Shown here one piece after another: positions 1-64,000 of a DNA stretch of 64,000 nucleotides. Position 1 is the first letter of the stretch, and the number at the start of each line of letters is the position of its first letter. The stretch lies in NCBI GenBank assembly GCA_024638915.1, contig JAHEJJ010000002.1:1-64000 (forward strand), in the 5' to 3' direction. Source of the stretch: Robiginitalea sp. GTDB taxonomy: Bacteria; Bacteroidota; Bacteroidia; Flavobacteriales; Flavobacteriaceae. The notes below the pieces were generated by a model. It saw nothing but the letters and a program-made list of their open reading frames with translations. It did no database searches and was not told the origin of the DNA. Both the position numbers and the translations under genes were made by a program.

Positions 1-2
1 AT

Positions 3-1334
3 AGTTACCGGTTCAGCGAAATGGATTTTATGGCAAATAGTGTTGACGGCCATGGTGTGGACTGGCCTGTGCGCTATAAAGATATTGCGCCATGGTATGA
101 TAAAGTGGAATCGTATATAGGGGTTACCGGTGAACTTCTGGGCCTTCCTCAGTTACCGGACGGGCAATTTGAGCCGATGATGGAATTGAATTGTGCAGAA
201 CAGTATGTACGGGAAAAAGTAGGAGAACATTTCGAAGACAGGATCATTACAGCCGGCAGGGTAGCCCATATCAATAGCGATAAGAAGTTCGAAGGAAGGG
301 TACGCTGCCAATTCCGTAACCGTTGTATGCGAGGATGTCCTTTCGGGGCCTATTTCAGCAGTCTTTCTTCAACACTGCCTGCCGCCGAAAAAACCGGTAA
401 TTTGACATTAAGGCCCGACGCCGTCGTACATGAGATCATGTATGATCCGGACACGCAGAAGGCCACGGGAGTTAAAGTAATCGACAGGGAAAGCAAAGAG
501 ACTTTTGAATTTAAAGCCAAGGTGATTTTCCTATGCGCCTCTGCCATTGCCTCTGCCTCGATTTTGATGCAGTCCAAATCGGATCGATTCCCGAACGGAT
601 TGGGCAATGACTCTGACCAATTGGGCCGCAATGTCATGGACCACCACCTCGGGGCTGGCGCCAGGGGAAAACTTGAGGGATATGAAGATAAATACTATAA
701 AGGCCGCAAGCCGGGAGGCATCTATATCCCCAGATTCAGGAACCTTGGTGGAGCCTCTAACACCGATAAGTTTGTCCGTGGATACGGTTACCAGGGCGGC
801 GGAAGTAGAAATGACTGGGAGGACACCGTAGCCGAACTATCATTTGGTAAAGCGCTTAAAGAGGCTATACTCCGACCTGGGGGATGGCAGTTTGGCATCA
901 CAGGATTTGGTGAAATTCTTCCATATCAAGACAACCGGATGACCTTAGATTACGAAAAATTGGATGGATGGGGCCTGCCCACAGTAACCTTCGATGCTGA
1001 GTTTAAGGAAAACGAGTGGGAAATGAGAGAAGATATCAAAGAACAGGCTTTTGATATGCTGACTAAAGCCGGATTAAAAGATGTGGAGGTGTATGACGAC
1101 CCCAAGGCCATCGGCATCGGCATTCATGAGATGGGAACAGCCCGAATGGGAAGAGATCCCAAGACTTCTGTCCTCAATGGATACAATCAGTTGCATGCCG
1201 TAAAGAACGTTTATGTAACTGACGGGGCATTTATGACCTCGGCATCCTGTGTCAACCCTTCACTGACCTATATGGCTTTTTCGGCAAGAGCGGCCAATCA
1301 TGCTGCACAAGAACTTAAAAAAGGAAGTATTTGA
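3..1334 (+). CDS. GMC family oxidoreductase, C-terminal part (5' end outside window)
   Basis: This is the C-terminal 443 residues of a GMC-type FAD-dependent oxidoreductase. The frame is open to the left edge (S-Y-R-F-S-E before the first Met), so the Met codons at 39 and nearby are internal and the FAD-binding N-terminus lies outside. The C-terminal GMC_oxred_C signature is clear: HEMGTARMG near residue 376 and ASCVNPSLTYMAF near residue 415, which carry the conserved active-site His and Asn. A cysteine-rich stretch (CQFRNRCMRGCPFG) is typical of the gluconate/glucoside dehydrogenase branch. It overlaps the next gene by one base (TGATG), and that gene encodes a gluconate-2-dehydrogenase subunit-3 protein, so the pair most likely forms one periplasmic sugar dehydrogenase, for example a glucoside 3-dehydrogenase. 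The substrate is inferred only. Confidence 0.9.
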   Translation, partial: SYRFSEMDFMANSVDGHGVDWPVRYKDIAPWYDKVESYIGVTGELLGLPQLPDGQFEPMMELNCAEQYVREKVGEHFEDRIITAGRVAHINSDKKFEGRVRCQFRNRCMRGCPFGAYFSSLSSTLPAAEKTGNLTLRPDAVVHEIMYDPDTQKATGVKVIDRESKETFEFKAKVIFLCASAIASASILMQSKSDRFPNGLGNDSDQLGRNVMDHHLGAGARGKLEGYEDKYYKGRKPGGIYIPRFRNLGGASNTDKFVRGYGYQGGGSRNDWEDTVAELSFGKALKEAILRPGGWQFGITGFGEILPYQDNRMTLDYEKLDGWGLPTVTFDAEFKENEWEMREDIKEQAFDMLTKAGLKDVEVYDDPKAIGIGIHEMGTARMGRDPKTSVLNGYNQLHAVKNVYVTDGAFMTSASCVNPSLTYMAFSARAANHAAQELKKGSI

Positions 1335-2077
1335 TGAAACGGAGAAACGCACTTAAAAATATCGGAATGGCCCTGGGATACTCAGTGGCAACTCCTACGC
1401 TAATTAGCATCGTTCAGAGTTGTAAGGAAGAAGCTGCTGTTGGTTGGCGACCCAGTTTTTTCACCCCGGAAGAAGGCCATGTCTTAAAACTTTTGGTAGA
1501 TATCTTTTTGCCCAAAACAGATACACCTTCGGCATCTGAAATGAATGTGCATATTTTTATCGATGGATTGGCCGATAAGGTAATGTATGGAGAGGAAGAG
1601 TTTCTTACACTTCCAATGAACAAACAAAATATTGAGAACATCGAAGACAGGTATATCGATACCGGCTATTTTATAAAACACAGTCGGGATTTTTTCAGGA
1701 AAACGATGACCGCATTCACCAACCTCGCTCTGAGCGAATCCGGTAAAAACGAGTTGCTCGAATTGACCGAATCGGATCTTGAAAAATCACTGCAATCTGT
1801 AAATTCTATTTACGAGGCCCAAAAAGAAACCAGAGAAAAGGTATTACAGGCTTATGTCAAAGGTTTTTTTACAAGGAAGACCTCACCTCCGCTTAACGAT
1901 GATCAACTTTCTTGTGTATTTGTTCAATCCATGAGAGATATGACGATCATGGGGTATAAAACAACCGAGTATGTGGGCGAAGATATGCTGGCTTACCAGC
2001 CGATTCCCGGCGAGTATATTCCTTGTGGAGACACGGATGAGCTTACCGGTGGCAAAGCCTATTCAATCGTCTGGTAA
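1334..2077 (+). CDS. gluconate 2-dehydrogenase subunit 3 family protein, Tat-type leader
   Basis: The 247-residue protein starts MKRRNALKNIGMALGYS, a Tat-like leader (MKRR then a hydrophobic stretch) ending near SIVQSC, where the Cys could be a lipidation site. The rest (FFTPEEGHVLKLLVDIFLPKTDTPSA, then a helical body) fits the gluconate_2-dh3 family, the small helper subunit that accompanies GMC dehydrogenases and is thought to carry them through the Tat pathway. I chose the ATG at 1334, which overlaps the stop of the GMC gene, rather than the TTG one codon earlier. Three bases separate it from the TIM-barrel gene downstream, so all three genes are probably one operon. Confidence 0.88.
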   Translation: MKRRNALKNIGMALGYSVATPTLISIVQSCKEEAAVGWRPSFFTPEEGHVLKLLVDIFLPKTDTPSASEMNVHIFIDGLADKVMYGEEEFLTLPMNKQNIENIEDRYIDTGYFIKHSRDFFRKTMTAFTNLALSESGKNELLELTESDLEKSLQSVNSIYEAQKETREKVLQAYVKGFFTRKTSPPLNDDQLSCVFVQSMRDMTIMGYKTTEYVGEDMLAYQPIPGEYIPCGDTDELTGGKAYSIVW

Positions 2078-2080
2078 TAG

Positions 2081-2992
2081 ATGGAGAGAAGAAAATTTAT
2101 CAGGAATACCGCAATGGCAGGAGGTTTGCTTTCCAGCGGCGGACTCTATTCTATAGGTAAGACCTCTTTTTCTCCTTCAAAGTTCAAACTGAATTACGCT
2201 CCTCACCTGGGCATGTTTGCTCATCATGCTGGAGATGACCCGTTGGCACAATTAAAGTTTATGGCCGATCAGGGGTTCAGGTCTTTTGAAGACAATGAGA
2301 TGGGTGGCAGGCCTGTTGAGTTACAACAAAGCATGGCACGAACCATGGAATCCCTGAATTTGCAAATGGGCGTATTTGTGGCGCATAAGATCTATTGGAA
2401 AGAGCCAAACCTTGCGTCCGGAGATCCCGACAAGCAGAAGGAGTTCCTGAACGATATTGAAACTTCTGTTGAGGTTGCCAGACGGGTGAATGCGAAATGG
2501 ATGACGGTAGTGCCGGGACATGCAGACCCGACATTGTCCATGGGTTATCAAACCGCCAATGTAGTTGAAACACTGAAACGGGCAGCTGCAATTCTTGAAC
2601 CTCATGGAATGGTGATGGTACTGGAGCCTCTCAACTTCAGGAATCATCCCGGACTTTTCCTGACCGGCTCTCCTCAGGCTTATGAAATTTGCAGGGCCGT
2701 TGATTCTCCATCTTGCAAGATCTTATTTGATATTTATCATCAGCAGATACAGGAGGGAAACCTCATCCCGAATATCGAAAAATGCTGGGACGAAATCGCA
2801 TATTTCCAAATTGGTGATAACCCGGGCAGAAAGGAACCCACTACCGGAGAGATCAATTATAAGAATATTTTCAGGTATATCCACAACCGAGGATTTGATG
2901 GGATATTGGGAATGGAACACGGAAATTCTATCCCGGGAAAAGAGGGGGAACTCGCCTTACTGAAAGCTTATCGTCAGGTGGACGATTTTTAA
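2081..2992 (+). CDS. Tat-exported hydroxypyruvate isomerase / sugar phosphate isomerase-epimerase-like TIM barrel
   Basis: 303 residues. The N-terminus MERRKFIRNTAMAGGLLSSGG is a Tat leader. The mature part is an AP_endonuc_2-type TIM barrel: LEPLNF, ILFDIYHQQ, FQIGDNPGR and GMEHGNS carry the acidic and His residues that bind metal in this superfamily and in hydroxypyruvate isomerase. In Bacteroidota such exported TIM barrels often sit beside GMC/subunit-3 dehydrogenases and act on keto sugars; here the gene follows that pair by three bases. A role in converting the dehydrogenase product in the periplasm is inferred. Hydroxypyruvate isomerase itself is a cytoplasmic enzyme, so the Tat leader argues against that exact reaction. 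Confidence 0.82.
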   Translation: MERRKFIRNTAMAGGLLSSGGLYSIGKTSFSPSKFKLNYAPHLGMFAHHAGDDPLAQLKFMADQGFRSFEDNEMGGRPVELQQSMARTMESLNLQMGVFVAHKIYWKEPNLASGDPDKQKEFLNDIETSVEVARRVNAKWMTVVPGHADPTLSMGYQTANVVETLKRAAAILEPHGMVMVLEPLNFRNHPGLFLTGSPQAYEICRAVDSPSCKILFDIYHQQIQEGNLIPNIEKCWDEIAYFQIGDNPGRKEPTTGEINYKNIFRYIHNRGFDGILGMEHGNSIPGKEGELALLKAYRQVDDF

Positions 2993-3181
2993 ACATTTAA
3001 AAACCCCTTCTTATTGGTCTAGACAACAGCTCTGATCGATTCTCAGATTGTAAAGAGAACATATCCGTTATTATATTTTCTTTGAATACTTTGCAAATAT
3101 TATCGGTATTAGCTATCGTTATCGCAGTCTAAATCTTAATAAAATGCGTATATAGTATGTGTGAATAACAAATCCTATACT

Positions 3182-3271
3182 ATGGATTACTATTTTATTC
3201 TACTATTTATTTATGTCGTCTTGCTGATCCTATCGGCTTTTTTTATAAAGCCATTGTTTACCAGGCGTTAG
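3182..3271 (+). CDS. candidate small membrane peptide, 29 aa
   Basis: An ATG opens a 29-codon frame ending in TAG that would encode MDYYFILLFIYVVLL followed by ILSAFFIKPLFTRR: one hydrophobic segment of about 20 residues with a basic C-terminus, the usual shape of a single-span small membrane protein. There is no convincing ribosome binding site, but many Bacteroidota genes lack one. I do not recognise a family; the length is like KdpF but the sequence is not. A chance AT-rich frame cannot be excluded. Confidence 0.3.
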   Translation: MDYYFILLFIYVVLLILSAFFIKPLFTRR

Positions 3272-3354
3272 AGTAGTTATAAGCGTCATTTCCCATCACC
3301 TCTGCTTGAATGCAGGGGCTGCATCTTCTCTCCCCTAACCAGATTTTAAAAACA

Positions 3355-3405
3355 AAATACCCCGTAAATTCTTCTGGACCATTGCCAGGTTTATCCGGGG
3401 TATTT
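3355..3405 (-). terminator. rho-independent terminator of nrdA
   Basis: AAATACCCCG (3355-3364) pairs perfectly with CGGGGTATTT (3396-3405). The loop contains further nested complementarity (TAAA/TTTA, CTGG/CCAG). Read on the minus strand, just after the nrdA stop at 3467, the stem is followed by a T-rich run (TGTTTTTT), the expected order for an intrinsic terminator. Confidence 0.7.
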
Positions 3406-3466
3406 CTTATTTAATAAACACTATTCGCCGCTTTGAAGCCGCACGCTACATAAACTGAAGCTTCAA

Positions 3467-5944
3467 CTAAGATCCGCACATCAGGCAGTCATCGTCTGTC
3501 TGACCGTCTTTTGCCCGGGCGATCAACTCCTTCATCTCCGATGGAGAAATCGGCTCTGCATTGAGCTCCTGATCCTTTACAGGAGTGGTTTTTACATCGA
3601 TTGCCTTTGCTACTTCGGGCCTTGATCCGGCAACTTCTGCTTCAGCCGCAACACTAACCGGCACTTCTTTTTTCTTGGTATTGTCGAGCGTAAACTTAAT
3701 CGCATCTACGGCAGCCTTGGTCCTCAGATAGTACATGCCGGTTTTCAAGCCGCTTTTCCAGGCATAGAAATGCATGGAGGTCAGCTTGGCATAGTTGGCA
3801 TTTTCCATAAACAGATTCAACGACTGACTCTGATCGATGAAATATCCACGTTGCCGGGACATGTCTATAATGTCTTTCATACTTAACTCCCAAACGGTCT
3901 TGTACAATTGCTTGATCTCATCGGGAATGTTATCGATGTGCTGTATAGAGCCATTGGCACGCATTAATTCCTGCTTCAATTCTTCATTCCACAAACCGAG
4001 TTTCACCAGATCTTCAAGCAAATGCTTGTTGACCACTATGAATTCTCCCGAGAGTACACGCCTGGTGTATATATTCGAAGTATAAGGTTCGAAACATTCG
4101 TTGTTCCCCAATATCTGTGAGGTAGATGCCGTAGGCATTGGTGCTACCAGCAATGAGTTGCGCACCCCGTGTTCTTTGATATTCTTCCTGAGCTTTTCCC
4201 AATCCCAGCGACCGGATAATTCTTCATCCTTGATCCCCCAAAGGTTGTGTTGAAATTCACCTTTCGCAATTGGAGAGTCCTTATAGGTAGAATAAGGGCC
4301 TTCTTTCCTGGCAGCTTCCATGGAAGCTGTTGCGGCAGCATAGTAAAGTGTTTCGAAAATTTCCTGGTTTAATTTCTTCGCCCTGTCGGAAGTAAAGGGC
4401 AGTCTCATCAGGATAAACGCATCTGCCAATCCCTGAATTCCCAATCCTATTGGACGGTGTCTCATATTTGAGTTTTCGGCTTCCTTGACCGGATAGTAAT
4501 TCCTGTCGATGACCCTGTTGAGGTTTTTAGTCACCCTTTTGGTCACTTTATAAAGCTCTTTATGATCAAAGCTGCCATTCTTCACAAACATCGGCAAGGC
4601 GATCGAAGCGAGATTACATACCGCTATTTCATCGGGGGAGGTATATTCCAGAATTTCGGTACACAGGTTCGAGGATCGTATGGTACCCAGGTTCTTCTGA
4701 TTGCTCTTTCGGTTGGCGGCGTCCTTGTAGAGCATATAAGGTGTCCCTGTCTCTATCTGAGATTCCAGTATTTTTTCCCATAATTCCCGTGCTCTGATCT
4801 TCTTGCGTCCCTTTCCTTCCGCTTCATATTTGGCATACAATTCTTCAAATTCCTCACTGTGGGTGGTAAAGAGTCCCGGGCATTCATTTGGGCACATAAG
4901 TGTCCATTCTCCATCGGCTTCTACGCGCTTCATAAAAAGATCTGGGATCCACATGGCATAAAAAAGGTCTCTGGCACGCATCTCTTCTTTACCATGGTTC
5001 TTTTTTAATTCGAGAAAATCAAAAATATCGGCATGCCAGGGTTCTATATAAATAGCAAAACTCCCCTTTCTTTTGCCACCTCCCTGGTCGACATAGCGGG
5101 CCGTATCGTTAAAAACCCTTAGCATGGGTACAATTCCATTGGAAGTACCGTTAGTGCCTGCGATATAAGAACCGGTTGCCCTGATGTTATGTACAGAAAG
5201 CCCTATACCCCCTGCGGATTGTGAGATCTTAGCGGTATGCTTTAGTGTGTCGTAAATGCCGTCAATACTATCGTCCTTCATCGCGAGGAGAAAGCAAGAA
5301 GACATTTGTGGCTTCGGCGTACCGGAATTAAAAAGCGTAGGAGTAGCGTGTGTAAAATATTTTTTGGACATCAACTCGTATGTCTCGATAGCCGCATCCA
5401 GGTCATCGAGGTGAATCCCCACGGCCACGCGCATAAGCATGTGCTGGGGCCGTTCTGCTATATTGCCGTTGAGTTTTAGAAGATAGGACCGCTCTAGCGT
5501 TTTAAATCCAAAATAATCATATCCGAAATCACGGTTATAAATTATGGTAGAATCGAGCATTTCTGCATTTTCAGAAATCACCTTATAAACTTCATCCGAC
5601 AAAAGAGGAGCTTTTTTGCCGGTTCTTGGGTTGACGTATTCATAGAGGTCCTTCATCGTCTCCGAGAAGGATTTCTTTGTATTCTTATGCAAATTGGAAA
5701 CGGAAATTCGTGCCGCCAGTTTCGCATAATCCGGATGTGCTGTGGTCAGCGTGGCGGCGATCTCAGCAGCCAGATTATCGAGTTCGGATGTGGTGACCCC
5801 ATCATAAAGTCCTTCGATAACTCTCATAGCCACTTTGACCGGGTCGACCAAATTGCTGAGTCCGTAACATAATTTGCGAACCCGTGCCGTGATCTTATCG
5901 AACATCATCGGTTCTTTTCTGCCGTCTCTTTTTACTACATACAT
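3467..5944 (-). CDS. nrdA: ribonucleoside-diphosphate reductase subunit alpha, class Ia
   Basis: 825 residues, full length for a class I large subunit, which reduces ribonucleoside diphosphates to deoxyribonucleotides. An ATP-cone fills about residues 1-90 ([19 protein letters not shown]). Active-site elements are present: SSCFLL with the first redox Cys, NLCTEI with the thiyl-radical Cys and catalytic Asn/Glu, AVCNLASI with the second redox Cys, MYYLRT with the paired radical-transfer tyrosines, and a C-terminal CLMC that shuttles electrons from thioredoxin or glutaredoxin. A linker rich in Ala, Val and Glu precedes the tail. A GAGGAG-type ribosome binding site lies directly upstream of the ATG. 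It follows nrdB by 117 bases on the same strand, so the two form an operon with nrdB first. Confidence 0.97.
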
Positions 5945-5958
5945 GCTCCTCTGTTTGT

Positions 5959-5980
5959 TTTAGTTAGTGTTTAGTTAGTG
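5959..5980. repeat. two tandem copies of an 11-bp unit in the nrdA leader
   Basis: TTTAGTTAGTG occurs twice back to back (5959-5969 and 5970-5980), 15 bases upstream of the nrdA start on the minus strand. A pair of exact copies next to a start codon could be a slippage-prone spacer or a binding site; nothing else supports a function. Confidence 0.5.
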
Positions 5981-6061
5981 CAGACCTATCTTCATAAGCA
6001 TGCGAATTATAATTGATCCGGGAGTAACCCGATGTGCCGGGTTAATACGGGTTTTGGTTAA

Positions 6062-7048
6062 TTAGAAATCGGCATCAAAGCTGATCTTTTGCGACTCGCT
6101 GTCCTTTTCTTTGTTAAGAACACCGGCTTTCTGGTATTCGGAAACGCGTTTCTCGAAGAAATTGGTCTTGCCCTGCAATGAGATCATGTCCATAAAATCA
6201 AATGGATTTGTTGCATTATAGACCTTTTCGCATTCAAGTTCCACCAGTAATCTGTCGGTGACAAATTCGAGGTATTGGGTCATCAGTTTGGCGTTCATCC
6301 CGATCAGGCTTACCGGCAGGGATTCGGTGATAAATTCGCGTTCGATGTTAAGTGCATCAACCAGAATGTCTGTGATACGATCTTTAGGAACTTTATTGAT
6401 AAGGTGTTTGTTATGAAGGTGTACTGCATAGTCACAATGCATACCCTCGTCGCGCGAGATCAATTCGTTGGAAAATGTCAGGCCTGGCATCAGACCTCTT
6501 TTCTTTAACCAGAAAATTGAGCAAAACGCCCCGGAGAAAAAGATCCCCTCTACTGCTGCAAATGCGATGAGTCTTTCGGCAAAACTTGGGGAATCGATCC
6601 ATTTCAGGGCCCAGTCGGCCTTTTTCTTGATCGCAGGAAAGTTTTCAATGGCCTTAAAAAGAATATTTTTCTCTTTTTCGTCCTTCACATAGGTGTCTAT
6701 CAACAGGGAATAGGTTTCCGAATGAATGTTTTCCATCATAATCTGAAAACCATAAAAGAATTTCGCCTCTGAATACTGGACTTCATTCACGAAATTCTCT
6801 GCCAGGTTTTCATTGACAATACCGTCGGAGGCGGCAAAAAATGCCAGAATATGCTTAATAAAGTAGCGTTCGTCGTCGTTGAGTTTGTTATTCCAGTCCG
6901 CCGGGTCCTGATGAAGATCTATTTCTTCCGCCGTCCAAAAACAAGCTTCGCATTTTTTGTACCATTCCCATAAATCGTGGTGTTCGATGGGAAAAATTAC
7001 AAATCTGTCTTTATTCTCGTGTAAAATGGGCTCAACGGCTGTGGACAT
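6062..7048 (-). CDS. nrdB: ribonucleoside-diphosphate reductase subunit beta, class Ia
   Basis: 328 residues, ferritin-like small subunit of ribonucleotide reductase that holds the di-iron centre and the tyrosyl radical. The ENIHSETY motif gives a Glu and His ligand and the radical Tyr in the E115-H118-Y122 spacing of E. coli NrdB; the second Glu/His pair is in [11 protein letters not shown] retained Tyr places it in class Ia rather than the Tyr-less Mn/Fe class Ic. The C-terminus is acidic and aromatic (SFDADF), as needed for docking to NrdA. It is the first gene of the nrdB-nrdA pair; its promoter must lie in the 489-bp gap upstream, but I found no exact -7 box or paired NrdR boxes there. 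Confidence 0.97.
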
Positions 7049-7537
7049 AATAGTGCTTTTTTAAAAGTTAAAATTGGGATTAATTTACCTTTTGGCTGGG
7101 ACTTACAAAGATTCAAAAATGTTATCAAATTGTAAAGTCCGTTTAAGGGAATCAGGCCCAAAGTTTTTAACACGCGCTGTTGAAATGTAGGCTGGTATTA
7201 GATGTTTACTGCCTTGCGGGCGGAAGATAATTTTGGGAACTTTTTAACAAGATTTCAAACAAAAAAAATAAACCAAATAGTATTAAATACTGTACTTTTT
7301 GGTTTATTACTATCGATTCGTTTACTAATGTCCTGCTAATGAGCTAGTCCGTCTCTTTATCAGGGTTAGGGTATCAATAAGATCAAATGGCGGAGTTAAG
7401 GAAGCAAATTATATACGAAGGACGTTCTTGCACCACATAAATCTTCTCTTCTTTGGAATAAAGATGTTTATTATACTCCCCTGTGGCTCAGTCGATATTA
7501 ATTTTGGGCCCGATAAATAAGGTTTTTAAAAAATTGA
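7049..7537. other. 489-bp intergenic stretch upstream of nrdB
   Basis: Both flanking genes run on the minus strand. The stretch contains the terminator of the upstream gene (7267-7308) and must contain the nrdB promoter. I find no supportable gene, no RNA and no convincing NrdR box pair. Confidence 0.45.
7267..7308 (-). terminator. rho-independent terminator after the 7538-8503 gene
   Basis: AATAAACCAAA (7267-7277) and TTTGGTTTATT (7298-7308) form a perfect 11-bp stem, with a smaller nested inverted repeat AGTATT/AATACT in the loop. On the minus strand the stem runs straight into a run of eight T, which makes a strong intrinsic terminator, about 230 bases after the stop at 7538. Confidence 0.7.
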
Positions 7538-8503
7538 TCACTCATATTGAAAATAATATCGGGCATCGGAGGGTATATCAGCGATGGTCGTATACGTTTT
7601 GAATTTCCAGCGGGTTCTGCTGCCTATTGTATGATTGCCATTCACTTCTATCTTAACCAGGTTCCAACCTGGTTTTAAATCCATGTCTACTGTTGTATAC
7701 TGATCGATGACTTTGGACGATTCTCCTTCATATACGGTTCTATCAATATCCTTTTTCTCCAAGGTAGCATGACACGAATCATCGGTATATGCCCAATAAA
7801 GCAAATATCCTTCATCTCCGTACTTCATATGCGAAGGAGAGGACAGATTATGCGTAGTTCTTTCCGAGTTTCCGATTTTTAAATTGCCTATAACTTCTTG
7901 TCCTTGAAACACATCGAACCGGTACCCCGACCACGTCATTTGGGCATCAGGATTGGTAAAATCTACTTCATCATTCAAGACTTCGTGCATTTGGGGAAAC
8001 AATCCTGTCTTGATCGTCCGGTTGGTCGCCACCTCATGTGGCAAATTCATCTGTACGGTACCAGACTGTGTGATCTTACCAACCATCACATAATGATCAT
8101 AAGGTGCTCTTCCGTCTGGTCCGGGCGTACCCGTTCCATCATAATAGGCGATTTCCACGGAACCCCATTGCCAATTATCAAATACTCCCTGGGTATTGCT
8201 GGCCACCTTATTTCTCCAGTAGAAATCTTTAAGATGATCCTTTGCAGTATCCTTTTGCCTTTTTTCCGCCTCGACCTGCCCGCGCATCTCTTCCTGTTTC
8301 TGCTGTTCTTCTGCAGCTTCCATCATTTTCATCGCCTCCTGAAATTGCGGATTATTGCTCATCATCTCCATCGCCTTTTTTTGGGCTTCTTCTGCTTGTC
8401 TTTGCATTTCCTCAATTTCTTTATGCTGCTCTGGTGTTTGTGAAATCCCAACAAACCCAATGCAAAAAACAATCATTGTTAAATGTAATCTTAGTGTGCT
8501 CAT
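7538..8503 (-). CDS. secreted protein of unknown function with coiled-coil N-terminal region
   Basis: 321 residues, family not recognised. Residues 1-22 form a signal peptide (MSTLRLHLTMIVFCIGFVGIS). Residues 25-95 are very rich in Glu, Gln, Met and Lys in heptad-like order, so they form a coiled coil or long helix. From about residue 95 the sequence changes to a globular, Trp/Tyr/Asp-rich, beta-looking domain (NWQWGSVEIAYYDG, PGWNLVKIEVNGNH). It is exported to the periplasm or surface. Upstream on the same strand lies the cloverleaf-like element at 8559-8693, which would be in its 5' untranslated region if the transcript starts further up; downstream is a strong terminator. Confidence 0.75.
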   Translation of the reverse strand: MSTLRLHLTMIVFCIGFVGISQTPEQHKEIEEMQRQAEEAQKKAMEMMSNNPQFQEAMKMMEAAEEQQKQEEMRGQVEAEKRQKDTAKDHLKDFYWRNKVASNTQGVFDNWQWGSVEIAYYDGTGTPGPDGRAPYDHYVMVGKITQSGTVQMNLPHEVATNRTIKTGLFPQMHEVLNDEVDFTNPDAQMTWSGYRFDVFQGQEVIGNLKIGNSERTTHNLSSPSHMKYGDEGYLLYWAYTDDSCHATLEKKDIDRTVYEGESSKVIDQYTTVDMDLKPGWNLVKIEVNGNHTIGSRTRWKFKTYTTIADIPSDARYYFQYE

Positions 8504-8558
8504 ATTTTGAAGATTATTTGTCTTAAAGGTGGCAGAGCTTTAGATGTTCCCTAAAATC

Positions 8559-8693
8559 AAACCAGGCGATCCCTCGATGAAACCAATCAAGTCTAACTTG
8601 TATTGGCGCCGCTGCACCGGGTAGTTCCCCCGAAACCCGGAATTAGCGGCAACCAAACCCATTAATTTGGATTGGTTATCCAGTTCCTGGTTT
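8559..8693. other. three-armed (cloverleaf-like) inverted-repeat element
   Basis: AAACCAGG (8559-8566) pairs perfectly with CCTGGTTT (8686-8693) and encloses three hairpins lying almost end to end. Arm A, 8583-8606: CCAAT-CAAGT with ACTTG-ATTGG, one bulged T. Arm B, 8608-8650: GCCGCT with AGCGGC, then CCGGGT with ACCCGG, 12-base loop. Arm C, 8651-8677: AACCAA with TTGGTT. AACCAAT at 8581-8587 can alternatively pair with ATTGGTT at 8671-8677, so two competing folds exist. It lies between two minus-strand genes, 56 bases upstream of one start. It could be a structured leader, a small RNA, or a folded DNA recombination site; family not known to me. Confidence 0.6.
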
Positions 8694-8702
8694 CACCTTC
8701 AG

Positions 8703-8766
8703 AACCGATTTGTAAAACACTTTCATGCCTTTAAACCTGTTCCTTATAGGATCGCACATATCGGTT
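8703..8766. repeat. inverted repeat next to the three-armed element
   Basis: AACCGAT (8703-8709) and ATCGGTT (8760-8766) are perfect inverted repeats enclosing 50 bases. They lie 9 bases beyond the three-armed element and just downstream of the lipoprotein gene that ends at 8797 on the minus strand. This may be part of the same structured region; there is no T-run of the kind a terminator would have. Confidence 0.35.
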
Positions 8767-8796
8767 TGACAAAACAATGTATGAAATACACAGGAT

Positions 8797-9348
8797 TTAC
8801 GGTTCCTGGTATGTCACAAAGTTGCCCTCTATTTCAATGACTTCGCCAAGCGTATTGCCCAGTTCCATCTTCAAACTGCCTAAAAGCAGTTTATTATTCG
8901 CTACGACTATACTAATTTTTCCCTGTTTCGAGAAAAATGGGATCTCTCCGAATTGGTCGAGATCGGCAAATCCAAACACCCCGTCAAAGTCCCTGAAAAG
9001 ACCTTTGACATTTTCTGTTACAGTATAGGTACCTCCTGAAAGAGGATACGATACTTCGGGAGTGGCCAAAAAGAGATCGATAAAATTGTTTTGGACGGCT
9101 CCATCGCCTTTTAATCGCAGCCTGATTTCCGGATATCTATTGCCATTACCGGATATTCGTCCTGTGGTCTCGAGTAATACGCGACCGCTCAGATAGAGTT
9201 CATCGGTGCCGGAAATGACCATCTCAAAGTGGCCGGGTTCTGGATTAAATGTTATAGGATAAGATCGAGATGGTATATAGGAGGTACACCAAAACGTAAT
9301 GGCTGTCATCAATAGAATGCCCAGAGGTAAGGCGTAATTTTTTCTCAT
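8797..9348 (-). CDS. probable lipoprotein of unknown function
   Basis: 183 residues from the ATG at 9348. I prefer this start to the one 11 codons upstream because it opens directly into MRKNYALPLGILLMTAITFWC, a basic start, hydrophobic core and candidate lipid-attachment Cys. The mature part is about 160 residues of predominantly beta character (FEMVISGTDELYLSGRV, IRLRLKGDGAVQNNFID) with no Cys cluster or catalytic motif that I recognise. A small exported peptide gene lies 44 bases upstream on the same strand, so the two may be cotranscribed from the promoter near 9674. Confidence 0.68.
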   Translation of the reverse strand: MRKNYALPLGILLMTAITFWCTSYIPSRSYPITFNPEPGHFEMVISGTDELYLSGRVLLETTGRISGNGNRYPEIRLRLKGDGAVQNNFIDLFLATPEVSYPLSGGTYTVTENVKGLFRDFDGVFGFADLDQFGEIPFFSKQGKISIVVANNKLLLGSLKMELGNTLGEVIEIEGNFVTYQEP

Positions 9349-9392
9349 GTGTCCTATTTTGGAAGACTTCCCGGACAACAAGCAACAGGCTG

Positions 9393-9542
9393 TTATCCAC
9401 CAAATTGAGCGACAAGATCAACACTTTCCGAATCGTCTTGAGAGACATCCTCGATCAGGTCAACCTTCTCCTCAGTTCCGATTATTGCTGCTGCCACAAC
9501 CGCCAGAACAAATAGTGCGAAAAATAGTACGCATCTTTTCAC
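9393..9542 (-). CDS. small exported or membrane peptide, 49 aa, GTG start
   Basis: A 49-codon frame starts at GTG (9542) and stops at TAA (9393). It encodes V/M-K-R-C-VLFFALFVLAVVAAAIIG, a textbook signal or membrane segment, followed by an acidic tail (EEKVDLIEDVSQDDSESVDL). A basic start, long hydrophobic core and acidic end are much more gene-like than the overlapping frames, and the nearest upstream stop leaves GTG as the only start. There is a candidate promoter about 130 bases upstream (9674-9701) and a lipoprotein gene 44 bases downstream. Family unknown. Confidence 0.5.
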   Translation of the reverse strand: MKRCVLFFALFVLAVVAAAIIGTEEKVDLIEDVSQDDSESVDLVAQFGG

Positions 9543-9673
9543 GACTTACATTTTTAGTTCTTAAAAATTCAGATCATGGTTCCCGGGGGAAATCAACTGT
9601 GCCAAATTAAGTGCTCTTGTCTTAGTTACCTCTTCGATTTGTATGGATGACATTAAATCGTGTATAAATGGCA

Positions 9674-9701
9674 CAAAGTTATCATTAGAACCTGGGCTCA
9701 A
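9674..9701 (-). promoter_or_regulatory. Bacteroidota-type promoter for the minus-strand operon
   Basis: On the minus strand TAACTTTG (9674-9681) matches the -7 consensus TAnnTTTG exactly, and a TTG (9699-9701) lies 17 bases upstream, a suitable position for the -33 element. It would drive the small peptide at 9542 and the lipoprotein at 9348. Confidence 0.45.
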
Positions 9702-9905
9702 AGTACATCAACTTATCCCTGCTTTATGTTAGGTATTGATTTTGAAACCATTATAAAATTGTCAATAAAAAATCACATGACGAAAGAATGACTACGATCG
9801 GCCAAAAAACCGCTATGAAATGTCATTAACAGGTGATTTTGAACCGCTTATACGCATATCTATCCTAACCATACATATTTTATGAACCACAGTAATATTT
9901 CCTGT

Positions 9906-9913
9906 TAATTTTG
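9906..9913 (+). promoter_or_regulatory. -7 box upstream of the LytTR regulator
   Basis: TAATTTTG matches TAnnTTTG exactly and ends 30 bases before the ATG of the response regulator. No clear TTG is present at the -33 position, so this is a partial promoter match only. Confidence 0.35.
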
Positions 9914-9943
9914 TTTAACTTTCACCTAATTATTGGCTGATTT

Positions 9944-10687
9944 ATGCAAACGAAGCTCGAAGCCGTACTGGTAGATGATGAAGATAAGGCGCTCCAGAGT
10001 CTTTCCTGGGAATTAACCAACTTCAGCGATGAAATAGATGTTGTGGCCTCCTTTACCGATCCTAATAAAGCCCTCGATTATCTCGAATACCACACGCCCG
10101 ATTGTCTTTTTCTCGATATAGAAATGCCAACGATGGATGGCTTTCAGTTTATTCAAAAATTGAAGAACAAAGATTTCCCAGTCGTCATCACCACAGCATA
10201 CAACCAATACGCCATTAAAGCCTTGAAAAATGAGGCCATCGATTATCTTCTAAAACCCATCGATTCAGATGACCTGAAAGAGACGATTATCAAGATCAGG
10301 AAATTCAATTCCAAAGTATATACTGCGGAAAAACTCGAGAAACTCCTGCTGAATTTCAATTCCAAGTCCATCAATAAGAAGGTTACGTTCAGTACAGATG
10401 GTAAGCTTTTGTTCCTCGACAGCGATGACATCCTTTACGCCGAATCCGACGGTAATTACAGCACTATTTACCTTTCTGACGGCCAAAAGATCGTGCTGAC
10501 CAAGAAATTAAAAGAGGTTAACGAACTCCTGCCCGGCGATACATTTTTCAGGATCCACAATTCCTATATCATCAACCTGTCTAAAATAAAGGAGTTTCTC
10601 AAAACCGATGGTTATGTAATACTTAAATCCAATCATAAAATACCGGTGTCCCGTCAAAAGAAATCGGACTTCCTTGACCTTATTTAA
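9944..10687 (+). CDS. LytTR-type response regulator transcription factor
   Basis: 247 residues. Residues 1-125 form a receiver domain: acidic pair D11/D12, phosphoacceptor Asp at about 58 in LFLDIEMP, conserved Thr/Lys in VITTAYN and LLKPID. From about residue 145 a LytTR DNA-binding domain follows (ILYAESDGNYSTIYL, FFRIHNSYIINLSKI, IPVSRQKK). Nine bases separate it from the sensor kinase gene, so it is almost certainly the partner of that protein, whose His_kinase domain (PF06580) is the usual mate of LytTR regulators in Bacteroidota. Target genes cannot be read from the sequence. Confidence 0.95.
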   Translation: MQTKLEAVLVDDEDKALQSLSWELTNFSDEIDVVASFTDPNKALDYLEYHTPDCLFLDIEMPTMDGFQFIQKLKNKDFPVVITTAYNQYAIKALKNEAIDYLLKPIDSDDLKETIIKIRKFNSKVYTAEKLEKLLLNFNSKSINKKVTFSTDGKLLFLDSDDILYAESDGNYSTIYLSDGQKIVLTKKLKEVNELLPGDTFFRIHNSYIINLSKIKEFLKTDGYVILKSNHKIPVSRQKKSDFLDLI

Positions 10688-10696
10688 GCCCAGCCT

Positions 10697-12631
10697 ATGG
10701 TATTGACCAAGGTAAAATCCCCCGTACTTTTAATAACTCTTTTCGTTTTTCAAGCCATCGTCTGCCAGATGAATGATCCCGGCTTTGAGGATTTGGTGAA
10801 CAAACTGGTCGACAAAGCCCCTCAGTCCTTTGGTGAGATCGACCGGGCTATGCGCGAAAGCAGAACCGATACCTTACGGATGAGGTATTTCCTCGAACAA
10901 TCTAAAAAAGAGAGTTATTGGGACGGCACCTCTTATGCCTACAATCAATTGGGCGTTTATTATAGAAATATTTCAGATTTTTCAAATGCCGTGCAACTTC
11001 ATGAGGCCGCCCTGGAAGCTGCGGATAAGTCCAATAATATCGAATTCCGGATTATGAGCCTGAATATGCTGGGAGCGGTATATCGCAAGAACGATGGCAT
11101 TAAAGCCGCACTGGATTATTACCAGGAGGCATTAAAACTTGCAGAATCCATCCAGGAACCCAATGACTACATACAAACCGGTATCAATAATGCGATCAAT
11201 GGAATTGGCAATATTTATAAATCGCTGGAACAATACGACCTCGCGATCAACTATTTTAGAAACTCTCTGGAATACGAAAGTAAGTTGGGAAATTACAGGG
11301 GGCTGGCTATCAATTATCAAAACATAGCGGAATGCGAGGAAGCACTGGGGAAATTAAAAGCCTCACTGGAGAACTATGAAACATCACTGCGATTTAATGA
11401 AAAAGTCGGGTCTGAACGAATCGAAGCAGTAAGTAGCTACGGTATCGCTCATGTTTACGTACATCTCGATATGGCAGAAGAAGCACTAGACCGGCTCGAA
11501 GCCATATTGCCAGTGGCAGAAAATCTGGGCGATCCTGAAATCTTATCTTCTGTTTATATTCACCTGGGCTGGACGCTGACCCGCCTGGAACAGCTTGAAA
11601 ATGCAAAAGAATATCTATACAAGGGATTGGATATTTCCGAGCGATATCAGTTGCTGGCCAACCTGTCACAGGCGAATACCTTTCTTTATGATCTCTGGCG
11701 GGAACTTGGGGATTATAAAAAAGCCCTGGGTTTCTACCGGGCTGCACAGTCGGCCAAAGGTAAGATCTCTAACGATCGCAATCGACGATATGTCTACGAC
11801 GTCATCTCCCGATCGGAAGTTGAAAAACGCAGCAACCAAATCGAAATGCTGGCCAAAGAGAATGAAATTGTAAAACTCCGGCTTCGCAAGAACAAAAACA
11901 CCTTGTTGGTGAGCGCTCTTTTGCTCGCCCTATTTACCATTATTTTTTATATACTCTATCGGCAGTATCAACTCAAAAGCGATAAAAAATTGCTTACACT
12001 GGAACAGAGCATGCTGAGAAGTCAGATGAATCCTCATTTTTTGTTCAACTCGCTGAATTCAATCAAGCTATACATTATTAATAACGAAACTAAAAATGCG
12101 GTTCATTACCTCAATAAATTCTCAAAATTAATCCGTAAGATCCTGGAGGCTTCCTCGCTTAAGGAAATTCCGCTGGCCGAAGAGCTTGAGACGGTGGAAC
12201 TCTATATGAACATCGAAAATATTCGCTTTTCCAACGAGATCAATTTTGAAATCAAAGTCGATGAGGGGATCGATACCCATCTAGTTAAAATACCTTCCCT
12301 AATCCTGCAGCCATTCTTGGAAAACGCCCTGTGGCACGGTTTGTCCTCCAAAGAAGGTGAAAAATCAGTATTTGTCCATGTTAAGAAAGGAGAGAAAGGA
12401 TTTGTTAAGATCGAGATAACCGATAACGGTGTGGGCAGGGAGAAAGCAGAACAATTAAAGGAAAGCAAGGTGCTTAAGCGTAAATCGGTGGGTATCGAAA
12501 TTACGAAAGAACGGCTCGACAATTTTTCCAAAGATTACCAGAATTCATTCGATGTCGAGATATTTGATTTATTCGACGATCAGAGCAAGGCATCAGGGAC
12601 GCGAGTCGTCTTACATGTTCCGACTATCTGA
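10697..12631 (+). CDS. TPR-containing sensor histidine kinase (LytS-like, His_kinase family)
   Basis: 644 residues. A signal peptide (about 1-23, LLITLFVFQAIVC) is followed by a periplasmic sensor region of tandem TPR helices (about 40-375; for example YNQLGVYYRNISDFSNAVQL), a coiled-coil linker, one membrane segment (about 400-422, VSALLLALFTIIFYILY) and a cytoplasmic His_kinase domain. The phosphorylated His is in QMNPHFLFNSLN; the ATP-binding boxes are FLENALWHGL and ITDNGVGREKA. This TPR-TM-His_kinase layout with a neighbouring LytTR regulator is a common Bacteroidota two-component arrangement. The signal sensed by the TPR region is unknown. Its 3' end overlaps the convergent DUF3109 gene by 21 bases. 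Confidence 0.95.
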   Translation: MVLTKVKSPVLLITLFVFQAIVCQMNDPGFEDLVNKLVDKAPQSFGEIDRAMRESRTDTLRMRYFLEQSKKESYWDGTSYAYNQLGVYYRNISDFSNAVQLHEAALEAADKSNNIEFRIMSLNMLGAVYRKNDGIKAALDYYQEALKLAESIQEPNDYIQTGINNAINGIGNIYKSLEQYDLAINYFRNSLEYESKLGNYRGLAINYQNIAECEEALGKLKASLENYETSLRFNEKVGSERIEAVSSYGIAHVYVHLDMAEEALDRLEAILPVAENLGDPEILSSVYIHLGWTLTRLEQLENAKEYLYKGLDISERYQLLANLSQANTFLYDLWRELGDYKKALGFYRAAQSAKGKISNDRNRRYVYDVISRSEVEKRSNQIEMLAKENEIVKLRLRKNKNTLLVSALLLALFTIIFYILYRQYQLKSDKKLLTLEQSMLRSQMNPHFLFNSLNSIKLYIINNETKNAVHYLNKFSKLIRKILEASSLKEIPLAEELETVELYMNIENIRFSNEINFEIKVDEGIDTHLVKIPSLILQPFLENALWHGLSSKEGEKSVFVHVKKGEKGFVKIEITDNGVGREKAEQLKESKVLKRKSVGIEITKERLDNFSKDYQNSFDVEIFDLFDDQSKASGTRVVLHVPTI

Positions 12632-13192
12632 AAGCGACCTGCTCACAGCTTCCAATTCGTTATACCATTCCTTGCCAAACTTTCTTATCAATGCGTCTTT
12701 TACAAACTTGTAAATTGGTATTTCCAGCTGAGCTCCTAGCGTACAGGCAGGATCACATATTTGCCATCGGTGATAGTTCACCGCAGTCAGACTTGTATAT
12801 TCCCTGATGCGGACGGGATAAAGATGGCAAGAAATAGGTTTTTGCCAGGATATGGCTTTGTCCTTGTATGCTTTTTCTATACCACATTCCGCTGTACCGT
12901 TTTTGCCAAATACCACGTAGGCGCATTCCAGCTTGTCGACCAGCGGTGTTTCCCATTCGCCGTCTGTTCCTTTGATGAAGGCTCCCTGTGCCTGGATCGC
13001 CTGTACTCCTTCCTGGCGCAGATACGGTTTTATATCTTCAATGATCTCATCCAGGATCCGTGTTTCTTCCTCTTCCAGAGGTGCTCCTGCTGCTCCATCT
13101 ACACAACATGCTCCCTTACAGGCATTTAGATCGCATACAAAGTGGTGATCGAGAATCTCCTCGGAAACCACTGTTTTTCCCAATTCGAACAT
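12611..13192 (-). CDS. DUF3109 family cysteine-rich protein
   Basis: 193 residues from the ATG at 13192 (MFELGKTVVSEEIL), preceded by AGTAGG; an upstream in-frame TTG at 13252 would add 20 residues but is less likely. The family signature is clear: CDLNACKGACCVDG followed by further Cys in ECAYV, ECGIEKAY, SCHLYPVRI and CDPACTLG, a set like that of the YkgJ-type metal-binding proteins, so it probably binds zinc or an iron-sulfur cluster. Function is unknown. The gene stands alone, convergent with and overlapping the sensor kinase by 21 bases. Confidence 0.88.
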   Translation of the reverse strand: MFELGKTVVSEEILDHHFVCDLNACKGACCVDGAAGAPLEEEETRILDEIIEDIKPYLRQEGVQAIQAQGAFIKGTDGEWETPLVDKLECAYVVFGKNGTAECGIEKAYKDKAISWQKPISCHLYPVRIREYTSLTAVNYHRWQICDPACTLGAQLEIPIYKFVKDALIRKFGKEWYNELEAVSRSLSDSRNM

Positions 13193-13282
13193 ACCTACTA
13201 CCAATTGATCTGTAAATATAGTCGTATTAGTGATGACCTGTTTTATTTTCAATTTTCATTCGGCCAAATTTGCCATAAAGAG

Positions 13283-13290
13283 TACATTTG
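13283..13290 (+). promoter_or_regulatory. -7 box upstream of marC-like gene
   Basis: TACATTTG matches TAnnTTTG exactly and ends 22 bases before the ATG at 13313, the distance expected for a short leader. A TTG at 13270 is too close to be a normal -33 element. Confidence 0.35.
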
Positions 13291-13312
13291 CCGCCAATTT
13301 AAATGAAGGGTC

Positions 13313-13888
13313 ATGAATTTCAATATCAAGGAGATCGCCACAACGACTATGGTTCTATTTGCCGTGATAGATGTTGTTGGCAATGTGCCGATCATCATCA
13401 GTTTGCGGAAGAAGGTAGGTCATATCCAATCGGGTAAAGCCTCTATCGTGGCGGCCGTGATAATGATCGCCTTTTTATTTGTAGGGGATAAGATTCTGAC
13501 CCTTATCGGCATCGATGTGAATTCCTTTGCCGTAGCCGGGTCTTTTGTATTGTTTTTCCTCGCTATTGAAATGATACTTGGTATCGCCATATACAAGGAT
13601 GAGGAGCCAGAAAGCGCGTCGATTGTGCCTATTGCTTTTCCGCTTATAGCAGGAGCCGGCACTATGACATCAATCCTTGCATTAAGGGCCGAATTCTATG
13701 TGGAAAACATCATCGCAGCCATCATCATCAATATTATTTTTGTGTATCTTGTCTTGAAGTCCTCCGCGAGGATCGAACGATTTTTGGGAAGAAGCGGTCT
13801 GAGTATCATCAGGAAAGTCTTCGGGGTGATCTTACTGGCCATTGCCGTTAAACTCTTTGCGTCAAATATTCATCAGCTTTTTCAATGA
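13313..13888 (+). CDS. MarC family integral membrane protein
   Basis: 191 residues with six hydrophobic segments, the size and layout of the MarC/UPF0056 family. Family-typical stretches are FAVIDVVGNVPIIISL near residue 16 and PLIAGAGTMTSIL near residue 107. MarC proteins sit in the inner membrane; their transport role is not established despite the historical name linked to multiple antibiotic resistance. A 67-residue membrane protein gene follows after 28 bases and may be cotranscribed. Confidence 0.9.
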   Translation: MNFNIKEIATTTMVLFAVIDVVGNVPIIISLRKKVGHIQSGKASIVAAVIMIAFLFVGDKILTLIGIDVNSFAVAGSFVLFFLAIEMILGIAIYKDEEPESASIVPIAFPLIAGAGTMTSILALRAEFYVENIIAAIIINIIFVYLVLKSSARIERFLGRSGLSIIRKVFGVILLAIAVKLFASNIHQLFQ

Positions 13889-13916
13889 TCAAGTCGAACT
13901 AAACTCTTAAAAGGCC

Positions 13917-14120
13917 ATGAACAAATCACTCGTTATTGTACTAATCATACTTGCTATCCTGCTTATCGCCTATAATTCTACCATGTTAGATTTTGATGAT
14001 CTTCTCAGCGGGGACAGCACCATTGCCCTTATAGGAATTGTAGCGGCGCTTTGTGCCATCGTATTGCTGCTCATTTTTATCACTTCCAAGAAAATAGAAA
14101 AGAAAGTCGGTAAAAAATAA
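13917..14120 (+). CDS. small two-span membrane protein, 67 aa
   Basis: 67 residues with two hydrophobic segments (about 4-21, VIVLIILAILLIAY; about 36-57, IALIGIVAALCAIVLLLIF) separated by an acidic loop (LDFDDLLSGDST) and ending in a strongly basic tail (KKIEKKVGKK). The two spans place both ends on the same side, probably the cytoplasm. The ATG is clear. I recognise no family. It follows the MarC-like gene by 28 bases in the same direction. Confidence 0.75.
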   Translation: MNKSLVIVLIILAILLIAYNSTMLDFDDLLSGDSTIALIGIVAALCAIVLLLIFITSKKIEKKVGKK

Positions 14121-14177
14121 CTCAATTTTATGAGCGTCGGGGTAAGGTAAATTCTTCATTTTGAGTAAATTACTGTG

Positions 14178-15563
14178 ATGAAATTTTATATGCGGTTTGT
14201 TCTACCCTTCCTGCTGGCGCCAGTTTTTCTACAGGCGCAGCCCTTTGAGAAAGGAGTGCTTAAAGACACCGTGCGCTTAATTTCTGAACCAGACGAGAGC
14301 TTCGCCCTCTATCTTCCTGAGTCTTTTGAGGACCAATTCCCCAGCGCCGTGATTTTCGTATTCGATCCTGCTGGCAGAGGAAAGATCGGTATCCAGCCTT
14401 TTATCGAAGCGGCGGAAACGTACAACCTTATTGTGGTCTGTTCCAACGATAGCAGAAATGCAGCATACGAAAGCAATTTTGAAATTGCCCAGCGTTGGTT
14501 CGATGATGTTTTTGCAAGGTTCAGAATAGATCCGAAACTTATTTATGCTGCCGGATTTTCAGGGGGTTCCAGACTTGCATCAACTATCGGTGTGCTTTCA
14601 GGCTCTTTCAAAGGTGTTATTGGATGCGGAGCCTCTTTTTCAGGAAATCCGGGGCAGGTACCCTATGCGAAAGGTCATTTTTATTACTTCGGTTTGGTGG
14701 GAACGCTCGATATGAATTACCAGGAAATGCTCAAGGCCCGAAAGTGGTTGAACAGGATTAATCTGCCTAATGAAATAATCACTTTTGACGGGAAACACCA
14801 ATGGCCCGATGCTCAAAACATCACTTCAGCTTTCCACTGGTTCCGACTTCAGGACATCAATAATAGCCTACATCAGAAAGACCAGGCCTTTTTGCAATCC
14901 TATATGAGCGCAAGGCTAGCAAATGCCCATGATGCGCTGAAAAATCAAAAGACCATCGAAGCTGTTGAGAACTATCAGCACATATTAAAGAACTTAAATC
15001 ATCACTTCGAACTGGATAGTATTTCGGGCCGACTCAAACAGTTAAAAAAATCAAGGGAATATAAAAAGGCCCTAAGTGAAAGTGAGCGTGTCGCCTCTTT
15101 GGAAAACAAATGGACCGAAAAACTGGTCGATAGGTTTCAGGTCGAGTCAGACCGGGAAGCTCCACCCGATGATTTCAGATGGTGGCAGAAAGAAATGACC
15201 CGCTTGCAGGAAGATTATATCAATTCTGAAAAGCTCCTGCTAAGTGAAATGGGCATTCGCCTTCAGAGTATGGTCACAGCCTTCGCGTTAGAAAACCTGG
15301 AGTTTGCCGTTTCGCAAAACAACCGTAAAGAAATCAACTACTATGTGCAGATGATCGATGCCAATTGGCCCGAAAACGCCTATATGCAGTTCCGGATTGC
15401 CAGGGCATATGCCGCCATAGGGATGGATCCTAAAGCATTGGAACATTTAAAGCAAGCCGTGTCAAAAGGGTGGAAAAACAAAACCTGGATACTGAATGAC
15501 AAGGTTTTTAAATCACTCGCCGATCAAAACGAGTTTAAAATGATTATGGACCAATTGCGGTGA
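14178..15563 (+). CDS. secreted alpha/beta-hydrolase (esterase-like) with C-terminal TPR region
   Basis: 461 residues from the ATG at 14178 (a GTG one codon earlier is possible). Signal peptide about 1-21 (FVLPFLLAPVFLQAQ). Residues 30-230 form an alpha/beta-hydrolase domain of the esterase/dienelactone-hydrolase type: VIFVFDPAGRG, then a nucleophile elbow GFSGGSR with Ser near residue 133, and a late His in GKHQWPD. From about residue 250 the protein becomes all-helical, ending in a TPR-like unit (FRIARAYAAIGMDPKALEHL). Similar exported hydrolase-TPR proteins are frequent in Flavobacteriaceae; the substrate is unknown. It is convergent with the S41 protease gene with only nine bases between. 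Confidence 0.8.
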   Translation: MKFYMRFVLPFLLAPVFLQAQPFEKGVLKDTVRLISEPDESFALYLPESFEDQFPSAVIFVFDPAGRGKIGIQPFIEAAETYNLIVVCSNDSRNAAYESNFEIAQRWFDDVFARFRIDPKLIYAAGFSGGSRLASTIGVLSGSFKGVIGCGASFSGNPGQVPYAKGHFYYFGLVGTLDMNYQEMLKARKWLNRINLPNEIITFDGKHQWPDAQNITSAFHWFRLQDINNSLHQKDQAFLQSYMSARLANAHDALKNQKTIEAVENYQHILKNLNHHFELDSISGRLKQLKKSREYKKALSESERVASLENKWTEKLVDRFQVESDREAPPDDFRWWQKEMTRLQEDYINSEKLLLSEMGIRLQSMVTAFALENLEFAVSQNNRKEINYYVQMIDANWPENAYMQFRIARAYAAIGMDPKALEHLKQAVSKGWKNKTWILNDKVFKSLADQNEFKMIMDQLR

Positions 15564-15572
15564 GTTCGCAGG

Positions 15573-17195
15573 CTAGTTCTCCGACTGGATTTGAGAAGCC
15601 TCATCCAGAGTAATCGTTGGAGTATCTAATTCGAGTACTTTCTGCAACATCGGATCCGAATTCCCCTTGATCTTCGCATGAAGGTTTGGAGAAAAGAGTT
15701 GTTCGGCCAGAGCAGCCTTTAAATACAACTTAATATCTTCCTCATAGTCATAAAAACTGAGTTTTATGGTACTGGCAAGGCAGTAATCCACAAACTTTTC
15801 GAATAGGATATCGTCTACCCTGAAATTTCTCTGGAATTCATCCCGGCTGAGCGCCTGGTAGCGAGTTCTGTCTTCCTCAAGGTGCTGGAAAATAAATCGC
15901 GATATAAAACCAAGACTGTCCATACTTTCAATAGCCTCCGATTCATTACTTCCAATAGGCACGAAAACATCGGGTATGATTCCTCCTCCTCCGTAGACAA
16001 CCTTCCCCTTTGGAGTGGTAAATTTTAGAGAATCTGTTACCTTAATACTATCTACCGATGCCAGCTCACCGTTGTGATATCGGTCTGTGAATTCCTGGTA
16101 ATAGTCTCTGCTGCCATTTTTATAATCCCTTTGAATAGACCTGCCGCTAGGGGTATAATATCTGGAAACGGTTAATCGGACTGCAGAACCATCTCCGAGT
16201 TCCATCTCGCGCTGCACCAGGCCTTTGCCGAAAGATCTTCTGCCCACAATTGTCCCGACATCATTGTCCTGTAAAGCACCAGCGATAATTTCACTTGCAG
16301 AAGCCGATCGTTCGTTGATCAACACGTAGACTGGCTTATCTTCGAAAGCCCCTTTTTCAGAAGCAAAGCTTTTAGTTACTTTGCCTTTTTTATTCTGAGT
16401 GAACAATATGAGTTTTCCTTCAGTTAGAAATTCGTCGGCCAGCTGTTCTGCAATATTGAGATAGCCACCAGGATTATCCCTTAAATCAAGTGTAAGCTTT
16501 TTTGCCCCTTTCATCTGAAGTACTGAAAGGGCTTTTTTGAATTCCTGATACGTCGTCTCTGCAAAACGATTGATCTTGATATAACCCATATCGGGGGTCA
16601 GCATATAATAAGCCTCCACGCTTCGAATAGGGATACGATCTCTCTTGATGGTGATATCAAAAATTCTGTCTTCGGATTTCCGATAAACATTTAAAATCAC
16701 AGAAGAGCCACTCAAGCCTTTTAGTTTGCTTACGATCAGATCACTGGGCATGTTTTTGCCATGCAGCGTATCGGAATTTGCCATTAGGATCCGATCTCCT
16801 GGCATAATACCTTTGGCATCGCTTGGCCCGTCTTCTACGGTTCTGATTACGGTGATCGTATCGCGTATCATATAAAAATTTACCCCAATACCCACAAAAT
16901 CACCTTTCATATTCTCCGATACACGACGCATTTCGCTTTTGGGGATATAAACCGAATGTGGATCCAGTTTATCAAGAATATTATTTACGGTAATATCTAC
17001 AATGCTATCGGTATTGATATCATCTACGTACTCATAATCGATATAATCGATAAGTCGATTAAGCTTGTCCTTTTTTGAATTAGTCGTAAAAAGCTTTTCC
17101 GGCGAATCGTTAAAATGAAGTTTGCCCCCAACAAAAATCCCCAAAGCTAAAGATACCGCAATGATGGTGGGCCATATGTAAAAGTGTTTCTTCAT
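15573..17195 (-). CDS. S41 family C-terminal processing peptidase
   Basis: 540 residues. One membrane anchor or uncleaved signal near the N-terminus (about 8-24, IWPTIIAVSLALGIFVGG) puts the rest in the periplasm. A PDZ domain covers about 90-170 (FVGIGVNFYMIRDT, GIMPGDRILMANSD), followed by the tail-specific protease core: LTLDLRDNPGGYL, catalytic Ser in NERSASASE (about 300) and Lys in SFGKGLVQ (about 325). Such CtpA-like enzymes trim or degrade periplasmic proteins. The C-terminal 100 residues are helical, as in other Bacteroidota S41 proteins. The dCMP deaminase gene lies 15 bases upstream on the same strand, so they may be cotranscribed. Confidence 0.94.
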   Translation of the reverse strand: MKKHFYIWPTIIAVSLALGIFVGGKLHFNDSPEKLFTTNSKKDKLNRLIDYIDYEYVDDINTDSIVDITVNNILDKLDPHSVYIPKSEMRRVSENMKGDFVGIGVNFYMIRDTITVIRTVEDGPSDAKGIMPGDRILMANSDTLHGKNMPSDLIVSKLKGLSGSSVILNVYRKSEDRIFDITIKRDRIPIRSVEAYYMLTPDMGYIKINRFAETTYQEFKKALSVLQMKGAKKLTLDLRDNPGGYLNIAEQLADEFLTEGKLILFTQNKKGKVTKSFASEKGAFEDKPVYVLINERSASASEIIAGALQDNDVGTIVGRRSFGKGLVQREMELGDGSAVRLTVSRYYTPSGRSIQRDYKNGSRDYYQEFTDRYHNGELASVDSIKVTDSLKFTTPKGKVVYGGGGIIPDVFVPIGSNESEAIESMDSLGFISRFIFQHLEEDRTRYQALSRDEFQRNFRVDDILFEKFVDYCLASTIKLSFYDYEEDIKLYLKAALAEQLFSPNLHAKIKGNSDPMLQKVLELDTPTITLDEASQIQSEN

Positions 17196-17210
17196 TTATA
17201 TAGTAACGCT

Positions 17211-17648
17211 TCAGAGTACATTTTCTGCTATAGGAAGATGTTTAAGTTGAACACCTGCTCTTTCAAGGAATCTCAGACCGGAGTCATCTTTGTAGGCCAT
17301 TTGGTATACCACACGCCTGATACCGGACTGATGAATAAGTTTACTGCATTCCCGGCAAGGAGAGAGTGTGATATACAGGGTGGCCCCGATACTCGATTGT
17401 GTAGAGGATGCAAGCTTTGAGAGGGCATTAGCCTCCGCATGTAAGACATACCATTTTGTATAACCCTCATCATCCTCGCAGATATTTTCAAATCCGGTAG
17501 GCGTCCCGTTATAACCGTCTGATATGATCATCCGGTCCTTTACTACAATGGCCCCAACCTGTCGCCTCTTACAATAGGACAACTTTCCCCATTCGTATGC
17601 CATCTTGAGATAGGCCTTATCGTACTTTTGTTGTTTATCCGGAGCCAT
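17211..17648 (-). CDS. dCMP/cytidine deaminase family protein
   Basis: 145 residues. The zinc site is complete: HAEANAL with the ligand His and the catalytic Glu, and PCRECSKL with the two Cys ligands. SYCKRRQVGAIVVKD and DGYNGTPTGFEN match the deoxycytidylate deaminase (ComEB/Dcd1) branch rather than free-cytidine deaminases, so it probably converts dCMP to dUMP for dTMP synthesis in the cytoplasm. It lies 15 bases upstream of the S41 protease gene. Confidence 0.93.
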   Translation of the reverse strand: MAPDKQQKYDKAYLKMAYEWGKLSYCKRRQVGAIVVKDRMIISDGYNGTPTGFENICEDDEGYTKWYVLHAEANALSKLASSTQSSIGATLYITLSPCRECSKLIHQSGIRRVVYQMAYKDDSGLRFLERAGVQLKHLPIAENVL

Positions 17649-17789
17649 AAATAACTTAAAGTGAATAGTACATCACCTGATCTAATGTGCTAAGATACCG
17701 GCTTTGCAAAAGCATTACAACCTTAATCGGTTAATTTTTATTTAAAATCGACCGATGGTAATTTATGATGAAATATGGAGTTGTCCGGG

Positions 17790-18521
17790 TCAGAGGCCTC
17801 TTTCTTTTTGAATTTGTTCATAGGCTTTTTGTACCTGCTTGAACTTTTCCTCCGCTCCTTTTTTTATGGCTTCATTTTCTGTAATCACCTTATCGGGATG
17901 GTATTTTTTGGCCATTTTTCGATAGGCTTTCTTTACCTCATCATCAGAAGCGGTTTTTCCGATTTCCAGGATCTTATAGGCATTATCGGCCGATTTGATA
18001 AACATGGCCTTGATGCTTTCAAAATCGTAGGCATTTATTCTGAAATAACCGGCGATCTCGTGGAGTTTCTTTATTTCTGCCTGACTTACGGCTCCGTCGG
18101 CCTGGGCGATTCCAAAAAGGAAATGGACCAGTTGCAAACGCACCTCATAGCGGGTGCGCTGATTGAGGAAGGTACAAACGCGATACGCTGAAATTTCACG
18201 TTTTTTATTGACTTCGTTAAAGGTCCTGAAAATAGCGTTGGCACGTTCCTTGCCATAGGTCTGGAGAAAATATTGCCGTACATAATCGAGTTCCCGCTGG
18301 CTTATCTGACCGTCGGCCTTGATGACAATCGAGCAAAGTGTTAGCAGATTGAGTTCAAAATCGGCTGGTGACACCCTTTGTCTGGTGAGATCCTCAAAAA
18401 GGGTCCCTCCGCTTCCCGGCCTTCCCATATTGTCTATCAAACTCCCGATTACAAAACCAAGAAGCGCCCCGGGGAGCCTGAAAAACAAAAATCCTATGAT
18501 GGCTGCGAACCATTTAATCAT
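17790..18521 (-). CDS. TerB and DnaJ domain protein (DjlA-like membrane co-chaperone)
   Basis: 243 residues. An N-terminal hydrophobic, glycine-rich segment (about 3-30, [21 protein letters not shown]) anchors it in the membrane. A TerB-like helical domain follows (about 45-165; [28 protein letters not shown]), then a C-terminal J domain (about 175-238) with the HPD motif in KKYHPDK that stimulates the DnaK ATPase. The order TM-TerB-J is that of DjlA. A cytoplasmic-face co-chaperone role is inferred from family knowledge. It stands alone in a 140-bp gap on each side. Confidence 0.92.
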
Positions 18522-18613
18522 TCCTGCTTAAAAATTTCCGCTAATATAGTTTATCGTCCAGATATAATGCATTTGAGTCCGGAAGTTAAAGAATAATAAT
18601 CGTACAAATTGGT

Positions 18614-18621
18614 TATCTTTG
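18614..18621 (+). promoter_or_regulatory. -7 box upstream of bacilliredoxin gene
   Basis: TATCTTTG is an exact match to the flavobacterial TAnnTTTG box and ends 30 bases before the ATG at 18652. No TTG is seen at the -33 position. Confidence 0.45.
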
Positions 18622-18651
18622 TGACCTAATTAATACAAAAAAATTGAATCT

Positions 18652-19062
18652 ATGTATCCCGCAGAATTAGTGAAACCCATGAGAGAAGATCTGGCATCTG
18701 CCGGCTTCGAAGAATTATACACGGCAGAAGCCGTTGAAGAGGCGATCCAAAACGATGGAACTACCCTGGTAGTGGTAAACTCTGTTTGTGGCTGTGCGGC
18801 TGCCAATGCGCGCCCAGCAGCAAAACTGAGCCTGCAAAATAGCAAACGACCTGATCGGCTGGTTACTGTCTTCGCAGGGGTCGATACAGAGGCCGTTGAT
18901 GCCGCACGCAGCCTGATGATTCCTTTCCCGCCATCTTCACCAAGCATGGCCCTTTTTAAGGATGGTGAATTGGTGCATATGATCGAAAGGCATCATATCG
19001 AAGGCAGGCCCGCAGAGATGATCGCTGAAAATCTGACCGAAGCTTTTAATGAAAATTGCTAG
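18652..19062 (+). CDS. BrxA/BrxB family bacilliredoxin
   Basis: 136 residues, thioredoxin-like fold of the YphP/YqiW (DUF1094) family. The start [14 protein letters not shown] and the CGC motif in [14 protein letters not shown] are diagnostic. In Bacillus these proteins remove bacillithiol from oxidised proteins; Bacteroidota homologues probably act on low-molecular-weight thiol adducts too, but the partner thiol here is inferred. It is followed by its own intrinsic terminator, so it is monocistronic. Confidence 0.93.
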
Positions 19063-19112
19063 ATAGGTCCTTAACAGACATATCTAGATCTTACATTTTA
19101 GATATAGAAGGA

Positions 19113-19137
19113 AACCGCTCATGTTGGGCGGTTTTTT
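19113..19137 (+). terminator. rho-independent terminator after the bacilliredoxin gene
   Basis: AACCGCTC (19113-19120) pairs with GGGCGGTT (19126-19133), with one G-T pair and a five-base loop, and is followed by a run of T. It sits 51 bases after the stop codon. Confidence 0.75.
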
Positions 19138-19144
19138 ATTTTTG
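19137..19144 (+). promoter_or_regulatory. -7 box overlapping the preceding terminator tail
   Basis: TATTTTTG fits TAnnTTTG exactly and ends four bases before the ATG at 19149. If used, transcription would start at or next to the ATG, giving a leaderless message. The T-run of the terminator makes a chance match fairly likely. Confidence 0.3.
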
Positions 19145-19148
19145 TAGT

Positions 19149-19883
19149 ATGCAAAAATTACTGGCCTATCCGCTCACGGTGATTTATTTTATATTCTTTG
19201 GGATCATCCTGTTTATCTTCCACCCTATACAATGGATTTGTATAAAGTTCTTCGGTTACCAGTCGCATCATAATAGCGTAGCCATTCTCAATCTCTGTAT
19301 TATGAGATGTACCCATCTCCTCGGTACCCGGTACAGCTTTAAAAATCCATACAAACTACCTAAAGACAGGCCGCTGATCATTGTCTCCAATCACCAGAGT
19401 ATGTACGACATCCCTCCAATCATCTGGTATATGAGACATCATCATCCAAAGTTTGTGAGCAAAATCGAACTCGGCAAAGGGATTCCCAGTGTGTCCTTTA
19501 ACCTCAGACATGGAGGGTCTGTACTGATCAATAGAAAAGACAGCAAGCAGGCAATAACACAGATCGCCAAGCTGGGAAGGTATATCGAAGAACACAAAAG
19601 AAGCGCTGTGATATTTCCTGAGGGTACCAGAAGCCGGAACGGTCATCCGAAAAAATTCCAGCCCACCGGTCTCAAAATGCTCATGAAGCAGTCTCCCTCG
19701 GCCCTTCTTGTACCGCTAAGCATCAATAACAGCTGGAAGCTGTTGCGGTATGGAACTTTTCCCTACGGCCTGGGTTGTCACCTAAAATTTCAGGTGCACG
19801 AGCCCATAGAGATCGAAGGGGAGGCAGATGATCTTATACAGAAGCTGGAAGCTGCCGTCACTAAAGGAATAACAGTAACATGA
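19149..19883 (+). CDS. 1-acyl-sn-glycerol-3-phosphate acyltransferase (PlsC family)
   Basis: 244 residues from the ATG at 19149. I reject the longer frame from 19056 because its first 31 codons run through the bacilliredoxin terminator. N-terminal membrane segment (about 5-25, YPLTVIYFIFFGIILFIF). The acyltransferase motifs are complete: NHQSMYD (catalytic HX4D, about residue 85), a substrate Arg region VLINRKDS, and FPEGTRSR (about 158). It transfers an acyl chain to lysophosphatidate in phospholipid synthesis at the inner membrane. The HD-hydrolase gene overlaps its stop by four bases (ATGA), so the two are translationally coupled. Confidence 0.92.
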   Translation: MQKLLAYPLTVIYFIFFGIILFIFHPIQWICIKFFGYQSHHNSVAILNLCIMRCTHLLGTRYSFKNPYKLPKDRPLIIVSNHQSMYDIPPIIWYMRHHHPKFVSKIELGKGIPSVSFNLRHGGSVLINRKDSKQAITQIAKLGRYIEEHKRSAVIFPEGTRSRNGHPKKFQPTGLKMLMKQSPSALLVPLSINNSWKLLRYGTFPYGLGCHLKFQVHEPIEIEGEADDLIQKLEAAVTKGITVT

Positions 19884-20542
19884 TGGATAAAAAAAAGTGT
19901 ATTGAAATTACTGTTGCCTTCGTTAAAAAACAACTGGAGGGGTCCGAAGCTGGTCATGATTGGTTTCATATTCACAGAGTCTATCAAACCGCAATGCACA
20001 TTGCTGAAAAGGAGAATGTAGACAGCTTTGTCGTCGCCTTGGGAGCCCTGCTGCACGATATTGCTGACCCCAAATTTCACAACGGCGATGAGGAGACCGG
20101 GCCCGCCATAGCCACAGAATTCCTTAATTCCATCAAAATTCCCGCAGATATTCGGCAAAAGGTGGTCGACATAATCAGGTATAGCTCTTTTAAAAATTCG
20201 CTTTCGGGAAATGCACAACCTTCACCTTCTGCCGAATTGAAGGTCGTACAAGATGCCGATCGGCTAGACGCTATTGGTGCGATCGGAATCGCCCGTGCTT
20301 TTCATTACGGGGGATTTAAAAACAGGCTTCTATACGATCCTGATCTCGCACCAAATCTCGAAATGGATAAGGAGACCTATAAGCGATCAGAGAGCCCGAC
20401 GATCAATCATTTCTATGAGAAACTCCTGCTGCTCAAAGACCAGATGAATACCCCCACTGGAAGTGTATTAGCCGATAAAAGACACCGTTTCATGCTGGAT
20501 TACCTGGATCGGTTTTACAAAGAATGGGAAGGTTATTCCTAA
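19880..20542 (+). CDS. HD domain phosphohydrolase
   Basis: 220 residues. The HD signature is LLHDIADPKF near residue 57, with an upstream His in HDWFHIHRV and a further metal or phosphate site in QDADRLDAIGAIG. This is the YedJ/YpgQ-like group of small cytoplasmic HD hydrolases, probably acting on nucleotides; the substrate cannot be read. Two ATG codons overlap the PlsC stop (19880 and 19883); either gives a normal N-terminus. Confidence 0.9.
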   Translation: MMDKKKCIEITVAFVKKQLEGSEAGHDWFHIHRVYQTAMHIAEKENVDSFVVALGALLHDIADPKFHNGDEETGPAIATEFLNSIKIPADIRQKVVDIIRYSSFKNSLSGNAQPSPSAELKVVQDADRLDAIGAIGIARAFHYGGFKNRLLYDPDLAPNLEMDKETYKRSESPTINHFYEKLLLLKDQMNTPTGSVLADKRHRFMLDYLDRFYKEWEGYS

Positions 20543-20613
20543 ATACTTTCCACCTTCAACCCTAGGATATAAGATTCGAGTTTTTGTATCTTCCAGACTT
20601 GTAAAAGCTGAAA

Positions 20614-22053
20614 ATGAAAAGAAGAAAATTTATACGAAATGTTGCAGCGGGCTCCGCAGGAATAAGTATCGTCCCCAGTCATGTGCTTGGCAAAAGACAT
20701 ATCCCACCAAGCGATACCCTTTATGTGGCGGCTTTCGGAATAGGGGGAAGAGGAGCCAGTGTGATGTACGGACTTTACCAGACAGGGAAGGTCAAATTCG
20801 TGGCCTTTTGTGATGTAGATGAGCGCAGGGTAAAGAGCACCTATGACCGAGACGATATTCCTCCACAGTATCAGGAAATACTCAACAATACCCCTACTTA
20901 TAAGGATTTCAGAAAAGTATACAAGAAACATCACAAGGATATTGATGCCGTGATGGTGGCCACCCCCGACCATACCCATGCGACCATCGCACTTCCTTTT
21001 ATGAAGGCGGGCAAGCACGCCTATGTTGAAAAGCCCCTGACACATAATATTGGTGAAGCCCGACTGATGGCTAAAGTAGCCAGGGAAAAAAAGCTCATCA
21101 CACAGATGGGTAATCAAGGGGCATCGAGCGACGACAGCCGTAAAGCCAAGGAATGGATTAAGGCTGGAACCATCGGTAAGGTGACAAGGGTTGATTGTTG
21201 GACAAACCGGCCTGTCTGGCCACAGGGTGTTTCGGCACCTGTGAAAAAACAAGCTGTTCCGGAAGGGCTGGATTGGGACCTTTGGTTAGGACCCGCCGCT
21301 TATCGAGAATATAATGATGCCTATTTGCCCTTTAAATGGAGGGGATGGTGGGATTTTGGAACTGGTGCCCTGGGCGATATGGGTTGTCATATTATCGAGA
21401 CCCCATTCAATGTCCTAGATCTGGGATACCCGAAGGAAGCTGAGGCCAGCTGTACCGCCAATTGGGTTGGAGATTTCCAGGAAGCCGATTTTAATGCCTC
21501 TTTTCCAGCTTCTTCTATTGTGCGCCTGAAATTCGATAGCCCGGAACATGAGGAGGTTGCCCTGAACTGGTATGATGGCGGAATTATGCCAGATTTGCCA
21601 GACGAGTTAAAAGATGGGGAAACCATCGGTGATCGTGGAGGAGGAACTATTTTCTATGGCACCAAAGGGATTTTGATTTGTGATGTCTACTCCAGAAATG
21701 CGCGCTTACTCCCATCGGGACTGATGGATATCTTTACCAGCCCGGAACCTTATTTTGAACGTGTGCCGGGAGGGATCGAAAGTCATATTTCTAATTGGGT
21801 GGACGGTTGCCTGAACGGAACGCCCACTTCCTCCTCTTTTGAGCGTTCAGGGCTCTTAACAGAAGCGGTCTTGATGGGTAATCTGGCTATAAGAGCCTTT
21901 CAATACAAGGTAAAAAATGATGGTGAGAGAGATTTTAGCTATCCGGGACGCCGAAAAATACAATGGGACGGTGAGAATATGACCGTGAAAAATTTCGAGC
22001 TGGCCAACGAATGGGTGAAAGGTACGTACCGCAAAGGCTGGGAATTAACCTGA
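20614..22053 (+). CDS. Tat-exported Gfo/Idh/MocA family oxidoreductase
   Basis: 479 residues. Tat leader MKRRKFIRNVAAGSAGIS, then a Rossmann fold (VAAFGIGGRGASV, FCDVDE) for NAD(P), the conserved EKPL motif in YVEKPLTHN near residue 139, and a C-terminal beta-sheet domain (GTGALGDMGCHIIETPF). Export of a nicotinamide-dependent enzyme implies a tightly bound cofactor; related proteins include the GH109 glycosidases and 3-keto-sugar enzymes. Its substrate is unknown, but the GMC/TIM-barrel module at 1-2992 and ThuA at 45368 are plausible functional relatives. It is a single gene, convergent with the radical SAM gene. Confidence 0.9.
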   Translation: MKRRKFIRNVAAGSAGISIVPSHVLGKRHIPPSDTLYVAAFGIGGRGASVMYGLYQTGKVKFVAFCDVDERRVKSTYDRDDIPPQYQEILNNTPTYKDFRKVYKKHHKDIDAVMVATPDHTHATIALPFMKAGKHAYVEKPLTHNIGEARLMAKVAREKKLITQMGNQGASSDDSRKAKEWIKAGTIGKVTRVDCWTNRPVWPQGVSAPVKKQAVPEGLDWDLWLGPAAYREYNDAYLPFKWRGWWDFGTGALGDMGCHIIETPFNVLDLGYPKEAEASCTANWVGDFQEADFNASFPASSIVRLKFDSPEHEEVALNWYDGGIMPDLPDELKDGETIGDRGGGTIFYGTKGILICDVYSRNARLLPSGLMDIFTSPEPYFERVPGGIESHISNWVDGCLNGTPTSSSFERSGLLTEAVLMGNLAIRAFQYKVKNDGERDFSYPGRRKIQWDGENMTVKNFELANEWVKGTYRKGWELT

Positions 22054-22057
22054 GGAC

Positions 22058-22076
22058 AAGGCATTAAAAAAGCCTT
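22058..22076. terminator. short hairpin between convergent genes
   Basis: AAGGC (22058-22062) and GCCTT (22072-22076) flank an A-rich nine-base loop, and the radical SAM stop codon lies inside. It could serve as a weak two-way terminator; the stem is only five base pairs. Confidence 0.3.
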
Positions 22077-23137
22077 AGTTGTGCGTCTTTGAAACCCCTG
22101 TGCATCGTTTTATTTAGGGAGGGAAAAGCTTTGTTTTTGAAATACAGGTTTTTAGCCAACTCCCCCATATCCCTAATCTGTTTGGCGATTTGACCTTCGC
22201 CCGTGGCACGAACCCCGAACCTGCTGTCGTTGAGCTTACCACCATGACAGGAAGCGATTTGGTTAAGTACCTTGTCTGCCTTACCGGGCATGGCTTTTCT
22301 GATCCAGTCTGTAAAAATCTGACCGATAGCACCATTAAGCCGAACTATGGTTAACGCAAATGAGATCGCGCCATTCTCAGAGGCCTGCCTGGCCAGGTCA
22401 AGGATCTCATGACTATTTATACCCGGGATTATAGGAGCCAGCATAGCGTTTACCGGGATATTTTTCTCGGAAAGCTTGCGTATGGTCTCCAGGCGTTTTT
22501 TAATACTAGCCGTTCTCGGTTCAAGGATCCTGCGGGTTCCTTCATTGAGCGAAGTCAATGAAATATGAACTCCTATCAAATTATATTGGCTGAGTTCCTC
22601 AATAAGGTCCAGGTCGCGAAGTATCAGGGCGTTCTTGGTAATGACCCCTACCGGATGTCTATATTTCAAGAAAATTTCAAGGCATGCGCGTGTGAGCTTA
22701 AACCGCTGCTCTGCCGGTTGATAGCAATCCGTATTACCTGAAAGAACTATGGTTTCGGCTTTCCAGCTTTTTTGCCTCAATTTTTTTTCCAGTAAGAGCG
22801 GGGCGTTCTCCTTGACCAGTATCTGTTGTTCAAAATCCAGACCGGCACTATATCCCCAGAATTCATGGGTATTGCGGGCATAACAATAGATGCATCCATG
22901 CTCGCATCCCTGATAGGGATTCATCGAATAGTTCATGGGTACATCAGGGCTATTGACCGCATTGACCACCGTTTTGGGAAAAACGGGAATGTACCTGGTT
23001 TTAGAACTGCGCACCGCTTCCCCATTTTTGGAACAATACTCCAGGAACTCGTTCAGGGTTTCATGCTGAAGTTTAAAAAAACGATTTGAAGGATTCTCCT
23101 GGGCTCCCCTTCCCTTTAAATAGGATTTGTTATTCAA
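22064..23137 (-). CDS. PA0069 family radical SAM protein
   Basis: 357 residues. The iron-sulfur motif is C-EHG-C-IY-C within NPYQGCEHGCIYCYAR (about residue 80), preceded by VNAVNSPDVPMNYSM and followed by VLSGNTDCYQP and GVITKNALILRD, all typical of the Rv2578c/PA0069 group related to spore photoproduct lyase. The reaction is unknown. The frame begins with TTG (23137), giving MNNKSYLKGRGAQEN; the SYLKGRGAQ start is conserved in the family, so a TTG start is likely real. The 86-bp upstream gap contains a minus-strand TAnnTTTG match (23153-23160). Confidence 0.93.
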   Translation of the reverse strand: MNNKSYLKGRGAQENPSNRFFKLQHETLNEFLEYCSKNGEAVRSSKTRYIPVFPKTVVNAVNSPDVPMNYSMNPYQGCEHGCIYCYARNTHEFWGYSAGLDFEQQILVKENAPLLLEKKLRQKSWKAETIVLSGNTDCYQPAEQRFKLTRACLEIFLKYRHPVGVITKNALILRDLDLIEELSQYNLIGVHISLTSLNEGTRRILEPRTASIKKRLETIRKLSEKNIPVNAMLAPIIPGINSHEILDLARQASENGAISFALTIVRLNGAIGQIFTDWIRKAMPGKADKVLNQIASCHGGKLNDSRFGVRATGEGQIAKQIRDMGELAKNLYFKNKAFPSLNKTMHRGFKDAQLRLF

Positions 23138-23148
23138 TGAATGGATTT

Positions 23149-23166
23149 ATTCCAAATATATGGAAT
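23149..23166 (-). promoter_or_regulatory. palindrome over a -7 box upstream of the radical SAM gene
   Basis: ATTCCA (23149-23154) and TGGAAT (23161-23166) are inverted copies with a six-base spacer. The segment 23153-23160 reads TATATTTG on the minus strand, an exact TAnnTTTG box. An operator overlapping the promoter of the radical SAM gene is possible. Confidence 0.3.
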
Positions 23167-23223
23167 ATTTCCAATAATTAGAATTATCTAATCATCAGTA
23201 ATTGGAAAAGATTATGGAAGTTG

Positions 23224-24777
23224 CTAATTGATCGCCACGTTGACCAATTGCTTCTTGGTTCCACGTTTGGCATAGAAAAGCAAATGATCTTCCTGGGGAT
23301 CCATAAGCGGTTTCGACACCATAAATGGCAATCGGGCCTCACTGGCATCGATTACTTTTTCGTATTTCACTTTGCCCTGCGAATTCAACTGAATAACGAA
23401 GACATTGCGATTACGGCTCAGCCCCTGCTTAAAAATAAGCCTTTCGTCGTTGAGCAGCTGTGGATTATCTGCAGCGGTACAAATAAAGAAGTAGGTATTC
23501 CCGCCTTTTGTGCATGAACTGTAGGAGGCATAAGCACCATCGCCTTGAGTAACCTCAGCTTTATTGATATTTCGTGCCCAGAGTATTTCGCCGCTCGAAT
23601 TCAGTTTCGCGCTCACAATATCGTTGTGGTGAAATCGCTCAACCCGCAGCCGGGTGCCGCTCGAATTGGCCTGAACACTATTGGTGACAAAATATTCTTC
23701 TGCATTGAAGAGCACTGAGTCGTCGTCTGTAAAACTAACATTCTTGAAGATTAGGTTTTTAATCGGATCCGTATCTTCCCTGCCGAATTTATCCTGCATG
23801 AACTCCTCGGTGAACGGATTGTATTTTTTGATCTTCATCTCCAGTGTCATCGGGTCCATCTTAAAGTAGCCTATTCCATTATACCGGTTATCTTTTCTAT
23901 CCGCGTAGAACCCAACACAGAGCAGGTCTCCTTTATGTAAAACTGGTTTTAGGGCTTCTGAATATTTGTCTGGGCTATCGAAACTTTTGGTTTTGATGCC
24001 CGCTTCAGACAACATGATCATCTCATACTGAAACTTTCGCTCCAAAGCCTTGAATCGCTTCTTTTTAAAATAGGCCTTAGCAATGATATAGACCCGCTTC
24101 TTGTCTTTCGACATAGCGATATTTTCAAAGGCATAGTTTTTTTCTTCGATCTCCTCGGAAAAATCCTGGTTGAACAATTGTTCCAGAGCTTCGTTATAAA
24201 TATAGATGTGGTGCTGATTTTCTTTGCCTTTCTTATAGTGGACGCTTAATATAAAAGCAGACTTATCTTCATTAAAGAGAGCTGTGGTGGTAAAGCCTGA
24301 CTTGAAATTTCGATTGTAGTAATTCCGCTCAAGGGGTTTTTCTACTGACTGGGAAGGAATCGATAATAGCGGTTTTGTGGTAAAATCGAAATTACTTATC
24401 GGGCTGTGATGGACGATATAATTATAGGTCGCGCGCTCTTCGCTATACTCCAGCAAGAGCAAATAAATTTTCCCGTTGGCGACATATCCCTCAACGAAGT
24501 CTCCTCCCCGATGTTTGTAATTATACTCTGCGATGAGTTCCAAATCCTTGTTATATCGTTCGATATAATATCCTTTAGGTTTAAGGATCAGGCCGGTAAA
24601 ATATGAACGCACCAGTACATAACCCCCCATTCCGTCCTCATCAATCGACAACAGGTTTGAATATTTATACCGGTCATTGTATTTTTCTCCGAAGTGATAG
24701 TCGATGGGCATGACCTGAGCCTGTGCCGTCATTAAACCGAGAATCAATAGCATAAGCATGCTAAACCGTGTAATCAT
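23224..24777 (-). CDS. secreted protein of unknown function, beta-propeller-like
   Basis: 517 residues, not assigned to a family. Signal peptide about 1-20 (FSMLMLLILGLMTAQAQ). The remainder alternates short beta-like stretches with polar turns throughout its length (LLSIDEDGMGGYVLVRS, GDLLCVGFYADRKDN, YFFICTAADNPQLLND), resembling the propeller-like exported proteins common in Flavobacteriaceae. No Asp-boxes, catalytic motifs or C-terminal secretion domain are visible. It lies 18 bases downstream of the crotonase gene on the same strand. Confidence 0.72.
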   Translation of the reverse strand: MITRFSMLMLLILGLMTAQAQVMPIDYHFGEKYNDRYKYSNLLSIDEDGMGGYVLVRSYFTGLILKPKGYYIERYNKDLELIAEYNYKHRGGDFVEGYVANGKIYLLLLEYSEERATYNYIVHHSPISNFDFTTKPLLSIPSQSVEKPLERNYYNRNFKSGFTTTALFNEDKSAFILSVHYKKGKENQHHIYIYNEALEQLFNQDFSEEIEEKNYAFENIAMSKDKKRVYIIAKAYFKKKRFKALERKFQYEMIMLSEAGIKTKSFDSPDKYSEALKPVLHKGDLLCVGFYADRKDNRYNGIGYFKMDPMTLEMKIKKYNPFTEEFMQDKFGREDTDPIKNLIFKNVSFTDDDSVLFNAEEYFVTNSVQANSSGTRLRVERFHHNDIVSAKLNSSGEILWARNINKAEVTQGDGAYASYSSCTKGGNTYFFICTAADNPQLLNDERLIFKQGLSRNRNVFVIQLNSQGKVKYEKVIDASEARLPFMVSKPLMDPQEDHLLFYAKRGTKKQLVNVAIN

Positions 24778-24795
24778 ATACGATTATTTATTAGC

Positions 24796-25581
24796 TCATC
24801 GTGTCCCCGTAAACTTGGCTTTCCTTTTTTCGAGAAAAGCGGTGGTACCCTCCTTGAAATCTTCGGTCCCAAAACAGGCGCCGAACGATTCGATTTCAGT
24901 GGCAAAGCCCAGTACATTATTCTTAAAACCCGCATTTACCGCTTTTATTGCATAACTGATGGCCACAGGCGAATTATTTGCGATCCTCCTGGCGATTTTC
25001 ATAGACAATTCCATGAGCTTCTCAGGGGCTACAACGTGATTGACCAGGTGGTGGCGTTCCGCCTCGGCTGCATCGATCATCGCGCCTGTCATAATCATTT
25101 CCATGGCTTTCCCCCGGCCGGCCAGCTGCGGTAATCTCTGAGTCCCCCCATAACCCGGGATCACCCCCAGGGATACTTCCGGTAAGCCCAACTTTGCATT
25201 ATCTGAGGCAATCCGAAAATGGCAGGACAATGCGAGTTCCAGACCACCACCTAGTGCAAATCCGTTGATGGCGGCGATAACCGGGGTTGATAAATTTTCG
25301 ACGAAATTAAAGAGAAGCTGCTGCCCTTCTGATGACAACTGTTCTCCCTGGGCCTGTGAAAAGCCCGCAAATTCAGATATATCGGCACCGGCGACAAAGG
25401 CTTTTTCCCCGGACCCTGTCAGGATAATAACCCGAATGTGCTTATCATTTTCCAATTGCGCAAAAGCATGGTGCAACTCTGAAATCGTAGACCGATTAAG
25501 AGCGTTTAATTTTTTAGGACGATCGATAATAACGATAGCAATATCTGCATCTCTTTCTACCAGAATATTTTTAAAATCCAT
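24796..25581 (-). CDS. enoyl-CoA hydratase/isomerase family protein
   Basis: 261 residues, full-length crotonase. The oxyanion-hole and catalytic regions are present: GEKAFVAGADISEF, GGGLELALSC with the first catalytic Glu, and GLPEVSLGVIPGYGGTQRL with the second. With both Glu retained it is probably a true hydratase that adds water to trans-2-enoyl-CoA in beta-oxidation or a related pathway. No other fatty-acid genes lie nearby. The gap to the upstream kinase is 11 bases, so they are likely in one transcript. Confidence 0.93.
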   Translation of the reverse strand: MDFKNILVERDADIAIVIIDRPKKLNALNRSTISELHHAFAQLENDKHIRVIILTGSGEKAFVAGADISEFAGFSQAQGEQLSSEGQQLLFNFVENLSTPVIAAINGFALGGGLELALSCHFRIASDNAKLGLPEVSLGVIPGYGGTQRLPQLAGRGKAMEMIMTGAMIDAAEAERHHLVNHVVAPEKLMELSMKIARRIANNSPVAISYAIKAVNAGFKNNVLGFATEIESFGACFGTEDFKEGTTAFLEKRKAKFTGTR

Positions 25582-25592
25582 ATCTATTTGTT

Positions 25593-27044
25593 TTAAGCGG
25601 CTTTCGGGAATTTTACTGTGAAAACGGTGCCTTTACCCTTTTGTGAGGTAAATTCTATCGTTCCATCATAAGTCTCTACAATATTGCGCACCATACCAAG
25701 CCCCAGTCCCATGCCACTGGTCTTCGTTGTAAATTTAGGTTCAAATATCTTGTCTTTGTAATCATCGGCGATCCCTATCCCATTATCGGCTATAGAAATT
25801 TTTACCTTGTTGCCCTCTGAAGCGACGGAAACTAAAATCCTTGGCGATGATACATCGGGGACTGCCTGAATGGCATTTTTTACCAGGTTGGTTACTATGC
25901 GGACCAGCTGTGTACGGTCTAATTTGGCGATAATCCTTTCCTCGTCGGCGATAAAGTGAATATAGTTTTCATTAAATATATCGAGTGCGAGTTTCACAGT
26001 CTGTACTACGTTTAGCGTTTCATTTTGCTGAGCCGGCATATCGGCAAAACTGGAAAAAGCAGATGCTATACTACTCAGGGTGTCGATCTGTTGAATAATC
26101 GTCCTTGAGAATTCGGCAACCTTGGTATTAACTTCCGGATCCATAGGGTCGAATTTCCTCTCGAAACTCTGAATGCTCAAACGCATGGGCGTCAATGGGT
26201 TCTTGATCTCATGAGCAACCTGTTTCGCCATCTCCCTCCAGGCCTGCTCTCTTTCGCTTCGCGCCAGCTTTGCGGCACTTGCCTCAAGCTGGTCTATCAT
26301 ACCGTTGTACGACTCGATAAGGTTTCGTATCTCGGTACTGGGTTTTTCCAGTAATATTTTCTCGTTTCGCTGGGTAAGCCGTGTTTGATTCATTTTTTCC
26401 GAGATGGTCTGTAATGACCTCGTGATGTATTTTGATATAAAGAACGCCAGGCCGACGGCAATTCCAAGCATCACAAGATATACCGCGCCTAACCGCATCA
26501 TGAACTCCCTCAATTCCATGTCGTTAAAGGTGTTGTCCTCGTAATAAGGTATATTTAATATACCGATAGGTTTAAATTTATTATCGGTAATATAGCGGTA
26601 TGAATCCTGGTATTTATCCCCTACTGCAGCATTCTGTTCCACATATCTTTTTGCCACACTACCGGATATTTTGGAAATCACCTCAGGATTTAATTGGCTT
26701 GAAATAGAATCGTATTTGAATTTGGGCCTGGAGCTCTTGATCAATTGACCCCGCAGGTCGTAAATATTAAAATTTACGTTCTGGACATCTGCAATGCGGT
26801 ATATTTCATCTCTAAAAATAAGGGTGAGGTTATCCGTGGTCACCGGATAGGTGGTTGCCTTCAACGTATATTCGATACTCTGAACGATCTGGGCTTCCTT
26901 ACGCTCCAACCTGTCCCTATGGTAGTCTTTGGATTGCTCCCTGTATTGGTACACCGTGACACCTGCAATCAGCACAGAAGCCGTCAATACCAGCAGGATC
27001 ATCCCGATAAAAATGCGGGATCTGAGTGAAAACTTTCTAAACAA
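25593..27044 (-). CDS. NtrY-like membrane sensor histidine kinase
   Basis: 483 residues with TTG as the start codon (27044). Membrane segment about 11-31, periplasmic sensor domain to about 185, second membrane segment about 187-208, HAMP linker, then HisKA with the phospho-His in VAHEIKNPLTPMRL (an NtrY/NtrB-type H-box) and HATPase with NLVKNAIQAV, IADNGIGI and SGMGLGLGMV. It autophosphorylates and passes phosphate to a response regulator, but no regulator gene is adjacent. It shares a strand and an 11-bp gap with the downstream crotonase. Confidence 0.93.
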   Translation of the reverse strand: MFRKFSLRSRIFIGMILLVLTASVLIAGVTVYQYREQSKDYHRDRLERKEAQIVQSIEYTLKATTYPVTTDNLTLIFRDEIYRIADVQNVNFNIYDLRGQLIKSSRPKFKYDSISSQLNPEVISKISGSVAKRYVEQNAAVGDKYQDSYRYITDNKFKPIGILNIPYYEDNTFNDMELREFMMRLGAVYLVMLGIAVGLAFFISKYITRSLQTISEKMNQTRLTQRNEKILLEKPSTEIRNLIESYNGMIDQLEASAAKLARSEREQAWREMAKQVAHEIKNPLTPMRLSIQSFERKFDPMDPEVNTKVAEFSRTIIQQIDTLSSIASAFSSFADMPAQQNETLNVVQTVKLALDIFNENYIHFIADEERIIAKLDRTQLVRIVTNLVKNAIQAVPDVSSPRILVSVASEGNKVKISIADNGIGIADDYKDKIFEPKFTTKTSGMGLGLGMVRNIVETYDGTIEFTSQKGKGTVFTVKFPKAA

Positions 27045-27130
27045 CCCTTTGAATTTTGCTTAAAGATAGCAATAATCGAACCAAAAAATAACGGCTAACA
27101 GCGCGCTTAAATCATCGGATATAAGGAGGA

Positions 27131-27682
27131 TCAGGCATCAGGTCTGCGATCCCTGAAACGTTTATAAAGGCGAATCCCCAGGATCAGAAGCAGTATTAGT
27201 ACCAACATCCCCACCAATCCGAATATCCAGCTAAAAGTACTCTTCAATATAACCAGGAAAGTCACGGCAAAAAGTACAATGGTGGCCCCTTCATTCCAGA
27301 TCCGCATAAAACTCGAACTATACCGGAATGTATCGGCCTGTAGCTCTCTGAACATCATATGAGTCTTGAGGTGATAGGCAAAAAGCAACACTACAAATCC
27401 CAGCTTAATGTGCATCCAGGCCTGCTCGATCCAGGCGGGCATAATGACCAGCAACCACAAAGCAAATATGGTAGACAATATGGCCGATGGCCATGTGATG
27501 ATATACCATAACCGTCGACTCATGATCTTCAACTGGCTGGAAAGTATCTCTTTTGCCGGAGATTCCTTATCCTGTGCCTCAATATGGTAGATAAAAAGTC
27601 TGGGGATATAGAACAGTCCCGCAAACCATGTAATGACAAAGATTAGGTGTAAAGCCTTTATATAATTATAATACATCCCCAT
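27131..27682 (-). CDS. hemJ: CopD/HemJ-like membrane protein, probable protoporphyrinogen oxidase
   Basis: 183 residues with four or five membrane segments. The start YYNYIKALHLIFVITWFAGLF, with a His in the first helix, and HIKLGFVVLLFAYH, with two further His, match the UPF0093/HemJ family, which oxidises protoporphyrinogen IX to protoporphyrin IX using bound haem b. The protein is longer than many HemJ (about 140-150 residues) because of an extra C-terminal hydrophobic helix and a basic tail. The window contains all later haem genes but no hemY, which supports the assignment; the alternative is a general CopD-domain protein. One base separates it from the propeller gene upstream. Confidence 0.8.
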   Translation of the reverse strand: MGMYYNYIKALHLIFVITWFAGLFYIPRLFIYHIEAQDKESPAKEILSSQLKIMSRRLWYIITWPSAILSTIFALWLLVIMPAWIEQAWMHIKLGFVVLLFAYHLKTHMMFRELQADTFRYSSSFMRIWNEGATIVLFAVTFLVILKSTFSWIFGLVGMLVLILLLILGIRLYKRFRDRRPDA

Positions 27683-27683
27683 T

Positions 27684-30600
27684 TCAATCTATCCTTAAGG
27701 CACCAATCCCCGCTTCCCAAAGCTGTTTATTATAATCCGGGATGTTTTGATTTTTAAAGGTCCCGGCGCGCTGCCTGAGTCCTGCCCATCGCTTGTCCAA
27801 TTCTTCCCTGCGCTCTTTGGAACTCCGGTTCACCCTTGGGATAGCACTATTGGTTTGGTCGATAAGGAACATATATTCCGCCGTGAATTTGTTGGGAAAA
27901 TTCTCCACATCGTCATAGGCCCTCGACTTCCGTTGCACCATTTCTTCGTCCCATTGTTTAAGCTGTTCCAGCAATAGTTTGCCATCCTGCAGCAAGTTTT
28001 CATCTTCTAGGGTAGTCATGATGTTTTTCAATTGGCCCTGTACGCTATAAAGGCTGTTAACCGTTACATGCATCGATCTGAGCTCTTGCTCCATTTCGCT
28101 CATAAACTTATCGTATTCCTTATGTTGAGCATCACTGATCTCTACCCCTGGTGTATTGATGATCTTGCCGGTGGTTTCAACCGTCTGACCATTATAGTTT
28201 AGTCTTACCTGGTAACTGCCGGGAGCAGCCCTATGTCCTGAAAAATTCGTTTCGAAATACACGTTTTGAATGCCCGGTTTTGTAGGATGGCTCAGATCCC
28301 ATACAAATCTGTTCAGTCCCGCTTTTTTGGCAAGCACAGGGTCTGCTGAAGGACCTCCGTCCCACTTTTTGAATGTAGTGTCGCGAACCGAACTGAATTG
28401 TCTTAGCTGTTTCCCACTACCATCGAGAATTTCTATCTGGAGTTCCACCGAATCTGCCACTTTGGGAAGCTCGTAATAAACCACCATTCCGTTGGCCGGG
28501 TTTATGCCTTCAAAAGGATCCGTGCCTTTAAAACTATCCTCGTTCTCATTCAATTGACTATCCCAGGAGCCATAGTAAGCATTTTCGGGTGTATAGATTT
28601 TTAAGCCTTTTTGCCCGGATTTATATTGAGAAAGCAATGCCAGATCATCGAGTATCCAAAAAGACCGTCCTGAAGTAGCAACGATCAGATCGCCCTGGTT
28701 GACTTTAAGATCTGTTACAGGGGCTACAGGTAAGTTCAACTGCAGAGATTCCCAGCTAAGGCCACCATTCCAGGAGATATAGATCCCTTTTTCGGTCCCA
28801 GCATAGAGCAGGTCTTTGCGCTGTTGATCCTCTCTGACCACCCTCGTAAATGAACCATAAGGAATTCCTTTGCTGATATTGGTCCAGCTCTGTCCGTAAT
28901 TCGTCGTTTTATATATGGCCGGTGTGTAATCGTTGAATTTATAACGGGTAGTGGCGATATAGGCTATGGCCGGATCATGTGGGGAAACATCTATGGCATT
29001 AACCAGGCACTCGGCCAGTCCTTTTGGTGTAACATTATTCCAGTTCTCACCACCATCTTTGGTGATGTGAACCAGGCCATCATCGCTCGCGGTCCATAAG
29101 ACCCCTTTTTCATGCGGCGATTCTACCATATAAACAAGGGTGCCATAATTCTCGGCTCCCACTGCTTCATTGGTATAAGGGCCTCCACCATTACCTTGTT
29201 TCTCGTCTATATTTCGGGTGAGGTCGGGCGAGATCTCTTCCCAACTCAGCCCCATATCCCTCGTACGCAGTACTACCTGGGCACAATGATAGTAAGTTCC
29301 TGGTTCGTGTTTCGAACCTATTATGGGGGCATTCCAGTTATAAAGGTATTTCATATCCCTGGCGGCCCTTCCCAAATACTGAATAGGCGCTGCCATGATC
29401 TTTGTTTCTTGTTTAGACTCCATATCGAGCACTTCGATCGTCCCCAGGTAATTGCCTCCCAGGACATATCTGGGATCATCAGGATCGAAGGCGGCGTAGG
29501 CACTTTCTCCCCCCGCGGCATAGGTCCAGTCCTGTTCCGAGATCCCGCCCCTGCTCAGCGACATATGCGGTATTCGCACAGAGGTATTATCCTGTTGTCC
29601 GCCATAGATATTATAAGGGAACAAATTGTCGGTATTAATCCTGTAAAACTGTGCAGTAGGCATATTGTCCTGGGTAGACCAGCTAGCGCCATAATTAAAA
29701 CTTATGGCCGCTCCTCCATCGTTGGCAATGACCATGTTTTTTGAATTATCGGGATTGATCCAAAGGTCATGAAAGTCACCATGGGTACCACTCAATCGTT
29801 CCCAGCTTTTGCCACCATCGATCGAGCGCAGTGCCGGGGCACTCATCACATACACGGTGTTTTCGTCATTTGGATCGGGAAATACTTCGATATAGTACCA
29901 GGCTCTTTGCACCAATCGATTATCCCCACTCACTATTTTCCAACTGTTCCCTGCATCATTGGAAACAAAAAGTCCGCCTTTATCCTTGTCCGAATCGCTT
30001 TCGATCAGGGCATAGACCTTATTGGAATTCGCAGGGCTTACGGCAATGGCCATTTTTCCTTTTTCCTCAGGAAGACCTTCATGTATTTTCTTCCAACTGG
30101 CACCACCATCTATAGATTTATAGAGTCCGCTACCTTCCCCTCCGCTGATCACCTTATGCGGTTTTCGTTGATGATGCCACATCGCTGCATACAAGGTCTC
30201 AGGGGTATTTGGATCCATGGACAATTCTGAACAGCCGGTCAGTTCATTGACAAACAGTAATTGATTCCAGGTCTTACCCCCATCGATGGTTTTATAGATT
30301 CCTCTTTCTTTATTAGGCCCATAGAGAGCGCCTTGTGCGCCCACATAAACGATATCAGGATTGGTGGGGTGAATGCGTATTCTGGATATATGCTGGGTAG
30401 CCTCCAGACCGATCCTGGTCCAGGTTTTACCGGCATCGATCGACTTGTACACCCCATCGCCATAGGAAGTCATCACCCCTCTGGGTGCATGTTCCCCCAT
30501 CCCGCAATATAAAATATTCGGGTTGGAGGGTGAGACCGCTATTGCTCCGACAGAACCTGTTTGAAAATATCCGTCGGAAATATTCTCCCATCGCTGTCCG

Positions 30601-30809
30601 GCATCAGTGGTTTTCCAAAGTCCGCCACCGGTTGTCCCCATATAATAGGTAAAAGGGTCGCCGATGACTCCAGTGGCACATACAGATCTGCCACCTCTAA
30701 AGGGTCCTATGTTGCGGTATTTTACAGGTTTAAAATAATCTTCGGCATTTTGAGCGCTTAGGGTCAGGGTTAGTATCAATGCGAAAATCAAATGAATGGA
30801 AACTCTCAT
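27684..30809 (-). CDS. secreted Asp-box beta-propeller protein (VPS10/BNR-type), copy 1
   Basis: 1041 residues. Signal peptide about 1-19 ([14 protein letters not shown]). Residues 30-740 contain about eleven Asp-boxes of the S-x-D-x-G-x-[TS]-W kind ([40 protein letters not shown] and others), predicting two linked sortilin/sialidase-like propellers. The C-terminal 300 residues hold a beta domain ([19 protein letters not shown]) and a helical end. No sialidase Arg triad is evident, so binding or scaffolding is as likely as hydrolysis. The gene lies 17 bases after a close relative (30827-33964) and one base before the hemJ-like gene. Confidence 0.88.
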
Positions 30810-30826
30810 ATTTAAATTGGGTATTA

Positions 30827-33800
30827 CTAGTCTTCTAGAAACAAATAGTCTAATTTCAATTGGTTGAATTCGTTGTTAAATGTCTGTATCTCATTGTCCA
30901 AAAGATCATTGAATGCCTTGAGTTGTGCATTGATCTTGCCGGTGAGTTCATTCTTAACGGCGATATCCTGTGCTGTCGGAGCGAAATCATCAATGGTCAC
31001 CAAATTATTAAGATGGCCAAGTTTGTTGGTCAGCCTTATGGGAAAATTTAAAGGATCTTGTCCGCTACGGTTCTTGGTTTGATAGAGCGCCTTTTCGACC
31101 TTTTGGAAATCTTCTTTCATTTTTTTGGCTTTTTCCACCAGCGCTTTTGTGACCTCTTTCCCTTTGTAACGCTCCATAAATACATCAAGCTGAGTAGAGA
31201 TCTTACGGATCCTTTTTATCGCCAGGTGGGCCGAATCGATGGTTTGATTAACCTCCATGACAAAGTCGTACTGTTGCTGCATCGCTTCTATACTTACCTC
31301 GGCACGGGGATCGGCTACAATCGTAAAATCATGAGATTGCTGGTTGCCGTTAACATTTAAATGGGCTTTATAGGTTCCCGGCACAGCTTTAGGACCGCTC
31401 AGACTTGCCCCCCAAAATATCATGCCTTCAAGTTTCTCAGCACCTTTGGTTTTGGTATCCCAGACATGAGAATTCCCACCCTTTTCAATTTTGAGCTTAG
31501 TCGCTTTGTCCTTGGCTGAATTTGAAAAGCTCGCCAAGGTATCGCCCTTCATGGTGGTATAGGTGAGTACAACACTGTCCTTGGGATTGAGCTCCTTCAG
31601 GTAGAAATGGGTGATAACCCCGTTAGGATGATTGGCCCCAGCGGTTTTTGAAGGTTTTTCTGTGGTTCTGCCCTTGGTCCTGTATGAATCTTTAGGTTTA
31701 AATAATATTGAAGTGGAATTCTTGGAAGCGGATTCCAACTGATGCAAAACGCTAAGGTCATCGAGGATCCATATCGATCGCCCCTGAGTGGCTACTACCA
31801 GGTTCTGATCTTTCACTATAAGGTCGGTGATAGGCACCACAGGCAGGTTTTGCTGGAAAGACTGCCAGGTGGCCCCATCATTAAAACTGATGTACATCCC
31901 GGTTTCCGTTCCTGCATAGAGCAGCCCCCTTTGATCGGGATCTTCCCTGAGAACCCTTGTGAAGTGTTCCGAGTCAATACCATCGGTGATCTGCTGCCAG
32001 CTAGCGCCGTAATCTGTGGTCTTGAATAACAATGGCCTGAAATCACCCAACTTATAACGCGTTGCGGCGATATAGCATGTGCCCTCTTCAAAATGCGAGG
32101 GTTCAATACTGTTGATCATACTCCATTCAGGTAATTGAGGTGGCGTTATATTTTGCCAGCTGCCTCCCCCATCTCTGGTGATATGCACCAGTCCATCGTC
32201 GCTCCCGACCCAAATCAAACCTTCGGTGATAGGGCTTTCATTGGCCGCAAAAATGGTGCAATAATACTCAACACCGGTATTGTCCTGGGTGATAGGTCCC
32301 CCGCTGGAAACCAATTTATCAGGATCATTCCGGGTCAGATCTTCGCTTAGCAATTCCCAGCTTTGTCCTTCATCAGTACTCATATGCACGTGGTTCGAGA
32401 AAGTATAGAGCTTATTGGGATCGTGCCGGCTGAACATGATCGGAAAATTCCATTGGAACCTGTACTTCATACCTTCGGCCCCATAACCCATCGGGTTATC
32501 AGGCCATACGTTGATGGCCCTTTCTGTTTTGGTCTTGTGATTCACCCTGGTAAGATATCCTCCATAGCTACCGCCATAAACAATATCATTATCCTTTGGA
32601 TCTACTGCAATATGAGCCGATTCACCTCCTGCCGTTGGTTCCCAATCGTCTTCATCGATGACACTGCCGTCGCTGCGATGATTGATCCTGATGGTGCTGT
32701 TATCCTGCTGCGCCACATAGATCCTGTAGGGAAAGGCATTATCTGTGGTTACTCTGTAAAACTGGGCCGTAGGTTGATTGTAGTATGTGCTCCAGGTAGT
32801 CCCGCCATCATAAGACACTTGTGCGCCTCCGTCATCACCGATGATCATGCGATCTGAATTTTCGGGGGCTATCCAAAGATCATGATGGTCACCGTGGGGC
32901 GCATTGAAAGTCTCAAAAGTTTTACCTCCGTCTTTCGATCTATGATAGCGAACATTAAGCACGTATACCAGGTCTTCGTCTTCGGTATCCGCATAGACCC
33001 TGGAGTAATACCAGGCCCGCTGCCTCAGTTTACGCTCCTTATTCACATGCTCCCATGTATTTCCCCCATCTCCGGAGCGGTAAAGTCCTCCATTTTCCTT
33101 GTGCTCAACTATGGCCCAAACGCGTTCTGAGTTTTTTGGGGAAACAGTGACCCCGATAATTCCCAGGGTGTCTTTTGGAAAGCCTTCATTTTTCGAGATC
33201 TCTTTCCAGTTATTTCCTCCATCTGTACTTTTCCAAAGCGCAGAGCCAGGACCTCCGCTGCTCAGGCTATATGGGGTCCGCTGCACTCTCCAGGTGGAAG
33301 CATAAAGAATTCTTGGATTGTTGGGATCGAGAACAAGGTCGATCGCTCCAGCCTGATCATTTACAAACAAAATCTGTTGCCAGGTATTGCCGCCATCTGT
33401 GCTTTTGTAGATTCCTCGTTCTTTTGCGGGTTTATAGATATTTCCCAAAACAGCTGCATAAACGATCTCATGATGATCAGGATGTACTTTTAGGCGAGGA
33501 ATATGTCTGCTTTTTTCTAATCCGGCCTGTATCCAGGTTTTACCGGCATCCGTACTTTTCCAAACTCCATAGCCAGACGAAACATTACCGCGGACGGTTT
33601 TCTCTCCACCTCCTACATAGATCACATTAGGGTCGCTTTTTGAAACTTCGACAGCGCCGATACTACCCCCAAAATAACCGTCGGATATGTTTCCCCAGCT
33701 ACGACCTCCATCGATCGTTTTCCATACACCACCTCCGGTGGCTCCAAAATAAAACAGGTTGGGATTTCCAGGGACTCCGGTAACCGATGCGGAGCGTCCT

Positions 33801-33964
33801 CCTCTAAAAGGTCCCACCAGTCGATACTCCATACTGGAGTAAAGTTCGGACGGGATCTGGTTTGCTGTAGATGAGTTCCCCTTTTTCCTTTTTTGTGCTT
33901 GTAATGGGATGGCAGCTAAGAATAACAACAAGAATATGCCCCCTCTGGTTATGGTTTTGATCAT
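30827..33964 (-). CDS. secreted Asp-box beta-propeller protein (VPS10/BNR-type), copy 2
   Basis: 1045 residues. Signal peptide about 1-23 ([17 protein letters not shown]) followed by a basic, low-complexity patch ([12 protein letters not shown]). About eleven Asp-boxes ([48 protein letters not shown] and others) occupy the same positions as in the neighbouring copy, and blocks such as [28 protein letters not shown] and [18 protein letters not shown] run in the same order through both, so the pair arose by tandem duplication. Ligand unknown. It is the first gene of the minus-strand run that continues into copy 1 and hemJ. Confidence 0.88.
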
Positions 33965-34069
33965 AATCCTTTTAAAGTTGAATTAGCGGCACTAAATGTA
34001 AGCAAAAAGAACAGACCTAAAAACCATAGAAGAATAAGAAAACAACGAAAAATCGTACATTGGTTAATT

Positions 34070-34531
34070 ATGAGAATATTAGTCTGTATTATATTTTTCA
34101 TGGGGGCCCTATCCTGTGATGAGCAGAAATCAATGAATAAATTATATACGGTCAATTCTGATGACCTCAAAGCCCTGCGCTATCTTAAAGAAGTGGAATG
34201 GCCCAAGGCCTACAGGGAGCAGGATACGGCATTACTCAATCGGATACTCGGTCATGATTTCCAGATGATCGATGGTAATGGAAACTGGTCGGACAAGGCC
34301 TCAGAGTTGGCCTGGATCAAAGAAAATGCCTCTGCGCCAGATTCTTTTTATTATGACATCGGACGCCTCGATGCTCTCGAGAATGGAACGGTACTGATCT
34401 GTGGCACTGGACATATTTACAATGATTCGACCCATACCATCTATCAATCGAGCAATATAATGATTAAAAGAGGGGAATTCTGGAAAGCCGTGGCATCCCA
34501 TGTTTCGGGCATAAAAAGCGTAAATAATTAG
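34070..34531 (+). CDS. NTF2-like (DUF4440) lipoprotein
   Basis: 153 residues. Signal peptide with lipobox ending GALSC near residue 17. The mature part follows the SnoaL/NTF2-like pattern: a helix with EVEWPKAYREQDTALLNRILGHDF, then WLKENA-like and sheet-forming stretches, ending SSNIMIKRGEFWKAVASHVSG. Such proteins are small cone-shaped folds, often binding or catalytic, but no active-site residues can be named here. It is a single gene divergent from the propeller genes. Confidence 0.78.
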   Translation: MRILVCIIFFMGALSCDEQKSMNKLYTVNSDDLKALRYLKEVEWPKAYREQDTALLNRILGHDFQMIDGNGNWSDKASELAWIKENASAPDSFYYDIGRLDALENGTVLICGTGHIYNDSTHTIYQSSNIMIKRGEFWKAVASHVSGIKSVNN

Positions 34532-34553
34532 TTATTGTTCACAAAAGAACGGG

Positions 34554-34579
34554 GCGAATAAGGCTCTAGAGGTATTCGC
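34554..34579. repeat. inverted repeat between lipoprotein and bestrophin genes
   Basis: GCGAATA (34554-34560) and TATTCGC (34573-34579) are perfect inverted copies around CTCTAGAG, itself a palindrome. It lies 23 bases after the lipoprotein stop. There is no T-run, so it may be an operator or an inefficient terminator. Confidence 0.4.
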
Positions 34580-34693
34580 TCTAAGCCCATCACAATTTTG
34601 TTGTATTTTGAGGGCCCGGAAAATGCAATTAAGAAATTATAGGAGATCGCGATCTGGTTAAGCTCCAATTTTCCTTTTACAAATTAGCAAAAC

Positions 34694-35578
34694 ATGATAC
34701 TCAACAAGAGAATCCCTCTGAAATACTGGCTGGATCTAATTAAATGGGACTTTATCATCGTTACTGTATTCTCCTTTGTGATTTTTATTATTCAGGATTT
34801 TCTGATCCGAATCAATATTCCTATTACTATAGGGGGCTTTTTAGGAACTGCCATAGCCCTTTTGTTGTCCTTTAAATTGGCACAATCCTACGACCGCTGG
34901 TGGGAAGCCCGAAAGATATGGGGCGCCATCGTAAACGATTCGAGAACACTGGTCCTGCAGGTCAAACACTTCATGGCGCCCGAGAATATCGCGCTGGTAA
35001 AAACTATTGGTAATCGTCAGATCGCATGGTGTTATGCCTCGTGTAACCATCTACGCGGGATGGACGCTCATGATATAGTTAGGCCATTGGTGTCTGAAAT
35101 GGAATGGGAAGAATTACAACACAAACCGCATATGCCGATAGCACTGCTCGATCTCAATAGCGGAGATATTTCCGCACTGCACAGGAGCGGTGAGATCAAT
35201 GATTTTCAACACGTCCAAATCGATAATACGCTTGTGCGTTTAACCTCCTCTCTGGGTAAAGCCGAACGGATTAAAAACACCGTATTTCCTAAAACATACC
35301 GTGTGATATTACATTTCTTCATTTATATTTTTTTGATTGTCCTGTCTATCCCCTTGGCTGAATTACTTGAATTTGCGGAGATCCCATTGCTTATCGGGAT
35401 CGCAATTCCCTTCTTTTTGCTCGAAAAGATCGCTTATACCATTCAGGATCCCTTTGATAATCACCCCACGGATACTCCCATGACCGATATTTCTCAGAAC
35501 ATAGAAAAGAATATTCGGCAATTGCTCGATGAGGACATTCCCGAGTACGATGCTGAGGCTTCATTCTATATTCTCTGA
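34694..35578 (+). CDS. bestrophin family (UPF0187) ion channel
   Basis: 294 residues. Two membrane segments near the N-terminus (about 22-42 and 47-64) and two more about 205-250. The family signature SYDRWWEARKIWGAIVNDSR follows the second segment, and IQDPFDNHPTDTPM near residue 255 matches the conserved acidic C-terminal motif. Bacterial bestrophins form pentameric anion or cation channels in the inner membrane; ion choice cannot be read. It is a single gene. Confidence 0.92.
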   Translation: MILNKRIPLKYWLDLIKWDFIIVTVFSFVIFIIQDFLIRINIPITIGGFLGTAIALLLSFKLAQSYDRWWEARKIWGAIVNDSRTLVLQVKHFMAPENIALVKTIGNRQIAWCYASCNHLRGMDAHDIVRPLVSEMEWEELQHKPHMPIALLDLNSGDISALHRSGEINDFQHVQIDNTLVRLTSSLGKAERIKNTVFPKTYRVILHFFIYIFLIVLSIPLAELLEFAEIPLLIGIAIPFFLLEKIAYTIQDPFDNHPTDTPMTDISQNIEKNIRQLLDEDIPEYDAEASFYIL

Positions 35579-35631
35579 GCCTTTGATCAGCTTTATTTTT
35601 TTACCTTGTATAATCAATTCACTTCAGCGAA

Positions 35632-36768
35632 ATGAAAAAGATGATTTTCTCTTCGGTGGTGGCCATTATTATATTTCATGTCGCGATGGCACAGGAAAAA
35701 AGACTTAGGGACCATGGAATAGAGATCGGTGTGTTGCGCCCTGGTAAATACAATGCTATTTCAGATGTGGAGGGCGTACAGGTAGGTCATAAAACCCTGA
35801 TCAAAGGCCAAAATATCCGGACAGGTGTAACAGCCATACTTCCGCATAAGGGCAATATTTTTCAACAGAAAGTTCCTGCAGCGATATTTATAGGCAATGG
35901 TTTTGGCAAGCTGGCAGGATATAGCCAGGTTGAAGAACTCGGCAATCTGGAAACACCGGTGATCCTGACCAATACGCTTAGTGTTCCCCGAGCCTCTGAG
36001 GCGCTGATCAGTTATTCCCTAGGATTACCCGGAAATGAAAATATCAGATCGGTGAACCCTTTGGTTGGAGAAACCAACGATGGCTTTCTTAATGATATAA
36101 GGGCCAGGCATGTTAAAGAAGAGGATATTTTAGATGCCATCGAAAATGCCGGAAGCGGGTCGGTCACCGAAGGCAATGTTGGTGCCGGAACAGGTACGGT
36201 ATGTTTTGGGTATAAGGGCGGCATAGGCACGGCATCGAGGGTGCTCCCTAATGAAAGTGGTTCCTTCACTGTGGGGGTCCTGGTACAAACGAATTTTGGG
36301 GGCATCTTGGAAATCAATGGTGTTCCCGTTGCCAAAGAAATGGGGGATTATCCCGATGCGTATAAATACCAATCCGACGGCTCCTGCATGATTGTGGTTG
36401 CCACCGATGCCCCGCTCGACCCTCGCAATCTCAAGCGTCTGGGAAAACGCGCCTTTATGGCCCTGGCCAAAACAGGTGGGATCGCGTCGAATGGAAGCGG
36501 TGATTATGTTGTCGCATTTTCCACTACCCCGGCTAACCGGATTTCCTATCAAAATAAGGATATCGCCCTTCCTGGCCATTTTTTGAAAAACGAAGCCATG
36601 ACACCCCTCTTCCTTGCCGTAATCGAAGCCACTGAAGAAGCTGTTTTGAATTCCCTTTTCGCCGCCGAAACGATGAGTGGTCACCAGGGGCATACTGTCA
36701 AGGCACTACCCATAAAGAAGGTATTGAATATAATGAGGAAATACCATAAAATATCAGGGGAGAAATAA
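35632..36768 (+). CDS. P1 family peptidase (DmpA-like, self-processing)
   Basis: 378 residues with a signal peptide (about 1-20, FSSVVAIIIFHVAMAQ). P1/S58 family landmarks: NAISDVEGVQVGHKT, GVTAILPHKGN, an Asn/Gly-rich core (VGETNDGFLND, GNVGAGTGTVCFGYKGG) and the self-cleavage site region SNGSGDYVVAFS near residue 295, where the Ser after Gly becomes the N-terminal nucleophile. The family hydrolyses small peptides and amides, often with D- or beta-amino acids. Export suggests a periplasmic role. It is convergent with the MATE gene. Confidence 0.92.
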   Translation: MKKMIFSSVVAIIIFHVAMAQEKRLRDHGIEIGVLRPGKYNAISDVEGVQVGHKTLIKGQNIRTGVTAILPHKGNIFQQKVPAAIFIGNGFGKLAGYSQVEELGNLETPVILTNTLSVPRASEALISYSLGLPGNENIRSVNPLVGETNDGFLNDIRARHVKEEDILDAIENAGSGSVTEGNVGAGTGTVCFGYKGGIGTASRVLPNESGSFTVGVLVQTNFGGILEINGVPVAKEMGDYPDAYKYQSDGSCMIVVATDAPLDPRNLKRLGKRAFMALAKTGGIASNGSGDYVVAFSTTPANRISYQNKDIALPGHFLKNEAMTPLFLAVIEATEEAVLNSLFAAETMSGHQGHTVKALPIKKVLNIMRKYHKISGEK

Positions 36769-36781
36769 CAGCTGAAGACTA

Positions 36782-38170
36782 CTAATTCACAATGGGAGAA
36801 AGAGACTTCCTGATTTCTTTCCTAAGATAATAGCCAGTTACAACCGTTGCCAAAATATCTGCCACAGGGAAAGATACCCATACGCCTAATTCTCCCAGAT
36901 AAAGAGGTAAGATCAAAATAAGTGGGATGAAAAAGAATCCTTGTCGGGTAAGGGTCAGCAACAAAGCTGGTATGGCCTTTCCTACGGCCTGAAAATATGC
37001 CGCTCCGATGAGTTGTAGGGCAATCACAGGTGTGGCGGCAAATACCCATCGCATAGCAGAAGGCGTATGCTGAAGAACAAATCGATTCATTTCCAGTTCC
37101 ATGTCCGGCAAGTCTGATCTGTTGCTGAGGAACAGGGATGTGATCGCTTCGGGGAAAATCATCAGCCCTATAAATACCAGGGTAGCGACAAAAGCAGCAT
37201 ATTTGATGGCCGTATAAATACTTTCCTTCACCCGTGCGTACTTCTGTGCACCATAATTAAATCCGGCAATAGGCAGGAAACCCTGGGTGACACCGAAAAC
37301 GGGGAAAAACGCGAACATCAGCATCCTCCCGATTATGGCATAAACCGCAATAAGTGGTTCACCACCGAGGTTGAATAGAATATTATTCATCAGCAAATAG
37401 GTAATGCTGGTTACCGCCTGACGGGCTAGGGTGACAAAACCGAGGGCTCCTATTTCCCTGAGAATAACCCGGTCGAGATAAAAATCTTTTATGGTGATCT
37501 TCAACTCTGAATTAGGTGATATGAAGTACCAAAAGATATAAACAAAACACAGCAAATAGCTGCCCGTGCTGGCCCATGCGGCACCATGCATCCCCCATTC
37601 GAAAACATAGATGAATATATAGTCGAGCAATAAGTTCCCTACAGATGGGATGATCATCGCGATCATGGCAAAGCGGGGTTTACCCTCTGCCCTGATCACC
37701 GTGTTGCCCATCATGCAAAGCGCTAGAAACGGCACCCCATACAACACGATGGTATAATAGATCTTAGCCGGTTCAAAAATGGCCCCTTTGCCCCCGAATA
37801 ATGGGATCAGATCGTCAACGTAAAATAGCCCTAAGGAGGCCATTCCTACCGTCAGCAGAACCGTCAGCGTTAACTGGTTTCCAAAAGTCTTAAGGGCCCG
37901 TTGCCGGTGGTCGGCCCCCAACGCCCTGGAGATGATACTGCTACCCCCGATCCCTATCGCCATCCCGAGTGCGGCGATAAAAAAAGATACGGGCAGAACG
38001 ACATTTATGGCAGCTATTGCGATCGAACCGATCCAGTTTCCCACAAAAATGGTATCGACCAGAATATTGAGGCTCATCACCAGGATACCAATAGAGGCCG
38101 GTACGGCCTGGCGTACCAGGAGCTTCCCAATGGGATCGGTCCCTAACTGACCAGATGATATTTTAGCCAT
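36782..38170 (-). CDS. MATE family efflux transporter
   Basis: 462 residues, twelve hydrophobic segments, arranged as two six-helix halves. N-terminal motif QLGTDPIGKLLVRQAVPAS and helix pair GNWIGSIAIAAINVVLP, GIGGSSIISRALGA match the NorM/DinF branch. It would export cationic compounds in exchange for Na+ or H+. It stands between the P1 peptidase (convergent) and hemH (same strand, 92-bp gap). Confidence 0.93.
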   Translation of the reverse strand: MAKISSGQLGTDPIGKLLVRQAVPASIGILVMSLNILVDTIFVGNWIGSIAIAAINVVLPVSFFIAALGMAIGIGGSSIISRALGADHRQRALKTFGNQLTLTVLLTVGMASLGLFYVDDLIPLFGGKGAIFEPAKIYYTIVLYGVPFLALCMMGNTVIRAEGKPRFAMIAMIIPSVGNLLLDYIFIYVFEWGMHGAAWASTGSYLLCFVYIFWYFISPNSELKITIKDFYLDRVILREIGALGFVTLARQAVTSITYLLMNNILFNLGGEPLIAVYAIIGRMLMFAFFPVFGVTQGFLPIAGFNYGAQKYARVKESIYTAIKYAAFVATLVFIGLMIFPEAITSLFLSNRSDLPDMELEMNRFVLQHTPSAMRWVFAATPVIALQLIGAAYFQAVGKAIPALLLTLTRQGFFFIPLILILPLYLGELGVWVSFPVADILATVVTGYYLRKEIRKSLSPIVN

Positions 38171-38262
38171 ATTTCACTTGTTACTGACTTAGCCAATCAT
38201 AAAAGTTCGGGCCAGGGGATCTTGATTCAGACCAAGATCAAAATTAGAGTTTTGCTAAGGCA

Positions 38263-39297
38263 CTACAGGGGTAATTCTCCGTTTTCTTCCCAACGATTAA
38301 TCCATGATGCCATAAGTGCTACCCAATCATCCCGATCATTCAAACACGGGATATGGATGTAATCCTCCCCTCCGGCCTCCTCGAATTGCTCCTTACCCTC
38401 CATCGCAATTTCCTCCAGGGTCTCAAGGCAATCACTTACAAATGCAGGTGTGATTACCGCCAGGTTTTTTACCCCTTCTTTGGCCAGTCTTTCGAATTCA
38501 TAATCGGTATAGGGTTTGAGCCATGGATCGCCGGCCAATCTGCTTTGAAACGAACTGCTTACTTTTTCAGAGGGCAGATTCATTTCTTCTATTACCCGTT
38601 TAGTGGTATCATAACACTGATGTCTGTAGCATGTATGATGCGCAACGGAGTTTATACTGCAACATCGGTCATCGATCTGGCAATGGAAGCGGGTAGGGTC
38701 CGATTTTCTGATGTGTCGCTCCGGAATACCATGATAGGAGAATAATACATGATCGAAAGCAAATCCCTCCAGGCGTTCGGATATAGATTCTGAAAGGACT
38801 TTGATATATTCAGGATGACTGTAAAAGGCCGGCATGGTCACGATATTCAACTCTGGGAAATGCTCTTTTTGAATTTCCATAGTTTTTACCACGACTGTTT
38901 CGTAAGAACTCATGGCGTAGTGGGGATAGAGCGGTACCAGAAGTATTTCTTCAACTCCCTGCCCGCGAAGAGATGCCAGGGCATCCTTAATACGCATCGA
39001 TCCATAACGCATTCCCAATACGACCGGGAGCTGAGTATGCTTTTGTACTTTTTCCTGGAAGCGCCTGGAGATCACAATTAAAGGGGAGCCCTCTTCCCAC
39101 CAGATCTTTTTATAGGCTTTGGCCGACTTTTTAGGGCGTGTCCTAAGGATGATCCCACGGACAATTATGTTCCGCAGCCAACGGGGAACATCGATCACCC
39201 TTTCATCCATTAAAAATTCGTCGAGATACGGTTTGAGATCTTTTGGCTCAGGACTGTCAGGAGAGCCCAAATTCACCAATAAAACACCTTTTTTCAT
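38263..39297 (-). CDS. hemH: ferrochelatase
   Basis: 344 residues, full length. It inserts ferrous iron into protoporphyrin IX, the last step of haem b synthesis. Landmarks: GVLLVNLGSPDSP at the N-terminus, LPLVLGMRYGS-type region as PVVLGMRYGSMRIKDAL, the active-site His in FSYHGIPERHIR, and the Glu-rich end SDCLETLEEIAMEG. No C-terminal hydrophobic anchor of the plant/cyanobacterial type is present. It is apart from the main haem operon (47302-54428) and on the opposite strand. Confidence 0.96.
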   Translation of the reverse strand: MKKGVLLVNLGSPDSPEPKDLKPYLDEFLMDERVIDVPRWLRNIIVRGIILRTRPKKSAKAYKKIWWEEGSPLIVISRRFQEKVQKHTQLPVVLGMRYGSMRIKDALASLRGQGVEEILLVPLYPHYAMSSYETVVVKTMEIQKEHFPELNIVTMPAFYSHPEYIKVLSESISERLEGFAFDHVLFSYHGIPERHIRKSDPTRFHCQIDDRCCSINSVAHHTCYRHQCYDTTKRVIEEMNLPSEKVSSSFQSRLAGDPWLKPYTDYEFERLAKEGVKNLAVITPAFVSDCLETLEEIAMEGKEQFEEAGGEDYIHIPCLNDRDDWVALMASWINRWEENGELPL

Positions 39298-39521
39298 AAC
39301 AATTTAAGCCTTATTCGGACGTCTCCGGCCGTGGATACACGGATATATTTTTAACAGCACCAAGATAATACATGCCTTCAAAAACCGTTAGTTCTAAACG
39401 TTACCTTTTTGTGATAAGCTTATAAGCAACCTCTATGGAGTAACCGTCCCGTGAGATTTCACCGCAAAAAAGGTCGACGTCCAAGCCTGCTCAGGCGCGA
39501 GATCCCAAATGTAACCAAAAG

Positions 39522-42500
39522 ATGCGCTTAGCCTGCACCACAGTACTTCTATGCCTTTCATTTGTGCTAAAAGCGCAAGACCGGAACAGTTTATTATGGG
39601 AGATTTCAGGTAATGGATTAAAGGAGTCTTCTTATCTGTACGGTACAATGCATGTGAGTAAGAAAATTGCCTTCAGACTAGACGATGTATTCTTCGAAGC
39701 CCTTCAAAAAAGCGAAATCGTTGCCTTGGAATCTGATCCGGATACCTGGCTGGATAATGAAATCCATCAAAGTCCGGATGGGTATGGATTAGGATATGGT
39801 TTTGACAGCAAAGGATTTTATCGGGAAGCTTTCTTATTGGAAGCTCCGGAAATCAAAGAAATTGCGGCGTATCTGGCTTTTGATGACCGACTGATCAACA
39901 ATATACTCTACCGGACCAACGAGTACAATCAAAATTTTGAGGAAGAAACCTATCTGGATATGTTTATCTACCAGGCCGGTGCCAAATTTGGTAAGACCAT
40001 CGTAGCCCTGGAAAATTTGGAAGAGTCCTCAACGCTCGTTGCCAGGGCCAGTATGAATGCCATGAAAAACAAACCGGATGAATGGCTTCAGAAAAAGATG
40101 CAGGGCCAGGACCTTAATTACTTAATGCAAAACGCCTACCGAGAAAGAAATATCGATCTACTCGATTCCATTGACCGTGCGATGTACACCGATTACTATC
40201 GTAAAAACATGCTCTATATCCGCAATGAGAACATGACTGAAAGCCTTGATAGCGTTATGAAAAAGGGTAAGGTTTTCGCAGGTATCGGGGCTGCTCACCT
40301 TCCTGGATCTCGCGGCGTATTACAACTCCTTAAGGATAAAGGGTACTCCGTCTTGCCGTTGGTTTCGGGTTCGACCCCCAAAGGCCGACAATTAAAACAG
40401 CGATTTGAACAGAAAATAAGACCCGCTTCACTGACAAAACAGTCGCCTGAGGACCAGAGTTTTGAGCTGTTACTGCCTAACAAATTATACCCGGTCGCAG
40501 AAAACAAAACCACTATTTACGTTTCTCCGGATTTGGCCAATGGCAGCTATGTTATGGTTAACCGGATCCCTACCTATTCCTTTCTGAGGGAGGTTTCGAT
40601 CAAACCAGATGATATAGAAACTCTGTTGTTTGAAAATATCCCAGGTGAGATCATCCGCCATAAGCGTATTATTCAAAGTGGTGTTGAAGGAATCGATATC
40701 ATCAACAAATTAAAAAATGGCGATTTTCAACGATACCAGATTTTTGTCAAACCCCTTGAAATTCTGATTTTTAAAATGTCGGGGGAAGGACAATATGTCC
40801 TTGAGTACTCAGACCGGATATTTGATAGCCTGAGTTTTAAATCCGCCAGAGCTGAAAAAGTTTCCCTGCAATCGGCCTATAATGATTTTAAAATCTCTAT
40901 GCCGGGAGAATATACATTCTATAATCCTTCGCGATTTGGGGTACGTATGATCGAAGCTTATCAACCCACTTCAGATACCTATTATTTCCTGCGCCGTGCC
41001 AGTCTTAACGATCTGAAATACCTGGAGGAGGATCATTTTGAATTGCAACAGATACAAAAGCGATTTTATCAAGAGCTCGGGCTGAATGGTGAGTTCGATC
41101 CGGTGGTAGAAAAATCGCTTCGTTCACAGGCCGTATTCGACCATGAAGAGGGCAGGGTATTATACCTGAAAACCGTTTTGAATCGTGGTGATTACTACCT
41201 GCTCGGTGCCCTTAGTTGTCAAAAAACCGAAGCTGATACTTTTTTTGATTCGTTCACCTTAAAAAAGGAATCCTATCCGGAGGCCTTCGAAAGAATCAGG
41301 GATACCGCCTTGTTATTTACCACTATATCACCTGTTAAACCAAAAAAATTCGTCGAAAACAGCAATGGATATTTCCGTCGCCCAACCAAGACCAAATCTT
41401 ACAACCCCTATACCAAAAAAACATTCTATCAGAATAAGAATAATGAGGCCATTTCCGTTGAATTCAATAAAGGTCATGATCTGCTCGCCTTTCCCAATAT
41501 CGATTCGCTTTGGTCGCTTAGAAAAAACCAGTTCAGGAAAAAGCATTTTCAAATAGTTGATGAAGAAATAACCGATAATAAGAACGATGTTCACGAACTT
41601 AAATTTATCGCTACTGATTCCTCAAGCAGCCGTGGTATCCTTGTCAAAAACATTGTAAAAGGCGGTGTCCTCTATGAGTTAAAAGCCATTGTAGATACCG
41701 AGGAGTCTCCAAGTAAATTTGTATCGGATTTTTTCGAAAACTTTCAACCTCTCGATACTATCGTGGGAAATAACCTGGTAAAGGATAAATCGAAGGAACT
41801 CTTCGATGCCATGCGTGCAAAGGATAGCATTATTTATAAAGGCTATCGATTTCCATATTTTGATAAATCACATATCGACTCCCTGGAGTTTTATATCTCC
41901 GATTTTCAATACGATCATGAAACCAGACATATACAGTCGCACTTGATTCAAAAATTAGGTGATCTTGGATCTGAACGCAGCTGGGAGTTTTTTAGACAAT
42001 TCTATCGAAGATGCTATGGAAACTCAATGGCCCAGGTGAAGATCCTGCAGTCTTTATCGAAGAACAGGTCGGAAGAGGCATCACTGTTGCTTATGGAGCT
42101 CATGGCCCAGGATTTGCCCCTGGTCTCATACGCCAAGGAGACCGCTAGAATATTTAAGCCCTATAGAAAAGATCTAAGGACAGCAAAAACCCTCTTCCCT
42201 GAACTTCTGGACTACAGCAATGTTCATGAATATAAACTGGAGATCTTTTCCCTTCTGGCTGATCTTAAATCCGAAGAAATGATCAGGAGCACGACCTACA
42301 AAAAATATGTTGATCAAATGGTCACCGATGCCAGGATCCAACTAAAGCGACATTTGGCAAGGGAAGGAAATATGCAGATACAGCGTTCTTCTCAATATCT
42401 TTCACGGCGGAATACCACCGCACTACTTGAAGACTACGCCATACTGCTTCATCCCTTCAGAAAAGTAAAGGAGATACACCAATTTTTTGGCCGGTTGCAG

Positions 42501-43043
42501 GAGGTTAAATCTCCTGAACTAAGGGTCACTCTGGCCACCCTGATGGTCTCCGAAGAAGAACATATGCCCCGGCATCTCATCGACTCTCTGGCAGGTGATA
42601 TCAACAGCAGAATTTTGCTCTATGAACGGTTGAGGTCTATCGAAAAGACAAATCTATTTCCATTCTTGTATCGCGTACAGGAAGCCCTTGCGGAAAGCGC
42701 TATTTTCGAAGACAGAAATTTCATCGCCAGCAAGGACGAAGTGATCTACCTGGGAACGGAAATATTGAATTTAGGAGAAGTTGCATATACAGGATACTAT
42801 TTCAAAATAAGGAGCAATCAGGATTTCGATAAGAATTTCAAAGTACATCTGGTTGTTTATAATACCTCAGATGAGATCCAGACCGAGTACTTTTACAAGA
42901 ACGACGGGTATCGAATGAGCGATATGGACACCGATCAAGAGGCGATGGATTATGTCAGCCAGGAATTTGAACTGAAGGACAGGCCGCGCGCCATTGTCTA
43001 TCATCCTGAAGCGAGTTCTTCCTATAGCCAACTTGGATTCTAA
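39522..43043 (+). CDS. large exported TraB/GumN family protein
   Basis: 1173 residues. Signal peptide about 1-18 (TTVLLCLSFVLKAQ). Residues 20-290 are a TraB/GumN (Tiki-like) domain: SYLYGTMHVS near residue 40 with the conserved Gly and His, ALESDPDTW, and GIGAAHLPGSRGVLQLLKDKGY near residue 255. Tiki relatives are metal-dependent proteases. The remaining 880 residues are unusual for the family, which is normally about 300 residues: sheet-rich stretches to about 790, then helical repeats (RSEEASLLLMELMAQDL, LDYSNVHEYKLEIFSLLADL) like HEAT units. The DUF1460 gene begins ten bases after its stop and in the same frame. Confidence 0.82.
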   Translation: MRLACTTVLLCLSFVLKAQDRNSLLWEISGNGLKESSYLYGTMHVSKKIAFRLDDVFFEALQKSEIVALESDPDTWLDNEIHQSPDGYGLGYGFDSKGFYREAFLLEAPEIKEIAAYLAFDDRLINNILYRTNEYNQNFEEETYLDMFIYQAGAKFGKTIVALENLEESSTLVARASMNAMKNKPDEWLQKKMQGQDLNYLMQNAYRERNIDLLDSIDRAMYTDYYRKNMLYIRNENMTESLDSVMKKGKVFAGIGAAHLPGSRGVLQLLKDKGYSVLPLVSGSTPKGRQLKQRFEQKIRPASLTKQSPEDQSFELLLPNKLYPVAENKTTIYVSPDLANGSYVMVNRIPTYSFLREVSIKPDDIETLLFENIPGEIIRHKRIIQSGVEGIDIINKLKNGDFQRYQIFVKPLEILIFKMSGEGQYVLEYSDRIFDSLSFKSARAEKVSLQSAYNDFKISMPGEYTFYNPSRFGVRMIEAYQPTSDTYYFLRRASLNDLKYLEEDHFELQQIQKRFYQELGLNGEFDPVVEKSLRSQAVFDHEEGRVLYLKTVLNRGDYYLLGALSCQKTEADTFFDSFTLKKESYPEAFERIRDTALLFTTISPVKPKKFVENSNGYFRRPTKTKSYNPYTKKTFYQNKNNEAISVEFNKGHDLLAFPNIDSLWSLRKNQFRKKHFQIVDEEITDNKNDVHELKFIATDSSSSRGILVKNIVKGGVLYELKAIVDTEESPSKFVSDFFENFQPLDTIVGNNLVKDKSKELFDAMRAKDSIIYKGYRFPYFDKSHIDSLEFYISDFQYDHETRHIQSHLIQKLGDLGSERSWEFFRQFYRRCYGNSMAQVKILQSLSKNRSEEASLLLMELMAQDLPLVSYAKETARIFKPYRKDLRTAKTLFPELLDYSNVHEYKLEIFSLLADLKSEEMIRSTTYKKYVDQMVTDARIQLKRHLAREGNMQIQRSSQYLSRRNTTALLEDYAILLHPFRKVKEIHQFFGRLQEVKSPELRVTLATLMVSEEEHMPRHLIDSLAGDINSRILLYERLRSIEKTNLFPFLYRVQEALAESAIFEDRNFIASKDEVIYLGTEILNLGEVAYTGYYFKIRSNQDFDKNFKVHLVVYNTSDEIQTEYFYKNDGYRMSDMDTDQEAMDYVSQEFELKDRPRAIVYHPEASSSYSQLGF

Positions 43044-43052
43044 TTTGTAGAT

Positions 43053-43910
43053 TTGCTCAAGAAAGCTTCGCTAGTGCGTATTACACTATTTTCATTACTA
43101 TTTATTATTAGCTCGGTTTCCGTGGCACAGAACCTCAGCTATGCCCATGAGGATCTGCAGGCATTTGAGATGAAAATTGAGGAAATAAAAAGCCTAGACC
43201 AGCCAACGATGGGTCATACCATCGTTGCCATTGGTAAAACTTTTACCGGAATGCCCTATATCGGCAAAACCTTAGAGGTTCACCAGGACGAAAAACTGGT
43301 GATCAATCTCAGAGGATTTGACTGTACCACTTATGTTGAGAATGTGCTCGCTTTCTCCCTTCTCCTTAAAAAGGAGGCTGATGAAATTGAGGCTTTTGGC
43401 AGTATCCTGAGAAATATTCGCTACAGAGACGGTGACCTGGCAGGATATCCCTCCAGGCTACATTATTTTTCAGATTGGCTTCATAACAACGAGATCAAAG
43501 GCCTGGTAAGCAATATTTCATGTGAACTCGGAGGGGTAAAACTCGAAAAAGAAATCGCTTTCATGACCTCACACAGAGAACTCTATCCGGGCCTGGAGGA
43601 CGATAAGAATTTCGAGGTTATCCGTAACACTGAAGAAAGACTCAGCCATATTACGCTTTGCTATATCCCTAAAAACAAAATTAAGGATGTGGAATCGAAA
43701 CTTGAGGATGGTGATATTATCGCACTGGCCACCTCCATCGAGGGTCTAGATGTTACCCATACCGGATTCGCACACCGTAAAGCAGACGGACGCATTTACC
43801 TGCTTCATGCTTCGGTTTCCGGCCAGGTTGAAATCGCTGAAAAGCCCTTAGCTGAATACCTCGAAAAAATCAAAAAGAATATCGGAATCCTGGTAGCACG
43901 GCCACTTTAG
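43053..43910 (+). CDS. DUF1460 family (N-acetylmuramoyl-L-alanine amidase-like) exported protein
   Basis: 285 residues. Signal peptide LFSLLFIISSVSVAQ. The NlpC/P60-like DUF1460 core is seen in FDCTTYVENVLAFSLLL (probable catalytic Cys), IRYRDGDLAGYPSRLHYFSDW, THTGFAHR (probable His) and LLHASVSG. Family members cleave peptidoglycan peptides or release L-Ala from muropeptides in the periplasm. No ATG precedes the signal peptide; the start is TTG at 43053 or GTG at 43074 (giving MRITLFSLLF). It lies directly behind, and in the same reading frame as, the TraB/GumN gene, so the two are certainly in one transcript. Confidence 0.88.
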   Translation: MLKKASLVRITLFSLLFIISSVSVAQNLSYAHEDLQAFEMKIEEIKSLDQPTMGHTIVAIGKTFTGMPYIGKTLEVHQDEKLVINLRGFDCTTYVENVLAFSLLLKKEADEIEAFGSILRNIRYRDGDLAGYPSRLHYFSDWLHNNEIKGLVSNISCELGGVKLEKEIAFMTSHRELYPGLEDDKNFEVIRNTEERLSHITLCYIPKNKIKDVESKLEDGDIIALATSIEGLDVTHTGFAHRKADGRIYLLHASVSGQVEIAEKPLAEYLEKIKKNIGILVARPL

Positions 43911-43947
43911 TTCAAAACAGCTCCAAATATTACGACTTGCCAAATCT

Positions 43948-45348
43948 TTATTTCCCGGTGATATACTCTCTGTAAATCGCGATGGGCACCAAAGCGGTCC
44001 AACCACAGAAGTCTGGTTTCGCAGGCATTCCATAAGAAATGAGATCGGGGGCATAGTTTTCCCAAAACGTATCGGTAGCCTCAAAAACCTCGGCAACGGC
44101 AGCATAGGTTTTTTCCGCCAGGTCGGCCGCCAGATCGTGCTTTCCGTAAGTGGTCAGTCCCTTGAGCACCATGTAGGAAGTAGGTGCCCAAACCCCGCCT
44201 AACCAGTAATCGCCCCAGCCCTTGTAGTCAGGGTCTGCTGCTGAAAGCGCCGGAAGGGGGGTCTTTCTGTAAAACTCATCCGGGTCGGCAAGCGGTTCTA
44301 AAAAACGTTCCAGTCGCTCCTCCGGGACCAGTTGGCCCAATAATGCCCAGTACATACCTATATGTCTCCTTCTGATCTGCTTACCATAGCCAAGATCGTA
44401 GTAGAATCCATCATCCTCGTCCCAGCAGTGAGTGTTTAGCGCCTCTTTCACTTCTGAATGAAAGGAATCGTACGCACTAAGATCATCTTTTTCTCCAATC
44501 TGCTCAGCAATATATCGGAGTTGCAGGGCATACATAGCCATTTGGGATGTAAAATCAACAAGTCGTCCTTCCTCATTCCAAATACCCTGAAGCGTATTCA
44601 CATATTCACGGATAAATTTATTAAGACGCTCCTCGGCTGTCGATCCGCTCATTTTACCAAGTTGATCACCGAGCTCATGATGTGTCATCCCGTTGCCCTG
44701 GTCGGTAGTCCAACCTCTGGGGTAGCGCGGAATATTATCCATGCCCATACCAAGGGTATCTCCCCAAAAAAGCTTATCCGCTCCCTGATAGCGATCCACG
44801 TGAAATTGAAAATTCTTTTTAAGTACAGGATAGACCTTTCGCAAGCGGTCCAGATCTTTCTCAACGCTAAAAATCTCCAATTCGGCAAAAGCCAGAAGCG
44901 GTGGATTTATAGAAACCGGGTGCTCCTTGGACCAAAGCGATTCGCCATTTTTACGATACTCCCTGCAGATAAAGCCATCGTTCTCCATGCGGTCATAAAA
45001 ATTATCCAGGGCCTGATAAACCGGTAACTCGTTTAGGTGGTATTTCGCAAAGCAAACAATGAAGCAACTATCCCACAGAAAAATATTATCTGAAAAGGCA
45101 GCGTCAACAAACGGTTTTGTAAAAAAGGGTTCCGACTCCCCTCCTCTTACCTTTTTCTTTGTAATGGCCAGCGCTTTTTTATACATACGGTTGGCCAATT
45201 CTTTAGTAACCTTGAATCCTCCGGCAGCTTGAGAAGTCTTTTTCATTTCATCTGTGGTTTCTTTTTTCGGATCGGCACAGCTCATGGGCAGTGTAGTGGC
45301 AGCGACGGCTGCCAAACCCATATTGCTATAGAATGTTCGTCGTTTCAT
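43948..45348 (-). CDS. Tat-exported trehalase/GH63-like glycoside hydrolase
   Basis: 466 residues from the ATG at 45348, chosen because it opens on a Tat-type leader MKRRTFYSNMGLAAVAA; the longer frame to 45549 would run deep into the ThuA gene. A Cys in LPMSCADP may be lipidated. The body is an (alpha/alpha)6-type glycosidase: DNIFLWDSCFIV, REYRKNGESLW, GMGMDNIPRYPRGW with catalytic-Asp character, THCWDEDDGFYYDLGY, and GPVW-like GGVWAPTSYMVLKGL. This pattern is shared by GH37 trehalases, GH63 and mannosylglycerate hydrolases, so the substrate is an alpha-glucoside or mannoside. It follows ThuA by 19 bases and AraC further up. Confidence 0.85.
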   Translation of the reverse strand: MKRRTFYSNMGLAAVAATTLPMSCADPKKETTDEMKKTSQAAGGFKVTKELANRMYKKALAITKKKVRGGESEPFFTKPFVDAAFSDNIFLWDSCFIVCFAKYHLNELPVYQALDNFYDRMENDGFICREYRKNGESLWSKEHPVSINPPLLAFAELEIFSVEKDLDRLRKVYPVLKKNFQFHVDRYQGADKLFWGDTLGMGMDNIPRYPRGWTTDQGNGMTHHELGDQLGKMSGSTAEERLNKFIREYVNTLQGIWNEEGRLVDFTSQMAMYALQLRYIAEQIGEKDDLSAYDSFHSEVKEALNTHCWDEDDGFYYDLGYGKQIRRRHIGMYWALLGQLVPEERLERFLEPLADPDEFYRKTPLPALSAADPDYKGWGDYWLGGVWAPTSYMVLKGLTTYGKHDLAADLAEKTYAAVAEVFEATDTFWENYAPDLISYGMPAKPDFCGWTALVPIAIYREYITGK

Positions 45349-45367
45349 TCTTTGATTTATGATAGAT

Positions 45368-46162
45368 TTATTTACGCCCCAGGCAATATTCAATACCTCC
45401 GAGCAAATGTTTTTGAAAATCTTCTTCATCGAAGGAGGCTTCCGTATGGCCCCCTCCGGTATAAAAAGAACGCCCCCCCTCGAATTCATGATACCATGCG
45501 ATCGGATGAAAGCTTCCGTTGGTACCTCCTTCATAGGAGGTTTCATCAAGGTTGAGAAGTACCTGAATATCGGGGTTTATATCCTTGAAATTATACCATT
45601 CGTCTTCCCGGAGCCATCGATCCTCCAAATGAGCTGTCGCGGGATGTGATTTATCCTCAACATCAAGCGCGGCTTCTCTTACATTGGGACTGCTCGGATG
45701 GCCGTTGAAATATGCCCCTACCAGCCTGCCATACCAGGGCCATCCGTACTCAGTGTCACTGGCGGCATGGATGCCCATAAAGCTCCCTCCCTGATTGATG
45801 TAGGCCATAAATGCACTTTCTTGTTCCGGATCGAGAATATTCCTGGTTGTACTCAGGAAGATCACCAGATCGAATTCCTGAAGTCCATCGGAAGTAAAAA
45901 CAGATGCCTCTTCGGTATGTATGATCTCAAAACCGTTTTCTGTTCCAAGGTTACGCAATGTAGCCACTCCCTTTTCAATCGATTGATGACGAAAACCCGC
46001 CGTTTTGGTAAATACCAAAATACTGGCTGGCTCCTGGTTTTGAACCGGCATTTCCTCTTTTTCTTCTGCTTCTCCTTCTCCTTCCCCTGACTGTGGCTGG
46101 CATTGAAGCATCATCAAAGAAAGCAAAAGCAACAATGTAAATTTCCAATGGATTTGTTTCAT
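45368..46162 (-). CDS. ThuA domain lipoprotein
   Basis: 264 residues. Lipoprotein signal ending MMLQC near residue 21, then a Glu-rich spacer (GEGEGEAEEKEE). The ThuA domain covers about 45-262: ILVFTKTAGFRHQSI, EFDLVIFLSTTRNIL, GGSFMGIHAASDTEY, RPIAWYHE-like HPIAWYHEFEGGRSFYTGGGH. ThuA proteins have a class-I glutamine-amidotransferase-like fold and are linked to use of oxidised trehalose and other keto glycosides. Position 19 bases upstream of a trehalase-like hydrolase and just below an AraC regulator supports a sugar role. Confidence 0.9.
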   Translation of the reverse strand: MKQIHWKFTLLLLLSLMMLQCQPQSGEGEGEAEEKEEMPVQNQEPASILVFTKTAGFRHQSIEKGVATLRNLGTENGFEIIHTEEASVFTSDGLQEFDLVIFLSTTRNILDPEQESAFMAYINQGGSFMGIHAASDTEYGWPWYGRLVGAYFNGHPSSPNVREAALDVEDKSHPATAHLEDRWLREDEWYNFKDINPDIQVLLNLDETSYEGGTNGSFHPIAWYHEFEGGRSFYTGGGHTEASFDEEDFQKHLLGGIEYCLGRK

Positions 46163-46208
46163 AGGGAAAACCTTTTAAAGCGCATGACTTTCAAAAATAA
46201 ACCAAGTC

Positions 46209-47102
46209 TTATTGGGTGTTGGTAAGCGACATCAAATATTTTTTAGGGGTAGTTCCGTATTTTTTCTTGAAAGCAGTGATAAAATGACTTGCTGTACTAT
46301 AGCCCACTCTATGTCCTACTTCATTAACATTGTACTGACCAGATTCGAGCATTTTGCGGGCGTAATCCATTTTGTATTCGAACAAAAAGGCATAAACCGG
46401 TTCTCCATAAATTTGTTTAAACCCTTCTTTCAACTTTTTTAAAGGAAGTCCGATCTGATGAGACAATTCTGTTAATGATGGAGGTTCAGCCATTTGAGAA
46501 ATGATGATCTCTTTTGCCTGGCGGATACGCCTTACATTGTCCTCGTCCACCAGAAAAGGACAATTTTCCGCATCTGCGTCCACATTTCGATTAAAATAAA
46601 GAGACATCAACTCGTAGACCTTGGCCCGATGATAGAGTTCTTTTACGGATGGGTGGAGGTTAAAATTGATCACCTGGCTCAGGATAACTGCCATGGCAGG
46701 ACTGATGTTTTCCTGATCATAGTACTTCTTATCCCGGTTCTCCTCGGTTAGAAAGTGTATATAGTCGGCCTCACGAGAAAAAAGTGCATGGAAGTTTCGT
46801 ATCGTCATAACCACAGATACAAGCCAACTATCAGTCTTTAATTCGAGGTTCAGCGGCAAGTCGATCTGAGGGTTATAAAGCAGAAGTGAATTTTCATCGC
46901 TTACCTCCAGAGCATATCGTCCTTCATTGAAAATGAATTTACCACCCCCTTTAAGACAAAAATGAAACTGAATGTATGAATTGTCGATCTCTCGACTAAC
47001 TCTCTGAATATCCGGACCTTCATTCTGGATTTTCAGCACATAAAAGCCATCATCCAAAACTATTTCCTCGTAAGAACCTTGAGCGACATTTTTAATAGCC
47101 AT
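46209..47102 (-). CDS. AraC family transcriptional regulator
   Basis: 297 residues. N-terminal 150-residue ligand or dimerisation domain with sheet-rich sequence (YIQFHFCLKGGGKFIF). C-terminal double HTH: first helix-turn-helix about 215-235 (SLTELSHQIGLPLKKLK), second about 260-285 with the signature VGYSTASHFITAFKKKYGTTP. It probably controls the ThuA and glycoside-hydrolase genes that follow on the same strand after 46 bases. It is divergent from hemA, with a shared 199-bp upstream region. Confidence 0.93.
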   Translation of the reverse strand: MAIKNVAQGSYEEIVLDDGFYVLKIQNEGPDIQRVSREIDNSYIQFHFCLKGGGKFIFNEGRYALEVSDENSLLLYNPQIDLPLNLELKTDSWLVSVVMTIRNFHALFSREADYIHFLTEENRDKKYYDQENISPAMAVILSQVINFNLHPSVKELYHRAKVYELMSLYFNRNVDADAENCPFLVDEDNVRRIRQAKEIIISQMAEPPSLTELSHQIGLPLKKLKEGFKQIYGEPVYAFLFEYKMDYARKMLESGQYNVNEVGHRVGYSTASHFITAFKKKYGTTPKKYLMSLTNTQ

Positions 47103-47252
47103 AATGAAATTCGTTTTTATATTTTATTTAGAATCTTTCTAAATAAAAGAGTTCGATGTCCCAGTATCAAGGCCAAATGTAGCGTTTTCCAATGAATTAG
47201 GGTTTTTTAATAATTCAAAAACTTAGAACGTTATAATTTGTACCTTCAGCGT

Positions 47253-47283
47253 TATTTTTGCCCGATTACTCCTTTTATTTTTG
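47253..47283 (+). promoter_or_regulatory. two -7 boxes upstream of hemA
   Basis: TATTTTTG occurs twice, at 47253-47260 and 47276-47283, both exact TAnnTTTG matches, 23 bases apart. The second would start transcription about a dozen bases before the ATG at 47302, the first about 35 bases before it. A TTG at 47258-47260 lies 15 bases before the second box. Confidence 0.4.
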
Positions 47284-47301
47284 TCTAGCTCAAATGATTA
47301 C

Positions 47302-48558
47302 ATGAAGGCATACCATATTTCCAGGCATCATTCTTTTTATACCATTGGCATGAGCTACAAAAAAGCCAATGCCGACATTCGCGGTAAGTTCAGTCTGGAA
47401 CCCACGGCCATGGAGCATCTTTTGGTAAAAGCCCGTGAAGAAGGTATTGATGGACTTCTAATCATTTCGACCTGTAATCGAACAGAACTCCATGGTTTTG
47501 CCCAGCATCCTTTTCAACTTATAAAGCTATTGTGCGACCATACGGCAGGGACAGTTGAAGAATTTCAGCAAGTGGCCTATGTATTAAAAAACTATGACGC
47601 TATAGACCATCTGTTCAGAGTAGGAACGGGATTAGACAGTCAGATACTGGGTGATTTTGAAATTATAGGGCAGATCAAAAACAGTTTTAACCGATCCAAA
47701 AAATACGGGCTCACCAATCATTTTCTGGAACGCTTATGCAATTCTATCATTCAGGCCAGCAAGAGGGTAAAAAACGAAACACAAATTTCAAGCGGCGCCA
47801 CATCTGTGGCCTTTGCTTCGGTTCAGTACATCCTTAAGAACATCGATGCCGTATCAGAAAAAAATATTCTGTTATTTGGTACCGGCAAAATTGGCAGGAA
47901 TACCTGTGAAAATCTTATAAAGCACACCGGTAATCATCATATCACCCTGATTAACCGCACAAAAAACAAAGCCGAGAAGGTGGCAGGTAAATTCCATTTG
48001 ACGGTAAAGGATTATGGCGACCTGCAGGCCGAAATCCGTAAAACCGATGTGCTCATAGTAGCCACTGCTGCTACTTCACCGACGATTACCAGCGATCTGA
48101 TCCACTCCAAAAAACCACTGTTGATCCTGGATCTCTCCATTCCAAAAAATGTAGCCCCCGAAGTAGCTGAACATTCTCAAGTGTCGCTCCTACACCTGGA
48201 CCATCTCTCTCAGATTACCGATGAGACCCTTGAGAGACGAAAAGAGTATATCCCAGAGGCGCAAAGAATTATCGATGAGGTTAGGGCAGATTTTATCCAA
48301 TGGCTGGAGACCCGTAAATTTGCTCCGGTCATCAAAGCACTAAAAAAGAAATTGAAAACGATGAAGGAAGAGGAAATCGACTTCCACTCTAAAAAAATAA
48401 ACGATTTCAATGCAGAACAGGCCGATCTGGTCTCCGATCGGATAATACATAAGATCACCAAGAGCTTTGTAAACCATCTTAAAGATTCGGAAATAGATGC
48501 CGAGGACAGCCTTGAATTCATCCAGAAGGTATTCCAACTTGAAGTGGAATCCCCATGA
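47302..48558 (+). CDS. hemA: glutamyl-tRNA reductase
   Basis: 418 residues from the ATG at 47302; a TTG at 47281 would add seven residues but overlaps a promoter box. It reduces glutamyl-tRNA(Glu) to glutamate-1-semialdehyde with NADPH, the first committed step of C5 haem synthesis. Landmarks: catalytic Cys in IISTCNRTEL, tRNA-binding region GLDSQILGDFEIIGQI, NADPH Rossmann motif FGTGKIGRNTCENL, and a C-terminal dimerisation helix domain. It is the first gene of the haem operon and overlaps hemC by four bases (ATGA). Confidence 0.97.
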   Translation: MKAYHISRHHSFYTIGMSYKKANADIRGKFSLEPTAMEHLLVKAREEGIDGLLIISTCNRTELHGFAQHPFQLIKLLCDHTAGTVEEFQQVAYVLKNYDAIDHLFRVGTGLDSQILGDFEIIGQIKNSFNRSKKYGLTNHFLERLCNSIIQASKRVKNETQISSGATSVAFASVQYILKNIDAVSEKNILLFGTGKIGRNTCENLIKHTGNHHITLINRTKNKAEKVAGKFHLTVKDYGDLQAEIRKTDVLIVATAATSPTITSDLIHSKKPLLILDLSIPKNVAPEVAEHSQVSLLHLDHLSQITDETLERRKEYIPEAQRIIDEVRADFIQWLETRKFAPVIKALKKKLKTMKEEEIDFHSKKINDFNAEQADLVSDRIIHKITKSFVNHLKDSEIDAEDSLEFIQKVFQLEVESP

Positions 48559-49469
48559 ACAGGGTCATCCGAATAGGAAGTCGCGATAGCGCTTTAGCGT
48601 TATGGCAAGCCACTACCGTTAGGGATCGGCTGGAGGAGTTGGGTACTACGTCCGAAATCGTTCCCATCAAATCCGAAGGGGACCTCAACACCGACGTACC
48701 GCTTTACGAGTTGGGGATTACAGGGATTTTTACCCGCTCGCTCGACATCGCCTTGCTCAAAGGGAAAATCGACATTGCCGTCCACTCCATGAAAGATGTT
48801 CCCACTATGCTTCCACAAGGTATTGTAAAAGCAGCTGTTTTGGAAAGAGCCAACCCTGCTGATGTACTGGTACACAAAGGCCTTGATTTTCTGAATACAG
48901 AAGGGGTGCTGGCTACCGGAAGCTTAAGAAGAAAAGCCCAATGGCTGCACCGATATCCCCTTCATACCGTGGTCGACCTCAGGGGTAATGTCCCAACCCG
49001 ACTTAGAAAACTGAATGAAGAATCCTGGAACGCAGCCATTTTTGCCGCAGCCGGCCTGGAGCGCCTGGATCAGAACCCGGAGCATGGCGTGGAACTACAG
49101 TGGATGGTCCCGGCACCGGCGCAGGGTGCAATACTCGTGGTTGCAAAACAACAAGATCCGGAAATTCTGGAAATTCTTAAGGCACTGAACCATGATCCCA
49201 CCGACATTTGTACAGCCGTGGAGCGTGAGTTTCTGAGGGAACTGGAAGGTGGTTGCTCGGCACCAATCGGAGCTTTGGCAAGTATTGAAGGTGAGAGCAT
49301 ACGATTAAGGGGTGTGCTTGGATCCACAGATGGAAGTCAATTGCTCAGTGTTGAGAAAGAAGCTGAGATCAACTCTTTTAAAGGCCTTGGTCGTCGGTGT
49401 GCCGAAGAGATCCTTTCTAAAGGAGGTGGGGAGATTCTAAAAACCATAAAATCTCGCATCGGTTCATGA
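48555..49469 (+). CDS. hemC: hydroxymethylbilane synthase (porphobilinogen deaminase)
   Basis: 304 residues. It joins four porphobilinogens into hydroxymethylbilane on a dipyrromethane cofactor. Landmarks: IRIGSRDSALALWQA, HSMKDVPTMLP, ATGSLRRKAQW, DLRGNVPTRLRKL, and the cofactor-carrying Cys in LEGGCSAPIGA near residue 235. It overlaps hemA and hemD by four bases on each side, so the three are translationally coupled. Confidence 0.98.
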   Translation: MNRVIRIGSRDSALALWQATTVRDRLEELGTTSEIVPIKSEGDLNTDVPLYELGITGIFTRSLDIALLKGKIDIAVHSMKDVPTMLPQGIVKAAVLERANPADVLVHKGLDFLNTEGVLATGSLRRKAQWLHRYPLHTVVDLRGNVPTRLRKLNEESWNAAIFAAAGLERLDQNPEHGVELQWMVPAPAQGAILVVAKQQDPEILEILKALNHDPTDICTAVEREFLRELEGGCSAPIGALASIEGESIRLRGVLGSTDGSQLLSVEKEAEINSFKGLGRRCAEEILSKGGGEILKTIKSRIGS

Positions 49470-50155
49470 AACAACTCCTGTCGACTAAATTCCTTACGCC
49501 CATTCAAAAAGAGACCGTTCAGTCCTCAGGAATACGATTGGCCGAATACAATGCCATAAATATTCTATTCAAGGAGTTTGTTCTAAATACGGATTTCGAT
49601 CATTATATATTCACCAGCCAAAATGCCGTAAGGGGATTTCTCAGAGCAATAGATCAATTGCCCTTACCTAATAAACGTGAGACTGCCTTGGCCAAAAGTT
49701 GTTTTTGTGTCGGTCAGAAGACTTCAGATCTACTGGACGAAAATGGCTTAAAAATCTTAAAAACAGAACGGAATTCACGTGATTTAGCTCTTTTTATCGT
49801 AAAATATTACAAAAATGATACGTTTTTGTTCATATGTGGAAATCGAAGAAGAGCGGAATTGCCCGATGTACTCCATGAGCATGCGGTCCGCTTTGAAGAA
49901 AGAATCGCATATGAAACGGTGTATCATACTCAAAAAATATCCGGGGTTTTTGATGGGGTACTTTTCTTTAGTCCAAGTGGTGTTCATAGCTTTGTTTCTA
50001 TGAATAGTTTAAAAGGCATCACGGCTTTTTGCATAGGAGAAACTACTGCAGCAGAAGCCACTTTGTTCACAGATAAAATAGTAGTGGCGGAAAGCCAAAC
50101 CATTGAAAGCGTCCTCCAAAGCGCATTGACACATTTTGTATCTAAACAGGAGTAA
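49466..50155 (+). CDS. hemD: uroporphyrinogen-III synthase
   Basis: 229 residues, typical size. It closes hydroxymethylbilane to uroporphyrinogen III. The sequence is poorly conserved across this family, but YIFTSQNAVRGFL, CFCVGQKTSDLL, LFICGNRRRAELPD, VLFFSPSGVHSF and FCIGETTAAEA follow the two-lobe HemD pattern. Position between hemC and hemE (4-bp overlap before, 6-bp gap after) makes the call firm. Confidence 0.93.
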   Translation: MKQLLSTKFLTPIQKETVQSSGIRLAEYNAINILFKEFVLNTDFDHYIFTSQNAVRGFLRAIDQLPLPNKRETALAKSCFCVGQKTSDLLDENGLKILKTERNSRDLALFIVKYYKNDTFLFICGNRRRAELPDVLHEHAVRFEERIAYETVYHTQKISGVFDGVLFFSPSGVHSFVSMNSLKGITAFCIGETTAAEATLFTDKIVVAESQTIESVLQSALTHFVSKQE

Positions 50156-50161
50156 TAAATT

Positions 50162-51181
50162 ATGAATGATTTGTTTTTAAAAGCATTGAAAGGGGATTCG
50201 GTTTCCAGGCCACCGGTATGGATGATGCGACAGGCGGGAAGGTATTTGCCCGAGTTTATGGCTATTCGGGACAAATATGATTTTTTTACACGGTGCCAAA
50301 CTCCTGAACTGGCCTCCGAGATCACCGTTCAGCCCATTCGTCGGTTTGGAATGGATGCCGCTATACTTTTTAGCGATATCCTGGTGATTCCACAGGCGAT
50401 GAATATTGAGGTACAGATGAAACCAGATTTCGGCCCGTTCCTGCCCAATCCTATACGCACAACAGCAGATGTAGACAAACTGGAAGTGCCAGATGTTACT
50501 ATCGAATTGGACTATGTGATGAAGGCCATAGAAATGACACTTGAAAAACTGGACGGAGAAGTACCGCTGATCGGTTTTGCAGGAGCACCCTGGACGATTC
50601 TTTGTTATTGTGTACAGGGTCAGGGCAGCAAGTCCTTCGATCAGGCCAAAGCCTTTTGCTTCACAAATCCATTGGCAGCACACAAACTCCTGCAGAAAAT
50701 TACCGACACCACGATCGCCTATCTCAAAGCAAAAATAAAAGCCGGGGTTCATTGCATCCAGCTTTTTGATTCCTGGGGAGGCATGTTATCTCCGGTAGAC
50801 TATGCTGAGTTTTCACTCCAATACATACAAAAGATTGTACACGCCCTTCAAGACGAAGCACCCGTCATTGTATTTGCCAAAGGATGTTGGTTTGCGTTTA
50901 AAGAGCTATCGCAGACCGGAGCCTCTGCCTTGGGTGTCGATTGGACATGCTCGGCGATCAACGCTCGATATCTTTCGGGTGGGCAGATCACGCTCCAGGG
51001 AAACCTTGATCCCGCCCGTTTGTTATCCCCTCCCGGAATGATCAGAAACATGGTGCATAACATGATACGGGAATTTGGGAAAGATCGGTATATCGTCAAT
51101 CTGGGCCATGGCATATTGCCCACCATTCCTCTGGAAAATGTTTCGGCCTTTATAAATGCGGTAAAGGAATACAGGGAATAA
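50162..51181 (+). CDS. hemE: uroporphyrinogen decarboxylase
   Basis: 339 residues. It removes four acetate carboxyls to give coproporphyrinogen III. Landmarks: [15 protein letters not shown] at the N-terminus (substrate-binding Arg), [13 protein letters not shown] with the catalytic Asp, [24 protein letters not shown] and [11 protein letters not shown]. Six bases follow hemD; a DUF6973 gene starts at the next base after the stop. Confidence 0.98.
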
Positions 51182-51691
51182 ATGAATTTATGGGATTTTA
51201 TCAGGTCATTGAAATGGAGACAGCTGTACAGCTTGTTCCTTCTTTGCCTCGGTAATCTCAGCAAGGTATGGCCCACATGGAAGGCGACCAGAAAAAGTAT
51301 TTCGCTCTCCTCCCGGTACTACGGCCCGGCACATCGGCATAATACGGCCGCGAATGCATTTCGCCATGCGATTTGGAATTACCTGGTGGCTGATGCCTGC
51401 ATAACGGATAAAACGGATATTGAAGAGATTTTGCTTTGGACCAAAAAGATCACTCACCTTCATGAAGAACTTTTCCCCAACCCGCCGCTTGCCAGGGCGA
51501 TGGACCTTCATAACAATGCCGTTGGAAGGAAAATTTTTAGGGATTACGGCCCGGGAAAGTCCGAAGAAGTAGTAGCTGTGTTGAGAACAAAGTCTGAAGT
51601 ATCTGCCAAAATAGGGTCTCAGGAAGACCTTGATGGGATACAGGCCGAGAATTTGGTTCACATCATCAATACTGAAAAAAATGAAAGATAA
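51182..51691 (+). CDS. DUF6973-like protein of unknown function within the haem operon
   Basis: 169 residues. The stretch YYGPAHRHNTAANAFRHAIWNYLVAD and LHNNAVGRKIFRDYG carry conserved His, Asn and Asp of the DUF6973 family, a helical, possibly metal-binding domain. No signal peptide. The ATG follows the hemE stop directly and the end overlaps hemF by 11 bases, so it is made with the haem enzymes. A direct role in haem synthesis is not known and should not be assumed. Confidence 0.75.
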   Translation: MNLWDFIRSLKWRQLYSLFLLCLGNLSKVWPTWKATRKSISLSSRYYGPAHRHNTAANAFRHAIWNYLVADACITDKTDIEEILLWTKKITHLHEELFPNPPLARAMDLHNNAVGRKIFRDYGPGKSEEVVAVLRTKSEVSAKIGSQEDLDGIQAENLVHIINTEKNER

Positions 51692-52583
51692 ATTTTACGC
51701 CTATATCCAGGATCTGCAAGATCATATTTGTACTGAGCTGGAAAACATCGACGGGCGAGCCGGTTTTAAACAGGACCTTTGGAGTCGGTCAGAAGGAGGA
51801 GGAGGCCGTACACGCGTTATCGAAGACGGGGCGGTGTTTGAAAAAGGAGGTGTGAATATTTCTGCTGTTCACGGTCCTTTGCCCGAAAGTATGCAGCATT
51901 ATTTCAAAGTGGGCCAGGTAGACTTTTTTGCCTGCGGTCTCAGTCTGGTAATCCATCCTAAAAGTCCCAAGGTCCCAACAGTTCACGCGAACTGGAGATA
52001 TTTTCAAATGTATGATCAGAAAGGGAAGATCACAGATCAATGGTTCGGCGGCGGACTGGATCTGACCCCTTATTATTTATTCGATGAAGATGCCATTCAC
52101 TTTCACCAGATCTGCAAACAGGTCTGTGATAAGCATGATCCTTCCTTTTATCCTGAATACAAAGCAAAATGCGATAGCTATTTCAGGAATACCCACCGGG
52201 ATGAGGGAAGGGGTATCGGCGGGCTGTTTTTTGATTATCTGAGACCTTCCGAGCAACAGCCTATGGAGAAATGGTATGATTTTATAACGGATTCAGGAGA
52301 TAGTTTTCTTAGTGCTTATCTTCCTATCGTCAGCAAAAGAAAAGGGCTGGATTATACCGAATCAGAACGGCAATGGCAAGAAATCAGGAGGGGGCGTTAT
52401 GTGGAGTTTAACCTCGTACACGACAAGGGAACATTATTTGGCCTGAGGACGAATGGAAGGATCGAAAGTATTCTGATGAGTCTTCCTCCAAGGGTACAAT
52501 GGCGCTATGATTTTCATCCGGAACCCGGCAGTGAAGAAGAGCGGTTGATAAAAGTCCTCAAAACTCCCAGGAATTGGGTATAG
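51681..52583 (+). CDS. hemF: oxygen-dependent coproporphyrinogen III oxidase
   Basis: 300 residues from the ATG at 51681 (MKDKFYAYIQDLQ), a normal HemF length; the longer frame from 51630 lies inside the preceding gene. It converts coproporphyrinogen III to protoporphyrinogen IX with O2. Landmarks: RSEGGGGRTRVIEDG, FFACGLSLVIHPKSPKVPTVHANWR (the His-rich active site, split here by description), FGGGLDLTPYY, HRDEGRGIGGLFFDYL and EFNLVHDKGTLFGL. The oxygen-dependent type points to an aerobic cell. It overlaps the DUF6973 gene by 11 bases. Confidence 0.97.
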   Translation: MKDKFYAYIQDLQDHICTELENIDGRAGFKQDLWSRSEGGGGRTRVIEDGAVFEKGGVNISAVHGPLPESMQHYFKVGQVDFFACGLSLVIHPKSPKVPTVHANWRYFQMYDQKGKITDQWFGGGLDLTPYYLFDEDAIHFHQICKQVCDKHDPSFYPEYKAKCDSYFRNTHRDEGRGIGGLFFDYLRPSEQQPMEKWYDFITDSGDSFLSAYLPIVSKRKGLDYTESERQWQEIRRGRYVEFNLVHDKGTLFGLRTNGRIESILMSLPPRVQWRYDFHPEPGSEEERLIKVLKTPRNWV

Positions 52584-52610
52584 GTTTAACCCTCCAATAA
52601 AATTTGGCAA

Positions 52611-53399
52611 ATGAAGCAAAAGATATATCAGGTAGACGCATTCGCCCAAAAAGTGTTCGAAGGAAATCCGGCAGCGGTTTGTATCATGAAATCCTGGCCT
52701 GGAGAAGAATGGATGCAAAAGGTTGCCATGGAAAACAACCTGGCTGAAACCGCTTTTGTGGTGCCCAATCATGGCCTCTTTGAGATACGCTGGTTCACAC
52801 CGGAACTTGAAGTTGACCTCTGTGGCCATGCTACACTGGCTTCTGCATTTGTGCTTTTCTATCACGAAGGGGTAAGTTCGGATAAGATCAATTTCAATTC
52901 TCTTCGAAGCGGTGCTTTAAGTGTTGAAAAAGGTGAAGACGGTCAATTAATTCTGGACTTCCCGGAAGATGTTCCTGTGACAGTTCCAAAAAATAGTGCC
53001 CTTAATAAAGCCCTGGGGTCAGAACCCATCGAAATGTTCAAGGGAAAGACAGATTTTCTTCTGGTCTACAAAAAGCAGGAAGACATAGCACTTATGCGTC
53101 CTGATTTTCTGGCTTTGAGCAAGATAGACGCCAGGGGGGTGATTGTTACCGCTCCCGGAAAGAAGGTCGATTTTGTATCGCGCTTTTTTGCCCCTCAATC
53201 GGGTGTCAATGAGGATCCGGTAACCGGCTCGGCACATACCACACTCACGCCGTATTGGTCAGGGGTTTTAGGCAAGACCCAAATGAGCGCCCGCCAGATT
53301 TCAAAAAGAGGTGGACAATTGCATTGTGAATACCAGCCCCCCAGGGTACGGATTGCCGGTAGCGCGGTACTGTACTTAATCGGTGAAATCGATGTTTAA
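52611..53399 (+). CDS. PhzF family isomerase/epimerase-like protein
   Basis: 262 residues, two-lobed diaminopimelate-epimerase-like fold. Landmarks: VDAFAQKVFEGNPAAV, ENNLAETAFVV with the conserved active-site Glu, VDLCGHATLASAFVL, and the second-lobe NEDPVTGSAHTTL. In most bacteria the substrate is unknown; a phenazine role is unlikely because no other phz genes are present. It lies between hemF (27-bp gap) and hemB (39-bp gap) in the haem operon. Confidence 0.92.
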   Translation: MKQKIYQVDAFAQKVFEGNPAAVCIMKSWPGEEWMQKVAMENNLAETAFVVPNHGLFEIRWFTPELEVDLCGHATLASAFVLFYHEGVSSDKINFNSLRSGALSVEKGEDGQLILDFPEDVPVTVPKNSALNKALGSEPIEMFKGKTDFLLVYKKQEDIALMRPDFLALSKIDARGVIVTAPGKKVDFVSRFFAPQSGVNEDPVTGSAHTTLTPYWSGVLGKTQMSARQISKRGGQLHCEYQPPRVRIAGSAVLYLIGEIDV

Positions 53400-53438
53400 T
53401 TATGTCAAATGTTCTAATTTTACCATCAACAAATCGAT

Positions 53439-54428
53439 ATGTATCCACTAAAAAGAAGCCGGAGGCTTAGAACTTCAGAAAGTATCAGGAGACTGGTAAG
53501 GGAAACCGCCCTGAGTGCGGATGATCTATTAGTCCCCTTATTTGTCGTTGAAGGCCATGACATCAGGGAAGAGATCGCTTCCATGCCGGGTTATTATCGG
53601 TTAAGCCTGGACAATCTGGTCAAGCAAGTGAAGGAGCTCTGGAAGATGGGCCTGCGTTCGGTACTGCTTTTTGTAAAAGTCCCCGAAGAACTCAAGGATA
53701 ATACCGGTAAAGAAGCCTTGAATGATCATGGCCTTATGCAACGGGCTGTAAAAGAGGTTAAAAACGCCTGTCCGGACATGTTGGTCATGACCGATGTAGC
53801 CCTTGACCCCTATTCCTCACTGGGCCATGACGGGATTGTGGCGAACGGACAGATCCTGAACGATGAAACCAGCGAGATCCTCGCTGAGATGAGCGTTTCG
53901 CATGCCCAGGCAGGAGCCGACTTTGTAGCGCCAAGCGATATGATGGACGGACGTATCAAAGTAATTCGGGAAGCCCTGGAGGATGATGAATTGATCAACA
54001 CAGGGATCATGGCCTATAGCGCCAAATATGCCAGTGCGTTCTATGGCCCTTTTCGCGATGCCCTGGACTCCGCCCCTGTTAGCAAACAGGATGTACCCTC
54101 AGACAAAAAAACCTATCAGATGGACTCCTCTAACCGGCTGGAAGCTATTAAAGAGGCTAAACTCGACATCGAAGAAGGCGCTGATATCATAATGGTTAAA
54201 CCCGGACTGCCTTATCTCGATATCGTTCGGGATCTGCGCAATGAAGTGAATGTGCCCATAGCAGTGTACCAGGTCTCAGGCGAATATGCTATGTTAAAAG
54301 CAGCTGCTGAAAGAGGATGGATAGACCATGATCAGGCCGTTCTGGAACAACTACTCGCGATCAAACGTGCCGGGGCCAATATTATCGTCTCTTATTTCGC
54401 AAAGGATTTGGTTCGTATCCTAGGATAA
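53439..54428 (+). CDS. hemB: delta-aminolevulinic acid dehydratase (porphobilinogen synthase)
   Basis: 329 residues. It condenses two 5-aminolevulinates to porphobilinogen. Landmarks: RRLRTSESIRRLVRET at the N-terminus, DVALDPYSSLGHDG, the Schiff-base Lys region MAYSAKYASAFYGPFRDA, and DIIMVKPGLPYLDIV with the second active-site Lys. The metal site lacks the Cys triplet of the zinc type (ALDPYSSLGHDG in place of CLCEYT), indicating the Mg-dependent class. The stop overlaps the next start by one base (TAATG). Confidence 0.97.
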   Translation: MYPLKRSRRLRTSESIRRLVRETALSADDLLVPLFVVEGHDIREEIASMPGYYRLSLDNLVKQVKELWKMGLRSVLLFVKVPEELKDNTGKEALNDHGLMQRAVKEVKNACPDMLVMTDVALDPYSSLGHDGIVANGQILNDETSEILAEMSVSHAQAGADFVAPSDMMDGRIKVIREALEDDELINTGIMAYSAKYASAFYGPFRDALDSAPVSKQDVPSDKKTYQMDSSNRLEAIKEAKLDIEEGADIIMVKPGLPYLDIVRDLRNEVNVPIAVYQVSGEYAMLKAAAERGWIDHDQAVLEQLLAIKRAGANIIVSYFAKDLVRILG

Positions 54429-55816
54429 TGCTCTTGCTTATAAATGCAACCATAAAACAGAAGGATTTTCTAAAGCGTTTCTGTCCTGTAATTTTAGTAC
54501 TATTCGGTATATTACAGCTTTCCGCTCAGGCAGATTCAACGCCTTCAGCAGAGTTGAATCCTCAAAACATTAATTGGAGCATACCTGATGATAAATTTTT
54601 GCATTACTGGGATAATGAATTGGTAACCAGAAAGGTAGATTCCATTATAACGAAAGGTATAAAAATTAAGGCCTTCCCCGGAGCTCAGGTTTTAGTGGCG
54701 TTTGAAGGGGATATTATTTTCCACAAGGCCTACGGATATCATACCTATGATAACCAACAAACTGTTGGCCTGACCGATCTCTACGACCTTGCTTCGATAA
54801 CCAAGATTATCGGACCCTTACCGGCGCTGATGAAACTCTATGAGGAAGGTAAAATTAGGCTGGACGAACCATTTAGCACTCATTGGAAACCCTGGAAAAA
54901 CATAGCTGACAAAAAAGACCTGACCTTAAGGGAGATCCTGGCACACCAGGCAGGACTAAAACCCTATATTGTTTTCCTGAACCGGATTTTAAAGAATGGT
55001 CACCTAAAAAAACGATTTATTAGCACTGTTTCCAGGCCATCTTACAAGAAACAAGCCTACCGAGATTTGTATATCAAAGATCGTTTCCAGAAGAAGATTT
55101 TTAGGGCCATTGGAAAATCGGAGGTGTCGGCCCAGAAGTCTTATCGGTATTCCGGACTGGCATTCCTGCTGTTTCCCGAACTTATTTCTCAACTCAGTGG
55201 TCACTCTTATGAATACTATATCCAAAAGCATTTCTTTCTTCCTTTAGGTGCCACCGGGCTGGTTTTCAAGCCCGAAACGAAGAACCGGCCCAATCCTGTG
55301 GTCCCTACCGAAATAGACAGCCTTTACAGAAAAGACCTTGTCCGAGGCTGGGTGCACGACGAAAATGCTTCGCTTTTTGGAGGGATTTCAGGAAATGCAG
55401 GGCTTTTTGGAACTGCGAGGGACCTCTATCTGATGATGGAACTCTATCGAAACTATGGAACATACAACGATCAGCGATATTTAAAGGAAGAAACCGTAAG
55501 AGAATTCACGGCCGTCCAATTTCCCCAAAACGATAATCGACGTGGTTTAGGTTTTGACAAGCCCCTTATCAATAACCAACACTATGGCCTGGACCAATCC
55601 TATCCGGCGCCGGAAGCAAGTCCCGAAAGCTTTGGACACGGCGGATTTACGGGAACTTTCGTTTGGGCAGATCCTAAATACCGTATGGTATATATATTTT
55701 TATCCAACCGTGTCCATCCTAGCCGTAGCCATCGCCAGATATATGAATCCAATATCCGAACCTCGGTCCAGCAAGTTTTTTACCAGGCTTTAGCCGATCA
55801 GGTAAGAATTAATTAA
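54428..55816 (+). CDS. exported serine hydrolase, beta-lactamase/class C-like
   Basis: 462 residues. Signal peptide about 15-35 (VILVLFGILQLSAQ). Class C beta-lactamase-like core: KAYGYHTYD, nucleophile motif SITK (about residue 120), a Tyr-x-Asn-type element in YSGLAFLLFPEL, and a late HGGFTGTF near residue 400. Similar proteins fuse to or follow a GH3 domain and may act on peptidoglycan; the substrate is unknown. It begins at the last base of hemB, so it is cotranscribed with the haem operon. Confidence 0.88.
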   Translation: MLLLINATIKQKDFLKRFCPVILVLFGILQLSAQADSTPSAELNPQNINWSIPDDKFLHYWDNELVTRKVDSIITKGIKIKAFPGAQVLVAFEGDIIFHKAYGYHTYDNQQTVGLTDLYDLASITKIIGPLPALMKLYEEGKIRLDEPFSTHWKPWKNIADKKDLTLREILAHQAGLKPYIVFLNRILKNGHLKKRFISTVSRPSYKKQAYRDLYIKDRFQKKIFRAIGKSEVSAQKSYRYSGLAFLLFPELISQLSGHSYEYYIQKHFFLPLGATGLVFKPETKNRPNPVVPTEIDSLYRKDLVRGWVHDENASLFGGISGNAGLFGTARDLYLMMELYRNYGTYNDQRYLKEETVREFTAVQFPQNDNRRGLGFDKPLINNQHYGLDQSYPAPEASPESFGHGGFTGTFVWADPKYRMVYIFLSNRVHPSRSHRQIYESNIRTSVQQVFYQALADQVRIN

Positions 55817-55845
55817 TTGCTACCTTTATATCATATTATTTATCC

Positions 55846-56949
55846 ATGGGATTACTTTTATTCTACGCCTTTATCTCTGTTTTCTTCTCATTCCTTTGTT
55901 CTATTCTCGAGGCGGTACTCCTAAGCGTTACCCCAACCTTCATCAATGTTAAAAAAAGTGAAGGCAAAATTTTCGCCACCGAACTGGAATCCCTCAAAAA
56001 AGATGTTGACAAACCCCTGATCGCCATCCTCACCCTCAACACCATTGCTCATACCGTAGGGGCCATTCTTGTTGGGGTACAGGCCCAAAATGCCTATACC
56101 GAAGCCTATGGTACTACCACTAGATATTTATTCGGTTTTGAATTCACCGAGCAGGCCATGTTGGGTATTGTCTCAGCTATAATGACAATTCTGATATTAG
56201 TAGCTTCAGAAATTATCCCCAAGACCATTGGTGCTACTTATTGGAAAAGGCTGGCCCGGTTCTCTACCAAGGCATTAAAGGCCATGGTGTGGCTTATGAA
56301 TTGGACAGGAATGATGTGGATATTGCAATTGTTCACCAGATTGATCGGCAAAAAAGGACAGCATGGAAGTGTATTGAGTAAGGAAGAGTTTACGGCCATG
56401 GCCGATATAGCCCATGAAGAAGGTGTTTTCCAGGAATCTGAATCCAAAGTGATCAAGAACCTGTTAAAGTTCGATCAAGTTCTGACCAAAGATGTTATGA
56501 CCCCTCGAGCCGTTATGAAAATTGCCCAGGAAAGCACCTCCATAAAAGAATTTTTTAAGGATAATCCTAAGTTGCGTTTCTCCAGGATCCCGATATATGG
56601 GGAAAGTGAGGACATCATCACCGGCTATGTCCTCAAAGACAATGTCCTGGAGGAAATTATTGAAGAAAACGGCGAAGTTCCGCTTTCACAGATAAAAAGA
56701 GACATCCTTATTACCAAACGTGATACCCCTATTCCTCAATTATTCGAAACCCTGATCGCCAAAAGAGAACATATTGCCCTGGTAGTAGACGAATATGGCT
56801 CCGTAAGCGGTCTGGTAACCATGGAAGACGTTATTGAAACGCTTCTGGGTCTCGAAATTATGGATGAAAGCGATAATGTGGAAGACTTGCAGGTACTGGC
56901 AAGAAAGAAATGGGAAGCCCGCGCGAAGCGAACCGGTATAATCGAATAG
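55846..56949 (+). CDS. CNNM/CBS-domain hemolysin-family membrane protein
   Basis: 367 residues. Residues 1-185 are a DUF21/CNNM transmembrane domain with four hydrophobic segments (SVFFSFLCSILEAVLLSV, IAILTLNTIAHTVGAILV). Residues 205-330 are a pair of CBS domains (VMTPRAVMKIAQ, HIALVVDEYGSVSGLVTMEDVIE). The usual C-terminal CorC_HlyC domain is missing and the protein ends in a basic tail. Homologues are Mg2+/Co2+ or Na+ related transporters; the hemolysin name is historical. It lies 29 bases after the serine hydrolase and 3 bases before ogt. Confidence 0.92.
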   Translation: MGLLLFYAFISVFFSFLCSILEAVLLSVTPTFINVKKSEGKIFATELESLKKDVDKPLIAILTLNTIAHTVGAILVGVQAQNAYTEAYGTTTRYLFGFEFTEQAMLGIVSAIMTILILVASEIIPKTIGATYWKRLARFSTKALKAMVWLMNWTGMMWILQLFTRLIGKKGQHGSVLSKEEFTAMADIAHEEGVFQESESKVIKNLLKFDQVLTKDVMTPRAVMKIAQESTSIKEFFKDNPKLRFSRIPIYGESEDIITGYVLKDNVLEEIIEENGEVPLSQIKRDILITKRDTPIPQLFETLIAKREHIALVVDEYGSVSGLVTMEDVIETLLGLEIMDESDNVEDLQVLARKKWEARAKRTGIIE

Positions 56950-56952
56950 CCA

Positions 56953-57432
56953 ATGCAGGACTATTTTATTGAAACCCCCCTGGGAATAGCAAAAATAAAA
57001 GGCGATAGCGAAGGAATTCAATCTATTTCGGTCTGCGATAAAGGTGTTGCATCTACGGGTAACAAACCAGAACCATTCGGTAAAGCGATTACACAGCTAG
57101 GTGAGTATTTCGATGGAAATCGAAAAAAGTTTTCGTTTAAAACGAATCCGCAGGGTACTGATTTCCAGAAAAAGGTCTGGAAGGCCCTGTTGGACATTCC
57201 CTATGGCAAAACCATATCATATCTTCAACTTTCCAAGCGACTGGGAGATGTAAAAGCCATTAGAGCTGTTGCGGCGGCCAACGGAAAAAACCCGCTTTGG
57301 ATCGTAGTCCCCTGTCACCGGGTTATCGGCTCAGACGGTTCAATGACAGGATACGCCGGTGGTTTGCACCGGAAAAAATGGCTGATAAACCATGAGTGCC
57401 CGGTGAAGCAACATGCCCTCTTTCAGGATTGA
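56953..57432 (+). CDS. ogt: methylated-DNA--protein-cysteine methyltransferase
   Basis: 159 residues, short Ogt-type single-domain enzyme that transfers the methyl group from O6-methylguanine to its own Cys. Active site VVPCHRVIGSDGSMTGYAGG near residue 120 with the acceptor Cys; recognition helix region SYLQLSKRLGDVKAIRAVAAANGKN. The N-terminal lobe is shorter and less conserved (YFIETPLGIAKIKG). It is the last gene of the haem-operon run. Confidence 0.94.
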   Translation: MQDYFIETPLGIAKIKGDSEGIQSISVCDKGVASTGNKPEPFGKAITQLGEYFDGNRKKFSFKTNPQGTDFQKKVWKALLDIPYGKTISYLQLSKRLGDVKAIRAVAAANGKNPLWIVVPCHRVIGSDGSMTGYAGGLHRKKWLINHECPVKQHALFQD

Positions 57433-57435
57433 CAG

Positions 57436-57572
57436 ACCAGCTGGTTTGTGGCGGCAGTTTCTTATACAAATTTTTGCCAAATTAATGCGTTTTATCCGAA
57501 GAATCGACCAGAAGGTCTGGTAGTGATAAGGATATTGTTCTTTAAATCAGAATATAAAACAAACCAGCCGGT
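57436..57572. repeat. long inverted repeat with central palindrome between convergent genes
   Basis: ACCAGCTGGTTTGT (57436-57449) and ACAAACCAGCCGGT (57559-57572) match as inverted copies at 13 of 14 positions, and similarity continues a few bases beyond. Between them ACCAGA (57507-57512) and TCTGGT (57516-57521) form a hairpin. The whole fills the gap between the converging ogt and lipoprotein genes, so it could be a two-way terminator or a small non-autonomous repeat element. Confidence 0.45.
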
Positions 57573-57588
57573 CAGATAGCGCCGAAAA

Positions 57589-58710
57589 TCAGTTTTTTAT
57601 AAAATATGTAGGTACGAAAGGAAGTTCGATGACCTCAATAAGGCTTCCATCATCTGAAATAACCATGATACCCCCATCGAACGATGTATCTGATGAAACT
57701 ACTGCAAATCCTATAAAAAATATCCGGTCCTCCCTGTTAAATCCGTAAGCCGTTGGGGTAATATCCCGGCCGATTTGCTGAATAACATTTTCCCTGATCG
57801 TCAAAATATCCAAAATCTGATTTTGGCTATTCTCAAAATCATAGATAGCCGGAGTTGTAATTATCGGAGCTGGCTGTACAAGTGCGCTTTGGTAATATAA
57901 ATTATTTTCTACCAGATAAGCATTAAAAGAACCAGGTTCGAAAAATTCATTGATCGTGAAAGAATCTGACATCAACAGATCCATGTTGGCTATCGAATAG
58001 ACCTCTTTGCTGAAAACACTCTGGTTCCCCCGGAACAGTACAAAATTCCCTAAGTCATCTATTAGGAAAGATGGGGTTTCCTCCTCAAAATCAAAAGTAG
58101 TGATTACAGAATGATCAACCGTATTAAAGACAATTAAATGATACCGATCGTTATTATCCAGATATGAGGCAAAGAGTCTTTGGTTGAAATATAGGGGTTC
58201 TTGGGTGTCAAATACGTTGGAGGCCAGTGGGGTATCACTAAAAGTTCCGTTAACGACATCCAACACTCTCACCCCAAATTCCCCTGATCCTCTCGGGCTG
58301 TAATAGCCTATCAGGATCTGGCTTTCAGAATTCGCACCCCAGATCACAGAACGCTCGGCGGATTCAGAAATAAAGTTGTCGACCGTGGAAACACTGTTAT
58401 TTTGAATGTTTTTCTGGAAAAGTGAAAAATCGCCTTGGAAAAAACTGAAAAACGAAAGCACGTCAGCTACCTGTCGCAAGCCGATATAGAACCTGTTTAG
58501 ATCATCCTCCTGGGTAAGATTCACCGCGGAGCCGGATTCCAGGCCGGCATCATAGTTATACAAATAAATGCTCTCAAAATCTTCCCCGATACATTGGAAA
58601 TCTGGAACAACTTGTACGTTTTCGGGTTCCAATGCTACGGGATCGTCATTGGAACAACTCCCCAAAAGCAAAATGAGGAAAACCGACCCAAAAATAATCC
58701 TGGAGTTCAT
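57589..58710 (-). CDS. lipoprotein of unknown function, propeller-like
   Basis: 373 residues from the ATG at 58710; the longer frame to 58842 is rejected because this start opens on a clear lipoprotein signal (RIIFGSVFLILLLGSC). After the lipid Cys comes an Asp/Pro-rich linker (SNDDPVALEPENVQVV). The mature part is rich in beta-strands and turns (SQILIGYYSPRGSGEFG, LFASYLDNNDRYHLIVF, GNFVLFRGNQSVF), suggesting a propeller. No family recognised. It is single, and convergent with the haem-operon run. Confidence 0.75.
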   Translation of the reverse strand: MNSRIIFGSVFLILLLGSCSNDDPVALEPENVQVVPDFQCIGEDFESIYLYNYDAGLESGSAVNLTQEDDLNRFYIGLRQVADVLSFFSFFQGDFSLFQKNIQNNSVSTVDNFISESAERSVIWGANSESQILIGYYSPRGSGEFGVRVLDVVNGTFSDTPLASNVFDTQEPLYFNQRLFASYLDNNDRYHLIVFNTVDHSVITTFDFEEETPSFLIDDLGNFVLFRGNQSVFSKEVYSIANMDLLMSDSFTINEFFEPGSFNAYLVENNLYYQSALVQPAPIITTPAIYDFENSQNQILDILTIRENVIQQIGRDITPTAYGFNREDRIFFIGFAVVSSDTSFDGGIMVISDDGSLIEVIELPFVPTYFIKN

Positions 58711-58842
58711 GCAACTTTTTTCTAAAGATACATAAAATATAAGGCTATTCCCGAACCAAGCCAATATGCCCGAGACCCACCGCTGTATGGGAATTGTTTG
58801 TATATTGATCGGCACATGAAAAGATCTTTCATCGGAGGGCAC

Positions 58843-58850
58843 TAATTTTG
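58843..58850 (+). promoter_or_regulatory. -7 box upstream of the exonuclease gene
   Basis: TAATTTTG matches TAnnTTTG exactly and ends 35 bases before the ATG at 58886. No -33 TTG at the expected distance. Confidence 0.4.
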
Positions 58851-58885
58851 ATGGTACAAGTTCTCAGATTGAATACCTGCCACAT

Positions 58886-59599
58886 ATGTTGTACAAGTTA
58901 AATCTCGAAAACATACTATTTCTGGATATCGAAACAGTTCCGGAATCTGAGCATTATGATAGTTTGGAGGAGATAAAAAGGCAACTATGGGAACAGAAAT
59001 CTCAGTATCAGCGACGAGACGATTATACTGCCGAGGAATTCTACGAAAGGGCGGGAATCTGGGCTGAATTTGGAAAAGTGGTTTGTATTTCGGTGGGATT
59101 CTTCAATATAAAACCCAATTTCAGGAACCTGAGGATCAAATCCTTTCACGGGGAGGAAAAAGACATTCTTAGGGCGTTTAAATCGTTGTTAAACGATAAT
59201 TTCAGCGGCCCGAAAAAATTGCTTTGCGCTCATAACGGAAAGGAATTTGATTTTCCATATATAGCGCGAAGGATGCTTATCCACGGTATAAAACTCCCTT
59301 ATAAACTGGATCTTTTTGGTAAAAAGCCCTGGGAAGTTCCTCATCTTGATACCATGGAGTTGTGGAAATTCGGTGATTATAAGCATTTTACCTCACTGAA
59401 GTTGCTGGCTAATGTCCTGGGAATCCCTTCCCCTAAGGAAGATATTGACGGAAGCATGGTACGGCAGGTGTATTACGAAGACCAGGACCTCGAACGTATC
59501 GTCAGGTACTGCGAACAGGATGTGATTACGGTAGCACAAATCATTTTACGATTGCGCAATGAGGAGTTATTGAGGGAAGACGAGATCGTTTATGTGTAG
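58886..59599 (+). CDS. PolB-like DEDDy 3'-5' exonuclease domain protein
   Basis: 237 residues, a free-standing ribonuclease-H-like exonuclease of the DNA_pol_B_exo family. The acidic motifs are all present: Exo I FLDIETVP (Asp13, Glu15), Exo II HNGKEFDFPYI (Asn, Asp), Exo III YCEQDVITVAQ with Tyr and Asp four residues apart. It would degrade DNA or RNA from the 3' end, perhaps in repair. The last 240 bases (59360-59599) occur again, as a diverged copy, at 63357-63596, on the far side of the redox cluster, which suggests that this 3' end has been exchanged or used as an insertion point. Confidence 0.9.
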   Translation: MLYKLNLENILFLDIETVPESEHYDSLEEIKRQLWEQKSQYQRRDDYTAEEFYERAGIWAEFGKVVCISVGFFNIKPNFRNLRIKSFHGEEKDILRAFKSLLNDNFSGPKKLLCAHNGKEFDFPYIARRMLIHGIKLPYKLDLFGKKPWEVPHLDTMELWKFGDYKHFTSLKLLANVLGIPSPKEDIDGSMVRQVYYEDQDLERIVRYCEQDVITVAQIILRLRNEELLREDEIVYV

Positions 59600-59929
59600 A
59601 ACTACGCTGCCATCCAGCCTGTGATCTATTCTTTCGCGGAAAGACTTCTTCTTACTTTCGCATAAAAGCGGGATCTGGCTATTTACAATATTCAAATGTC
59701 ACGCTTTACGCGGCTGCCTATAAAAGCAGACTTATAAGCCGAAGACGGTATTACCTTTTAAGTTTCCGTTGAGGGTTAATTGATCATTGCTTTGGCCTCA
59801 TTCCCTGCCGTGTACTCCTTCTTTCTAAAAAATTTAGCCTGCATGACCCAAATCATTGCCAAAATGCAGCTAATCTGATAATTTCGAATTCTAAATGCCT
59901 AGTTGTCAATTAGATAAAACTATTTACTC
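59600..59929. other. 330-bp intergenic region between exonuclease and redox cluster
   Basis: No complete gene. A minus-strand frame of about 40 codons ending at 59776 (last residues KEYTAGNEAKAMIN) looks protein-like but has no good start, so it may be a gene remnant. The promoter of the CrtI-like gene must lie here; I found no exact -7 box. Confidence 0.4.
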
Positions 59930-61765
59930 ATGAAGTACAATACCATCATCATAGGCGGTGGCCTGGCGGGATTAACCGCCGGGGCTACCCTTTCAAAATT
60001 TGGAAAAAAGGTACTGCTACTGGAACAACACCATAAACCAGGAGGATGCGCAACCACTTTTAAAAGAGGAGATTTTATTATAGAAGTTGGTCTTCATGAA
60101 ATGAGTGGACTGGCAGAGGGTGGCACCATCAGAAATATCTTCAAAATGCTGGAGGTTGATAAAAACGTTGAATTTCTGCAAGTACCAGAGTTTTACGGCG
60201 TACTATCCGATAAAGAAGACTTTGTGTTTCCCCACGGTTTTGACACGGCGACAAAGGCGCTTTTAGACAAATACCCGGAAGAGGAGAGGGCAATTAAAAA
60301 GTTCATGAAGTTGCTAGCCGGAATCCGGAAGGAAGCGATGAACTTACCGCGATCTCCTTTAAAGCGTAAACTGATCTATCCGCTAATGCCCTTGCTTTAC
60401 CCTAATCTTGTAACGGCAACACAACATACGGTTGGGTCCTGGCTGGATAAACACATAAAAAGTGAAGAGCTAAAACTCGATCTTACAGCGCATGTTGCTT
60501 ACTGGGGCGATGACCCTTACACCTTATCAATGTTTTACTTTGGTTTGCCGTTTGCCGGCTTTATTGAAAGCGGAGGTCACTTTATAAAGGGCGGTTCACA
60601 AAAGTTGTCCGATCACCTGGCGGCCTTCATTGAAAAGCAAGGGGGTACGGTGCTATTGGGTAAAAAGGCAGAGAAAATTATTACCGAAAATGGCAAGGCT
60701 ACAGGAGTTACCTTCCGCGATGTATTTAATAAAGAAGAAGATCCTGTCACCATTAGTTCTGACAATGTAGTAGCCAATGCGGCTATCCCTACGGTGCCGG
60801 CTTTACTGGATGAGCCTTATGCGAGCACACTTAAGCGAATGATAGGCTCATCCCCCGATTCTACCTCACTATTGTGCATGTATTTTGGTTTTAACCAGAA
60901 ATTAGATCAGTTCGGTGTTAAATATTATTCAAACTTTATTAAGGGAGAAGACGTTAAGACATTAAAGGATGTGCACCCCAACCAACTAGGTGATTGGTCT
61001 AAACGCAGTTTTATTTTTGTAGATTATGAAAAGGTCGATGCCGGACTGGCACCGCCTGACAAATCTGAAGGCGTGATCTGTGCTGTTGACCATCTAAAAT
61101 ATTGGGAAAACCTCAGTGATGAAGCATATAAAGCCAAAAAAGAAGAAGTGGCCCAGATCTTATTGCGGCGATTGGAAGAAAAGTTCCCGGGAATAGGAGA
61201 AACCATTGAGTATTATGAAGTCTCCACCCCTAAGACTATCAAGCGATTTACTGCTAATCCAAGTGGGGCAGTATACGGTTTTGCCCAAACCTTGGAATTA
61301 ACGGCGTCTAAGCGATTCAGAAACAATTTCCTTATACCCAACCTGTATTTTGCATCGGCCTGGGCATTTCCGGGTGGTGGTTTTGAAGGTAGCGTAACGG
61401 GCGGATTTTTAGCGGCCTTACAAATGAATAAAGACAAGATCTGGTCAGATACTGACACAGAAAAATACAGTGATGATCGCATCGTGAAACTCAAATCATC
61501 GAAAAAAGTTGATGAAGATACTGTTGAATTGACTTTTGAAAAACCGGAAGGGTTTAAGAATGAAAAAGGGCAATATGCCATTCTCAATCTTAAAAAACCT
61601 AAAGTTACCGAGTTGGATCTGCCCTATCGCTGGCTTCCGTTGGCCTCGAATGGTGAAGATGAACAACTAAGGTTCCAAATAAAAAAGGATGGCAGCAGCT
61701 TCTCTAAAAGTTGTGAGCGGTTAGCGGTTGGAGATGAGGCAATTGTATTTGGACCTATGGGTTAG
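59930..61765 (+). CDS. CrtI-like NAD(P)/FAD oxidoreductase fused to a ferredoxin-reductase FAD domain
   Basis: 611 residues. Residues 1-500 are a phytoene-desaturase/retinol-saturase-like flavoprotein: dinucleotide motif IIIGGGLAGLTAGATL, LEQHHKPGGCATTF, and the C-terminal FAD signature ASAWAFPGGGFEGSVTGG near residue 480. Residues 518-611 match the FAD-binding half of ferredoxin-NADP-reductase-type enzymes (FKNEKGQYAILNL, RWLPLAS, SSFSKSCERLAVGDEAIVFGPMG) and stop exactly after GPMG, so the NAD(P)-binding half is absent. Beyond the TAG the same frame continues FDLDISTFKTIL to a TGA overlapping the next ATG, as if the TAG were a recent nonsense change. Substrate unknown. Confidence 0.85.
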   Translation: MKYNTIIIGGGLAGLTAGATLSKFGKKVLLLEQHHKPGGCATTFKRGDFIIEVGLHEMSGLAEGGTIRNIFKMLEVDKNVEFLQVPEFYGVLSDKEDFVFPHGFDTATKALLDKYPEEERAIKKFMKLLAGIRKEAMNLPRSPLKRKLIYPLMPLLYPNLVTATQHTVGSWLDKHIKSEELKLDLTAHVAYWGDDPYTLSMFYFGLPFAGFIESGGHFIKGGSQKLSDHLAAFIEKQGGTVLLGKKAEKIITENGKATGVTFRDVFNKEEDPVTISSDNVVANAAIPTVPALLDEPYASTLKRMIGSSPDSTSLLCMYFGFNQKLDQFGVKYYSNFIKGEDVKTLKDVHPNQLGDWSKRSFIFVDYEKVDAGLAPPDKSEGVICAVDHLKYWENLSDEAYKAKKEEVAQILLRRLEEKFPGIGETIEYYEVSTPKTIKRFTANPSGAVYGFAQTLELTASKRFRNNFLIPNLYFASAWAFPGGGFEGSVTGGFLAALQMNKDKIWSDTDTEKYSDDRIVKLKSSKKVDEDTVELTFEKPEGFKNEKGQYAILNLKKPKVTELDLPYRWLPLASNGEDEQLRFQIKKDGSSFSKSCERLAVGDEAIVFGPMG

Positions 61766-61800
61766 TTCGATTTAGATATATCCACATTTAAAACCATATT

Positions 61801-62319
61801 ATGAAGGGAGCAATATTTTTCTCAGGCAAGTACGGTAGTACAGAACAATATGCCAACTGGATAAGTGAAGCCACAGGGCTTCCTGTTTTCGATATCAAGG
61901 ATCCCAATGCCGATCCATCAAAATACGAGTATCTGATATTGGGCAGTTCCATCCTTTATTTTGGGCTATCTATCCGAAAGTGGATAAAAGCAAATAGATC
62001 AAAACTAGAGAACAGGGCGAAGATCTTGTTCTCTGTCTCAGGTGCCGGGCCGAGCGCTAAACTCAACCGATGGGTTGCCAAATCCCTTCCATCTGAGTTA
62101 GCTTTACAAATGGAGCATGTGGCCCTTCGAGGCAGGTTAGACCATTCCAAAGTCAGTTGGTGGGTTCGACAGATCCTGTGGATGGGCTCCCTTTTTAATC
62201 CTGATGCTGCAGCCCGTAAAGATGAGCGCTATGGCTTTGATTATATGGATAAGGACAGTATAGAGCCCATTTTAAGATTGGTCGCGCAATTCAAACAGTC
62301 TGAAGTGCTTGTAGAGTAA
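61801..62319 (+). CDS. flavodoxin-domain protein, HemG-like
   Basis: 172 residues. FMN-binding phosphate loop FFSGKYGSTEQYANWI at the N-terminus, then YLILGSSILYFGLSI and ILFSVSGAGPS, the standard flavodoxin_5 pattern shared with HemG-type protoporphyrinogen oxidase. The C-terminal half is more basic and Trp-rich (KVSWWVRQILWMG). Because a HemJ candidate is present elsewhere in the window and this gene sits in a redox cluster, a general electron carrier is as likely as a haem role. The ATG overlaps the TGA that would end a read-through of the upstream fusion. Confidence 0.85.
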   Translation: MKGAIFFSGKYGSTEQYANWISEATGLPVFDIKDPNADPSKYEYLILGSSILYFGLSIRKWIKANRSKLENRAKILFSVSGAGPSAKLNRWVAKSLPSELALQMEHVALRGRLDHSKVSWWVRQILWMGSLFNPDAAARKDERYGFDYMDKDSIEPILRLVAQFKQSEVLVE

Positions 62320-62352
62320 TCGCTAAAATGTCCTACAGATAATACTGTAAAG

Positions 62353-63111
62353 ATGGATGAAAGATTAAAAATACTAGCAATCTGCGGAAGCCCGCACAAA
62401 GGAAATACCTATGAGCTACTTAGGGTGCTTAAGCAGAGTAATCCTGAAATAGATTTCAAGATTCTCATGCTTGCTGAACTTAATCTTGAGGACTGTATGG
62501 GTTGTTATTCATGCATCAATAATGGCGAAGAGAGTTGTCCCCTCCGAGATGATCGTGATAAGATTATTGAAGAAATGAAAAATGCTGACGGGACCATCTT
62601 TGCGTCTCCTACCTATGCCAGAACCATCAGCGCATTGATGAAGAAATTTGTGGAGCGTACAAGCTTTATTGCCCATCGGCCCGTATTCTTTGGAAAATAT
62701 GCCATGGCTCTGGGCACCTGTGCGGGGTTTGGTGCGGATCTGACCTGTAAGTATCTCACCGAAAACTTTACTCAATATGGATTCAACTTCGTCCCCTCGG
62801 TGGAATTGATGGTAACACGAAAAACGGAAAATGAAACCAATCATAATCGAACTCAGGCAACCAAAGCTTACGAAAAACTGATTAGTGCGATTCGTTCTAA
62901 GGAGAAAGTCGAACCCTCACTAAACCAGCTGGTGTATTTCAACATCTTCAAATCAATTGCTGAATGGAATAAATTGAAAGGATGGGCGGATTACGAGTTT
63001 TACCAGGACAAGAAAGACTTCTATTACAGCGTTAAAATTCCCTTTTTGAAGAATAAAATAGCCAAGTGGGTTTCGGGAAGAGTAATTAAGAAGATGATGG
63101 CAAATAGATAA
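62353..63111 (+). CDS. NADPH-dependent FMN reductase / iron-sulfur flavoprotein-like
   Basis: 252 residues. Flavodoxin-like fold of the FMN_red family: ILAICGSPHKGNTYELLR for FMN phosphate and ASPTYARTISALMKKFVER for the flavin ring. DCMGCYSCINNGEESCPL near residue 52 has four Cys in the spacing of the iron-sulfur flavoproteins, so it may bind a [4Fe-4S] cluster. The C-terminal 70 residues form a helical tail with aromatic and basic residues. It lies 33 bases after the flavodoxin gene, completing a three-gene electron-transfer cluster. Confidence 0.85.
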   Translation: MDERLKILAICGSPHKGNTYELLRVLKQSNPEIDFKILMLAELNLEDCMGCYSCINNGEESCPLRDDRDKIIEEMKNADGTIFASPTYARTISALMKKFVERTSFIAHRPVFFGKYAMALGTCAGFGADLTCKYLTENFTQYGFNFVPSVELMVTRKTENETNHNRTQATKAYEKLISAIRSKEKVEPSLNQLVYFNIFKSIAEWNKLKGWADYEFYQDKKDFYYSVKIPFLKNKIAKWVSGRVIKKMMANR

Positions 63112-63356
63112 AGTTGTTTTTCAGGTTTATGAAATGATGGCACAAAAGCAAATATCAACGAAAAACGTTACAAAAGAATACACTACCTGGGAGTAGGTTT
63201 TTGCATTGGCAAAGCCGATGAAATTCATCACATTCAAGAAGGGGCGAATTACTGCTAAAGTGAGAACATACTCTGACGTTTGATTCCGCTGCAAGGCCAT
63301 ACACAAGTATTCACTTCCATAGAAATCTTTATTCATTTAAATATTAAAAATTAGAT

Positions 63357-63596
63357 GTCTGGAAATTCGGGGATTATAAGAATTTTACCTCTCTGAAGTT
63401 ACTGGCTAATGTACTGGGAATCCCCTCGCCTAAAGAAGATATGGACGGCAGCATGGTCAGAGAAGTTTATTATAAAGAAGGTGATTTGGATCGTATTATA
63501 GCTTATTGCGAATTAGATGTTATTACGTTAGCACAAGTTTTTCTAAGACTACGAAATGACCCATTGTTGCAGGGGGATGAAATCATTCATACATAA
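63357..63596 (+). pseudogene. detached 3' end of a second exonuclease gene
   Basis: 79 codons plus stop, in frame throughout, begin at VWKFGDYKNFTSL and end at the TAA at 63594. They align without gaps to the C-terminal 79 residues of the exonuclease at 58886-59599; by my hand count 58 of 79 residues are identical. Exo III is kept (YCELDVITLAQ), but Exo I and Exo II and any start codon are missing, so this cannot be a working enzyme. Similarity starts abruptly at TGGAAATTCGG and nothing upstream matches. It is a recombination or integration remnant. Confidence 0.85.
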
Positions 63597-63763
63597 AATT
63601 ATTACTTCCGCCAGGTTGCGATTTATGTTTCCTTAAGTATACCATTGAATTGACTATTTAAAGCAGAAGTCTTCTATTTCTATGTATCCTGCCTGGAATC
63701 TATTTCGGGACATTTCATTAATTATACCGTGAGCTCGCAAAGAAATATTATTTAATCTTTGCA

Positions 63764-63793
63764 TATAGTTGTCGTATATACTATATTCGCAAC
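63764..63793 (+). promoter_or_regulatory. overlapping palindromes upstream of the MarR gene
   Basis: TATAGT (63764-63769) and ACTATA (63780-63785) are perfect inverted copies, and GTTGTCGTATA (63768-63778) is an imperfect inverted copy of TATATTCGCAAC (63782-63793). They lie 55 bases before the MarR start, where an autoregulatory operator would be expected. Confidence 0.4.
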
Positions 63794-63847
63794 ATCTATA
63801 TTTCTTATTAGGATTTTACGGACTAATTAACCTCAAAATTCAACCCT

Positions 63848-64000
63848 ATGAGCCAGCAAACAGACCCCGACAAGCCAGAGGAAAATTTAGGTTTCTTGTT
63901 ATGGCAAACCAATATGATTTGGCACAGAGAACTGAATAGAGCCTTGGAAAACATAGGACTGACGCATACTCAATTTGCTATCATATCAGCACTCAGATGG
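63848..64000 (+). CDS. MarR family transcriptional regulator, N-terminal part (cut by window end)
   Basis: The first 51 residues are in the window and the frame is open to the edge. After a polar N-terminus (MSQQTDPDKPEENLG), FLLWQTNMIWHRELNRALENIG and LTHTQFAIISALRW are the dimerisation helix and the first part of the winged-helix domain of MarR proteins. They usually repress their own and neighbouring genes and let go when a phenolic or oxidising ligand binds. The redox cluster lies upstream, behind the exonuclease remnant, so regulation of it is possible but unproven. Confidence 0.85.
   Translation, partial: MSQQTDPDKPEENLGFLLWQTNMIWHRELNRALENIGLTHTQFAIISALRW

Follow-up and report, generated by a model that had tools for sequence, protein, structure and literature searches.

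Why does one end of an exonuclease gene occur twice, on either side of three redox genes? In the window, the 64,000-nucleotide stretch of Robiginitalea sp. DNA that we analyzed (assembly GCA_024638915.1, contig JAHEJJ010000002.1, positions 1 to 64,000; genome G000), a 3′-5′ exonuclease gene of family PF10108 (237 aa, 58886–59599, plus strand, as are all window features given below) is followed by a second copy of its 3′ third. The block at 59360–59599 and its counterpart at 63357–63596 lie on the same strand, in frame and without gaps, and are identical at 175 of 240 nucleotides, with 21, 7 and 37 mismatches at codon positions 1, 2 and 3. Their translations agree at 59 of 80 codons including the stop, that is, at the 58 of 79 residues counted in a preliminary description of this DNA. 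Pfam matched the exonuclease family in both copies (1.6e-17 and 1.4e-10), and when the final 6.5 kb was compared with the window by BLASTN, the top non-self match spanned 98 bp (89.8%, E=3e-30). The abrupt edge noted earlier was confirmed: the shared block begins at a TG (59363 and 63360), preceded by the triplets TTG and GTC.

Pfam also agreed with the first reading of the genes in between, a CrtI-like flavoprotein (FAD oxidoreductase, 611 aa, 59930–61765, PF01593), a flavodoxin-domain protein (172 aa, 61801–62319, PF12724) and a member of the NADPH-dependent FMN reductase family (252 aa, 62353–63111, PF03358). The GC comparison that had been proposed set no gene apart (0.41–0.45, against 0.446 in the upstream window). 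Past the second copy, new cargo starts with a MarR regulator (63848–64000) that runs over the window end and is followed by a GH3 hydrolase, a DUF4386 protein and a third exonuclease 3′ end (contig 67867–68052). This third copy, about 4.5 kb past the second, is decayed, with an internal stop, and adjoins the gene that lies directly 3′ of the exonuclease in the congener G001. With this copy beyond the window, the single insertion first envisaged becomes at least two.

Empty site, chimeric gene and origin of the three ends

G001 carries the empty site, its exonuclease being separated from the next gene by only 29 bp. The window exonuclease is chimeric, with a congener-like 5′ part and a 3′ third like that of another genus: the best breakpoint fell at nt 438–444 of the gene (LR 49, permutation p 0.0005). 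The signal was similar in G423a and absent from three control genes in the same test. For G000 and G423a the breakpoints were located 20–40 nt 5′ of the TG; those of G382 (nt 323) and G270 (nt 647) were remote from it. Seven array-heading genes showed a lower correlation between 5′ and 3′ distances than 32 other genes did (p 0.0008; p 0.0012 with one duplicate removed and one gene reassigned).

The three ends of G000 group with three different genera, in a comparison based on corrected starts; the exceptions are G421a_1, which is off by 3 bases, and the last copies of G422 and of G000, both decayed. (i) The end in use (59360–59599) falls with the genus to which strain D16 belongs; its identity to G338 is 0.81, and that to the congener G001 is 0.70, the latter value coming from a set with a 3-base shift in the starts of seven copies and other start points for two decayed ones. 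(ii) The second end (63357–63596) is nearest to Eudoraea-type ends (best identity 0.80). (iii) The third and most distal groups with the congener as a native-type end. Judged by these relatives, the window exonuclease uses a foreign 3′ end, and the native one lies farthest downstream of the three. In G382 and G423, the last copy likewise groups with G214, of the genus Robiginitalea (in G423, this copy and the gene are on different contigs). In Eudoraea adriatica, unlike at the window locus, the end in use is native-like. The empty site, the foreign end in use and the distal native end support the preliminary description's view that a replacement 3′ end was brought in and the old one pushed to the far side. 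It took 63357–63596 for the old end, but that copy is an intermediate one, and the 27% divergence offered as a measure of the element's source compares two foreign ends.

A recurrent insertion site and candidate recombinases

Is the layout peculiar to this locus? The proposed search for the same duplication around other cargo returned a comparable layout in eight further genomes, with up to seven exonuclease ends each. By junction pattern, array genomes numbered nine; among the 352 matching genomes of the family, arrays were found in 5, G000 among them, and 345 had just one exonuclease match. Of 28 displaced ends in 10 genomes, 24 had a preserved start, always at the same codon and at TG, and 4 had lost it. 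An AT-rich arm, P, lies directly 5′ of the TG at 23 of these 24 junctions, with a conservation of 28.5 bits over 24 columns (null maximum 4.9). In the window, the putative attachment-site arm TTTAAATATTAAAAATTAGATGTC (63336–63359), recognized by its position, letters and junction conservation, closes the first cassette; the terminal arm is missing from the second unit. Cargo ORFs are oriented with the exonuclease in 65 of 68 cases.

Several candidates were set aside. Three of the 15 stretches from the pattern scan (Prochlorococcus, Falkowbacteria, Campylobacteraceae) had no exonuclease end and were taken as chance. G228 carries its extra copies on a 9.3-kb contig with inverted locus copies, read as an assembly artefact, and G126 has its exonuclease interrupted at another codon, about 120, by a different serine recombinase of 684 aa. 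The junction pattern had no match in viral contigs; the exonuclease end had one distant match in plasmids and 25 in phage records, every one below 60% identity. Repeated insertion at one spot of the exonuclease gene points to a hot spot where cassettes are collected and swapped between genera. Among the papers listed in searches of the openly licensed PMC literature, none had insertions into this gene as its topic, judged by titles and abstract openings.

What could insert at this TG? Elements with large serine recombinases in D16 and in Flavobacterium UBA4098 sit exactly there: their attL and attR meet at the TG, the joined flanks restore the frame, and their end arms match the P consensus at 16–19 of 20 positions. 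Both lack an exonuclease end of their own and interrupt the gene. Together with the starts of the displaced copies, they suggest a 2-bp crossover point at the TG of codon 160 (59363–59364). A Ccr-like large and small serine recombinase were found at the site in D16 and UBA4098 only, and the exo-type large enzyme in one of the nine array genomes, D16 (several of the nine are incomplete). The first unit of the window has att-like sites on both flanks without its own recombinase and, as the preliminary description had remarked of integrases, no resolvase-domain protein was found in G000. G326, G382 and G422 have large serine recombinases as well, but these were rejected as a trans-acting source because they adjoin comM/yifB-like genes (Mg-chelatase domains were confirmed for G326; G382 and G422 were judged by eye) and are 23–24% identical to the D16 enzyme. 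G382 additionally holds a broken fragment.

We consider it probable that the locus is a two-unit tandem insertion array at the TG of codon 160, built by serine-recombinase-type insertion. Each unit, of about 4–4.5 kb here, would consist of a replacement exonuclease third B′ (234 bp counted from the TG, and the stop), passengers and P. We infer an insertion step in which circular units with a P.B′ junction would be joined to the B.B′ site of the gene by a non-resident recombinase of a Ccr-like family, supplied in trans. The new tail would keep the gene whole while the old tail shifts downstream, after P, and the repeated tails could then recombine homologously, reshuffling cargo and tails.

Insertion, recombination and comparison with known systems

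Cargo, including the redox trio, is common to different genera in differing surroundings. The CrtI-like oxidoreductase has homologues in the arrays of G422 (88%) and G149 (90%), the flavodoxin-domain protein in that of G422 (85%), and the FMN reductase in those of G149 (78%) and G422 (90%). In two shared-cargo pairs, cargo and P were 90 and 93% identical, while the preceding exonuclease ends were only 74% and the following ends 70 and 82% identical; for the redox trio, G000 and G422 gave 85% for cargo against 73% for the ends. Cargo and neighbouring ends are thus not co-inherited in the compared pairs, and homologous recombination therefore probably also shuffles the arrays: insertion of intact B′-cargo-P units would not by itself produce this pattern.

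Could homologous recombination then account for the rest? The first P.B′ would stem from an early site-specific event, and the arrays would later grow and spread through the 234-bp ends and the arms, recombinase-free. The unlinking of cargo and ends fits such a history, as do the lack of resolvase-domain proteins in the window's genome and the similar ends that precede different cargo within one genome (copies 1, 3, 6 and last of G326; copies 2 and 6 of G382, 0.91). We nevertheless hold it unlikely, though it deserves some weight: 23 of 24 junctions have P|TG as their right edge, shared-cargo identity falls at about that point, the arms match those of serine-recombinase elements at the same TG, and ends of different genera are mostly 20–30% apart, a divergence that makes poor RecA substrates. 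The homologous-recombination scar suggested earlier keeps some probability, and recombination of this kind probably contributes.

Chromosomal integrons are arrays of small co-oriented cassettes with toxin-antitoxin cargo, common to several genera. The exonuclease arrays share these traits, a ParDE toxin-antitoxin pair being among their cargo, as if a tyrosine recombinase used the exonuclease end as its site. We find this highly improbable, since integron integrase (TIGR02249) exceeded the curated cut-off in none of 10 genomes, matches below it occurred in all 10 and equally in 14 of 14 control genomes, and the repeated site, unlike in integrons, is a gene end with an arm resembling those of serine-recombinase elements. 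An ordinary duplication of full-length paralogues, later truncated, would yield homologous, in-frame copies but can practically be dismissed, given the single matches in 345 of 352 genomes, the one codon at which all start-preserving displaced copies begin, the three genera represented by the ends of G000, and the occurrence of the redox genes elsewhere in two array genomes, which departs from the vertically inherited arrangement that the preliminary description had set against insertion.

Returning to serine-recombinase-type insertion, two known systems are comparable. SCC elements enter a single chromosomal target gene, rlmH, through Ccr serine recombinases, form tandem composite arrays that include recombinase-less units, and carry only a few terminal rlmH bases. 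The exonuclease arrays resemble them in the type of recombinase, the single target gene and the tandem, partly recombinase-less units; unlike SCC, their cassettes replace a third of the target protein. Unlike SCC Ccr, the D16 and UBA4098 recombinases score far below the NCBIfam cut-offs (best profile CcrB, 52–129 bits against 900), so they are outside the curated CcrA/B/C equivalogs, and we claim likeness to SCC and ssrA islands, not membership.

In Dehalococcoides, ssrA islands lie in tandem at the 3′ end of one gene, bounded by repeats of that end with a short motif immediately 5′ of the displaced repeats; 16 of 31 carry a CcrB-like large DsiB and a small DsiA, the rest having no integration module, and in vcr islands the cargo differs in history from the integration parts (PMC3146451). 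The exonuclease arrays are alike in tandem units, gene-end repeats, upstream motif, large and small recombinases and discordant cargo. They differ in target (a protein gene with a 234-bp coding third, against the tmRNA gene and its 20-bp repeat), in range (several genera, against a description from one genus and one environmental fosmid) and in recombinase content (1 of 9 genomes, against 16 of 31 islands). The same paper mentions accretion of cis-mobilizable elements, tandem att-flanked units without recombination genes (PMC3146451), to which our units, known here from sequence, correspond except that their cargo is common to several genera.

The locus can be seen as a tandem array of islands of the same kind as SCC and the ssrA islands, at a new target and with small cassettes that carry a replacement for one third of a protein gene, which would add a protein-coding target and another bacterial group to that kind. 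A site in mid-coding sequence could be reused without loss of the gene, as the passenger supplies the missing third, and the action of a recombinase in trans is a testable claim. Since displaced ends would record insertion order and donor genus, cross-genus transfer could be read from an array. More tentatively, and at somewhat less than even chances, the exonuclease 3′ third may act as the recombination half-site of a gene-capture platform distinct from integrons, where a transient Ccr-like recombinase inserts circles of exonuclease end, cargo and P; the arrays, with up to seven or more ends, would then form a cassette pool common to several flavobacterial genera. The travelling cargo indicated by the arrays comprises redox enzymes, hydrolases and the ParDE pair.

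Exonuclease ends and the empty site

The exonuclease gene (58886–59599) and the stretch at 63357–63596 have a common 3′ end, aligned without gaps (175 of 240 nucleotides and 58 of 79 residues alike), and both match Pfam PF10108, so the in-frame duplication reported in the preliminary description stands. When the protein was searched against the whole genome of this Robiginitalea (G000), three places emerged: the gene, 63348–63590 and 67867–68052, the last containing a TGA. We number these ends, or copies, outward from the gene. In contig order, the gene is followed by a redox trio (CrtI-like protein, flavodoxin-domain protein and FMN reductase), end 2 (63357–63596), a MarR regulator, an unassigned 171-aa protein, a GH3 hydrolase, a DUF4386 protein and the decayed end 3 (67867–68052). 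Past it lie an endonuclease/exonuclease/phosphatase-family gene on the opposite strand and a GTPase, presumably HflX.

The congener G001 has an empty site, where the exonuclease is separated by 29 bp from the phosphatase-family gene. The two genes lie at most 600 bp apart in six genomes examined (G001, G019, G002, G012, G369 and G418), in a survey that had just 1.5 kb of sequence for many other loci. No such neighbour was found in the 7–13 kb examined in each of G028, G029, G338 (a congener of strain D16) and G270; thus, this order is not universal. Because copy 3 has the same C-terminal codons as G001 and the same stretch leading into the neighbouring gene, it is most likely the original exonuclease end. 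An empty site had been anticipated with the marR region as follower and an end resembling copy 2; the site exists, with the phosphatase-family gene as follower and copy 3 as the probable original end.

Recurrence, junction and cargo

Exonuclease matches were found in 352 of 397 family genomes searched, with more than one match in seven. Five of these seven (G000, G149, G270, G326 and G382) have displaced ends, separated from the gene, that start at the TG of codon 160, the inferred insertion site. G228 was rejected as an array (its 9.3-kb contig C2, L078, on which the exonuclease locus occurs as two inverted copies, is likely an assembly artefact), and G126, with an exonuclease split at codon ~120, was read as a different event. 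A scan of the genome collection with a degenerate junction pattern yielded 15 stretches, of which 12 contain exonuclease ends; these fall in 9 genomes: Eudoraea adriatica DSM 19308 (G326), Robiginitalea aurantiaca M39 (G382), a Maribacter MAG (G270), Flavobacteriaceae bacterium D16 (G149), two Eudoraea MAGs and one uncultured Eudoraea (G420, G421, G422), a Bacteroidetes MAG (G423) and, with a recombinase element only, Flavobacterium UBA4098 (G424). The same duplication, which we had proposed to seek around other cargo, therefore occurs in further genomes with different cargo. The largest arrays, in G382 and G326, have seven ends including the gene's own; the G326 array is spread over three contigs, with a 2613-bp overlap between two of them. 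Gene and last end sit on separate contigs in G420 and G423; G421 has two full exonucleases on separate contigs and may be a mixed bin.

Of 28 displaced copies, 24 keep their start, always at TG; it is lost in copy 3 of G000, copy 3 of G382, and copy 2 and the last copy of G422. An arm, P, with the consensus TTA-ATATTAAAAATTA-A-CTC and ending at TG, precedes 23 of the 24. The last copy of G382 lacks it and was excluded from the bit count, which reached 28.5 bits over 24 columns (mean 3.2, maximum 4.9 in 300 random sets). A 13-base form fits 21 of 24 junctions. Thirteen of the 23 junctions were found by protein similarity alone, eight with the arm pattern, and the remaining two come from a genome brought in by that pattern.

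ORFs of at least 90 aa called in array stretches number 76. Eight of them, located in the flanks of G422 and G149, were excluded from the orientation count, and 65 of the 68 retained are co-oriented with the exonuclease; six of the 68 come from G326, past its last recognised end but before the phosphatase-family gene. The redox trio is complete in G422 and lacks the flavodoxin in D16 (78–90% identical across the two), in different surroundings each time, which speaks against a vertically inherited pair of copies with the redox cluster always between them, the alternative raised earlier. A remnant of an exonuclease end, seen by eye, precedes the redox genes of D16. The CrtI-like gene also occurs apart from the exonuclease in G033 (68%) and G024 (46%): at E≤1e-50, 3 of 100 family genomes have it, G000 included. 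Other cargo is common to G000 and G382 (DUF4386 protein, 81%), G382 and G326 (357-aa protein, 89%), G270 and G421 (316/339-aa protein, 93%), and G382 and G422 (peptidase-like protein, 59%). One unit (end, cargo and P) of G420 holds a ParDE toxin-antitoxin pair (L114:1636–2176) directly before the last, decayed end; such pairs are common in integron arrays.

In G326 (L072/L073/L074), a palindrome-like ATAGTTATTAACTATATCC block follows the stops of ends 1, 3, 6 and last. Similar blocks occur in G422 (L108) and before the MarR gene (window from 63762). In several units the block sits between exonuclease end and cargo start; it may be an operator, a promoter or a piece of the left border.

Chimeric genes and origin of the ends

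The G000 exonuclease is G001-like at 100 of 128 informative sites (where G001 and G338 differ and G000 agrees with one) before nt 438–444, and at 18 of the 67 beyond it (LR 49, permutation p 0.0005). TG is nt 478, and informative sites are sparse in between. A similar breakpoint was found in G423a (nt 451–459), and significant ones also in G382 (323) and G270 (647); none was found in the controls G338, G420a and G422, the last itself an array head but with a native-like end. Across 39 exonuclease proteins, the 5′/3′ distance correlation was lower in seven array heads (median 0.11) than in 32 others (0.515; Mann-Whitney p 0.0008). The 32 contain one duplicate (L005 = G033), as well as G420a, from a genome in which a displaced end sits on a different contig; once the duplicate was removed and G420a moved, p was 0.0012. 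Both values are a guide only because the comparisons are not independent.

In a tree of ends (234 nt, shown without branch support; for the ends discussed here, nearest-neighbour identities give the same picture), copy 3 of G000 groups with G001 and copy 1 with G338, and copy 2 falls among those of Eudoraea type. The last copies in G382 and G423 group with G214, a congener of G382. The G326 ends are Eudoraea-type (1, 3, 6 and last), D16-type (2 and 5) and of a third type (4).

Serine recombinases and the probable mode of insertion

D16 and UBA4098 each have an element that interrupts the exonuclease at this TG. Its large serine recombinase (508 aa in D16, 517 aa in UBA4098) has resolvase, recombinase and zinc-ribbon domains, and joining the flanks at TG restores the full reading frame in both genomes. 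Both elements also encode a small serine recombinase (224 and 230 aa, with 63% identity between the two), along with two more small proteins that they have in common. In each element the two end arms form an inverted repeat (17/24, p 0.003; 20/24, p 0.0004), and all four arms score 16–19 of 20 against the cassette arm (≥16 at 6.5e-5 of positions), whose consensus contains the two outer-right arms; the two left arms (16 and 19) were kept out. CcrB is the best NCBIfam match of all four recombinases, far below cut-off, with CcrC and XisF nearly as close for the large D16 protein. D16-type recombinases are rare, occurring at E≤1e-40 in 2 of 397 family genomes, D16 and G365, the latter with no exonuclease beside it within the short flank seen. 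No resolvase-domain protein was found in the G000 genome (98% complete), in keeping with the earlier remark that no integrase was visible.

How might units enter? An element that inserts without a third of its own, like those of D16 and UBA4098, would be expected to inactivate the exonuclease, because the third catalytic motif of DEDD exonucleases, which we take to be YCExDV here, sits in the replaced third; a unit carrying its own third would keep the enzyme working. The reading frame is intact in 8 of 9 array genomes, the ninth being D16, which fits units that bring their own third. New units would enter at the gene, older ends being pushed outward to decay, as suggested by stops in the outermost copies recognised in G000, G382, G326 and G420; the outermost ones in G270, G422 and G423 have none.

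Cargo and preceding ends do not fit this simply, since in intact circles of end, cargo and P the preceding end and its cargo would stay together. Between G382 and G326, the 357-aa cargo is 90% identical (1078/1199, with three weaker windows) from near the preceding end's stop codon through P, against 74% for the end in front of it and 70% just past TG; the 316-aa cargo of G270 and G421 gives 93% (1145/1229) against 74% before and 82% after, and the redox trio of G000 and G422 85% against 73% in the preceding end. Either homologous recombination within the repeats has afterwards exchanged the preceding ends, or a different process determines the left border. Because this mismatch is the weakest step, our confidence in the mechanism is moderate.

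By anatomy, the tandem ssrA islands of Dehalococcoides (PMC3146451) come closest: there, as here, a motif lies just upstream of each displaced repeat, and about half of the islands have a large-plus-small recombinase pair. The exonuclease arrays differ from the islands as described there in the target, the far longer replaced gene part, the small cassette-like units and the exchange between genera. Because the ends are of varied origin and a resident recombinase is missing, there is still room for a bolder reading, a separate gene-capture platform.

The D16 element (L076) also encodes a likely restriction-modification pair, located between the 5′ part of the exonuclease and the recombinases: by Pfam, a C5 cytosine methylase and a restriction endonuclease of the SinI type. 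A different serine-recombinase element interrupts the exonuclease gene of G126 (L077) at another codon, ~120, so that two or more types of recombinase seem to target this gene. A separate kind of large serine recombinase adjoins comM/yifB-like genes in three genomes with arrays, G382 (L123), G422 (L124) and G326 (L125).
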